Shown in pieces: positions 1 to 39,024 of a stretch of 39,024 nt of DNA (positions within the stretch are counted from its first letter, which is position 1; each line of letters starts with the position of its first letter). Source of the DNA: Armatimonadota bacterium (GTDB lineage: Bacteria > Armatimonadota > Fimbriimonadia > Fimbriimonadales > GBS-DC); the NCBI GenBank assembly GCA_013359125.1, contig JABWCR010000029.1:1-39024 (forward strand). Reading direction: 5' to 3'. The notes beneath the pieces are model-generated. The model did no database searches and was not told the DNA's origin. It was given only the letters and a program-made list of their open reading frames with translations. The translations under genes and the position numbers were made by a program.

Positions 1-111
1 CTTGCCGCTCTCGATACCTTGACGCCGGAGGCGATCGGCATGACTCTGGATACTTCGCTGGGCTGGACGGTGCCGATGACCCGCCTGATGATGCTGCCGA
101 AAGACGTCTAG
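1..111 (+). CDS. C-terminal fragment of an unidentified protein
   Basis: Frame 1 is open from the window edge to a TAG at 109-111 and encodes 36 residues ending MLPKDV. The peptide contains LTPEAIGMTLDTSLGW but I do not recognise a family. It is called only because the frame is open across the edge. It could be a chance open frame, and the next 86 bases to the right hold nothing I can identify. Confidence 0.35.
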   Translation, partial: LAALDTLTPEAIGMTLDTSLGWTVPMTRLMMLPKDV

Positions 112-197
112 CCGGCGATCTGGGGACTCTCTGCGGCGCACACTTACTGTCCGCTTCGAACCGGAGCTTTCGTTGCGCTCAACCCCCGGCTAACCTC

Positions 198-566
198 TTA
201 AGATACTATGGAGTCGCTCTTCAGGGGCTCCTCGTGTGGCGCCAGATCCATGATGGTAGTGGGCGGTACAGGACTTGAACCTGTGTCCCCTACAATTCGC
301 GGGATCTTGAGAGCATCGAGCAGCACGGCCACGTCGTCGGCGAGGTCTGCGTAGGTGAAGTCTCGCGGGACGTCCGCCGTGCGGCTGTGGCTCTTCATTT
401 CGACGGCAATGACTTTCCGCGTCTTGGCCAGTTCGCCGATCCAGTTCGGCCCGTTCGGGGCGTCCCAGTTGTTGGTGATGGTCATGAACGCGCCGTGAAG
501 CAGCGCCACCGGTTCGCCGCTCTTTCCGAATCCCGGCTTGTCGGGGCTGTGGACTTCGTAGTACAT
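198..566 (-). pseudogene. Truncated alpha/beta hydrolase (N-terminal part only)
   Basis: The first ~90 residues match the N-terminus of small-molecule alpha/beta hydrolases: MYYEVHS, then the oxyanion-hole region LLHGAF at about residues 22-27, then [21 protein letters not shown]. The homologous part stops before the nucleophile elbow (GxSxG), so no Ser-Asp-His enzyme can be made. After LKIPR the reading frame passes through a tRNA-like 3' end (giving [10 protein letters not shown], a peptide typical of translated T arms) and ends at 198. The start is 40 bp downstream of the FMN reductase stop, so it was probably the third gene of a minus-strand operon with the two genes to its right. I read it as a gene broken by recombination at the tRNA-like sequence; an assembly chimera is the alternative. 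Confidence 0.7.
260..297 (-). other. tRNA-like 3' fragment (T arm and acceptor strand), possible attachment-site remnant
   Basis: On the minus strand a perfect 5-bp T stem (ACAGG/CCTGT) encloses the loop TTCAAGT, followed by a 7-nt acceptor 3' strand ACCGCCC and discriminator A. A GGGGAC variable segment precedes it. No matching 5' half (GGGCGGT plus D arm) is next to it; the sequence upstream is the hydrolase gene instead. The acceptor and T arm resemble tRNA-Val, but a tmRNA 3' end cannot be excluded. Such 3' fragments are what tyrosine-integrase insertions leave at the distal element junction. No CCA is encoded and no integrase is visible in the window. Confidence 0.65.
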
Positions 567-605
567 CTTGAGTCCATCGATCGGCGCGAGCGATCACGGC
601 GCTGC

Positions 606-1120
606 CTACGTTGGGCGCTCAACTTCTTCGTGTGGCAGCACAGCGAGCACGCGAACGATGAAGTCGTGAAACTCCTCCATGAACTTGCGCAGAAAAGCTT
701 CGGTCGATGGGTTCGCGACGTTGCCATCTGCGTCGATAAGGTCAGGCGCGAAGGTGATATAGGCTTCGGGCGAGTTCATCTGGGACCCGATGACGGCCGT
801 CGGCTTCCGGGCGAACGAGTTCGCACCCCAGGGTCGGCTAGCCCAGTCGATCGCATTCTTCAGGCCGCCCGGAATGGAGCGGTTGTACTCCGGCGTCACG
901 AACAGAATGGCGTGCGACCTGCTCACGGCATCCTTGAGCGACTTCGCCTCGAACGGAAAGTCGCTGTCGTAGTCGCTGCTGTACAGAGGGAGATCCTTGA
1001 TCGGGATCTCCTCGAACTCCAGCCCTTCCGGGGCCAGTTTGATCAGCGCATTTGCAAGCTTCCGGTAATGGAAGTCGAGGCCAGGCTTCCCACGAAGCAG
1101 CCCACTTTATACGTCGCCAT
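606..1120 (-). pseudogene. NADPH-dependent FMN reductase, disrupted by frameshift and internal deletion
   Basis: The flavodoxin-fold NADPH-dependent FMN reductase family is clear. The start MATYKVGCFVGSLAS at 1120 has a good GGAGG upstream; the second frame continues KLANALIKLAPEGL, then the diagnostic TPEYNRSIPG and the SRPWG segment. Near 1064-1069 one base is missing (an ATTAACC-to-ATTACC type change would restore Ile-Asn-Arg-Lys), so frame 1 hits TGA after 25 codons. A second lesion lies near 785, where AVIG runs straight into SQMNSPEAY; family members carry about 20 more residues here. The gene lies 36 bp after the ester-cyclase stop. The frameshift alone could be a sequencing error, but the internal deletion argues for real decay. 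Confidence 0.75.
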
Positions 1121-1156
1121 TGATTGTGTCCTTCCTCCAGTTCTTCCCGCGAAGGC

Positions 1157-1603
1157 TTAGTCACTGAGGCCGATCTGCTTAAGGAACGTAACAAGATCGT
1201 ACATGAGGTTCTCCTCGACGATCTGGCCCTCGTGCCACTTGGCGACCGTATAGAAGTCAACGTCGAACGACTTGCCGGTCGGGGGAATCTCCGTTCCGTC
1301 GGCCAGCTTCATCGACCCTTTCATGGCGCCGCGCATTCGGGCAACCGAGCACGTCCAGTCGCCGGAGGCGAAAAAGACGCGGTAGGGCCGGTTGTCGAGG
1401 CGTTGGTCGGGAAAAGTGTGAAAGAAGTCGATCGCCTCTTGAGCGTGGTCCTCGATGCCGACCGTGGGCTCCGTCTTTCCGGGCCAGCGGACGATAACGT
1501 CGGGCTTGTGCCGTGCCCGGAAGACCTCCAAGTCCTGGGCGTTCCAGGCGTCGTCAAGCGTCTGCATGAGCTCCATGTTTCGTTCTTCTGTGGGTGTTGC
1601 CAT
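1157..1603 (-). CDS. SnoaL-like / ester cyclase family protein
   Basis: This 148-residue protein begins MATPTEERN at 1603 with AAGGAGA 6 nt upstream; longer in-frame starts lack a ribosome site. It has the SnoaL/NTF2-like pattern: an N-terminal helix (LDDAWNAQDLEVF), the start of the cone (HKPDVIVRWPG), then FHTFPD, GDWTCSVARMRG and the C-terminal strand KWHEGQIVEENLMYDL. Many members are annotated ester cyclase or polyketide cyclase, but most have no known substrate. It looks intact and heads a former three-gene unit with the broken reductase and hydrolase. A catalytic function is inferred only from the fold; it could equally be a small-molecule binding protein. Confidence 0.8.
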   Translation of the reverse strand: MATPTEERNMELMQTLDDAWNAQDLEVFRARHKPDVIVRWPGKTEPTVGIEDHAQEAIDFFHTFPDQRLDNRPYRVFFASGDWTCSVARMRGAMKGSMKLADGTEIPPTGKSFDVDFYTVAKWHEGQIVEENLMYDLVTFLKQIGLSD

Positions 1604-2182
1604 TTGAATCTCCTTCAATCTTTGCACCGATAGGGGCGCCGATGGGGCCCGATCGGCCCGTCGGTCAGCAACCGCTTCCACTCGGTCCGATCGAAGAAGT
1701 CTGCCATGGCGCGTTTGTGATCATTGGTTCTGGAGACTCGCGGGCTTGCGCGGGCGAAAACACGGGGGTGAGCGCCGAGAACAAGTCCTGACGGCTCGGC
1801 ACGGGTAGTTTGGCCGACAGGTAGCAGAAATATCGAAAGGTACGATGTGCCGGGAATGGGATCGCATACCAAGAAAGAAGGCGGTTATTGCCGGGGTTTT
1901 CGCAATCGCTTTTCTGTTTCCGCCGTACGGCGCTAGCAAGGCCTCGATCACGATCAAGCCAGGTCCATCGGCTTTGCGAAGGTATCGCCCGTTGCAGGAT
2001 ATGGATCGAGACGCAAAGATCCAGGAGGCAGCGCGTTCCGCCATTCGATGCCTCCAGATGCAAACGTCTGCATTGGCCAGCTTCGGTCGATACCCCCGAC
2101 AAAAGAACTGCCCTGAACGGGATTTTCTCGTTTTGTAGCACAATTTTGAGTACGAATCGCGCCCTTTGAATCGCCCGCCTGG
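1604..2182. other. Intergenic stretch without a convincing gene
   Basis: Several overlapping open frames exist here on both strands, but none has a family signature, a ribosome site and a sensible start together. A 30-codon minus-strand frame ending at 1615 (MADFFDRTEWKRLLT at its start) might be the tail of a lost gene, but I cannot support it. The stretch separates the decayed left region from dnaE. Confidence 0.5.
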
Positions 2183-2188
2183 TAGAAT
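2183..2188 (+). promoter_or_regulatory. -10 box upstream of dnaE
   Basis: GG-TAGAAT lies 32 nt before the dnaE ATG. The same GGTAnAAT pattern recurs upstream of tRNA and protein genes in this window. No good -35 hexamer is visible at 16-18 nt, consistent with an extended -10 type. Confidence 0.5.
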
Positions 2189-2220
2189 CGGGGTGCGGTC
2201 GACTCGGTCGCTAACCAGCC

Positions 2221-5200
2221 ATGTCCGATCCTTTTGTCCATTTGCATCTGCATACCGAATACTCGCTCCTGGACGGCGCGGTGCGAATGTCGCAACTGGT
2301 CAAAAAGGCTGCCGATCTCGATATGCCCGCGGTCGCGATCACCGACCATGGCGTGCTCTACGGCGCTCTCGACTTTTACAATGCTTGCAAAGGTCAGGGC
2401 ATCAAACCGATCATCGGGTGCGAGCTGTACGTCGCTCCCGGCAGCCGCAAAGATCGAGAGCCCCGAACCAAGCGCGAGGACGAGCCCGGCCGCGAGCGCA
2501 ACTACTATCACCTTCTGGTGTTGGCCAAGGACGAACAGGGCTATCGAAACCTGCTGAAGCTGAGCACCATCGGTATGTTGGAGGGCTTTTACTATAAGCC
2601 TCGCGTGGACAAAGAGGTTCTTCGTCAGTACTCCAAAGGGCTGATCGCCACCAGCTCCTGTCTGGCTGGACAGATACCGCAAGCCATTTTGGACAACGAC
2701 CTGCCTCGCGCCAGAAGCCTGATCGCCGAGCATTTGGATATCTTTGGCAATGAGAACTTCTACATCGAGCTTCAGGACCATCGACTGGACGCGCAGAAGG
2801 CGGTCAATCAAGCGTTGCTGTCGTTCGCTCAGGAGTTCAAACTGCCCATCATCGCGACCAACGACGTGCACTACCTGAACGCCGAGGATGCCGAGATGCA
2901 CGGCGTGATGCTGTGCGTGCAGACCAACGACAAGATCACCAATCCGCGCCGGATGAAGTTCGACACGCAGGAGTTTTATCTCAAATCAAAGCCGGAGATG
3001 GCCGCACTGTTTGCCGATGCGCCCGAGGCGATCGTCCGTCCTTGGGAGGTCGCCCAGCGTTGCGAGTTTGAGTTCAATTTTGAACGTCGGCTGTTGCCTG
3101 CGCCCGATATCCCCGAGGGGCTGAGCGACAGCGACTATCTGGCTCGGTTAGCCAGAGCCGGCTATTCGGAGCGGTTTTCCAACGCCAGCGGTTCGGAGCG
3201 ATTGGAACACGAGTTGGACGTGATTGCTAAGACCCACTACGCGAGCTACTTCTTGATCGTTCGGGACTTTGCCCAGTTCGCCCGCGAGAAGGGCATTTAT
3301 TTTGGAGTTCGAGGATCGGCGGCGGGCAGTTTGGTGTCGTACTGCATCGGCATTACAGACATCGATCCGGTCGCCCACGATCTGACGTTCGAGCGGTTTT
3401 TGAACGTAGACCGCCTCCAGATGCCCGATATCGATATGGATTTTGAGGATGCTCGGCGCGACGAGGTGATTCAGTATGTGCGCCAAAAGTACGGCCAGGA
3501 TCACGTCGCGCAGATCGTTACGTTTGGAAGCATGGCGGCGCGCGCGGCCGTTCGGGACGCGGGCCGGGCGATGGCGATTCCTGCGCAGTTAGTGGACCGG
3601 GTCGCGCGCCTTATAAAGCTGGACAAAATCGATGAGGCCGTTAAGACAAGCCCCGAGCTTCAAGCCGAGATTGCCAAGAGCGAAGAGGCCAAGCGGCTGA
3701 TCGAGATGGCCAAACGACTGGAAGGATTGACCCGAAACAGCAGCGTTCACGCAGCAGGGGTCGTCATCTCGCGCGAGCCTTTGAGCGAGCACGTGCCGTT
3801 GGCCCGGGCCGCGGACGATAGCGTAGTCACCCAATATCACATGGGGAATCTGGAGCAGCTGGGCCTGCTCAAGATGGACTTTTTGGGTTTGGCCAATCTG
3901 AGCGTGCTGGCGCGAGCGGTCGAGAACATCAAGCGGTTTAAGGGCGAGGAGATCGACGTTCAGAAGATTCCTTTGAACGATGCCAAGACTTATGCGATGC
4001 TGGCCAAGGGGCACACGACCGGCGTGTTTCAGTTAGAAAGCGCGGGCATGAGGAAGCACATTCAAAGGCTTCAGCCGACCAGCGTCGCCGAGCTGTCGGA
4101 CATGGTCGCGCTCTACCGGCCCGGCCCCATGAAGCACATCGATGCCTATATCCGCCGCAAGCACCGCCAGGAGGAGGTTAAGTACGATCATCCTCTATTA
4201 GAGCCGATCCTCAAGGACACTTACGGGATTATCGTTTATCAAGATCATGTGTTGAAGGTCGTTCAGGCGTTGGCGGGGTTTACCTTGGGCCGGGCCGATG
4301 TCCTCCGTTATGCGATGGGCAAGAAGAAGGCGGATACGATGGCCACAATGCGGCCAGAGTTTTTTGAGGGCGCCAAGCAAAGGGGCATTAGCAAGGAGCA
4401 GGCAGCGAAACTCTTTAACGACATTGAGGATTTTGCGGGCTATGCGTTTAACAAGGCGCACGCCGTTTGTTATGCTTATTTAGCCTATCAGACGGCTTAT
4501 CTCAAGGCCAACTATCCGGTGGAGTATATGGCCGCGCTGATGGCCGTCTATCTGGACAGGAAGGAGAAGATCGCGTCGTGCATCGAGGAGTGCCGGCGGC
4601 TGGGCATTCGCGTGCTGCCGCCGGATGTGAACAAGAGCGAGAGCGGGTTTTCGGTCGAGGATGATGCGATCAGGTTTGGTCTGCAGGGGATAAAGGGGGT
4701 TGGCGAGGCGGCTGTCGAGGCTATTCTGAGGTCGCGGAAGGCGGAGGGAGCGTTTGAAGATCTGTGCGATTTGATTTCTCGAATGCGAGGAGCGAGCGGC
4801 GCGAATCGGGCGACCTTGGAGGCGTTGATCAAAGCGGGCGCGCTGGACAGTTTGCATCCCAATCGCGCTCAGACGCTGCGTTGTTTGGATTCGGCGCTGG
4901 CTTATGCCGAGCAACGAGCCAAGCAGGCAATAAGCGGGCAGGAGAACCTGTTTGGCGAGGCCGATCCGGACGCGGGATTGGGCAAGCCGGACTTTGCCGA
5001 CGGAGAAGAAGCGCCTTTGATGGAGAAGTTGGCGCTGGAGAAGGAGTATCTGGGCATCTATCTGTCGGATCATCCCTTGCGCCCTTATCGCCGCCAGCTG
5101 GCGCGGATTGCCACTTCGATCGATCTGTTGACCGAGGACGACGATAAGGTTACGATCGCAGGCATCATAACGGGCATAAGAGAGATCAATTTGACGCGAA

Positions 5201-5697
5201 AGGGCGAGGGGGATGAGCGGCCGGCGCGAATGCGGATCATGACCTTGGAGGATTTGACGGGATCGATCGAGGTTTCCGTGTCGGGCAAGATTCTGGAGGC
5301 CAGCGGCGGCTGTATCGAGAGGGAGCGAATGGTGATCGTAACGGCGCGGCCCAACAACCGGGAGTTTGGCCGACAACAGGAGCCACGGGAAGAAGAAGCG
5401 GTCGGCAGGCTGAGAGAGTTGCGGGCGGTCGAGGTGCGGCCATTCGAGCCGTCTGCGCCGGATGCGGAGGTCGAGGAGCCTGCGGGCTATGTGAACGTGA
5501 AAGTGCGTCGGGCGACCCACAGGCTGTTGCGCGAGGCGCGAGAGTCGCTCTCGCAGATGCCGGGGCAGTTGGCCGTACGGTTTCAGGTGGAGCCGATTTC
5601 GAGATGGGTGGAGACGGAACTGAGGGTCGATACGGCTGCCGTGGAGATGCTTCAAGAGAAGTTTGGCGCAGATAGGGTGGAGGTGGAAGTTAGTTAA
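2221..5697 (+). CDS. dnaE: DNA polymerase III alpha subunit (replicative polymerase)
   Basis: This 1158-residue C-family polymerase catalyses leading- and lagging-strand DNA synthesis in the replisome. The N-terminal PHP domain starts with HLHLHTEYSLLDGA (residues 7-20), keeping metal-binding His residues. The palm has the catalytic pair in PDIDMDFED (Asp403 and Asp405) and the third acid in KMDFLGL (Asp553), matching Asp401/403/555 of E. coli. The finger and helix-hairpin-helix regions follow (GYAFNKAHAVCYA, then GLQGIKGVGEAAVEAI). An OB fold (VTIAGIITGIREIN, about 977-1050) leads into the C-terminal domain. Length is normal for DnaE and there is no inserted exonuclease domain as in PolC. 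The ATG at 2221 lacks a strong Shine-Dalgarno. Its stop overlaps the convergent gene by 4 bp at a shared TTAA. Confidence 0.97.
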   Translation: MSDPFVHLHLHTEYSLLDGAVRMSQLVKKAADLDMPAVAITDHGVLYGALDFYNACKGQGIKPIIGCELYVAPGSRKDREPRTKREDEPGRERNYYHLLVLAKDEQGYRNLLKLSTIGMLEGFYYKPRVDKEVLRQYSKGLIATSSCLAGQIPQAILDNDLPRARSLIAEHLDIFGNENFYIELQDHRLDAQKAVNQALLSFAQEFKLPIIATNDVHYLNAEDAEMHGVMLCVQTNDKITNPRRMKFDTQEFYLKSKPEMAALFADAPEAIVRPWEVAQRCEFEFNFERRLLPAPDIPEGLSDSDYLARLARAGYSERFSNASGSERLEHELDVIAKTHYASYFLIVRDFAQFAREKGIYFGVRGSAAGSLVSYCIGITDIDPVAHDLTFERFLNVDRLQMPDIDMDFEDARRDEVIQYVRQKYGQDHVAQIVTFGSMAARAAVRDAGRAMAIPAQLVDRVARLIKLDKIDEAVKTSPELQAEIAKSEEAKRLIEMAKRLEGLTRNSSVHAAGVVISREPLSEHVPLARAADDSVVTQYHMGNLEQLGLLKMDFLGLANLSVLARAVENIKRFKGEEIDVQKIPLNDAKTYAMLAKGHTTGVFQLESAGMRKHIQRLQPTSVAELSDMVALYRPGPMKHIDAYIRRKHRQEEVKYDHPLLEPILKDTYGIIVYQDHVLKVVQALAGFTLGRADVLRYAMGKKKADTMATMRPEFFEGAKQRGISKEQAAKLFNDIEDFAGYAFNKAHAVCYAYLAYQTAYLKANYPVEYMAALMAVYLDRKEKIASCIEECRRLGIRVLPPDVNKSESGFSVEDDAIRFGLQGIKGVGEAAVEAILRSRKAEGAFEDLCDLISRMRGASGANRATLEALIKAGALDSLHPNRAQTLRCLDSALAYAEQRAKQAISGQENLFGEADPDAGLGKPDFADGEEAPLMEKLALEKEYLGIYLSDHPLRPYRRQLARIATSIDLLTEDDDKVTIAGIITGIREINLTRKGEGDERPARMRIMTLEDLTGSIEVSVSGKILEASGGCIERERMVIVTARPNNREFGRQQEPREEEAVGRLRELRAVEVRPFEPSAPDAEVEEPAGYVNVKVRRATHRLLREARESLSQMPGQLAVRFQVEPISRWVETELRVDTAAVEMLQEKFGADRVEVEVS

Positions 5698-7652
5698 ATC
5701 GCCCAAACCAACTTTAGGCTGATTCGGCTTTCGAAGCGTCTTGCGTTCGGGTCGCCGATGATCAGATAGGTTTCTTGTCCTGCGAAGCCCGAACTTCGAT
5801 AGGCCAGGTAGAAGTTGTAATCGCCGTCGCGGTAAACCGCCCGCCCCGTGATCGCTCGCTTAGAGTCGATTTCCCAGCCCAGAGTCAAGATGTGCTGTTC
5901 CGTACGACCGGCAAGGCTTAGAACAGAGCCGCTATAGTTCGCGTCCACCCGGCCAAACAGACGGCGATTGAAAGACGCCGAGACGAATGTGGACGGCTTG
6001 TCGTCTCTCTTGCCGGTCGATACGAACACAGACCAGCGCCGGGTGCGATCCGACGAGCGGTTGGTGTAGCCGAAGGAGCCTATGCGATCGCGCGCGCCCT
6101 CAAAGGTCGTCAGAGAAAAACCAGCGGACCAACGTTCGTCGCTACGGACAATGATGGAGCCGTCTATGCTGATCGTCTCGGTAAAGGGAGAGCCGTCCAT
6201 GCGGCGATACTTGGCCGCATAGAGCGAGGCCGTCTGCCGCGTCGTCCAACTTTGTCGAAACTCGTCCTCGTACTCTGCAAACAGATAGGAGCCTTTCTTG
6301 TCGTCAAATTCGATAAGGCCAAGCGGCGGGCGAAAGCCCTTGTCGATGCTGGTCGCTCGTGCCACAGCGAACAACTTGGGGATGGCATAGGCCAATCCGT
6401 AGCTGCTGGCTTCGGTTCGGACGCCGTTTATTGCGAGCCGACTGACCTCGGCAGCTGCGATGTAGTTTCCTTGATTCCTCTCGATTCGAAAGCCTGAGTT
6501 TTCTGCTTCGGTCGAACCGTGACGAGTTAAGTAGACATTCGCGTTTCCGTGTTGACCGAACGACAAGCCCAAATTGACGACCGCATTGTCTTCTTTCCCT
6601 TGGCCAAAGGTAACCAAACTGCCGATGGAAAAGTCTCGCCCAATGCGTCCGAACGCTTTGCCTCCCGCATCGAAGTCGCGTATGCGCTGGGAGTAGAACA
6701 TCCGCCCGATGGCGTGCTCGTCCGTCAAGTCCAAGTAATCCTCGCCTTCTTCGAAAAAAGGTCTAACGTCGTCGACAAAGCGTTCGGACCGACTGAACTG
6801 GATGCCTTCGATCTGGCCCTCGATATTGCGAAAGTCGGGATTGAGCGTTACCATCCCGATCAGGCCATTTTGCAGCGAATGCTTGACGTCCAGCCCAGCG
6901 GGCGCGCTCTCTGTGCCGCCTTTCTGTCGAAGTTCAGGCGCAAAGTAGGCCATCAGTTGGGTTGTGGCTCGAGAAGCCACTCTAGGCGGCTCCACGTTCT
7001 GCCAGATTCCCATGTACTCCGGCTTGTGCTGCGAGGTGAGGTTGCTCCAGTGAAAGACAGCCTTCGAACGATGGTGGCGTCGGATAAAGTTGATGCCCAT
7101 GTTTCGAGGAGAGGGGCCCGAGCCGCGCAGCACGATGGCCCAAGGGATGGCGAGTTCGGCGCTCCATCCGGTTTCGGTGCGAATAGCCGCCGCCTGCCAC
7201 TGTCCTCGCCATTCGCGCTTGGCAGCGGCGCCGCCGGCAATGTTCTCGCTGGTCGTTCCTAACGCATTGACCTTAAAGGTCGATATGTTATCCCATTGAC
7301 GGGTGTAGAGCGGATCGATCCAGATTCCGACCCAATCTTCGCCGTCGAACGAGGCGTTGGGCCGGATCTCTCTAGCGACGATGCCGTCCGGCTGATCGTC
7401 CAGGCATTGAAAATGGATGTAGATGGCCTTTTCGTCATAGGTGATTTTGGCGATCGTTTGGGGCTGGGCCAGGTTGCCTGTAAAGGGGTCGAAGAAGTCT
7501 TCTGCCTGGGCGGCGGTTCGCCAGCACTCGTCGTCAGGGCTGCCATCGATGATGGGGGGCTGGTCGCACTTGACGCCCGGCAAAGGCCGGCCGGACGCGA
7601 GCCCAGCGACCGAGACGAGCAGAGCGACTATCAATAACGGCAATCGAAACAC
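5694..7652 (-). CDS. Secreted DUF5916 outer-membrane protein with CBM9-like N-terminal domain
   Basis: This 652-residue protein has a signal peptide (MFRLPLLIVALLVSVAGLAS). A carbohydrate-binding-family-9-like domain follows (about 30-220: PIIDGSPDDECWRTA, YDEKAIYIHFQCLD, GWSAELAIPW). The DUF5916 region then has the hallmark NPDFRNIEGQIEGIQFS followed by RPFFEEGEDYL (about 280-320). The rest alternates polar and hydrophobic residues as expected of beta-barrel strands. Family members are outer-membrane proteins of unknown substrate, often near hydrolases or transporters. The start is a GTG at 7652; I saw no clear ribosome site. It follows the DUF1992 gene by 23 bp and is probably cotranscribed with it. 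Binding to glycans is an inference. Confidence 0.88.
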   Translation of the reverse strand: MFRLPLLIVALLVSVAGLASGRPLPGVKCDQPPIIDGSPDDECWRTAAQAEDFFDPFTGNLAQPQTIAKITYDEKAIYIHFQCLDDQPDGIVAREIRPNASFDGEDWVGIWIDPLYTRQWDNISTFKVNALGTTSENIAGGAAAKREWRGQWQAAAIRTETGWSAELAIPWAIVLRGSGPSPRNMGINFIRRHHRSKAVFHWSNLTSQHKPEYMGIWQNVEPPRVASRATTQLMAYFAPELRQKGGTESAPAGLDVKHSLQNGLIGMVTLNPDFRNIEGQIEGIQFSRSERFVDDVRPFFEEGEDYLDLTDEHAIGRMFYSQRIRDFDAGGKAFGRIGRDFSIGSLVTFGQGKEDNAVVNLGLSFGQHGNANVYLTRHGSTEAENSGFRIERNQGNYIAAAEVSRLAINGVRTEASSYGLAYAIPKLFAVARATSIDKGFRPPLGLIEFDDKKGSYLFAEYEDEFRQSWTTRQTASLYAAKYRRMDGSPFTETISIDGSIIVRSDERWSAGFSLTTFEGARDRIGSFGYTNRSSDRTRRWSVFVSTGKRDDKPSTFVSASFNRRLFGRVDANYSGSVLSLAGRTEQHILTLGWEIDSKRAITGRAVYRDGDYNFYLAYRSSGFAGQETYLIIGDPNARRFESRISLKLVWAI

Positions 7653-7675
7653 CCGGCAGGATACCTGAACAAGGG

Positions 7676-8107
7676 CTATGTGCCAAAGTGGGCGTCGAAC
7701 GCTTGGAGCTTTTCTGACACTTTGACGGGGATTTGGACATAGGCGCCTGGCGGCGAATGGTGATTGAAAGCGAGGATGAGGTCGTTGATGCGCTTAAGGG
7801 CTTGATGATACTCTTTGCGGGCATCAGCGATGTTTGCAATGCGCGCCTTTTGGCAATCGTTCCAGATTTGCTCTGCCTTTGCCCGGGCGCCGTCGATTTC
7901 GCGCTGATGTTGAACCCAGTCGGGCACGGCCCCGGCGTTTTTGAGGATTCTGAGAGCGGCTCGCCACTCTGGAGGGATCATCCAGTCGGCGTCGATTTCC
8001 ATTGGTTTGCCGTGGCCGGGCAGGTTGGCGAATTGGCCTTCCCGCACGGCCTCGTCGATCTTACGTTCGGCTATCAGGCGGATGGCTTGGCCTATGTCGC
8101 CGTTCAT
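7676..8107 (-). CDS. DUF1992 family protein
   Basis: This 143-residue protein carries the DUF1992 (DnaJ-homologue subfamily C member 28) core: AERKIDEAVREGQFANLPGHGKPM at about residues 13-36. Two charged helices follow (HQREIDGARAKAEQIW and EYHQALKRINDLILAFN). No signal peptide or membrane segment is present. The bacterial family has no settled function, and there is no J domain despite the family name. A TATAAT box sits only 6 nt before the ATG, so the mRNA is likely leaderless. The promoter lies in the gap and 3' end of the large secreted gene to its right. Confidence 0.9.
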   Translation of the reverse strand: MNGDIGQAIRLIAERKIDEAVREGQFANLPGHGKPMEIDADWMIPPEWRAALRILKNAGAVPDWVQHQREIDGARAKAEQIWNDCQKARIANIADARKEYHQALKRINDLILAFNHHSPPGAYVQIPVKVSEKLQAFDAHFGT

Positions 8108-8113
8108 AAGAGG

Positions 8114-8119
8114 ATTATA
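8114..8119 (-). promoter_or_regulatory. -10 box for leaderless DUF1992 transcript
   Basis: AG-TATAAT on the minus strand, with 6 nt between it and the ATG at 8107. This places the expected transcription start on the start codon. No Shine-Dalgarno fits in that space. No -35 consensus is seen. Confidence 0.6.
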
Positions 8120-8125
8120 CTGGAC

Positions 8126-10555
8126 TTACGGCTCTGCGATGGGGTTCACGATGGTGTAGTGAATGTAGTTTGTCTCAATTGGAGCGGGACAGCCGCCGCC
8201 CGTAGTAGCAAATCCCATTCGAGTAATGCGCAGCACGCACGATCCGGGCATCTTTGCGTAGACCTGCACGTAGTACGAAGTCCAGGGCGGGGGCGGTCCG
8301 GGCACAGTTTCGACCGTTGCCTGGATGATGCTGCCCGTTTGGGGCGGTCCCGGGATGATCAGGGCGTTGCCTAGGGGCACGTCGGCATACCAGCCAATGG
8401 TGTGCGCGTGAGTACAGTCAGGGCAAGCATAGGCGCAACTAACGATCGGCAACCAGCCAGTGGTCACTTCGATCGTGCCGGCGAACCGATTGGTCAGAAG
8501 GCCTGAGACGGTAACCGCGCCGTCATGGACGCGCAGGGCAGCGGCGTTGGGGGTTCCCGGTGCGGATACCCCGTTGCCGTTTGCCCGCACACCGGCTCCT
8601 TCTGGATTGACGCCCAATGAAACGCCCCATGCGCCAAAGTAGGCGTCGTCGTCGTCGGCAGGCGCCACAAAGCCATAGGCTCCGGCCATGGAGGTGCCAA
8701 GATTGCCATAGTTGCCGCTTGCGGTATGTCGCCCATAAACGCCGAGGTAGTTGTCCGAAGTTCCATACACGCCGACGCCGTTTTCGCTTCTGCCGTTCAC
8801 CCCCGTGCTCTCGGTGCCCAGTTCGCCCGTGTTGAAGGTGGACTGGTGTCGGCCATAAGCGCCGACGTCGGGCAGCCCAAGACCTCCGCGATTGCTGGAG
8901 GAAAGATTGAGTGCTGCTACGCCGGCGGCAAAGTCGCTAATGCCGTAGACCCCGCTTGAGGTTTGGCTATTGCCGAGCACGCCGAACTGGGTAGCGCTGT
9001 TGCCTTGGACGCCATGGCCGTCTGTGCTGCGGCCTAATACGCCTTGATTGTTGCGGGATACTCCAACGACGCCATGGCTGTTCGTGCTGCTTCCAGTAAC
9101 GCCCACGCCGTTTCGGCTTTCGCCTCTTACCCCGTCGCCTCCTTGAGAAGTGTCGTCTGTGCCCCGCACGCCATAACTGGGCTCGCCGAGGCTTCCAAAC
9201 GTGCCGCTGTCATTAACGCCATACACCGCGCTTCCAGCGCCCATAGCTCTCGCGCCGATAGCGTGGCCGGCGCCGGTGTTTGTAATGGCGAACAGCGTGA
9301 TGATGTCGTCTCGGCTTTGAAAGAACGGCAGTCTGAGCTCGCCGGCAGTAGGATTTCCCCATGCTAAGCCGGTCTCTGTCATAGTAACGGCCTGTCCGAC
9401 CCCTGCGCCAAGCGCATTCAGCTTTGCTATGGACACCGCGCCGTCGGCGAGCATATTGGTCTGCACCCCTTGGTTTGCGATGGAGAACGAATTGCCGGTC
9501 AGGCTAAGGCCGGCGCCCGCTGTGTAACTCTGTGCGGGCTGCCATGTGCCATTGCCGACGGAGTCTGACGTAAGGACATAGCCTGCAGATGGGGAAAGGG
9601 TGAGTTGAATGCGGCTGGTCTTTATCCCACCGATAAACTCTGCTGCCGGTCCGGAGCCTAAGGTTCTGACGACCATTGCAGGGTTCGCGCTGGCCGCGTT
9701 GAGCGACTCGAAGTAGGCGGCGTATCCGACGCCGTTGGTGTAAGCGTGGAGCGCGGCCGCACTGTTCGAACTGTTGTCGATCTGAAAGAGACCGGCCCGA
9801 TCGGCGCCGCGAGTGTAAGCGAAGACGGCCGGCGAAGAGTTAGCCGCGTTGGTCATCTGCACTCGTAGGCCCCAACCCGTGCCGTTTGACAAGACATGAA
9901 CGGCGGCGTTGGAATTGGTCGGATTGTCTACTTGGAAGAGCGCAGCGCGTCCGGCGCCCTGGGCAGTGATGGAAAAGGCGGTCGATGCGCCCGAATATCC
10001 GCCGCTGTAGGGCAGCAGCAGTCGCGAGGCCGTCGGGTGCGACCAAACAAGCCGAGCGCCGTCGAACGTGAGGCTCTGTCCTGCCAGCGCGCCCGATGTT
10101 TCGATCGAAAAGGTATTTCCGACCAAGCGAAGACCCTCGCCCGCCATGCCGATGTCGTCGATGCCGTCGGCAAATCCGGACGGGATGCCTGAAAGCCCGC
10201 TCCACGGGCTACGACTGGAGAAAAGCGCTGTTGGCGCGTTGGCCAGTTTGATTCTGGGAGACAGAGTCGTGCCGCTGACTTCGATCTGAAGCCATCGGGC
10301 GGCGCCATCGAACACGGCTCCAAAGTCTAGGGATGCGCGAAAGAGGCCGTTGGATACGCCCACCCCGTTTCGGGTTACGGTAGGCCCGATTTGAGCGCCG
10401 CCTGTCGCTGAATCGTAAAGTCTAAAGGCCATGTCGAAGCTTCCGTTGGCTGGAAGCCCGTTGCTCTTCAAACTGCCTTGAAAGTCGATCTCGGTCTGTC
10501 CGAAGGCGCCGAGCGCCGCGACGACGAATAAGACTGTTGCAATGGCGAGTTTCAT
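8126..10555 (-). CDS. Large secreted tail-fibre-like repeat protein
   Basis: The start at 10555 (MKLAIATVLF) is preceded by GAGGAGG and yields a protein of about 809 residues with a signal peptide cut near AFGQ. Residues ~20-115 form a module (FQGSLKSNGLPANGSF, FRLYD, LSPRIKLANAPTALFS) shared with the protein at 35393-36976. Two linker blocks (AGEGLRLVGNTFSI and AGAGLSLTGNSFSI) precede segments of short Gly-Val repeats such as GVVGVSRNNQGVLGRS and GVYGTSDNYLGVYGRH. The C-terminal region (CAYACPDCTHAHTIGWY, PGPPPPW) differs from the other two paralogues. The composition (Gly, Ser, Asn, Ala; few Lys) suggests an extended trimeric or beta-solenoid surface fibre. Function is unknown; adhesion or biofilm matrix is a guess. 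Confidence 0.85.
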   Translation of the reverse strand: MKLAIATVLFVVAALGAFGQTEIDFQGSLKSNGLPANGSFDMAFRLYDSATGGAQIGPTVTRNGVGVSNGLFRASLDFGAVFDGAARWLQIEVSGTTLSPRIKLANAPTALFSSRSPWSGLSGIPSGFADGIDDIGMAGEGLRLVGNTFSIETSGALAGQSLTFDGARLVWSHPTASRLLLPYSGGYSGASTAFSITAQGAGRAALFQVDNPTNSNAAVHVLSNGTGWGLRVQMTNAANSSPAVFAYTRGADRAGLFQIDNSSNSAAALHAYTNGVGYAAYFESLNAASANPAMVVRTLGSGPAAEFIGGIKTSRIQLTLSPSAGYVLTSDSVGNGTWQPAQSYTAGAGLSLTGNSFSIANQGVQTNMLADGAVSIAKLNALGAGVGQAVTMTETGLAWGNPTAGELRLPFFQSRDDIITLFAITNTGAGHAIGARAMGAGSAVYGVNDSGTFGSLGEPSYGVRGTDDTSQGGDGVRGESRNGVGVTGSSTNSHGVVGVSRNNQGVLGRSTDGHGVQGNSATQFGVLGNSQTSSGVYGISDFAAGVAALNLSSSNRGGLGLPDVGAYGRHQSTFNTGELGTESTGVNGRSENGVGVYGTSDNYLGVYGRHTASGNYGNLGTSMAGAYGFVAPADDDDAYFGAWGVSLGVNPEGAGVRANGNGVSAPGTPNAAALRVHDGAVTVSGLLTNRFAGTIEVTTGWLPIVSCAYACPDCTHAHTIGWYADVPLGNALIIPGPPQTGSIIQATVETVPGPPPPWTSYYVQVYAKMPGSCVLRITRMGFATTGGGCPAPIETNYIHYTIVNPIAEP

Positions 10556-10644
10556 CGGATTTTCCTCCTCTATTGTGCGGCTATATATTCTAATCCTTTC
10601 TTGACGCAAATGTAGCGGGTATAACAGGCTTTACGGAGAGGTGT

Positions 10645-11055
10645 ATGGCAAAGATATCGGACTTGAGTTGGCTGACTGGGCATTGGAAGCGGGAGTTGCC
10701 GAACGGCATGGAGGGCGACGAGACCTGGACGCCCGCGACCGGGAGCATGATGGTGGGGGTCGGGCGAACGTTGCGCGGGGGGTCGTTGATCTTCTTAGAG
10801 TTTATGCGCGCGCGAGAGACGGAGAAGGGGCTGGAACTGCGGGTTTGGTTTGCTCACAAGGCCGAACTCTCGGGCGGTACGGCATTTGCGGAGAAGTCTT
10901 CCAAGCCTGGCGAGATTCTGTTCGAGAATTTGGCAAACGACTTTCCTCAGCGGATTCTCTATCGTTCGGACGGTCGGGATCGGCTTTTTGCGCGAATCGA
11001 AGGCGGCAAGGGCAATCCGGAAGAGTTTAAGTTCCGTCGGACGAGATTGGGGTAG
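10645..11055 (+). CDS. DUF6265 family protein
   Basis: This 136-residue soluble protein starts at an ATG preceded by GGAGAGG. It matches the DUF6265 pattern: LSWLTGHWKRELPNG at the start, DETWTPATGSMMVGVGRTLRGG, FLEFMRARE, and the C-terminal ENLANDFPQRILYRS followed by ARIEGG. The family is thought to form a lipocalin-like beta barrel; no ligand is known. The last 29 bp overlap the 3' end of the convergent membrane-protein gene, which is unusual but both frames look genuine. A GGTATAAC box at 10618-10625 may be its promoter. Confidence 0.85.
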   Translation: MAKISDLSWLTGHWKRELPNGMEGDETWTPATGSMMVGVGRTLRGGSLIFLEFMRARETEKGLELRVWFAHKAELSGGTAFAEKSSKPGEILFENLANDFPQRILYRSDGRDRLFARIEGGKGNPEEFKFRRTRLG

Positions 11056-11884
11056 AGGGCGGCGGTTCTTCGCCTCTCAGCCTTTTTTCGATTTCCCGTT
11101 CGGCTTCGTCGGATTGTCCCGGGTACCAGGTGATGATCCGGTCGTACTTGCGTTGCAATTTCTCTTTTTCGGACCTTAGTTCGTAGATTTTGGCTTCTGC
11201 GTCTGCGGCATTGACGCCATGCCTGTGGGCGTCCGCGGTTTGGAGCGCAAGGTTGAGATGGGGCAGTTCGTTGTCGATCTCTCGGATTCGTTTTTTGAAG
11301 TGATAGCCTTCGTCCAACCATCCATAGTCGGGAGAATCTTCTTGAGGTATTCGCGCTGCGACGCCCTTTACCCATTGAAGGTCTTCATAGGCGATGTCCT
11401 TTCTCAGCCAAGCCTTGAACAACATGAAGCCGAACAGCGAGGGCAGGCCAATTTCAAGAAGTCCCATAAACGCGGTGAGCATGTAGGAAGTAGCTCTCGG
11501 TCGGCCTTGTTCGATCATCAGGTCGGCTCTGAAGTAACTGATCGCGGCAATGGCGCCGACACAAGCCAAGAAGATGAGCAGCGTGAAGAACCGAAGGATG
11601 CCTGGAGCTCTGTAGTGGCGTTCCAACAAGTAGGCATGCAGCGCCAAGCCCGTACCCATGTGCACGATGCCGCCTATCATGTAGGACGCGACGTCGTCTT
11701 GAGTGAATCTGCGGATGGCGGCGGCCGTGAGCATGGCAAACGCTATGGAGACAATGATCAGCGCCATCGTCCAGCCGACCGTGGCTCGTACCGCCGAATC
11801 GTATTCTTCTTGGACGTTTTGGCGCATTAGGTTGCCGGCTTGAATGAAGCGCGCGTGATCGTTCTGATCTTGATTGGACGCCAT
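11027..11884 (-). CDS. Four-helix membrane protein with cytoplasmic coiled coil, unknown family
   Basis: The chosen start (MASNQDQND, 11884) has GGGAGG 7 nt upstream and gives 285 residues. The longer frame adds an Arg-rich stretch without a ribosome site. Four hydrophobic segments follow: TVGWTMALIIVSIAFAMLTA, then IGGIVHMGTGLALHAYLL, FFTLLIFLACVGAIAAISYF and LTAFMGLLEIGLPSLFGFML. The C-terminal ~110 residues are charged and helical (KKRIREIDNELPHLN, KIYELRSEKEKLQRKYDRI), probably a coiled coil. I do not recognise the family. It is the last gene of a minus-strand cassette with the vWA protein (11-bp gap) and the small membrane protein to its right. Confidence 0.8.
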   Translation of the reverse strand: MASNQDQNDHARFIQAGNLMRQNVQEEYDSAVRATVGWTMALIIVSIAFAMLTAAAIRRFTQDDVASYMIGGIVHMGTGLALHAYLLERHYRAPGILRFFTLLIFLACVGAIAAISYFRADLMIEQGRPRATSYMLTAFMGLLEIGLPSLFGFMLFKAWLRKDIAYEDLQWVKGVAARIPQEDSPDYGWLDEGYHFKKRIREIDNELPHLNLALQTADAHRHGVNAADAEAKIYELRSEKEKLQRKYDRIITWYPGQSDEAEREIEKRLRGEEPPPSTPISSDGT

Positions 11885-11895
11885 GAGATGCCTCC

Positions 11896-12618
11896 CTACA
11901 GAAATCCCTCTTGCTTCAGCCCGTAGTGCCTGGCAGGTTCTAAAGTTTCGCCTGCGCCGTACAGGGCGACTTTGCCGAACGCTTCTTCGCACTTGGCTCT
12001 AAAACGAGATTGGCTTGCTTCCGGTATCCCGTGCATTGCGATTTCTACGCTGTTGTCTTTGGGCGCTCCCCAGGCCATAGCCAGTGGGTCTCGAAACATC
12101 TTCGCCGCCATCCCGGGCTGCTTGCAGGGGTCTGGAACGAGATCGGTGTAGCCGACGATGAGTTTCCTCTTGAACCCGGCGTTTTCCGGCTTTATAGCAA
12201 ACTCAAAGGCTCTTTCCAATGCCGTCGCCACATCCGTCCCGCACCGATGCTCGGCGCCGTCGCTCGATTTATGGCACGGCTTGGGCTTCCATGCGGCATT
12301 ATAAGCGGCGACAAGTTGATCCCGGTCCTTTTTGAAACCGATGACAGGCACGCTCCTTGGGATTTCTGGGGCGTGATCGCAGGTAACGAACGCGACCTGA
12401 TCGTTTTCTTTGAGGAAGTCCTTGGTCAGCACGTTCTTGAACTCGTTGCGCCACGATCCAGACCTTGCTTGAGCCGACTCCGTCGGGTCGATGACGACGA
12501 CCAATAGGAGACCCTTGCCCGCGTTCGGACCAGACGCGGTTCCGCCCCCAGTCCCGTTGCAAGCCTGGTTGCAAACGAGCGCAACAATCGCTAGAACAAG
12601 CAGTCCGATTCTCTTCAA
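11896..12618 (-). CDS. Exported von Willebrand factor A-like protein
   Basis: The start is placed at a TTG (12618; LKRIGLLVLAIVALVC) with AGGTG upstream, which puts a hydrophobic export signal at the N-terminus; an upstream ATG at 12696 would bury it. The protein has 240 residues. A Cys at residue 20 (NQAC) could be lipidated, though the lipobox is poor. The vWA-type metal site is DPTES at 44-48 (Asp-x-Thr-x-Ser), after the strand LLLVVVI. Further elements are CGTDVATALERAF and the strand KLIVGYTDLVPD. vWA domains bind protein partners through a metal ion. Two membrane-protein genes flank it in the same direction, suggesting a shared envelope complex. Confidence 0.78.
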   Translation of the reverse strand: MKRIGLLVLAIVALVCNQACNGTGGGTASGPNAGKGLLLVVVIDPTESAQARSGSWRNEFKNVLTKDFLKENDQVAFVTCDHAPEIPRSVPVIGFKKDRDQLVAAYNAAWKPKPCHKSSDGAEHRCGTDVATALERAFEFAIKPENAGFKRKLIVGYTDLVPDPCKQPGMAAKMFRDPLAMAWGAPKDNSVEIAMHGIPEASQSRFRAKCEEAFGKVALYGAGETLEPARHYGLKQEGFL

Positions 12619-12692
12619 TGCCCTTTCACCTGCCCTACTATACCTACTACTACATAGTGATCCAGAGTTCCTGCCAATCGACTGCGAATCTT

Positions 12693-13160
12693 TCAATCGG
12701 GGAGCGAAGTTCTGTCCGAAAGCGCGGCGCTTAACTCTTCAAGCGCCCTCTGATCAAACTGATCGAGTTCTGCTTCGGTGCACCGTATTGTCAGGCGTTT
12801 GACATCGGCGTCCGTTTGGACTTTTTCAAGTTCTTTAAAGTACGCCGGAGTGATCATATATGCGATTCTGTATGCAGGGCTGTCGCCTTCTCTGGGGATC
12901 GTGCCTAAGTATCCGTTCACTTCGCTCCGCGTCAGGTCGGCCCGACGGATGTTACAGACCTCATACTGACGAGTTCGCCCAGACTCGGCCGATTCCAAGA
13001 AAACCTCAATGATCGCTTTCTGGCTCTCTTCCTGTTTCTTGAGCGCCTTGCGCGTTTTGAAAGAGTAAGTAGCCGCAATTGTAGCAAAGATGGCTCCGAA
13101 GATTCCGATGGGGTCTGCAATCCATCCTAGGCTGCCCAAAAACTCCACTATGCCTTCCAT
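12693..13160 (-). CDS. Small membrane-anchored protein, unknown family
   Basis: This 155-residue protein has one N-terminal membrane segment (WIADPIGIFGAIFATIAATYSF, split here as residues ~13-34). A basic helix follows (KTRKALKKQEESQK), then a cytoplasmic domain containing CNIRRADLTRSEVNGYLG, RIAYMITPAYFKELEKVQ and TIRCTEAELDQFD. The regular mix of strands and helices suggests a folded domain, but I cannot name a family. It is the first gene of the cassette with the vWA protein and the four-helix membrane protein, 74 bp before the vWA start. The gene begins 63 bp beyond the 3' end of tRNA-Gln, on the same strand. Confidence 0.75.
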   Translation of the reverse strand: MEGIVEFLGSLGWIADPIGIFGAIFATIAATYSFKTRKALKKQEESQKAIIEVFLESAESGRTRQYEVCNIRRADLTRSEVNGYLGTIPREGDSPAYRIAYMITPAYFKELEKVQTDADVKRLTIRCTEAELDQFDQRALEELSAALSDRTSLPD

Positions 13161-13223
13161 GAGCCACTACTTCAACTAGAAGACATAGAGTTCCTATGTG
13201 TGCTTCAATCTTGGAGAAGAAAC

Positions 13224-13297
13224 TGGCTGCGGGAGATGGATTCGAACCATCACTACTAGATCCAGAGTCTAGCGTCCTGCCGTTAGACGATCCCGCA
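13224..13297 (-). tRNA. tRNA-Gln (anticodon CUG)
   Basis: The acceptor stem TGCGGGA/TCCCGCA is perfect, with discriminator G and an encoded CCA. The D arm is GTC...GGAC; the anticodon stem CTAGA/TCTAG encloses loop CTCTGGA with anticodon CTG. The T arm is GATGG-TTCGAAT-CCATC. Length is 74 nt with CCA. A TATAAT box lies 11 nt upstream of the mature 5' end. Confidence 0.97.
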
Positions 13298-13308
13298 ACG
13301 ACTAACGA

Positions 13309-13314
13309 ATTATA
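13309..13314 (-). promoter_or_regulatory. -10 box of tRNA-Gln
   Basis: GGG-TATAAT on the minus strand, 11 nt before the tRNA 5' end. It lies between the tRNA and the stop of the 615-aa gene. No clear -35 is visible. Confidence 0.65.
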
Positions 13315-13324
13315 CCCTTGCCTG

Positions 13325-15172
13325 CTACCGAAGCAGCGCGCGCTGGGCCGCCTGGCGATAGGCGTCCCGAACCGCGTTTGCCATCGCGTTGGATGCCGGG
13401 CTGGCCTCGTTCATCGGAGGCAAGTTGGGCAACGGATCGAAGTAGGGGTCCTCGAATTCGACTTTCAGTTTCCAACCGAAGTATCGCTCGCCATCGTGGT
13501 CGAAGGGGGAAAAGCCGGAATGCTCTCGAACCAAACGAGCCCTTGATTGACCGCCCTGAGGGATGGAATGAAGCAGTTTGTCCGCTTTACCCTTGGCCGA
13601 ATCGATGGTCAGCGGTTCGATACGGTGGCCGAAAGTCGCGCCCGCCCGCAGATCGATGGCTTCCCAAACAATCTCGATCTCTACCTCTTCGATCGCTCGC
13701 GCCACTCGCGAGACCTGGAACATGCGCGAGGCCAAGTTCGTCTCTAATCGCTCGATCTTGCGCATCCAGTCCTCGTGCGCTCGCTTCCACTGTCGCATCC
13801 GTTCTCCGCGCTCTCGATCCAACTCTGGCCGAGATTCCAGATAGCCTCTCGGAACTTCCAGCCGCTCTGGATTGGTGTAGGGCTCGATGGCGTCCTTTTC
13901 GGACAAAATCGGCTCGCCGGGCGTTCGATAAGGCGTGTACTCCCATTCGGCTTTGCGATCAACCGACTTCAGGCGCACAAAGAGCAGCGCCTCGGCGTTT
14001 TGGGTCATTTCGGACACCTCGGCCGGGCTCATCCGAGCGATCTGATCGACTTCGGTTATACCGCCCAAAGCAGGCGCGGAACCCTTGTCCAGCATTCTGA
14101 CGCCGCGGAAACTTTGGCGGAGTTCGCCCATGATGCGCGTTACGGCATTCTTGGGCAGGTAACCGGTATCCCCGGCATCGATCACGACGGCCATTCGTCG
14201 CAGGCCGCGCAAGTCGGGTACTGAATCCTTGACGACCGTCGTATTGCCGACGTAACCAGCCTTGCCGAATCGTGCCAGCGCAGGGACCCAAAGGTCGGCG
14301 CTCGGTACCGATAGGCAGGCGATGGTATGGCCGTTGCTCATCGTGGCGCCCAAGATGCCGTATTCGTTCGGCGCGGTTTTTTCGAAAGCCGCGTATTGCG
14401 ATCCGATGATGTTGCGCATGGTGGGCGTGGCGCGCGCGGCGCCATCGCGGGTCAAGAAGTAGATTTGGTTGGAGTTTTCCAGCCGGTGCGAGTTCTCAAA
14501 CGTTTGGCCCGGGGCGATCTGCTTCCAATCCAGTTCTGGCCGGCGCTGATTGACAAATCCCTCGATCCACTCGCGCACGGCGGGCACGCGGGCGGCTTCC
14601 GGGTCGACGACCGCGGTCCAAACCTTCACGTCCCATTCGTTGCGGCTTTCCAGAGGCTTCTTGTTGCTGTAGGCGACTTCTGTCCAGCATCGCTCGATCG
14701 CCTTCTGTATAGAAAAATCGCCCGGAGCATAGACCACGATCCAAAGCTGATTGGGTTTGCGAGGCTGGAGGTATTGCCACATCACGCGGTATCCGGCCTT
14801 GGCTTTGGGCAGTCGCGTCAGGTCCATGCGTCCGCCGATCGCTTCGTTCATGCGCTCTAACAGGGGCTTGGGCGTCTGTAACGTGTCGATCAAGAAGATG
14901 CGAGCGCCTGGTTGGTCGACGCTGGACCGAAGTTGCGTTACGTCGTTCCATCCCGTTCGCTTCAAGGCTCGGCGCGCTTTGCCGGGCTGGGTTGTCAGAA
15001 CCAGGTGGCTCCAAACCTCGTCCGACGGCCCGGTCCACACGATCGCGGGCGTATCGGTTACGACTGGCAAATTGCCGACTAAATAGTCTCCGCCGCGCCC
15101 TAACTGGGCTGCGCCCATCGATAGGACGCCCATCGTTACTGCCGTTATGAGGGTCATTCGCGCGATCTTCAA
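13325..15172 (-). CDS. Exported 615-aa protein of unknown function
   Basis: The TTG start at 15172 is supported by GGAGG 9 nt upstream and a signal peptide directly after (KIARMTLITAVTMGVLSMGAAQ). The body has no motif I recognise. Visible blocks are IFLIDTLQTPKPLLERMNEA, LWIVVYAPGDFSIQKAIERCW, GILGATMSNGHTIACLSVPS, MAVVIDAGDTGYLPKNAV and a basic, probably helical stretch RERGERMRQWKRAHEDWMRKIERLE, split here. The C-terminal third has GERYFGWKLKVEFEDPYFDP. Tryptophan and charged residues are common, so it is probably a soluble periplasmic or surface protein. It lies alone between a divergent phage-type gene and tRNA-Gln. No function is proposed. Confidence 0.8.
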   Translation of the reverse strand: MKIARMTLITAVTMGVLSMGAAQLGRGGDYLVGNLPVVTDTPAIVWTGPSDEVWSHLVLTTQPGKARRALKRTGWNDVTQLRSSVDQPGARIFLIDTLQTPKPLLERMNEAIGGRMDLTRLPKAKAGYRVMWQYLQPRKPNQLWIVVYAPGDFSIQKAIERCWTEVAYSNKKPLESRNEWDVKVWTAVVDPEAARVPAVREWIEGFVNQRRPELDWKQIAPGQTFENSHRLENSNQIYFLTRDGAARATPTMRNIIGSQYAAFEKTAPNEYGILGATMSNGHTIACLSVPSADLWVPALARFGKAGYVGNTTVVKDSVPDLRGLRRMAVVIDAGDTGYLPKNAVTRIMGELRQSFRGVRMLDKGSAPALGGITEVDQIARMSPAEVSEMTQNAEALLFVRLKSVDRKAEWEYTPYRTPGEPILSEKDAIEPYTNPERLEVPRGYLESRPELDRERGERMRQWKRAHEDWMRKIERLETNLASRMFQVSRVARAIEEVEIEIVWEAIDLRAGATFGHRIEPLTIDSAKGKADKLLHSIPQGGQSRARLVREHSGFSPFDHDGERYFGWKLKVEFEDPYFDPLPNLPPMNEASPASNAMANAVRDAYRQAAQRALLR

Positions 15173-15229
15173 GGCCGTTTTCCTCCAACTCTCACCGCTT
15201 TGCCTAAGGATAGTTCAGGGGCGACCGAA

Positions 15230-15235
15230 ATTATA
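15230..15235 (-). promoter_or_regulatory. -10 box upstream of the 615-aa gene
   Basis: GG-TATAAT on the minus strand, 57 nt before the TTG start at 15172, in the gap between the two divergent genes. Confidence 0.5.
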
Positions 15236-15325
15236 CCAGCCACCCCTATTTATTCTGGCTTTGGCACGCCCGTTTCGCAGGTTGACGGTTGCGCTTTAGA
15301 TCGCCTTACCAGCGGAGGTGACGAT

Positions 15326-16393
15326 TTGAAACTGTTCGACCGAATAAAACGCAGGCCGTTGACCAAGGAGCTTGCGCCGAGCGGGATCGTCTCGACCGGA
15401 GAGCGACTGCCCAAGTGGAACGGCGACGAACTGATCGCCAAGCACGGTTATGCTATCTATGAGAAGATGAGCCAGGACGCGCACGTTAAGGCCTGTTTGA
15501 ACGCCAAACGGTATGCCCTGCTCAGCGTCGGATGGCGCATTGAGGCGGCGGACAAATCGATTCTGGCTCAAAGAGCGGCGCGGTTTTGCCAGGACGCGCT
15601 CAATCAGATCGAGGGCGGGTTGAGGACCGTGCTTTGGAACGCGCTGGACGCCTTGAGCAAGGGTTTTAGCGTTCAGGAGACGATCTTTGCGCAGTCTGGC
15701 AGCGCTCTCGTCATCCGTACGACGAAAGCGAAAGACCCGTCTGCGTTCGTGTTCGAGACGGATGAGTTTGGCAACATCCTCGCCTTGCGCATGACGACGC
15801 CGGACGGTCGCACAATCGATTTGCCGCCCGAAAAGTTCATCGTCTATCCCTTTGGGGTCAAGTACGAATCGCCCTATGGCGAATCGGATCTAAAAGCCGC
15901 TTACAAGCATTGGTTCGCCAAAGATCGCCTTATCCGGTTCTGGAACGTTTACTTGGAGAAGTTTGCGACGCCAACTCTGATCGGCACGTATCAGCGCGGC
16001 TTGCCTCCGCAACTGCAGTCTGAATTGTTGGAGGCTTTGGAGCGCGTGCAACAAGAAACAGCCATCGTAACTCCCGAGGAGGTGCGAATTCAGGCTTTAG
16101 AGATCGCTCAGCATGGCGCCGGGGCGTACAAAGAGGCATTGGCCTTTCACAACGCGGAGATCTCTAAGTCCATTTTGGGCGAGACTTTGACGGTGGACGA
16201 GGGACGGACGGTGGGCAGCCTTGCGCTAGGTCAGGTGCACATGGATGCTTTGGCCGCGCATCTTCGTTCCATCCGGCTCGATTTGGCGGATCGTGTGGCG
16301 GCGCGACAAATTCTCAAGCCTCTGATCGAACTCAACTTGCCTGGAGCGCCGGTCCCTCGCTTTGAATGGGAAGAATCGACCCGCTGGACTTGA
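15326..16393 (+). CDS. Phage portal protein of the Mu gp29 type (DUF935), solitary
   Basis: The best start is a TTG at 15326 preceded by GGAGGT 7 nt away, giving 355 residues (LKLFDRIKRRPLTKEL); the open frame extends 42 codons further upstream without a ribosome site. DUF935 landmarks are DAHVKACLNAKRYALLSVGW, ALSKGFSVQETIF, the portal core YPFGVKYESPYGESDLKAAY, FWNVYLEKFATPTLIGTY and SILGETLTVDEGRTVGS. Portals form the dodecameric DNA gate of phage heads. Mu gp29 is about 510 residues, so this copy ends soon after the core. No terminase, protease, capsid or tail gene is next to it. The open frame is undamaged, so it is either a recently stranded prophage remnant or a domesticated gene. Its stop codon lies inside the dnaK operator. 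Confidence 0.85.
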   Translation: MKLFDRIKRRPLTKELAPSGIVSTGERLPKWNGDELIAKHGYAIYEKMSQDAHVKACLNAKRYALLSVGWRIEAADKSILAQRAARFCQDALNQIEGGLRTVLWNALDALSKGFSVQETIFAQSGSALVIRTTKAKDPSAFVFETDEFGNILALRMTTPDGRTIDLPPEKFIVYPFGVKYESPYGESDLKAAYKHWFAKDRLIRFWNVYLEKFATPTLIGTYQRGLPPQLQSELLEALERVQQETAIVTPEEVRIQALEIAQHGAGAYKEALAFHNAEISKSILGETLTVDEGRTVGSLALGQVHMDALAAHLRSIRLDLADRVAARQILKPLIELNLPGAPVPRFEWEESTRWT

Positions 16394-16409
16394 TAATATC
16401 GCGCTCAAG
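16389..16409. promoter_or_regulatory. HAIR-like operator (HspR binding site) upstream of dnaK
   Basis: CTTGATA - 7 nt - GCTCAAG matches the HAIR layout CTTGAGT-N7-ACTCAAG known from actinobacterial HspR regulons, with the CTTGA and TCAAG cores and the spacing exact. It lies between the -35 and -10 of the dnaK promoter and covers the portal stop codon. The operon's third gene encodes an HspR-like repressor, so autoregulation is expected. Confidence 0.8.
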
Positions 16410-16418
16410 TGTCATAAT
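16390..16418 (+). promoter_or_regulatory. Housekeeping-type promoter of the dnaK operon
   Basis: TTGATA (16390-16395), a 17-nt spacer and CATAAT (16413-16418) form a near-consensus sigma-70 promoter. Most of the HAIR element fills the spacer, so a bound repressor would block RNA polymerase. The leader to the dnaK ATG is about 93 nt. Confidence 0.75.
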
Positions 16419-16517
16419 ATCCCATGGCTAATTTTTGGGAACTCCAAGGCGCTCTGACTCGTTAGACAAAGGGCGTAGCGATAGAGCCAAGAATCAAACG
16501 GAGGCGCAAAGGATAAT

Positions 16518-18416
16518 ATGGCAAAAACAGTAGGAATCGACTTAGGCACCACTAACTCGGTCGTGGCCGTCATGGAAGGCGGCGAGCCGGTCGTCATCTC
16601 AACGGCGGAGGGCAGTCGGCTATGCCCGTCGGTGGTCGCCTTTACCAAGGGCGGGGAGCGATTGGTCGGGGCGCCGGCCAAGCGTCAGGCGGTCGTCAAC
16701 CCTGAGAACACGATCTTTTCGGTCAAGCGATTCATGGGGCATCGATTGGACGAAGTTTCGGAAGAGTCTAAGAGAGTGCCTTACAAGATCGTTGCCGACT
16801 CGAAAGGCGACGTTGCGATCGAGATTCCGGCGGTCGGCAAGCCGTTTCGACCGGAAGAGATTTCGGCCATGATCCTGCAGAAGCTAAAGCAGGATGCAGA
16901 GGCCTATCTGGGCGAGCCGGTAACTCAGGCCGTTATCACCGTTCCGGCCTACTTTAACGACGCTCAGCGCACCGCGACCAAGAACGCGGGCGAGATCGCG
17001 GGCTTGAACGTGCTTCGGATCATTAACGAGCCGACGGCGGCCGCGCTGGCCTATGGATTGGATAAGAAGAGCAACGAGACGATTCTCGTCTTCGACCTGG
17101 GCGGCGGGACGTTCGACGTTTCTATTCTCGAGGTCGGCGACGGCGTTTTCGAGGTCAAGTCCACATCGGGCGACACGCATTTGGGCGGCGACGACTTTGA
17201 TCAGCGAGTCTTAGAGTACGTCGCCGACGACTTTAAGAAGTCCACCGGCATCGACTTGCGTCAGGACGCCCAGGCAATACAGCGTTTGAAGGAAGCCGCC
17301 GAGCGCGCGAAGATCGAGCTTTCCAGCACGATCAGCACCAGCATCAATCTGCCTTACATTACGGCAGACGCATCCGGCCCCAAACACTTGGACATGAGCC
17401 TCACGCGGTCGAAGTTTGAGGAGCTTTGCGCCGATCTGATCGAACGCACCAAGGAGCCGTTCTTCAAGGCGATCGAAGACGCCAAGCTGAAGCCGACCGA
17501 CATCGACGAGGTGATTTTGGTAGGCGGTTCGACGCGCATTCCGGCCATTCAAGAGATGTTGCGCAAGGTGATCGGCAAGGAGCCTCACAAGGGCGTCAAC
17601 CCGGACGAGGTCGTTGCGATCGGGGCGGCTATCCAGGGCGGCGTGCTGGCGGGCGAGGTGAAGGATGTCGTGCTTTTGGACGTTACGCCTCTTTCGTTGG
17701 GCATCGAGACCAAAGGCGGCGTGTTTACCGCGCTGATCGAGCGCAACACGACGATCCCTACTCGCAAGAGCCAAACCTTTACGACCGCGGACGACAATCA
17801 GACGCAGGTCGAGATCAAGGTCTTGCAGGGCGAGCGCCCGATGGCGAGCCAGAACAAGATGATCGGCACGTTCAATCTGGACGGCATACCGCCTGCGCCG
17901 CAGGGCATTCCACAAATCGAGGTCTCGTTCGACATCGACGCGAACGGAATTTTACAGGTGAGCGCAAAAGATACAGCGACCGGCAAAGAGCAGTCGATCA
18001 AGATCACCGGCTCGGGCAATCTGAACAAGGAAGAGATTCAGCGGATGGTCAGGGAGGCTGAGGCCAACGCCGCCCAGGATGCTAAGTTCAAGGAAGACGC
18101 AGAGACTCGAAACAAGGGCGATCATCTGGCGCACAGCGCAGAGAAGCTTCTGCGCGAACAGGGCGAGGAGATGACCCAAGACGAGCGCATGAACATCGAA
18201 AACCTTGCGCGCGACCTGAGGACTGCCATCCAGAACATGGAGATGGAGTTGGTCCGATCCAAGATGAGCGAGCTGGAGCAGGCAGTCTATGCGGTTACGG
18301 AGCGGCTCTACAAAGAGAAGTCTGAGAACGCGCAAGAGCCGACCGACACCAACGGACGAGAAGAGGCCGAAACGAACGCGGACGATGTGATCGACGCGGA
18401 GTTTCAGCAGAACTAG
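16518..18416 (+). CDS. dnaK: Molecular chaperone DnaK (Hsp70)
   Basis: This 632-residue Hsp70 uses ATP to bind and release unfolded polypeptides with DnaJ and a nucleotide exchange factor. The ATPase domain shows [17 protein letters not shown] at the start, [47 protein letters not shown] and [11 protein letters not shown]. The linker [14 protein letters not shown] leads into the substrate-binding domain. The C-terminus ends [11 protein letters not shown], the usual EEVD-like bacterial tail. The start has GGAGG and a nearer AAGGA upstream. It is the first gene of dnaK-dnaJ-hspR-tsaE and its promoter carries a HAIR operator. Confidence 0.98.
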
Positions 18417-18437
18417 GCTCGAGGAGCTTGACGCGCC

Positions 18438-19490
18438 ATGACGGGATACAAGGACTACTACGCCGTTCTGGGTGTTAGCAAAAAGGCGACCGAACGCGAG
18501 ATTAAGGCCGCCTTCCGCAAATTGGCGCGTCAATACCATCCCGATGTCAACCCCGGCAATGCCGAGGCCGAATCCAAGTTCAAAGAGGTCAACCAGGCTT
18601 ACGAGGTTCTGAGCGACCCGGAGAAGCGCAAAGCCTACGATCGCTATGGCGAGCAGTGGGAGAATATCCAGCGCGCCGGTCGTCAGCCGTCCGGAGAGGC
18701 GTTTGGCGACTTTGGCTTTCCGTTTAAAGACTTTTCGGAGTTCATCGAGAGCCTGCTGAACAACCATCGTCAGACGGCTGCGCAGTATCCGCCCCAGGAT
18801 GTGGAGCAGTCGATCACGATATCGCTGGAAGAAGCGATTCGGGGAGCGAACAAGAGCCTGATACTCAATTTGGACGAGGCCTGCCAGATCTGCCAAGGCA
18901 TGGGTCAGACCAAAGCGGGCGCGCGCCGTTGCGATGCATGCGGCGGAACGGGCCGAGGCCGATTCAACGTGCTCGGAGTCAACATGACTTGCCCGGAGTG
19001 CGGCGGTACGGGCAAGATTGGCGAACGATGCGCGGATTGCGGCGGCCTTGGCGTAACGCGACAAACTCGCACGCTTTCTGTGCGAATCCCGCCCGGAGTG
19101 CGAGACGATCAGAGGATTCGCCTAGCCGGCCAAGGCATTGCGGGCGGCAATGGCAAGCGCGGAGACCTCTATCTTCGAGTGCGAATCCAGCCGCATCCGA
19201 AATTTGAGCGTCGCGGAGAGCACTTGCACACAGAGGTCGAAGTGGATTATCTGACGGCGCTGTTGGGAGGCGAGATCAACGTGGAAACGCCGACCGGCAG
19301 CGTCAAGATGAAGGTGCCTGCTGGATCACAGAGCGGGGCTGTGTTTCGCCTCTCGGGACAGGGCATGCCAAAAGATAAAGAGAAGCGAGGCGACCTGTAT
19401 GCTCGGTTGCGCATCAGCGTGCCGCGACGTCCCGGAGACGAAGAGAAGCGGCTGTTAGAGCAGATCGCCGCGGCTCGCAAGAAAGGGTAA
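18438..19490 (+). CDS. dnaJ: Chaperone DnaJ (Hsp40), type I
   Basis: This 350-residue co-chaperone stimulates DnaK ATPase and delivers substrates. The J domain occupies residues 5-70 with HPD at 34-36. The Gly/Phe linker is short ([11 protein letters not shown], about 86-96). The zinc region keeps all four CxxC pairs: Cys149/152, 165/168, 185/188 and 198/201. The first repeat is slightly divergent (CQICQGMG). Two C-terminal beta domains follow ([36 protein letters not shown]). It lies 21 bp after dnaK. grpE, often found between or before these genes, is absent here. Confidence 0.97.
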
Positions 19491-19494
19491 AGCA

Positions 19495-19902
19495 ATGTTG
19501 ATACGATTCCAATTAGAAGAAGCGTCGGAAGAGCCGGTCTTTATGATCGGGGTGGCCGCCAGGCTGTGCGGCCTGCATCCTCAGACCTTAAGACTGTACG
19601 AGCGGTTAGGGCTGATTCAGCCTTTGCGCCGCGGCGCCCAAAAGCGGCTCTATTCACAAGCCGACATCGTTCGCCTAAAACGCATCCAACATTTGACGCA
19701 GGACTTGGGCGTCAATCTGGCCGGGGTCGATATCATCCTTCGCTTGCTCGACCGGATCGACAAAATGGAGAGCGAGATGGAGGAGCTGGTCCGTGCGACC
19801 AATGCACGAATGCGAGAGTTAGTGAAGCAGCATAAGCTTCCAGTGGAGTTCAGCAAGCTCGAGATTCGGTTGGAACGAGCCAACTCCGAGCCTGAGAAGT
19901 GA
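19495..19902 (+). CDS. hspR: HspR-like MerR-family heat-shock repressor
   Basis: This 135-residue MerR-type regulator has the HspR core: FMIGVAARLCGLHPQTLRLY followed by ERLGLIQPLRR, then SQADIVRLKRIQHLTQDLGVN, split here. A leucine-rich C-terminal helix (ILRLLDRIDKMESEMEELV) serves for dimerisation. Effector-type MerR cysteines are missing, as in HspR. In Streptomyces, HspR binds HAIR sites and uses DnaK as co-repressor; the matching HAIR site sits in this operon's own promoter. It starts 4 bp after dnaJ and its stop overlaps the tsaE GTG. Confidence 0.93.
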   Translation: MLIRFQLEEASEEPVFMIGVAARLCGLHPQTLRLYERLGLIQPLRRGAQKRLYSQADIVRLKRIQHLTQDLGVNLAGVDIILRLLDRIDKMESEMEELVRATNARMRELVKQHKLPVEFSKLEIRLERANSEPEK

Positions 19903-20318
19903 CCAGACTATCGACCAGCGCCGCTGAGACGGAACAGGTCGGATTTGAAATGGCGCAGGCAATATTCTCTCCTGCTTTCGTTTGCCTGTATGGCGAGTTA
20001 GGGGCGGGCAAGACGACCTTTGCAAAGGGATTTGCGAGAGGGCTTGGGGTCGGCGAGACCGTTCGAAGCCCCTCCTTTGCGCTAATCATGGAATATCCGA
20101 GCTCGAAGGGTCGGTTTCTGCACGTCGATCTTTATCGACTAGAGGATTCGGCTCAGATTTTGAACCTGGGGTTAGACGAGTTGGCAGAAGGGGCTATCGT
20201 GCTTGTCGAGTGGGCCGATCGTTTAGGCGATCGATTGCCGACTGAACGTATTGATGTTCGGATCAAAGTCTTGGGCGACGATCGGCGCGAGATAGAGATC
20301 AGCCCGTCTGTTCCTTAA
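19899..20318 (+). CDS. tsaE: tRNA threonylcarbamoyladenosine biosynthesis ATPase TsaE
   Basis: This 139-residue P-loop ATPase supports the TsaBD complex that makes t6A37 in ANN-decoding tRNAs. Walker A is GELGAGKT at residues 32-39, followed by the family block VRSPSFALIMEY, then HVDLYRLED and IVLVEWADRLGD. The start is a GTG whose GTGA overlaps the hspR stop, indicating translational coupling. Placement behind hspR puts an essential tRNA-modification gene under heat-shock control unless an internal promoter exists. Its 3' end overlaps the convergent esterase gene by 20 bp. Confidence 0.95.
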   Translation: MTRLSTSAAETEQVGFEMAQAIFSPAFVCLYGELGAGKTTFAKGFARGLGVGETVRSPSFALIMEYPSSKGRFLHVDLYRLEDSAQILNLGLDELAEGAIVLVEWADRLGDRLPTERIDVRIKVLGDDRREIEISPSVP

Positions 20319-21018
20319 AGAAGCGCGCGATCATCTTGCTGGCGTCGGACGGCCACTCGTGCCCGCCGTTAAACTCGTGAATAATGACCGGGTTCTTGCC
20401 GTCCTTCGGCGCGTTGCGCAGGTAGCCGGGTGCCCATTCGTCCGCTTTGGGCTCGCATCGGTTTAGGCGGATCATGGCTTCGCGCAGTCGCCGCGCGGTC
20501 GCTATGTCGACCAACGCATCGCTCTTTCCATGGATGATCAGAAGCGGTTTGGGCGTCTTTGCTTGCTGAGCGAATCGAGCGCCGCCTCCTCCCGCTTCGG
20601 CAAAGGCGGCAAACTCTTTGGGGCGCTCCTTAAGGAGCAAGACGGTGAAGAGCCCGCCGTTCGACATCCCGCACGCGCATCGCTTTGTAGCGTCTATTCG
20701 GTGGCGTTTGTTCAATTCGGTCAGCAGGGCGTCGACGAAGGCGAGATCGCGGCCGCCGTCTTCCTCCGGCGAGTGCTGCCAGCCGTTGGCCGTGCGGCGG
20801 CTGACCGGTCCGTAGTTGGGCAAGCCTTGCGGATAGACGACGAGCCAACCTTTGAGATGTTCGTGCAGTGCGAACTTGCGGGCAGCGGCCTCGGCCGTGC
20901 CGCCATGACCGTGAAAGACGAAAGCCATAGCGCCGCTCGGCTTGTCGGGAACGTAGGCGACGGCTCTTCGCTCTTTGTCGCCGACCTTGAGCCGGATCTG
21001 TTCGGTCTTGTGGTTCAT
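20299..21018 (-). CDS. Alpha/beta hydrolase of the PHB depolymerase / feruloyl esterase type
   Basis: This 239-residue serine hydrolase has the oxyanion segment FHGHGG (35-40), then VVYPQGLPNYG and GWQHSPEEDGGRDLAFVDAL. The nucleophile is Ser119 in CGMSNGG, the acid Asp167 in HGKSDALV, and the histidine is His220 in NGGHEWPS. This order is typical of the LpqC/esterase-PHB-depolymerase group. No signal peptide is seen, so it may be cytoplasmic, unlike most polymer depolymerases. Substrate is unknown; short-chain or aromatic esters are plausible. It is divergent from the HNH gene and overlaps tsaE at its 3' end. Confidence 0.88.
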   Translation of the reverse strand: MNHKTEQIRLKVGDKERRAVAYVPDKPSGAMAFVFHGHGGTAEAAARKFALHEHLKGWLVVYPQGLPNYGPVSRRTANGWQHSPEEDGGRDLAFVDALLTELNKRHRIDATKRCACGMSNGGLFTVLLLKERPKEFAAFAEAGGGGARFAQQAKTPKPLLIIHGKSDALVDIATARRLREAMIRLNRCEPKADEWAPGYLRNAPKDGKNPVIIHEFNGGHEWPSDASKMIARFFKEQTG

Positions 21019-21109
21019 GATGGGTTGGACGAATGTCGATCGCAGAGGTTCGATAAGTGGCGAGAAGCATACCCAGGAAGAAGTCGGGCAGCCATCGAAA
21101 GTATTGTCG

Positions 21110-21874
21110 ATGGAATCTAAGTATGGGCAACCATGGAATCGAGAAGAGTTGATCCTTGCCCTTGCTTTGTATTGTCAGATACCATTCAGTGCAACTAGTG
21201 CCAAGAATCCACGCGTGCAACTGCTTGCGGAGCGGCTTGGAAGGACACCGGCATCGGTCGCTCGGAAGCTAGGAAGCTTCGGGTCGCTGGATGAGCGTCT
21301 TGCCCAGAAAGGTATCAGCGGACTGCCGCACACGAGCCGTTTAGACAAGGAAGCCTGGGAAGCGTTCAAGCACGACCTCGGTTCTCTGGCAGTAATGGCG
21401 CACGTGGTCGAGAAATCGCTTCACATACCGACCGGCGAGACTGAAGGCCGGAGAATGACTAAGACTCGGCTCGTTCAAGCGTTTTTTCGGCAGGCGGTAC
21501 TCAGTGGATACAACTATGCATGCTGTGTTACGGGCATCGATGAGCCAGGTTGTTTGATCGCTTGCCACATAGTGCCCTGGAGCGCAGACCCAAGGAACCG
21601 CGCCAACCCTTCGAATGGATTGTGCCTGAGCGCTACGTTCGAGCGATTGTTCGATTGCGGCCTGATGACCGTAACGGCCACTTTGCGGGTGCGTTTCGCT
21701 TCTCAGATGAAGGCCGGTTCAAGTGCGCCGGTTGAGGAGCATATATTGAGGTGCGAAGGCAAACAGATTCAGATGCCCACTCGATTTTGTCCAGACGCGA
21801 GCTTTCTATCGTGGCATCGAGAGAATGTGTTTAGGGATAGATTCCCCCATCAGGTACAATTCTGTTCCCCATGA
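21110..21874 (+). CDS. HNH endonuclease (HNH_2 type, putative restriction-like)
   Basis: The start at 21110 (MESKYGQPWNREELILALALY) fits the usual beginning of this family; the frame is open for 45 more codons upstream but these cross the esterase start region. The 254-residue protein has an N-terminal DNA-recognition-like part (LAERLGRTPASVARKLGSF). The HNH_2 nuclease core has CCVTGI, ACHIVPWSADPRNR, NPSNGLCLSATFERLFDCGL. The HIVPW histidine and the NPSNG asparagine are kept; an HDRAFD-like histidine is replaced by SATFERLFD. Related proteins are annotated as restriction endonucleases, but no methyltransferase is adjacent. Its stop overlaps the first bases of tRNA-Lys. Confidence 0.85.
   Translation: MESKYGQPWNREELILALALYCQIPFSATSAKNPRVQLLAERLGRTPASVARKLGSFGSLDERLAQKGISGLPHTSRLDKEAWEAFKHDLGSLAVMAHVVEKSLHIPTGETEGRRMTKTRLVQAFFRQAVLSGYNYACCVTGIDEPGCLIACHIVPWSADPRNRANPSNGLCLSATFERLFDCGLMTVTATLRVRFASQMKAGSSAPVEEHILRCEGKQIQMPTRFCPDASFLSWHRENVFRDRFPHQVQFCSP
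21855..21860 (+). promoter_or_regulatory. -10 box of tRNA-Lys inside the HNH gene
   Basis: GG-TACAAT lies 12 nt before the tRNA 5' end, within the last codons of the HNH gene. No obvious -35 hexamer is present. Confidence 0.55.
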
Positions 21875-21945
21875 ACCGGTAGCTCAGGCGGCAGAGCAAC
21901 GGACTTTTAATCCGTGGGTCGAGGGTTCGAGTCCCTCCCGGTTCA
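21873..21945 (+). tRNA. tRNA-Lys (anticodon UUU)
   Basis: The acceptor GAACCGG/CCGGTTC is perfect with discriminator A and no encoded CCA. The anticodon stem ACGGA/TCCGT holds the loop CTTTTAA with anticodon TTT. The T arm is GAGGG-TTCGAGT-CCCTC. Length is 73 nt. Its first two bases are shared with the HNH stop codon. Confidence 0.97.
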
Positions 21946-22009
21946 CTCGCAACACACAAGCAGGATTCCCATCCAAGGCGCAGAAACATTCCTATTCGGA
22001 GGGGCAAGT

Positions 22010-23140
22010 TTGGCCGGAGTCCGATTTAGCAAAATCACGAAGAAGTTCAAGTCCGTCGTCGCCGTAAACGAACTGGACTTGGAGATCAGAGATCAGGAGT
22101 TTATGGTGCTTGTCGGGCCCTCGGGTTGCGGCAAGACCACTGCGCTTCGTATCATCGCCGGATTGGAAGAGCCGACGGGCGGCGAGATCGCCATCGGCGA
22201 CCGCGTGGTCAACGACGTTTCGCCCAAAGACCGCGACGTGGCTATGGTCTTCCAAAACTACGCCCTCTATCCCCACATGACGGTGTTGGAAAACATCGCG
22301 TTTGGCCTTCGATTGCGAGAGATGAAGAATTGGGCCTGGCAGCTGAGCCATTGGGGAGAGTCGCGCCGCATTCGCCAAGATATCGACCGGCGCGTGCAAG
22401 AAGCGGCCAAGATGCTGGGATTGGATCAGTTGCTTCATAGGCGGCCGAAGGAACTTTCCGGCGGTCAGCGCCAGCGCGTGGCTCTGGCGCGGGCCATCGT
22501 GCGCAAGCCAAAGGTGTTCTTGATGGACGAGCCGCTGTCGAACTTGGACGCCAAGTTGCGGGACCAGACCCGTGCCGAACTAAAGAAGCTCCAAGAGAAT
22601 CTCGGCGTTACTACGGTCTACGTTACGCACGATCAGAAGGAGGCGATGACGCTCGGGACGCGCATCGCCATCATGAAGGACGGCGTTTTACAGCAGTGCG
22701 ACGATCCCGAAACGGTCTATCGGAAGCCGACCAACATGTTTGTAGCAGGTTTTATTGGCAGCCCGCAGATGAACTTTTTTGACGCCACGGTTGTTGAGGA
22801 GGGCGGGTCGCTTTGGGTCGTTGCGGGCGGTTTTCGGGTAGCGGCGGCAGGCAACGGCTCGGTTCGATCGATGGTCGGCAAGCCAGTGGTGTTCGGCGTT
22901 CGACCTCAGGATTTGACGGCGGTCGGTTCGGGCAGCGATGCGGAGACGCTGCAGGCCCAGGTCGATGTCGTCGAACCGCACGGCGATCGGACCGATTTGC
23001 ACTTGATGGTCGACGGCTCGCGCTTCGTGGCTCAGGTCGATCCTTCGGTGAAGGCGAACGAAGGCGATACGTTGACTCTCAAGGTCAATTTGGAGCGCTC
23101 GCACCTTTTTGACAAAGAGACAGAAGCCGCGGTCTATTAG
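22010..23140 (+). CDS. ABC transporter ATP-binding protein, MsmK/UgpC (sugar importer) type
   Basis: The start is a TTG at 22010 (LAGVRFSKITKKF) with GGAGG 7 nt upstream; earlier in-frame codons run back into tRNA-Lys. The 376-residue ATPase has Walker A GPSGCGKT (36-43), Q-loop FQNYALYPHMTV, signature LSGGQRQRVALARA, Walker B VFLMDEPLSNLD and switch YVTHDQKEAM. A C-terminal MalK/TOBE-like domain follows (VVFGVRPQDL, LHLMVDGSRFVAQV). Such ATPases energise several carbohydrate importers; no permease or binding protein is adjacent, so it may be shared. About 15 extra residues (KNWAWQLSHWGESRR) lie between the Q-loop and the signature motif. apbE starts 6 bp after it. Confidence 0.93.
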   Translation: MAGVRFSKITKKFKSVVAVNELDLEIRDQEFMVLVGPSGCGKTTALRIIAGLEEPTGGEIAIGDRVVNDVSPKDRDVAMVFQNYALYPHMTVLENIAFGLRLREMKNWAWQLSHWGESRRIRQDIDRRVQEAAKMLGLDQLLHRRPKELSGGQRQRVALARAIVRKPKVFLMDEPLSNLDAKLRDQTRAELKKLQENLGVTTVYVTHDQKEAMTLGTRIAIMKDGVLQQCDDPETVYRKPTNMFVAGFIGSPQMNFFDATVVEEGGSLWVVAGGFRVAAAGNGSVRSMVGKPVVFGVRPQDLTAVGSGSDAETLQAQVDVVEPHGDRTDLHLMVDGSRFVAQVDPSVKANEGDTLTLKVNLERSHLFDKETEAAVY

Positions 23141-23146
23141 CCTTCC

Positions 23147-23983
23147 ATGTACCGTTTTGCTCGCCGCTGTATGGCCTGCGAGTTCGAACTGTGCATCGAT
23201 GCGCCATCTCGGCAGTCTGCGATGGAGATGGCCGAGGAGGTTTGGGAACTCATCGCGAGTTTTGAGAAGCAGATTTCTTACTTTCGGCCCGATAGCGATA
23301 TTGCGTTCATCAATGCTATGGCCGCGAAGGAGCCTGTGCAGCTTGAGCCGGGGCTTTTTGGGCTGATCGATCGTTGCGTCGAGCTTTCCAGACAGACGAA
23401 GGGCGCGTTCGACATCACGGCGACGCCCCTGTTGCGGATTTGGGGAATACTCGATCGCGCGCCGCGGTTGCCCAGCGAAGAGGAGATCCATCAGACCCTT
23501 GAGATGGTTGGATCTGATCTTATTCTGCTGAATTCCGAGGGAAGATGGCTTTACTTTGCCCGCCCCGGCATCGAGATCAGCCTTGGCGCTATCGGAAAGG
23601 GCGAGGCAGTCGATCGAGCAATGGCAAGGCTCAAGGAACTGGGCGCAGGCTCGGCGTTGGTCAATGCGGGCGGCAGTTCGATGGCAGCCTTTGGAATCGG
23701 ACAGCCCGTCTCCATAGATGGCAAAGAAGTTGAACTGAAAGACCAATCGCTCGCTGTGTCTGGCGCGGCCGAAGCGACCTTTGTGCTGAACGGCGAGCAG
23801 TTCTGCCACCTCGTTGATCCGCGCACGGGCCGCGCCTTAGCGCCCATGCCAAACGTCTGCGTTGTTGGCGACAGCGCGGCAGATGCCGAAGCCTGGTCGA
23901 CCGCGATCGCCGTTGATCCCGGTCTGTCCGACGCCGCATCCCAGGCGGGCTACGCTCTCTGCGGTAAAATGGGCGCTCAATGA
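23147..23983 (+). CDS. apbE: FAD:protein FMN transferase (ApbE family)
   Basis: This 278-residue protein matches ApbE, which attaches FMN to a Thr/Ser of target flavoproteins, or in some members handles FAD with Mg2+. Landmarks are the N-terminal MACEFELCID, then FDITATPLLRIWG, SLGAIGKGEAVDRAM, LVNAGGS and HLVDPRTGRALAP. No signal peptide is apparent, whereas many ApbE proteins are periplasmic lipoproteins. No flavinylation target motif was recognised among the neighbours. It is translationally close to the ABC ATPase (6 bp) and overlaps the next gene as ATGA. Confidence 0.93.
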   Translation: MYRFARRCMACEFELCIDAPSRQSAMEMAEEVWELIASFEKQISYFRPDSDIAFINAMAAKEPVQLEPGLFGLIDRCVELSRQTKGAFDITATPLLRIWGILDRAPRLPSEEEIHQTLEMVGSDLILLNSEGRWLYFARPGIEISLGAIGKGEAVDRAMARLKELGAGSALVNAGGSSMAAFGIGQPVSIDGKEVELKDQSLAVSGAAEATFVLNGEQFCHLVDPRTGRALAPMPNVCVVGDSAADAEAWSTAIAVDPGLSDAASQAGYALCGKMGAQ

Positions 23984-24390
23984 AGCGCAATCTTATTTAT
24001 GTTTTGGCGGTGGTCGCGGTTGCTGTATTTGTCTATTTGATGATGGGCGGGCCAATGGTTGCGCCAAGTCAGAAAGCGGCGGTTCAGTTTGTAACGCTGC
24101 TGAACGAGAAGAAGTACGACGAGGCTGGCACAATGATCTCCGAGCACCTGCCCGAAGACAAGAAGGATTTCAAACTCCTTTGGATGAGGGCGATGGACAA
24201 GTGGGGCGAGCCGGCCAAGTTCAATCCGATCGAAGAGGTGGACGGGCAGACGGTCATTCCGCATCCGAACGCCTCGCAATCCAAGCGTGTCGAGTTCGAA
24301 GTTCGCGGCTATAACAGCAACGGCTACCTGGCGATCTTCATTGCGCCCGAGAATGGCGGCTGGAAGGTGTTCGATTACGCTCTTAACTAG
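23980..24390 (+). CDS. Small membrane-anchored protein, unknown
   Basis: This 136-residue protein has an N-terminal anchor (LIYVLAVVAVAVFVYLMMGG, about 5-24) and a soluble domain. The domain begins with a helix (AAVQFVTLLNEKKYDEA) like those of DUF4878/NTF2-type lipoproteins, and ends in strands (EFEVRGYNSNGYLAIFIA, GGWKVFDYAL). This resembles small NTF2-like periplasmic proteins, but the family is not certain. ATG overlaps the apbE stop (ATGA). A GGTAAAAT box 9 nt upstream may also give a separate near-leaderless transcript. Confidence 0.78.
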   Translation: MKRNLIYVLAVVAVAVFVYLMMGGPMVAPSQKAAVQFVTLLNEKKYDEAGTMISEHLPEDKKDFKLLWMRAMDKWGEPAKFNPIEEVDGQTVIPHPNASQSKRVEFEVRGYNSNGYLAIFIAPENGGWKVFDYALN

Positions 24391-25112
24391 AAGGTGAAGG
24401 CGTAGGTCGTGCTAAAGAAAAGTCGCTTGGCCAGGATGCCGATCTGCAGCCTGAGCGCTTCGTCGCGCGCGTATCTCAATCCAGCGTTGAATTGCCGACC
24501 GTCCCACTCGCCGATCACGGAAACTTTGTAACTGAAGAGAATCTCCGCGCCTCCTATAAACTCCTCGCGAAAGACGCCCGACCCATAGCCTCCGTGCACT
24601 CGCAGGCCGACCACCTCTCGCTCTTGCATTCCAGAAGTTGGCGCCAGTTCGGCAGATGCGACGACGAAAAAAGTCTGGTTGATCGCATCGATCGCGTCGA
24701 TAATGCCGATGCCGACCTCGATGTTCTTGAAGTTGGCCGGGATGACGTTGACCTTGCCATTGGCAATGCTCTTGTTGCTCATACCGGTTCGATCGATGTA
24801 GGCGCCGCCGACCTCGATGCTGTCGATCAGGCCATAGTTGGCGGATACGCTCTTGTTTTCGGCAAAGAAGGTTCCCAAGGTAATCCGGCCTTGAGTAGCG
24901 ACGTAAGCGTGCGGCACGGTGATCAGCCCTGTCGGGCCATAAAACGTGTTGACTCGCGCTCGGAGGATGTCGTTCTGGATCGACTGTGGTTGGCGGACAG
25001 GAGGGGGCGTCAGTCGGATGTCTCGCGTGTCCAATTCGAATCGCGGCGGGGGATCTTGCGCGAAAGCGGCGCCGACAACAGCAACAAGCAAGACGGCTAC
25101 AATCCTTTTCAT
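24387..25112 (-). CDS. Outer-membrane beta-barrel protein
   Basis: This 241-residue protein has a clear signal peptide ending AAFAQ. After a Pro-rich segment (about 20-45) comes FYGPTGLITVPHAYVATQGR, a block like that in YjbH/GTGL-type barrels. Alternating strands follow (RITLGTFFAENKSVSANYGL; KNIEVGIGIIDAIDAI; GGAEILFSYKVSVIGEW). The protein ends with Phe in TTYAFTF, the usual signal for barrel insertion by BAM. Function is unknown. It lies directly after nrfA on the same strand (38 bp) and overlaps the small anchored gene by 4 bp at the 3' end, so it may share a transcript with nrfHA. Confidence 0.82.
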   Translation of the reverse strand: MKRIVAVLLVAVVGAAFAQDPPPRFELDTRDIRLTPPPVRQPQSIQNDILRARVNTFYGPTGLITVPHAYVATQGRITLGTFFAENKSVSANYGLIDSIEVGGAYIDRTGMSNKSIANGKVNVIPANFKNIEVGIGIIDAIDAINQTFFVVASAELAPTSGMQEREVVGLRVHGGYGSGVFREEFIGGAEILFSYKVSVIGEWDGRQFNAGLRYARDEALRLQIGILAKRLFFSTTYAFTF

Positions 25113-25150
25113 AACGTCCCTCCTTGGCTACGGTCTCTTTTTAGGATACC

Positions 25151-26428
25151 TTAACGCACGATCAGCTGCTTGGCGAGGCTCTCGGCCTGTCGGGCATAGT
25201 CGATGCCTTCGGCCAGCCACCGAGCCGATTCCTGCGGGCTGTGAAAGCCCATGCTGTTTTCGGAAAAGACAAAATCCCATCGGATTTGGGCGCGGCGATG
25301 GAGTTTTTGCGCTTCGGCCAGTTTCTCGTCCGGTATGCCGCTCTCTCGGCAAGCCTTGATCGCCGCAATGGCGTCTACCAAGGCGATCTCTATCCGGTTC
25401 AAAAGCGACTTTGTGCGATCCTGGATGGCCAGCACGCGCTCGGACAGCTCCTGTTCGGGCCATCGGTGGCAAGGTTGGCAGGCGGCGGCCACGTTCAGCA
25501 TAGGGCTTCTAACCCAGTGGTCGGAATACTTGCGCGATCCGATGCGTTGATAAGGCATGTGGCAGTCGGCGCAGCTGACATCGCTTCGGGCGTGAATGCC
25601 GGTGCTCCAAAACTCGAACTCCGGGTGCTGAATTTTGATCAGTTTTGCCCCGGTGTCCGGATGAATCCAGTCGTAGAAGCCCTTTTCGTCGTAGAACTTC
25701 TCGATATCGTCCAGGTTGAGCCCCTTGTCCCATGGAAAGTGCAGGATGGGGTTGTCCTTCTTCTCAAAGTAGTACTCGACGTGGCACTGGCCGCACACAT
25801 AAGTTCGCTTCTGCTGGCGGGTTGCTTTGCCTAGGTCGACTCCTCGTCGCTCCATGACGGCCAAGAACGCGGGATTGCGCGGGGTCAGTTCCATAGTCTT
25901 AGGGTCGTGGCAGTTGAGACAGCTGATGGGGTTGTCGGCATGGGCGACGAGGTCTTTCATGGGCGTATTGAAAAATTTTTCGGCGCCCATCTCGTTCCAC
26001 ATCTTGACGGTGTCGCTGCTTTTGCAACTGAGGCAGGTGCCTGGCTTCTTGTCTCCAAGCCTCTTGATCTTTTGAACGTCGACCACCGACCAACCGTGGC
26101 CGCGCTCCTCATTGTATTCGACGCTGAATGGGTAACCTGCGTAAAGAATCTTGATTCGCGGGTTTTCGGCGATCTTGTCTATTGGTTTGCTGCCGCCGTA
26201 TTTGGTTACGGCCGTGTCTTCGGTCGTGCGCTTCCAGCGATCCCATTGGTTGGGGAAGTTGACGCCCCAGACGGCTGGATCGGTCTCGAACTCGCCGATC
26301 TGTTGAATGCCGGTCATTCGTTCCCGACCCTCGGCCTTTCGTTCGAAGATGTTGACGACCAGCGCCAGCACTAGGGCAGTCAGCACGCCCGAAACGACAA
26401 AAACCAACGGATACTTAAATCGACTCAC
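25151..26428 (-). CDS. nrfA: Ammonia-forming cytochrome c nitrite reductase NrfA
   Basis: This 425-residue pentaheme enzyme reduces nitrite to ammonium with six electrons in the periplasm. Heme sites are CLSCK (132-136, the lysine-ligated catalytic heme), CLNCH (170-174), CGQCH (212-216), CADCH (286-290) and CQPCH (317-321). Likely active-site residues are Arg109 in ERGHGW, Tyr219 in HVEYYF and His279 in TGIHARS. QHPEFEFWS contributes to the calcium region. A single N-terminal membrane segment (VFVVSGVLTALVLALVVNIF) serves as an anchor or uncleaved signal. nrfH lies 24 bp upstream, giving the standard NrfHA nitrite ammonification pair. Confidence 0.97.
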   Translation of the reverse strand: MSRFKYPLVFVVSGVLTALVLALVVNIFERKAEGRERMTGIQQIGEFETDPAVWGVNFPNQWDRWKRTTEDTAVTKYGGSKPIDKIAENPRIKILYAGYPFSVEYNEERGHGWSVVDVQKIKRLGDKKPGTCLSCKSSDTVKMWNEMGAEKFFNTPMKDLVAHADNPISCLNCHDPKTMELTPRNPAFLAVMERRGVDLGKATRQQKRTYVCGQCHVEYYFEKKDNPILHFPWDKGLNLDDIEKFYDEKGFYDWIHPDTGAKLIKIQHPEFEFWSTGIHARSDVSCADCHMPYQRIGSRKYSDHWVRSPMLNVAAACQPCHRWPEQELSERVLAIQDRTKSLLNRIEIALVDAIAAIKACRESGIPDEKLAEAQKLHRRAQIRWDFVFSENSMGFHSPQESARWLAEGIDYARQAESLAKQLIVR

Positions 26429-26452
26429 GATTTCCCTCTCAATGAATTATTC

Positions 26453-26896
26453 TCATAGCCTATGAAATCCTCGGCTATGGCACGACAGGCAATCGAGCTG
26501 TCCGTCGTTCGTTGGATGAATAGAGTCGACCAAATCAGAATGGCACCGAATGCAGTTGTCCTGGACGACCTTCTGGTTGCCAGGCGTAATGCGTATCGGC
26601 TCCTTAAAGTTGCCCAGCGTGAAGTAGGCGCTGTGGCGAAATCCGTTGCCGGCCTTCACCCAATATTTGGCGAACGGGGTCTTAGGCGTATGGCAATCGT
26701 TGCAATTGGCAAAGGCGCTGTGGCTTGAGTTCAGCCAGGAATCGTGCTGCTCGTTCATTATGTGGCAGTTGATGCATGCGTTGGGGTCGTCGGACATATA
26801 GGAGTAGCCGCGCGCATAGACAAAGGTGAAAGCGGCACAGCCGAAGAAGACGCCAAGACTGATCGTTGCCAGCAGTTTAATACGGCGCTTGCCCAT
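26453..26896 (-). CDS. nrfH: Cytochrome c nitrite reductase small subunit NrfH
   Basis: This 147-residue NapC/NirT-family tetraheme cytochrome passes electrons from menaquinol to NrfA. One membrane helix near the N-terminus (LLATISLGVFFGCAAFTFVY) anchors it. Heme motifs are CINCH (41-45), CNDCH (65-69), CIRCH (115-119) and CLSCH (136-140). The CINCHIMNEQHDSW block is typical of NrfH. It is the first gene of the nrfHA unit. A long hairpin separates it from the prepilin-like gene upstream on the same strand. Confidence 0.96.
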   Translation of the reverse strand: MGKRRIKLLATISLGVFFGCAAFTFVYARGYSYMSDDPNACINCHIMNEQHDSWLNSSHSAFANCNDCHTPKTPFAKYWVKAGNGFRHSAYFTLGNFKEPIRITPGNQKVVQDNCIRCHSDLVDSIHPTNDGQLDCLSCHSRGFHRL

Positions 26897-26930
26897 ATTG
26901 ACTGTAAGGGTTCTGCGCTACAGGAGAGGT

Positions 26931-26962
26931 TTCCTGCAAGGCTCGGACCAGCCTTGCAGGAA
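26931..26962 (-). terminator. Perfect 13-bp hairpin downstream of the prepilin-like gene
   Basis: TTCCTGCAAGGCT (26931-26943) and its exact complement (26950-26962) flank a 6-nt loop. It begins 10 bp after the stop of the prepilin-like gene and lies 34 bp before nrfH. There is no T-run on either strand, so it may be a Rho-assisted end, a pausing site or an mRNA-stabilising stem. Confidence 0.5.
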
Positions 26963-26971
26963 GAGGTTCGA

Positions 26972-27910
26972 CTAGAAGTTCTGGATGTCGGCGATGCAGG
27001 TATCCGGAACGCCGTGCAGGTCGCCAAAATGAGGCGAACTGCCGGGATGCGGCACGCACTCGAAGTGCTCTTCGCGATAGGGATATTCGGTAAATCCACA
27101 AGCGCGTCGAACGTTCTCGGGCACTCTGATCTTCCAATCGTAGTAGTTGGGTCGGGTAGTGTACTCGGCATAGTTGCGGCAACCGGCTTGCACAGGGCCG
27201 CCGTTTGGCAAGCCGTTATATGGGAACCACTTGGCGTGGCCATCGATCATGGCGATGTTTTGTCCGCCTGTGTGACGGGGCCAAAGCTCCCACTTATACC
27301 AGTAGTCCACCCAGCCGCCGGTCGATTCGGTGCGGTTGTAGCGACGAGGGAAGTAGCCGTCCATAAAGGCGATGGTGTCAGCCGGGCGCGGAACCTTGGC
27401 GTCGTATTGAGGCGGGTAGTTTCGGGTAACCAATCCGCGGGTGATGACCATACCGAACAATCCGAGATTGGGCGTAAAGGCGACATAGCGGAAGGTGCCG
27501 GCCGGTCGGCAAGAGCCGCATCGTCCCATAATGTACTGGAACAGACTGCCGGTGAACTGGTTGGCCTTGTAGTTGCCGCTCCAGTCCTGGCCGCCGTTGC
27601 CCGTGGGATAGCTGGGGCAAAGGAAAACGCCCTCGCTCTTTACATAGGGATGGATGACGTCCCACAGGAAGGTCATACGGATCACGTTGCCGTCGAGCGG
27701 CGAACTGACCGCAACGGGATTGCAGCCTTCATAGTCTTGAGAATACATCAAGATCGCTTTGACCGACTGGTTTTGATTGCTGAGACAGACGGTCTGTCGG
27801 CCCTTCTCGCGGGCCTGGGCAAAGACAGGGAAAAGGATCGCTGCCAAGATCGCGATAATGGCAATGACGACCAAAAGCTCGATCAGCGTAAAGCCGCGAA
27901 GTCGTTTCAA
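26972..27910 (-). CDS. Prepilin-like DUF1559 protein (H-X9-DG type)
   Basis: This 312-residue protein opens with the type IV prepilin / type II pseudopilin signal [20 protein letters not shown], cleaved and methylated between Gly and Phe by the prepilin peptidase. A helix follows ([21 protein letters not shown]). The C-terminal body has [20 protein letters not shown] and ends with the H-X9-DG motif in [18 protein letters not shown]. Such proteins are hugely expanded in Planctomycetes, Verrucomicrobia and Armatimonadota; their exact role in pseudopili or secretion is unknown. Cys residues near CRPAG and the end may form disulfides. It has its own promoter at 27940-27969 and ends in a hairpin. 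Confidence 0.93.
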
Positions 27911-27939
27911 GATAAGGCTCCTCCTGGTACTCGTTCTAT

Positions 27940-27969
27940 ATTATAATCGGAAATTCCGGGTTCCTGCAA
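27940..27969 (-). promoter_or_regulatory. Promoter of the prepilin-like gene
   Basis: On the minus strand TTGCAG (27964-27969), an 18-nt spacer and TATAAT (27940-27945). The spacer contains the inverted repeat CGGAA-A-TTCCG, a possible operator. Confidence 0.6.
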
Positions 27970-27991
27970 CCTTTAGAAAAAAAGTCCAGAA

Positions 27992-28276
27992 TCAATGCAG
28001 GAATCTGCGCAGTGCGGCCTTGATCTCTTCGGTCTGCTCGGCGTCCTCAAATTGGGCGCAACCGTTCCCATCGGACTCTTGTTGAAGCACGCACGTTTGG
28101 ATGTGTTCGGAAAGCAACAAGACGCCTACCTGATCCAATGCGGCGCGAGCGGCATAGTATTGTTGCAACAGTTCCGAGCAGGGGCGGGCGTTGTCGATCA
28201 TGCGCTGAAGGCCATTGATTTGGCCGGTTACTCGGTTCAGCCGCTTCTTGGCCGTGTTTGCCGTCTCGTTCTTCAT
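27992..28276 (-). CDS. CsoR/RcnR-family metal-sensing transcriptional repressor
   Basis: This 94-residue all-helical DUF156 protein has the family core RLNRVTGQINGLQRMIDNAR and LDQVGVLLLSEHIQTCV. The Cu(I)-site pattern Cys33-His58-Cys62 has the same spacing as Cys36-His61-Cys65 of CsoR, so a thiophilic metal is likely. The N-terminal helix of nickel RcnR (with its His ligand) is not evident. It is divergent from the MerT-like gene, with the start codons 47 bp apart, and the shared region has an ATACT-N7-AGTAT repeat. It probably represses the transporter and itself, with metal as inducer. Confidence 0.9.
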   Translation of the reverse strand: MKNETANTAKKRLNRVTGQINGLQRMIDNARPCSELLQQYYAARAALDQVGVLLLSEHIQTCVLQQESDGNGCAQFEDAEQTEEIKAALRRFLH

Positions 28277-28286
28277 GCTAACGACG

Positions 28287-28292
28287 ATTATA
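28287..28292 (-). promoter_or_regulatory. -10 box of the CsoR-like gene
   Basis: AG-TATAAT on the minus strand, 10 nt before the ATG at 28276; the leader would be only a few nucleotides. Confidence 0.5.
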
Positions 28293-28307
28293 CTTGATGC
28301 CGCGAGG

Positions 28308-28325
28308 TATACTCCCCCTCAGTAT
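28308..28325 (+). promoter_or_regulatory. -10 box of the MerT-like gene and possible CsoR operator
   Basis: GG-TATACT (TATACT 28308-28313) lies 10 nt before the ATG at 28324. It is half of an inverted repeat ATACT-CCCCCTC-AGTAT (28309-28325). CsoR operators are AT-flanked with a G/C tract in the centre, so this is the likely repressor site. Confidence 0.5.
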
Positions 28326-28656
28326 GCGGCAAGGATTGACCATCACCGCGACCGTGGTCGGGGCGCTGGCCTGTACGGCCTGTTGCTGGGGGCCGCCGGT
28401 CGCCATTGCGCTGCTGGGCACAGGCGCAGGCTGGCTCAGCGCGCTAGAGGCTTACGAGCCTTATCTTTTGGCATTTACGGCATTGCAGCTAGGTATTGGC
28501 TTTTATTTGGCCTATCGACCTGTCAAAGGCGTTTGTCCTCGTCATGCGAAGATCGATCCGGCGTTCAAGCGGCGGCTGACCATCGGCATCATGTGGGGCA
28601 TAACGGTCTTTGTTGTGCTTCTCAACATTTGGAGCCATGCTCGACAACTCCACTGA
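28324..28656 (+). CDS. MerT-like mercuric/metal ion transport protein
   Basis: The start MRQGLTIT at 28324 gives 110 residues; a TTG 10 codons earlier lies in the promoter. Three membrane helices are visible. The first contains ACTACCWGPP with vicinal Cys20-Cys21 (plus Cys17), like the Cys-Cys-x-Gly-Pro of MerT that receives Hg2+. Then LEAYEPYLLAFTALQLGIGFYLAYRP, split here, matches the MerT second helix. MerT's cytoplasmic Cys pair is reduced to one Cys (KGVCPRH). There is no merR, merP or merA nearby; control by a CsoR-type sensor suggests copper or another soft metal as an alternative substrate. Confidence 0.82.
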   Translation: MRQGLTITATVVGALACTACCWGPPVAIALLGTGAGWLSALEAYEPYLLAFTALQLGIGFYLAYRPVKGVCPRHAKIDPAFKRRLTIGIMWGITVFVVLLNIWSHARQLH

Positions 28657-28681
28657 TTGCGGGTAGACTCCTTCCGTAAGA

Positions 28682-29239
28682 ATGTCCAAGATTCTGCTGT
28701 TTGCGCTGGTCTTTGTCGTACTATTCCTTCTTTATCGTCGGTTTTCCGGCCAGGCTTACCAGGGGTTGCCTGCCACCGAACTCAAAGCGCTGACCGACCG
28801 GCTCAACCAGAGAAGGCACACGCTGTTGGAAGAGATCGAACATGTGGACGGCTATGCCGACCTGATCGCCGATCCGCCGGACGCTACATTGATGCGCGAG
28901 CGGCGGGAAAGCGCGATCAGAAAGTACGAAGAGGCCGTGAATATACTCGATCGCGCCAAGACTTCCAGAGACCTCGACCGAGTTTCTATGCTTTTTGACG
29001 AGACGCGAGCGGATTTGACGATCTGTCGCGAGGTAATCGATCGATTGACGGGCGCCGAGGCTCCCCCATCGACCGAAGAAACCGAGCAGCCGACCCCCGA
29101 AGATCGGTGCCACTATTGCGGGTCGCAGGCTCATGAGCAAGCGACCGTAACGACCGATGGCGCGCGGCAGAAGGTGTGGGTTTGCAGCAACTGCCTTAAT
29201 GAGATAAGAGACGGTCGCACGCCGACCATGAGGGCTTGA
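28682..29239 (+). CDS. Membrane-anchored protein with C-terminal zinc ribbon
   Basis: This 185-residue protein has one N-terminal membrane helix (ILLFALVFVVLFLLY, about 4-18). A long charged helical region follows (ELKALTDRLNQRRHTLLEEI; RRESAIRKYEEAVNILDRAK), probably a coiled coil. After a Pro/Glu linker (PPSTEETEQPTPED) comes a four-cysteine ribbon, CHYC...CSNC, likely binding zinc. I do not recognise the family. A GGTAGACT box lies 12 nt before the ATG. The HIT gene follows after 1 nt, so the two are probably coupled. Confidence 0.78.
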   Translation: MSKILLFALVFVVLFLLYRRFSGQAYQGLPATELKALTDRLNQRRHTLLEEIEHVDGYADLIADPPDATLMRERRESAIRKYEEAVNILDRAKTSRDLDRVSMLFDETRADLTICREVIDRLTGAEAPPSTEETEQPTPEDRCHYCGSQAHEQATVTTDGARQKVWVCSNCLNEIRDGRTPTMRA

Positions 29240-29240
29240 C

Positions 29241-29585
29241 ATGGAGAGTTGCCTCTTTTGCAAGATCGCCTCGAACGAGTTACAGGCCGACGTGCTGTTT
29301 GAGACGGAGCACGTGGTGGCTTTCAAGGACCTGAACCCACAGGCGCCGGTCCACTATTTGGTAATACCCAAGAGACACTTTGCCCATCTGTCGGCGGCGA
29401 CCGAGCAAGAAGAAGGCGTCCTTGGTGGGTTGATGCTCGCTTGCGCGAGAGTGGCCAAAGAGACCGGCATTGAGCAGGACGGGTATAGGGTAGTGTTGAA
29501 CACGAACAGTCAGGCGGGACAGAGCGTTTACCATATCCATGCGCATGTGATGGGGGGACGATCCATGCGCTGGCCGCCCGGATAA
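29241..29585 (+). CDS. HIT family protein, HinT-like nucleotide phosphoramidase
   Basis: This 114-residue protein hydrolyses adenosine phosphoramidates in characterised HinT enzymes. The N-terminal CLFCKIASNE has the paired cysteines often seen in bacterial members. The core shows VVAFKDLNPQAPVHYLVIPK and the histidine triad YHIHAHVMGG (His98, 100, 102). It ends RSMRWPPG, as many HinT proteins do. Length is normal. It lies 1 bp after the zinc-ribbon gene. Confidence 0.95.
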   Translation: MESCLFCKIASNELQADVLFETEHVVAFKDLNPQAPVHYLVIPKRHFAHLSAATEQEEGVLGGLMLACARVAKETGIEQDGYRVVLNTNSQAGQSVYHIHAHVMGGRSMRWPPG

Positions 29586-29614
29586 TTAGGCATCAACTGG
29601 GGGACGAAATATCG

Positions 29615-31234
29615 ATGAAGCGCATTGCGTGCGGTTGTTTGGCGCTGTTTGCCGTCGCTTCGATCTTGGGCTACTACTTTGTCAGCCGTGCGGCGCGCAC
29701 CGCTGTTCGGCCAGCAGTCGAATACGAAGTTCGTAAAGGCGACTTTGTGGTCGATGTATCGGAGTCGGGCGCGATCGAGCCGATTCGGGTTGTAGAGATC
29801 AAGTCCAAAGCCTCAGGACGCGTGGCTGCTCTGAAGGTCGAAGAAGGCGACATCGTCGAACCGGGGCAGTTGCTCGCTCAGATCGACCCGAGAGAGATTC
29901 AGGAACAGGTCGATCAAGGCCGCGCGCAGACCGAGATCGCCGAGGCGGGCACAAGAAAAGCCGCCATCAGCTTCGAGATTCAGGAGATCGAGGCGAGAAC
30001 GCAGTACGAACAAGCAAGGTTGAGGTTGGAACAGGCAAAGAAAGAGCTAGACGTTCAGCCGGCATTGACCACCAGCAGTTTGGTTGCGGCACGATCGAAT
30101 TTGGAAGCGGCGAAGCAAGCCCGAGACATGCTGTTGAATGTTACTCAGCCGCAACAGAGCGTCGAATTCAAAACAGCGGTCGATGATGCGGAGGCCGCTT
30201 TGGCCGAAGCTGAGCGAAACTTGACGAGAGCGCATAACCTGTTCTCGCAGCAGCAGTTGGACGCCGCAAAGACCGCTCATGTTGCCGCTAAATCTAGGTT
30301 GGCCGCCGCGCGCGAGCGGTTGAGCCATTTGGACGCTCAGCAGAGACTTGACCGCGAGAGCGCGCAATCTCGGCTGGAAGCGGCAGAAGCCGAGTCTAAG
30401 CGCGCTGAGGCGGGCAAGATCCAGGATGAGATCAAGCGGAACGACTATCTGAGCGCTCAACAGGCGGTGCGTTCCGCAGAGGCCCGATTGCGACAGATCG
30501 AATTGGCCAAGCTCGACATGAAGCAAAGCGAGGCATCGCAAAGACAGTCGCAATCGTCGTTCAAGAACTTGATGATCCAGTTTGGCGAGACAGACCTTCG
30601 CAGCCCCATGCGCGGGGTCGTTACCAAGCGGTATCGCGAGGTTGGCGAGTTGGTGATGTCGGGCACGGCAGGATTCGGCGAGGGGACTCCGGTTATGCAG
30701 GTGGCCGATTTGAGCAAGATGCGAGTGAAGCTTTACTTGAACGAGCTGGATGTGCCCAAGATCAAGCCTGGGCTAAAGGTGGAAGTGAAGGTGGACGCGG
30801 TCAAGGATCGAAAGTTCGAAGGCCGGGTAGAGAAGGTGGCCCCGGCGGCCGAGACGAGCGGGCAAGAGATAGACTTTCGGTCTCGCAGCACCGTCGTGCG
30901 GTACGTTGTCGAGGCATTGATCGACAATCCCGATGCTCGGCTTCGTCCGGGTATGACCGCGCGCTGTCGAATTATCGTATCTGAGAAGAAGGGCGTATTG
31001 CTCCTTCCGCTCGAAGCGATCGGTGAGGACAAGGGGCAGAAATATGTCTTGTTGATCGACCCGGTCAAGAAAGACGAGAAGGGCAAACCGGTCGCCGAGC
31101 GCAAAGAAGTCAAGGTTGGGATGCGCGGCGCGAACGATTACGAGGTTCTTTCGGGCGTCAAGGCTGGCGAAAAAGTGAGGAAGCCGCCATTCACTGGGCC
31201 GCGCCGAGAAGGTTTCAACATAGAGATGGATTAG
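29615..31234 (+). CDS. MacA/HlyD-type periplasmic adaptor of an ABC efflux system
   Basis: This 539-residue membrane fusion protein has an N-terminal anchor (CLALFAVASILGYYFVS). The first lipoyl half is VEIKSKASGRVAALKVEEGD. A long alpha-helical hairpin (about 85-320) is rich in Glu, Ala, Gln and Arg. The second lipoyl half contains DLRSPMRGVVTKRYREVGE, then a beta-barrel domain (KVEVKVDAVKDRKFEGRVEK) and a membrane-proximal domain. Such adaptors bridge a MacB-type permease and an outer-membrane channel. The hairpin is longer than in E. coli MacA. A permease gene follows after 1 bp; no TolC-like gene is in the window. Confidence 0.92.
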   Translation: MKRIACGCLALFAVASILGYYFVSRAARTAVRPAVEYEVRKGDFVVDVSESGAIEPIRVVEIKSKASGRVAALKVEEGDIVEPGQLLAQIDPREIQEQVDQGRAQTEIAEAGTRKAAISFEIQEIEARTQYEQARLRLEQAKKELDVQPALTTSSLVAARSNLEAAKQARDMLLNVTQPQQSVEFKTAVDDAEAALAEAERNLTRAHNLFSQQQLDAAKTAHVAAKSRLAAARERLSHLDAQQRLDRESAQSRLEAAEAESKRAEAGKIQDEIKRNDYLSAQQAVRSAEARLRQIELAKLDMKQSEASQRQSQSSFKNLMIQFGETDLRSPMRGVVTKRYREVGELVMSGTAGFGEGTPVMQVADLSKMRVKLYLNELDVPKIKPGLKVEVKVDAVKDRKFEGRVEKVAPAAETSGQEIDFRSRSTVVRYVVEALIDNPDARLRPGMTARCRIIVSEKKGVLLLPLEAIGEDKGQKYVLLIDPVKKDEKGKPVAERKEVKVGMRGANDYEVLSGVKAGEKVRKPPFTGPRREGFNIEMD

Positions 31235-31235
31235 G

Positions 31236-32459
31236 ATGACCCTGCTATCGGCTATTGGGGTTGCTTTAGACACGCTGCGCGCTAATAAGCTTCGCTCGGC
31301 GCTGACGATGTTGGGCGTGATTATCGGCGTGATGGCTGTGGTCATCATGGTATCGCTGATAGAGGGCGCGCGCGCGAACGTCGTCAAGGAGTTTGAGCAG
31401 TTGGGCTCGGATGTGATCATGGTCTCTTACGAGCCCTGGCGGCAAGGCCAATTTGTGGGCGGTTCGGTGGCCGCGATGACATCGGAAGATGCGAGCGCGA
31501 TCCGAGAGCTCCCAAACATCCGCATGGTTTGCTCGATGGTGCAGGCTGCTACTCCCGAGATCACTTACGAAGGTCGTTCCGTTCAGCCTCAGTTTCAAGG
31601 CGTTGAAGAAAGCTACTTTGAAATCCGTGGTTACGAGATTGCAAAGGGCCGCGCGATCTCGACGATGGATATCGAGGAGGGCGCCAAGGTAATCGTCATT
31701 GGAGAAGAGGTGCGGAGCAAGCTCTTTCCTCAAGAAGAAGCGATCGGCAAGGACCTGTTGCTGAGCGGGATGCAGATGCGAGTGATCGGCGTGCTGGCGA
31801 AGAAAGGTCGCGGTATGGGCGACAACTTGGACAATGTGATCATTGCTCCCGTTACTGCAGTACAGAGCCGATGGAACGGCAATCGCGAAGTGGACATGAT
31901 TTACGTTGTGCCCGAATCGCGCGAGAAGTCTGGCGAAGCGATGGAAGCGATTTGGGAGAAACTGATGCGGCGGCACGATAATCAAGCCGTTTTCCGCGTG
32001 GATAGCTTCGAATCGATTCTGAACGCCATCTCGAGGATCATTTCACTGTTCGGCGCGCTGATCGGTTCGATCGCGGGATTGGCGCTATTGGTCGGCGGGA
32101 TTGGGATCATGAACATCATGCTCGTTTCGGTAACCGAGCGCACCAAGGAGATTGGTCTCAGAAAGGCGCTCGGCGCAAAGCGACCCACTATCTTGACTCA
32201 GTTTCTGGTCGAGGCGGCGACTTTGTCGGGCATCGGCGGGGCTTTGGGCATCTTCATGGGTTGGTCGTTGGGTTTGCTAGTGCAGTGGGGTTCGAGACAG
32301 GTGGGAGCGTTTGGCGACAACGGACTGCCGATCTACTTTCCTGTTTGGGCGGCTATTGTCGCCTTTGTCTTTTCGCTTTCGGTCGGGGTGGTTTTTGGCA
32401 TCTATCCGGCAATTAGGGCTTCGAAGCTGGATCCGATCGAGGCGCTGCGGCGCGAGTAA
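31236..32459 (+). CDS. MacB-type ABC permease (FtsX superfamily)
   Basis: This 407-residue protein has one helix near the N-terminus (ALTMLGVIIGVMAVVIMVSL) and then a periplasmic MacB domain (GSDVIMVSYEP through FRVDSF). Three C-terminal helices follow, with the family block GGIGIMNIMLVSVTERTKEI and then GLRKALGAKR. There is no fused ATPase domain, so a separate LolD/MacB-like ATPase is needed. It starts 1 bp after the adaptor gene and its stop abuts the convergent permease stop with no gap. Substrate may be a peptide, lipid or antibiotic. Confidence 0.93.
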   Translation: MTLLSAIGVALDTLRANKLRSALTMLGVIIGVMAVVIMVSLIEGARANVVKEFEQLGSDVIMVSYEPWRQGQFVGGSVAAMTSEDASAIRELPNIRMVCSMVQAATPEITYEGRSVQPQFQGVEESYFEIRGYEIAKGRAISTMDIEEGAKVIVIGEEVRSKLFPQEEAIGKDLLLSGMQMRVIGVLAKKGRGMGDNLDNVIIAPVTAVQSRWNGNREVDMIYVVPESREKSGEAMEAIWEKLMRRHDNQAVFRVDSFESILNAISRIISLFGALIGSIAGLALLVGGIGIMNIMLVSVTERTKEIGLRKALGAKRPTILTQFLVEAATLSGIGGALGIFMGWSLGLLVQWGSRQVGAFGDNGLPIYFPVWAAIVAFVFSLSVGVVFGIYPAIRASKLDPIEALRRE

Positions 32460-33656
32460 TCAGCCTTCGTTTCGAAGGGCTTCGACCGGGTCTTTGAGAG
32501 CGGCGCGATAGGCGGGCAACGCTCCGAAGGCCAGGCCGACCGCGCTGCAGACGCCCAGCGCCAAGAGGATCGTATTGATCGAGACGAGGGGATTGAGCGC
32601 GGTGCGCGCGCTAATGAAGGCGCAGGCTGACATGGCGACGGCCACGCCCAGCGCGCCGCCCAAGATTGCTATCAGAGTCGCCTCGCTCAAAAATTGAAGG
32701 AAGATTTCTCTGCGCGTCGCTCCGACCGCCTTGCGCACGCCAATCTCCCGAATGCGCTCCGAGACCGACATCAGCATCACGTTCATAACCCCTATGCCGC
32801 CAACGATCAGCGCGATGGATGTGATGCCCGTCAGCATAACGGTTAGGATGTCGAGCACTTTGAACGTGAGTTCAAGGAGCTGTTGCTGAGTAACGACGGA
32901 AAAGTCCTCGCGGCCCTGGTGCGAGCGGAGCATGGTTTCCTGGATGCTGCCGACGATCAGTTCCGGTTTCATGTCCGGTTGGGACTGAACGATGATACGG
33001 TGTATTTGTTGCGAATTGCTAATTGCTTGAAGCCGGCGGATGGGCGCATAAATGACGTACTCAAAGCCGCCGCTGCCAAAGATGGAGCTCTTTTCGTCTT
33101 CTTCTACCACTCCGACGACTGTAAACTCGCCTCTGTTCAGGCTTACCTTCTTGCCCAATGCGTCGCCGTTGCCGAACAGTTCTCTTCGAATCAGGCCGCT
33201 CAGCACGCAGACCGGTTCGTTGGCGTCTTGGTCGTTCAGCAATCGGCCTTCGGTCAGCTTAAGGGGTCGTATTTGGAACCAGTCGGGCGTAACGCCGAAT
33301 CCGATTGCCATATCGGCCCGTCGGGGTCCGTGTCCCGCACCGCCGGCAACGAACATGATGGTCGCAATGCGGCGAATTCCCGGCAGGCTTCGAAGCGATT
33401 CGGCGTCTTCCCAGGTCAATGAACTGATTCCCAGGAGGCTCATGGGATTGAACGGGTTTGACGTGCTGATCTTGCCGGGCAGCACGATGACGAGGTTGAC
33501 GCCGAGGTCGTCGACTTGTTTGGCGACGTCTTGTTGGACGCCTTTTGCGAGGGAGATGAGGAGCACGATCGAGCCAACGCCGACCATCATTCCTAGCGCG
33601 CTGAGCACGGTGCGTCGGCCGTGCATGGCCAACGATTTTAGGGCTGAAAAAATCAC
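32460..33656 (-). CDS. Second MacB-type ABC permease (FtsX superfamily)
   Basis: This 398-residue paralogue starts at a GTG (33656; MIFSALKSLAMHGRR). It has helix 1 (LSALGMMVGVGSIVLLISLA), a periplasmic MacB domain with LGVNLVIVLPGK, and C-terminal helices with GGIGVMNVMLMSVSERIREI followed by GVRKAVGATRREI. The periplasmic domain differs clearly from that of the convergent copy, so it is not a recent duplication. No ATPase lies beside it. It lies 123 bp downstream of smpB on the same strand. The two permeases may form a heterodimer or serve separate systems; opposite orientation argues for separate regulation. Confidence 0.92.
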   Translation of the reverse strand: MIFSALKSLAMHGRRTVLSALGMMVGVGSIVLLISLAKGVQQDVAKQVDDLGVNLVIVLPGKISTSNPFNPMSLLGISSLTWEDAESLRSLPGIRRIATIMFVAGGAGHGPRRADMAIGFGVTPDWFQIRPLKLTEGRLLNDQDANEPVCVLSGLIRRELFGNGDALGKKVSLNRGEFTVVGVVEEDEKSSIFGSGGFEYVIYAPIRRLQAISNSQQIHRIIVQSQPDMKPELIVGSIQETMLRSHQGREDFSVVTQQQLLELTFKVLDILTVMLTGITSIALIVGGIGVMNVMLMSVSERIREIGVRKAVGATRREIFLQFLSEATLIAILGGALGVAVAMSACAFISARTALNPLVSINTILLALGVCSAVGLAFGALPAYRAALKDPVEALRNEG

Positions 33657-33730
33657 CGCAAAATTACCTGAAGAACGCCCCTGACTGTGCCATAATGTTT
33701 TTTAGGAACGAGTTCACCTTCCTTCCTTGG

Positions 33731-33773
33731 GGGTGGCAGGCTTTGCTCTCCTTTCACTGTCACCCTCCTTTTT
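33731..33773 (+). terminator. Terminator-like hairpin on the plus strand between smpB and the permease gene
   Basis: GGGTGGCAG (33731-33739) pairs with CTGTCACCC (33757-33765), with one G-U pair that works only on the plus strand, followed by TCCTTTTT. No plus-strand gene is known to end here, so it may end a small RNA or block antisense transcription into smpB. Confidence 0.45.
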
Positions 33774-33779
33774 AGTTCC

Positions 33780-34238
33780 CTATCGTCTCTCGCTTAAATC
33801 TCTTTCCAACTGCTTTTTCATATCCTTTTCTTTGATCGTCTCGCGCTTGTCGTATTCGCGCTTGCCGCGGCAGAGGCCCACTTCGACTTTGGCTTTGCCG
33901 CCTTTGAAGTAGATTTTGAGCGGGATGAGGGCGAAACCTTTCTGCTGAACTTTGGCCTGTAATCGGTCGATCTCTTTTCGATGGGCGAGGAGTTTGCGCT
34001 TTCTTCGTTCCTCGTGTCCATATCGGGCGGCCGGGTCGTAGTGGCTGACGTGCGCATGGAGCAGCCAAAGTTCGCCGTCTAACACGCGGCAATAGGCGTC
34101 GGTCAAGTTGATCTTGCCGTTGGCGATCGATTTGACCTCGCTGCCCATCAACACGATGCCAGCTTCGAGAGTCTCCTCGACGTGGTAATCGTGATAGGCT
34201 TTTCGGTTGGTGCCTACTATCTTGATCCCGCCGCTCAT
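33780..34238 (-). CDS. smpB: SsrA-binding protein SmpB
   Basis: This 152-residue protein binds tmRNA and brings it to stalled ribosomes for trans-translation. Landmarks are IVGTNRKAYHDYHVEETLEA, GIVLMGSEVKSIANGKINL, DAYCRVLDGELWLLHAHVS and KVEVGLCRGKREYDKRETIK. The basic C-terminal tail that mimics the anticodon stem is present. A GGTAGAAT box lies 6 nt before the ATG, so the transcript is probably leaderless. I did not find a complete tmRNA gene in the window. Confidence 0.97.
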   Translation of the reverse strand: MSGGIKIVGTNRKAYHDYHVEETLEAGIVLMGSEVKSIANGKINLTDAYCRVLDGELWLLHAHVSHYDPAARYGHEERRKRKLLAHRKEIDRLQAKVQQKGFALIPLKIYFKGGKAKVEVGLCRGKREYDKRETIKEKDMKKQLERDLSERR

Positions 34239-34244
34239 AGGCGG

Positions 34245-34250
34245 ATTCTA
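34245..34250 (-). promoter_or_regulatory. -10 box for leaderless smpB transcript
   Basis: GG-TAGAAT on the minus strand with 6 nt to the ATG at 34238. The expected start of transcription coincides with the start codon and no Shine-Dalgarno fits. Confidence 0.6.
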
Positions 34251-34322
34251 CCGCGTGGCCATCGGCATCACGGGCCCGCGTTAAGAATCGGTAAACAGTC
34301 CTTCGGGAAGTGGAAACTGGGT

Positions 34323-34328
34323 TATAAT
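34323..34328 (+). promoter_or_regulatory. -10 box of the PEP-CTERM protease gene
   Basis: GGGT-TATAAT lies 57 nt before the ATG at 34386. The leader carries a good AGGAGAGG ribosome site. Confidence 0.5.
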
Positions 34329-34385
34329 GTCTCAGGAAAGAGCAGAACGCTCATTTCCCCACTTTTGAGGAACAAGGAGAGGAAA

Positions 34386-35342
34386 ATGCTTAGAAAATGG
34401 GGCGCGCGCTCGGCTATTGCCTTGGCAGCCGTAGCTGCGTTTGCTGTAGATTCTCTCGCACTGGGTCCAGATCGACCAGCGCCTCGCGGCTCTTACGATG
34501 CCGTCGTTCGCGTCTATGACGGAGGCGGCTTTGGAACCGGCTCGGTTATTGCTAAGGGGCGTTTTGGCGACGACTGGGTGGTTTGCGTGCTAACCGCCGA
34601 CCACAACGTTACAGGCGGCGGAAACACCATCGCTTTTCACAACTTAGGCGATGCGGACGAGTTTAGCGGTCAGATTTTTCAGGCCCATCGGGGAGGGCCG
34701 AACGGACAAGTGGATTTGGCGGTCTTGGGCGTTCGGATTCCCAACCGTAATTTGACTGCGGCGCAGTCTGCGTTCATGAACAACCTAAACGCTCTGGCGC
34801 TTCTGCGGACAGGCAATCCGGTCGGCTCGACGTTCACCATGCCCGGCTATGGCCTGACGGGCGATCTGGTCAACGATCAGTTCGGCAATCCGTCGGGATA
34901 CCTGCGACGCGCCAATTCGGGCGAGATCAAGCGCTATGGCAATAACTCGTTTACCGTTCGGCGCAACGTCTCTGTACCGGGAGCGGGCGGTTACTTCTAT
35001 GACTCGGTCGGATGGGAACTCGATGGGGCAGGATTCGACGTGCCCGGAGAGATGACCTCTTATGGCGGCGATTCGGGCGCACCGTACTTAATGGCGTTTG
35101 CCGATACGGTCGGCGGATTGCGCGTCTTCCGCGATGGCATAATGGGCGTGCACACGCTGGGCAACAACAGCGGGTTTAACGGCTTTTACCCGTTCCCCAC
35201 CAGCAGCAGCGCGGGCGTCTATCTGAACGACCACTACATCGACTGGATCGTGGATCGATGCCATTCGATTCCAGAGCCGGCCAGTATCATGGCTTTATTG
35301 ATGGGCAGCGGCTTGTTGGCGGCTCTCAAGCGCAGACGCTGA
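34386..35342 (+). CDS. Exported trypsin-like serine protease with PEP-CTERM sorting signal
   Basis: The start at 34386 (MLRKWGARSAIALAAVAAFA) has AAGGAGAGG upstream and is directly followed by a signal peptide; the longer open frame is spurious. The 318-residue protein has a chymotrypsin-type triad: His73 in LTADHNV, Asp110 in QVDLAVLGV and Ser230 in YGGDSGAPYL. The C-terminus is a PEP-CTERM tripartite signal: SIPEPAS, a hydrophobic stretch (IMALLMGSGLLAAL) and the basic tail KRRR. PEP-CTERM proteins are cleaved by an exosortase and are often tied to exopolysaccharide export. The protease assignment rests on the triad spacing. The exosortase gene is not in this window. Confidence 0.88.
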   Translation: MLRKWGARSAIALAAVAAFAVDSLALGPDRPAPRGSYDAVVRVYDGGGFGTGSVIAKGRFGDDWVVCVLTADHNVTGGGNTIAFHNLGDADEFSGQIFQAHRGGPNGQVDLAVLGVRIPNRNLTAAQSAFMNNLNALALLRTGNPVGSTFTMPGYGLTGDLVNDQFGNPSGYLRRANSGEIKRYGNNSFTVRRNVSVPGAGGYFYDSVGWELDGAGFDVPGEMTSYGGDSGAPYLMAFADTVGGLRVFRDGIMGVHTLGNNSGFNGFYPFPTSSSAGVYLNDHYIDWIVDRCHSIPEPASIMALLMGSGLLAALKRRR

Positions 35343-35357
35343 TCCATCGTTGATCCA

Positions 35358-35389
35358 TCATCCGCCTCGTCTTGCGACGAGGCGGATGA
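35358..35389. terminator. Perfect 13-bp hairpin between convergent genes
   Basis: TCATCCGCCTCGT (35358-35370), a 6-nt loop and its exact complement (35377-35389) lie between the protease stop and the convergent repeat-protein stop. On the plus strand it is followed by AAAATT, so there is no proper T-run; its position suits a bidirectional end. Confidence 0.6.
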
Positions 35390-35392
35390 AAA

Positions 35393-36976
35393 TTAACGCT
35401 TGTCCCGCAGTTCGATCGACTTCAGGCGAGCTTCCCACTCCTTCTCTCGATCGGCGGCTAAGGGGAGTATTTCGTCCCACTTGCGCTTGACTCGAAAGTC
35501 CTCGTAGCCTTTTCGCACGGCGGTTACGACCCAAGAAAAGTCGTAGTTGCCGCGACCGTCGTTCAGTTCGAAAACTGAGATCTGGCCGTTTATCTCTTCG
35601 TAAGCGAGGCCTTTAGAGAATCGAGCGGCTGGCGTGAGCTGCACCGTGATCGATTCGGGAAGCATCATGGTTTGAAAGTGGTCGGGCAGTTCGATCAGTG
35701 CCTGACCGTTGACCAGTCGCCCTTTGCCTCGCACGTATAGGGCGGCCTCTGGGCCTTCCAGGCTGGCGTACCAAAAGTCCGTCTCAGGGTCGTTTGGATC
35801 GGGTTCTCGGAACGACTTTATGTTGCCCCATACAATGCCGTTGCCGTTATCGGCCACATAGACCCCGGCCTTAGGCGTTCCGGGGATGTCTCCTACTTCG
35901 ATGACCCCATGATTGGCGATATTGGTGGTGGCGAATCGAACGTTCATGATGCCGTTAGCGCTGGAGTAGATCGTCGCGACGCTGTCCTGAAACTTCATCC
36001 AAATCCCCCCGCCACTGTTGGCGATACTGACGCTATCGTCGCCTGTCAAATCTACATCGGGATGTAGCACGATGCTGTTTTGGCTTTGGAGGATGCCGCC
36101 GTCGGTCCGGATGTTGCCGGTCGTGTGAAGGGATTGTGCGGGAAACGACGTTCCGATGCCGACTCGACCGCCTTGGCCGCTGGACTGCAGTACCATAATC
36201 GTGCTGCCCGAAACGTCTCTAAAGCCAAAGTTGTCGCGGTGCCCAAACAGGGCCGAGTCGCCGATGCCAAAGTCCCATGCTCTCGACGTGCTCGCGCCGT
36301 TTTGCCCGACACGGATGAGTCCAACAGAAGATACGGTCGGATCGCCCACTTGCAACAGCCGTACCGGCGATGCTGTGCCAATGCCCACGGCTCCGTTCTG
36401 CGCGATCGCGACACGAAGGGCGCCAGACGTAAAGAGTTTGATGCCGGCATAGCCGGAAAGCCATGTCGTTGCGCCAAAGGGGTTCCAAGTGTCGTCGAAC
36501 CAGCCGAGGGCGTAGTGTCCCATGGTTTTGCCGTCGTACGGAAAGGTGTCCGAAGTACCAATGCCCATGTACTTCCTTGTAGAGGTCAAACCGACGTTCA
36601 GATTGTTGTCCACAATCAGGCCGCGCGTGTTATTGCTATGGATGGCGTAAGGCACGCTGTCGATCTTAAGCCGAGGCGATAGGGTTGTGCTGTCAACCTC
36701 GAGCTCAAGCCATCGATCGGCTCCAGTAAAGGCATTAGTGCCAAAGTCGAGTCTTGCGGTGAAGAGACCATTTGAGAGGGATGTGGCGACCGGTCCCACG
36801 GTTCCAATAGGCGATCCGCCGCTCTCGACTGCAAACAGGCGAAAAGTAACGCTGTAGTTTCCGGTCGCAGGCGAACCGTTGTCGCGCAGGAAGCCTTGGT
36901 AAACGAACGGCTGGCTGAAACCGATTCCGACGAAAAGGAACGCGACAAAGACGGCGAGATGTTTGAGACGAAACAT
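35393..36976 (-). CDS. Secreted tail-fibre-like protein
   Basis: This 527-residue protein starts with GGAGGAG 6 nt upstream and a signal peptide (HLAVFVAFLFVGIGFSQ). Its N-terminal module (YQGFLRDNGSPATGNY, FRLFAVESGG, LSPRLKIDSVPYAIHS) is homologous to the start of the protein at 8126-10555. The centre has motifs of phage-type fibres such as GAVGIGTASPVRLLQVGD and RVGIGTSFPAQSLHTTGN. The C-terminal domain (SLEGPEAALYVRGKGRLVNG, IELPDHFQTMML, FSWVVTAVRKGYEDF) is shared with the protein at 37060. No intramolecular chaperone S74 motif is visible. It follows the 37060 gene by 83 bp on the same strand. A surface fibre is likely; the target is unknown. Confidence 0.86.
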   Translation of the reverse strand: MFRLKHLAVFVAFLFVGIGFSQPFVYQGFLRDNGSPATGNYSVTFRLFAVESGGSPIGTVGPVATSLSNGLFTARLDFGTNAFTGADRWLELEVDSTTLSPRLKIDSVPYAIHSNNTRGLIVDNNLNVGLTSTRKYMGIGTSDTFPYDGKTMGHYALGWFDDTWNPFGATTWLSGYAGIKLFTSGALRVAIAQNGAVGIGTASPVRLLQVGDPTVSSVGLIRVGQNGASTSRAWDFGIGDSALFGHRDNFGFRDVSGSTIMVLQSSGQGGRVGIGTSFPAQSLHTTGNIRTDGGILQSQNSIVLHPDVDLTGDDSVSIANSGGGIWMKFQDSVATIYSSANGIMNVRFATTNIANHGVIEVGDIPGTPKAGVYVADNGNGIVWGNIKSFREPDPNDPETDFWYASLEGPEAALYVRGKGRLVNGQALIELPDHFQTMMLPESITVQLTPAARFSKGLAYEEINGQISVFELNDGRGNYDFSWVVTAVRKGYEDFRVKRKWDEILPLAADREKEWEARLKSIELRDKR

Positions 36977-37059
36977 GGCTACTCCTCCTTCGGCGCTCTT
37001 GGGCGCTTTTGGTAGAGTATATCGCAGTTTTCGAGTCTTGGGTCTTGGATAGCCCGTTG

Positions 37060-39024
37060 CTACTTGATCGGTCTCTCCGGCCCCGGTTGCTGATGGATTC
37101 CCGCTTCCTTCGGCTGGCCGTAGAGTTCGGGGATCAGGTACTTTCCTCGCTCATCGCCTTGCTTTTCCAGTTCGGTAACAAAACCCCTTTGTTGCACCCA
37201 GCGGTCGTTTCGCACGGCTTTGACTTCCCATGAGACCTCTATGTTCGGCTTATCGGTACGAATGACGAATCGATTGTTTTTGATCTTCTCGGCCACAATG
37301 GCTTGAGCGAACGTTCCGATTACGGTCAACTGATAACGAAAGTCCCGGTTGATCGCTTCGAAGTAGGCTGGAAGTTGGACGGTCGCATAGCCGCGCGCAT
37401 CGGTTACTGCATTGCCGTTGTAGATGTTCTGCGGTTCTGGACCTTCGGCGCAAAAGTGGTTGAGGAAGTGAGTTTCGGGAGTGATCGGGTGGTCGATTTG
37501 GAAAGACTTTGTGCCCGATGCGGCCATGTCGCCTAAGCTATAGACTCCAAATGCAGAGGATCCGGTGGCCCATCCGAAAACGCCTCTGGCGCCGTCTCCG
37601 GGCGCAACGCCGTACACGCCCCAGCCGGCGGAGGCTGTCCCATAGACGGCATAGCCGTTAGGGCTGCGAACATCCGAGTAAACGCCATAGGTCGTGCCAG
37701 ACGTTGCCGCCGAGAACGCTAGGACGCCTCTTCCGGACGTGCTGTCGCTTTGGCCGTAGACGCCGTAAGTAGTGCCCGAAGTGGCGTTCGCATAGCCCAG
37801 AACGCCTCTGCCGGACGTGCTGTCGCTTTGGCCGTAGACGCCGTAAGTAGTGCCCGAAGTGGCGTTCGCATAGCCCTGAACGCCTCTTCCGGACGTGCTG
37901 TCGCTTTGGCCATAGACGCCGTAAGTAGTGCCCGAAGTGGCGTTCGCATAGCCCAGAACGCCTCTGCCGGACGTGCTGCTAGATTGAAACCAACCGCCAT
38001 ATGTAGAGCCAGTGGTTGAAGAGGCATGTCCGAAGGCTCCGGTGCCAGAGCTGCTCGAGTTCAAAAACCGGCCGCCGTATGTAGCGCCCGTTGCGGCCGA
38101 AGCTACGCCATGGACTCCAATTCCGGACGTGCTAATGCTCTCGAATCTGCCGCCTATTGCAGCGCCTGTAAGGCTGTTAGCTAAGCCAGAGACCGCAATT
38201 CCATCGGCGCTTAGAATCTCGCCATAGACCCCGACCGTTGATCCTGTGGTCGATTGGACCAAACCGTGAACGCCCGTTCCGGACGAGCTATAGGAGACTC
38301 CATAGAGGCCTTTGTTAGCGCCTATGGTTGCGTTGGCCGAACCCATGGCGCCAATCCCTCCTGAACTGTCGCTGATGAAATGACCTCCGTAGGTTGCTGT
38401 CGATGTGGCGAATGCTCTACCCATGACGCCTCGGCCAGTTGAGGCTGAACTCGTAAAGTAGCCGCCCGCGGCGCCAGCAATCGCGCTAGAGTTCAGGGCA
38501 ACGATAGCTCGGTCCTCCGTGGAGGTCTCAACATGCAGTTGATAGAGCGGACTGTTTGTGCCGATTCCGACGTTACCGCCGGTGTAGTACGCTGCGCCGC
38601 CGCTCAGCGCCCAGATGGCGTCTTGAAGATCGGGCTGCGGTCTCCAAGATGTCCCGTTCCACTTCAGAATATCGCCAAGGTCTGGGACTTCGGTATGAAT
38701 GGGCCGCCCTTGCAGCCCTGCAACCGTTGGATTGGGGTAAGTCCCGCTCAGGTCGCCTCCGGCGGCTCCTCCGGGAGCGACTCCCGAGATGGTGCTGTTC
38801 GTAACGCCGGTGATTCGTCCCTGGGCGTTGACGGTGAACCGCGGGACTTGGGTGGCACTGCCGTATGTGCCTGCGGTAACGGCGGTGTTGGTGAGTTTAG
38901 CGTCTGAAACGGAGGCGTTGGCCAAATCGATCGTCGCGATGGTTCCATCGAGAATCTTGCCGGTGGTAATCGCGCCGTCCGCTAGATCGATCGTCGCGAT
39001 GGTTCCATCGAGAATCTTGCCGGT
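37060..39024 (-). CDS. Tail-fibre-like repeat protein, N-terminus beyond the window
   Basis: The frame is open from the right edge to a TAG at 37060, at least 654 residues. It begins in a 20-residue repeat (TGKILDGTIATIDLA). Next come AGTYGSATQVPRFTVNAQGR and GGDLSGTYPNPTV, both typical of phage tail fibres, and GNVGIGTNSPLYQLHVETS. The middle is a long array of about 26-residue units of the form GVxGxANATSGTTYGVYGQS, three nearly identical at the DNA level. The C-terminal domain (HFCAEGPEPQNIYNGNAV, VQLPAYFEAINRDFRYQLTV, VSWEVKAVRNDRWVQQ) is homologous to that of the 35393 protein. It may share a transcript with that gene. Export is inferred from its paralogues because the signal peptide is not visible. 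Confidence 0.85.
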   Translation of the reverse strand, partial: TGKILDGTIATIDLADGAITTGKILDGTIATIDLANASVSDAKLTNTAVTAGTYGSATQVPRFTVNAQGRITGVTNSTISGVAPGGAAGGDLSGTYPNPTVAGLQGRPIHTEVPDLGDILKWNGTSWRPQPDLQDAIWALSGGAAYYTGGNVGIGTNSPLYQLHVETSTEDRAIVALNSSAIAGAAGGYFTSSASTGRGVMGRAFATSTATYGGHFISDSSGGIGAMGSANATIGANKGLYGVSYSSSGTGVHGLVQSTTGSTVGVYGEILSADGIAVSGLANSLTGAAIGGRFESISTSGIGVHGVASAATGATYGGRFLNSSSSGTGAFGHASSTTGSTYGGWFQSSSTSGRGVLGYANATSGTTYGVYGQSDSTSGRGVQGYANATSGTTYGVYGQSDSTSGRGVLGYANATSGTTYGVYGQSDSTSGRGVLAFSAATSGTTYGVYSDVRSPNGYAVYGTASAGWGVYGVAPGDGARGVFGWATGSSAFGVYSLGDMAASGTKSFQIDHPITPETHFLNHFCAEGPEPQNIYNGNAVTDARGYATVQLPAYFEAINRDFRYQLTVIGTFAQAIVAEKIKNNRFVIRTDKPNIEVSWEVKAVRNDRWVQQRGFVTELEKQGDERGKYLIPELYGQPKEAGIHQQPGPERPIK
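37723..37956 (-). repeat. Three near-identical 78-bp tandem repeats within the fibre gene
   Basis: Units at 37723, 37801 and 37879 differ by only a few bases and each encode 26 residues (RGVLGYANATSGTTYGVYGQ then SDSTSG). A partial fourth copy begins at 37957. More diverged units of the same length continue to about 38470. Confidence 0.9.
38926..39024 (-). repeat. 60-bp period tandem repeat at the window edge
   Basis: 38926-38964 is repeated identically at 38986-39024, a 60-bp (20-residue) period encoding TGKILDGTIATIDLA plus a variable linker. The array continues beyond the window. Confidence 0.85.

Follow-up and report, generated by a model that had tools for sequence, protein, structure and literature searches.

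Why would a bacterium keep a single, undamaged phage portal gene among its own genes? In a phage head the portal protein forms the channel through which DNA passes and the dock for the motor, and in the stretch of DNA analysed here (39,024 nucleotides, hereafter the window) such a gene lies just upstream of dnaK. A preliminary description had pointed to an intact, solitary Mu-type portal gene with a good ribosome-binding site and no other phage head or tail gene nearby, and had proposed that such an orphan reflects either a domesticated function, a part of a gene transfer agent (GTA) or very recent stranding. Here we follow the portal gene through related genomes, together with the packaging and head genes that accompany it.

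An intact portal gene among host genes

The portal gene occupies positions 15326-16393 of the + strand. Its reading frame is open and undamaged, begins with TTG six nucleotides after the ribosome-binding site GGAGGT (15314-15319, + strand), and encodes a product of 355 amino acids (aa). This product matches PF06074 (Portal_Mu/DUF935) over profile positions 1-303 of 336 (E 2.4e-71) with 241 bits, far above the gathering score of 23.9, and is thus a member of the family; it also matches the portal family PHROG 113. The AlphaFold model shows a confident portal fold (mean pLDDT 87), and a fold search with this model retrieves experimentally solved portal structures from JBD30, G20c and Mu (best E 1.7e-17), of which JBD30 is the closest structural match. 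No other real portal is found in the source genome.

The neighbours are host genes: tsaE, dnaK (16518-18416, + strand), dnaJ and a MerR-family repressor of the dnaK operon (19495-19902, + strand), which we call HspR-like from its position and from the presence of a HAIR-like site. Inspection of the locus showed no MuF head-morphogenesis gene next to the portal. A pattern search places the portal stop codon TGA (16391-16393) within a putative HspR operator, CTTGATA-ATATCGC-GCTCAAG (CTTGATA-N7-GCTCAAG; 16389-16409, + strand), in agreement with the earlier observation that the gene ends inside the dnaK operator. The core CTTGA-N11-TCAAG occurs once in the window compared with 0.04 expected occurrences, and the site overlaps a match to the dnaK promoter (TTGATA-17-CATAAT). 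We take the HAIR consensus to be CTTGAGT-N7-ACTCAAG. The operator is nevertheless an incidental neighbour. Portal flanks vary from genome to genome, and the adjacency to dnaK, for which synteny in relatives had been suggested as a check, is found in the source genome and at no other fetched portal locus; a functional link between portal and dnaK was therefore rejected. Downstream of the dnaK operon lies a solitary HNH_2 endonuclease gene (PF13391; 20975-21874).

The portal is conserved across Fimbriimonadales

Named relatives place the source genome in Armatimonadota, Fimbriimonadia. PF06074 is present in 72 of 101 relatives of the order Fimbriimonadales, a minority of these being prophage-type matches, in all 18 genomes of the source genome's own family (f1), and in none of 14 control genomes. 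Most matches consist of one short intact gene per genome, encoding 351-371 aa; the weaker and longer ones, in frames of 430-690 aa, are most likely prophages. One genome of family f2 (G018) has a divergent portal and major capsid protein (MCP) and was left out of both the portal tree and this length range. The window's portal is indeed shorter than Mu gp29, as had been remarked, since the RcapMu portal measures 458 aa and gp29 is longer still, but this is no truncation: short portals, mostly of 351-371 aa, are the norm of the family across the order.

Between close pairs, the portal dN/dS ranges from 0.03 to 0.18, and the gene is under purifying selection. The idea that an undamaged orphan implies selection is thus borne out, while very recent stranding conflicts with both the order-wide distribution and the selection. 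Where a prophage would be a contiguous phage genome of sporadic distribution, this gene is solitary among host genes and order-wide.

Terminase and capsid genes accompany the portal at separate loci

An intact large terminase gene, terL, is likewise found order-wide in Fimbriimonadales, and its product conserves the Walker A, Walker B and nuclease Asp residues. The capsid protein is of the Mu gpT type and is also order-wide (41 of 61 genomes), in an operon that additionally holds a protease, a decoration protein and small proteins. The portal, TerL, MCP, protease and decoration protein all match phage families. The HK97-type capsid family PF05065 was considered as the order's capsid and rejected, as it is not order-wide.

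The arrangement of these genes differs between families. In most f3 and f5 genomes terL is directly upstream of the portal; in f1 the two lie apart. The dispersed phage genes that the preliminary description had proposed to look for do exist in the source genome: terL is on contig C39, and contig C23 carries a protease/scaffold gene, a decoration protein gene, the gpT-type MCP gene and two small protein genes, so that portal, terL and head operon are on three separate contigs. On the single-contig chromosome of another member of f1 (G003), the portal is at 1,233,459, the MCP at 1,412,299 and terL at 2,272,893, that is 0.18 Mb from portal to MCP and 1.04 Mb from portal to terL.

Despite this dispersal, the genes are inherited together. 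Portal and MCP co-occur (contingency table 41, 4, 0, 16; Fisher p 2e-11). Judged against family labels, the portal, TerL and MCP trees are congruent, with f1, f3 and f5 each forming one clade in all three, some with weak support, and their distances are correlated (0.87, 0.88 and 0.67, each p 1e-4). The GC content of the portal, terL and MCP genes is 57-62%, compared with 57.6% for the window.

Upstream of the portal is the element GGTTGAC (15280-15286, + strand), of a kind seen before the terL and head-operon genes of relatives. More specifically, GTTG[AC]C (GGTTGAC or GGTTGCC) occurs in 40 of 54 upstream regions of system genes versus 27 of 643 other genes at the same loci; the counts come from related genomes, which are not independent of one another, and in part from manually assigned start codons. 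In the source genome, terL and the head operon have GGTTTAC. The element resembles an ordinary -35 box. We take these counts only as supporting evidence that one upstream element is apparently common to the separate portal, terL and head loci.

Searches for tail genes and the small terminase

Five models were used to search for tail genes: three (PF10145, phrog_33 and PF04984) on 31 genomes and two (phrog_28 and PF13550) on 29. None of the five revealed a tail attributable to the portal/TerL/MCP system in Fimbriimonadales, in a search that could miss divergent tails. The three models run on 31 genomes gave one sheath match above the cut-off, in G020. PF13550 did pick up tails in G058 and in G077, located 16-20 kb from separate portals of prophage type, which shows that this model works in these genomes. 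The only strong phrog_28 result was in G132, outside the order; this genome of another family has two tape-measure matches, one 70 kb from its head cluster and one on another contig. This outcome supports taillessness, short of proof. A profile search of 61 Fimbriimonadales genomes for the small terminase (TerS) of related clusters detected none.

Head clusters in other Armatimonadota and in phages

Of 201 genomes sampled evenly across the phylum Armatimonadota, 69 have a similar MCP, which occurs in many families outside Fimbriimonadales. In several of these the genes form a single cluster in the order TerS-terL-portal-protease-decoration-MCP-small proteins, and the contiguous clusters of several families are bounded by host genes on both sides. 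Some carry an amidase or other wall hydrolase (endolysin). The sequences of family f8 cluster with those of f1, within the Fimbriimonadia, and family f12 (G121, G153) may be prophage. Among viral contigs from IMG/VR, a few nest among the Armatimonadota sequences; L338 and L340 look like true phages. Head-tail adaptor genes are present on L338 and L339 in addition to the same head genes, and L339 has tape-measure and Dit tail genes as well.

A probable dispersed, GTA-like head and packaging system

We consider it likely that the portal is one part of a GTA-like head and packaging system that is dispersed and vertically inherited, perhaps tailless, and that would package and transfer host DNA. 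Conservation, purifying selection and the dispersed terminase and capsid genes of the source genome favour the gene-transfer-agent part among the explanations first proposed.

By analogy with tailed-phage assembly in general, the system could operate as follows. A phage head would have been domesticated by Fimbriimonadales and passed on vertically, with the portal as one component. The portal, terL and head loci would be expressed together, probably via the shared upstream element. The capsid protein would assemble on the portal and, with the protease, form a prohead that the protease then matures; TerL would dock on the portal and pump host DNA through it. That the DNA would be the host's follows from the scattering of the genes, which leaves no element genome packable as a unit; we infer host-DNA packaging from this lack of a linked genome and from a TerS of related clusters that is not detectable. 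Filled heads would be released by lysis as a GTA-like particle, possibly tailless, a step suggested by the wall hydrolases encoded with the contiguous clusters in other families. That the DNA would then reach other cells is a guess made by analogy.

GTAs are defined by proteins derived from tailed phages, full endogenisation (often at multiple loci), vertical inheritance with co-diversification with the host, their own genes not being fully packageable into one particle, particles resembling tailed virions, packaging of mostly random host DNA, and delivery of this DNA to other cells (PMC9662315). Here, five proteins are phage-derived (portal, TerL, MCP, protease and decoration protein); the genes are endogenised at multiple loci (three contigs; about 0.18 Mb and 1.04 Mb apart in G003); and the congruent portal, TerL and MCP trees with their correlated distances, with family labels as reference, indicate vertical inheritance. 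Packaging of the system's own loci as a unit is very unlikely, with loci up to 1 Mb apart. We call the system GTA-like rather than a GTA because three defining features are present, one more is very likely, and the system is known here from genes alone.

The strongest competing explanation is a tailed GTA with its tail genes scattered to other sites and diverged beyond the reach of the models used. We regard it as possible though somewhat doubtful: particles in the GTA definition are tailed-virion-like (PMC9662315) and phage contigs with the same head genes (L338, L339) encode head-tail adaptors and, in L339, tail proteins, but the five models found no tail for the system even though PF13550 recovered the G058 and G077 prophage tails, and in several families the contiguous head cluster gives way to host genes. 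Alternatively, the head may have been domesticated for a role other than transfer, for example DNA sequestration or the release of protected DNA. The failure to find a tail, the wall-hydrolase genes adjoining the cluster in several relatives and the conserved packaging motor would all fit, but conservation of terminase and portal says only that DNA is packaged; we know of no precedent for such a head, and hold this role to be unlikely. That the gene is a random prophage scrap newly stranded beside dnaK, as its isolation in the window and the lack of dnaK synteny elsewhere might suggest, is highly improbable given order-wide, mostly single-copy intact homologues at low dN/dS, family-congruent trees and co-occurrence with TerL and MCP; absence from relatives and relaxed selection, proposed as the signs of such a scrap, were not what we found.

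The GTA-like reading can be extended, more tentatively and at a little under even chances, to many Armatimonadota lineages: an ancient, vertically inherited, tailless head machine (TerL, portal, protease, decoration protein and capsid protein, with TerS and endolysin in several families) that would package host DNA, be released by lysis and transfer genes without a tail, and that became scattered in Fimbriimonadales, with a single promoter type common to its loci. That one domestication event accounts for all Armatimonadota is unproven, given the IMG/VR contigs that nest among them and the grouping of f8 with f1.

Comparison with known systems

Like the RcGTA-type, Bartonella and Brachyspira GTAs, the system consists of phage-derived head and packaging genes that are endogenised at several loci and vertically inherited (PMC9662315). 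It differs from them in its Mu/gpT-type head and DUF935 portal, in packaging genes that stand apart singly or in pairs, in having no tail module found, and in being known from genes alone. With Mu-like phage heads (RcapMu, the JBD30/B3 group, L338 and L339) it shares Portal_Mu, the gpT-type capsid protein, the protease and the decoration protein, but these phages are complete, with tails and a contiguous genome each, and the portal here is about 355 aa. Encapsulin nanocompartments are likewise domesticated HK97-like shells, but lack portal and terminase, both of which are conserved here. In the literature consulted, we found no gene transfer agent described for Armatimonadota.

A phage head retained throughout an order, scattered but co-inherited, would represent a further, independent origin of GTA-like systems. 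Because it apparently lacks a tail, it would also allow a test of whether a tail is required at all for packaged DNA to be transferred. The case also cautions that a phage gene standing alone in a metagenome-assembled genome may be a working part and not debris.

Further observations at the terminase and head loci

The terL gene of G031 (L045, contig C31) is split into two frames on the - strand (10528-11082 and 11185-11796), through sequencing error or decay. The source-genome MCP (L316:9304-10236, contig C23) matches PF10124 in the apparently swapped segment order 1-150, 219-289, 150-216, while BLAST against phage MCPs is colinear. A PilT-like ATPase, recognised by eye, adjoins this head operon (L316:6989-8239).

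The small proteins downstream of the MCP are called adaptor-like by position only; for the helical protein of about 145 aa among them, a fold search and an hhalign profile comparison gave no connector identity. In part of f1, the MCP is followed by proteins of 121-199 aa and one of 680-717 aa (L319:6934-9651, L320:2687-6218, L321:10346-12858), which may represent a head fibre or a surface enzyme; no Pfam or PHROG family matches the L319 copies. In G021 the head operon is split (L333:8286-19273), the protease and decoration genes being separated from the MCP by about 8 kb that contains host-like genes, which gives the impression of a dispersal still under way.
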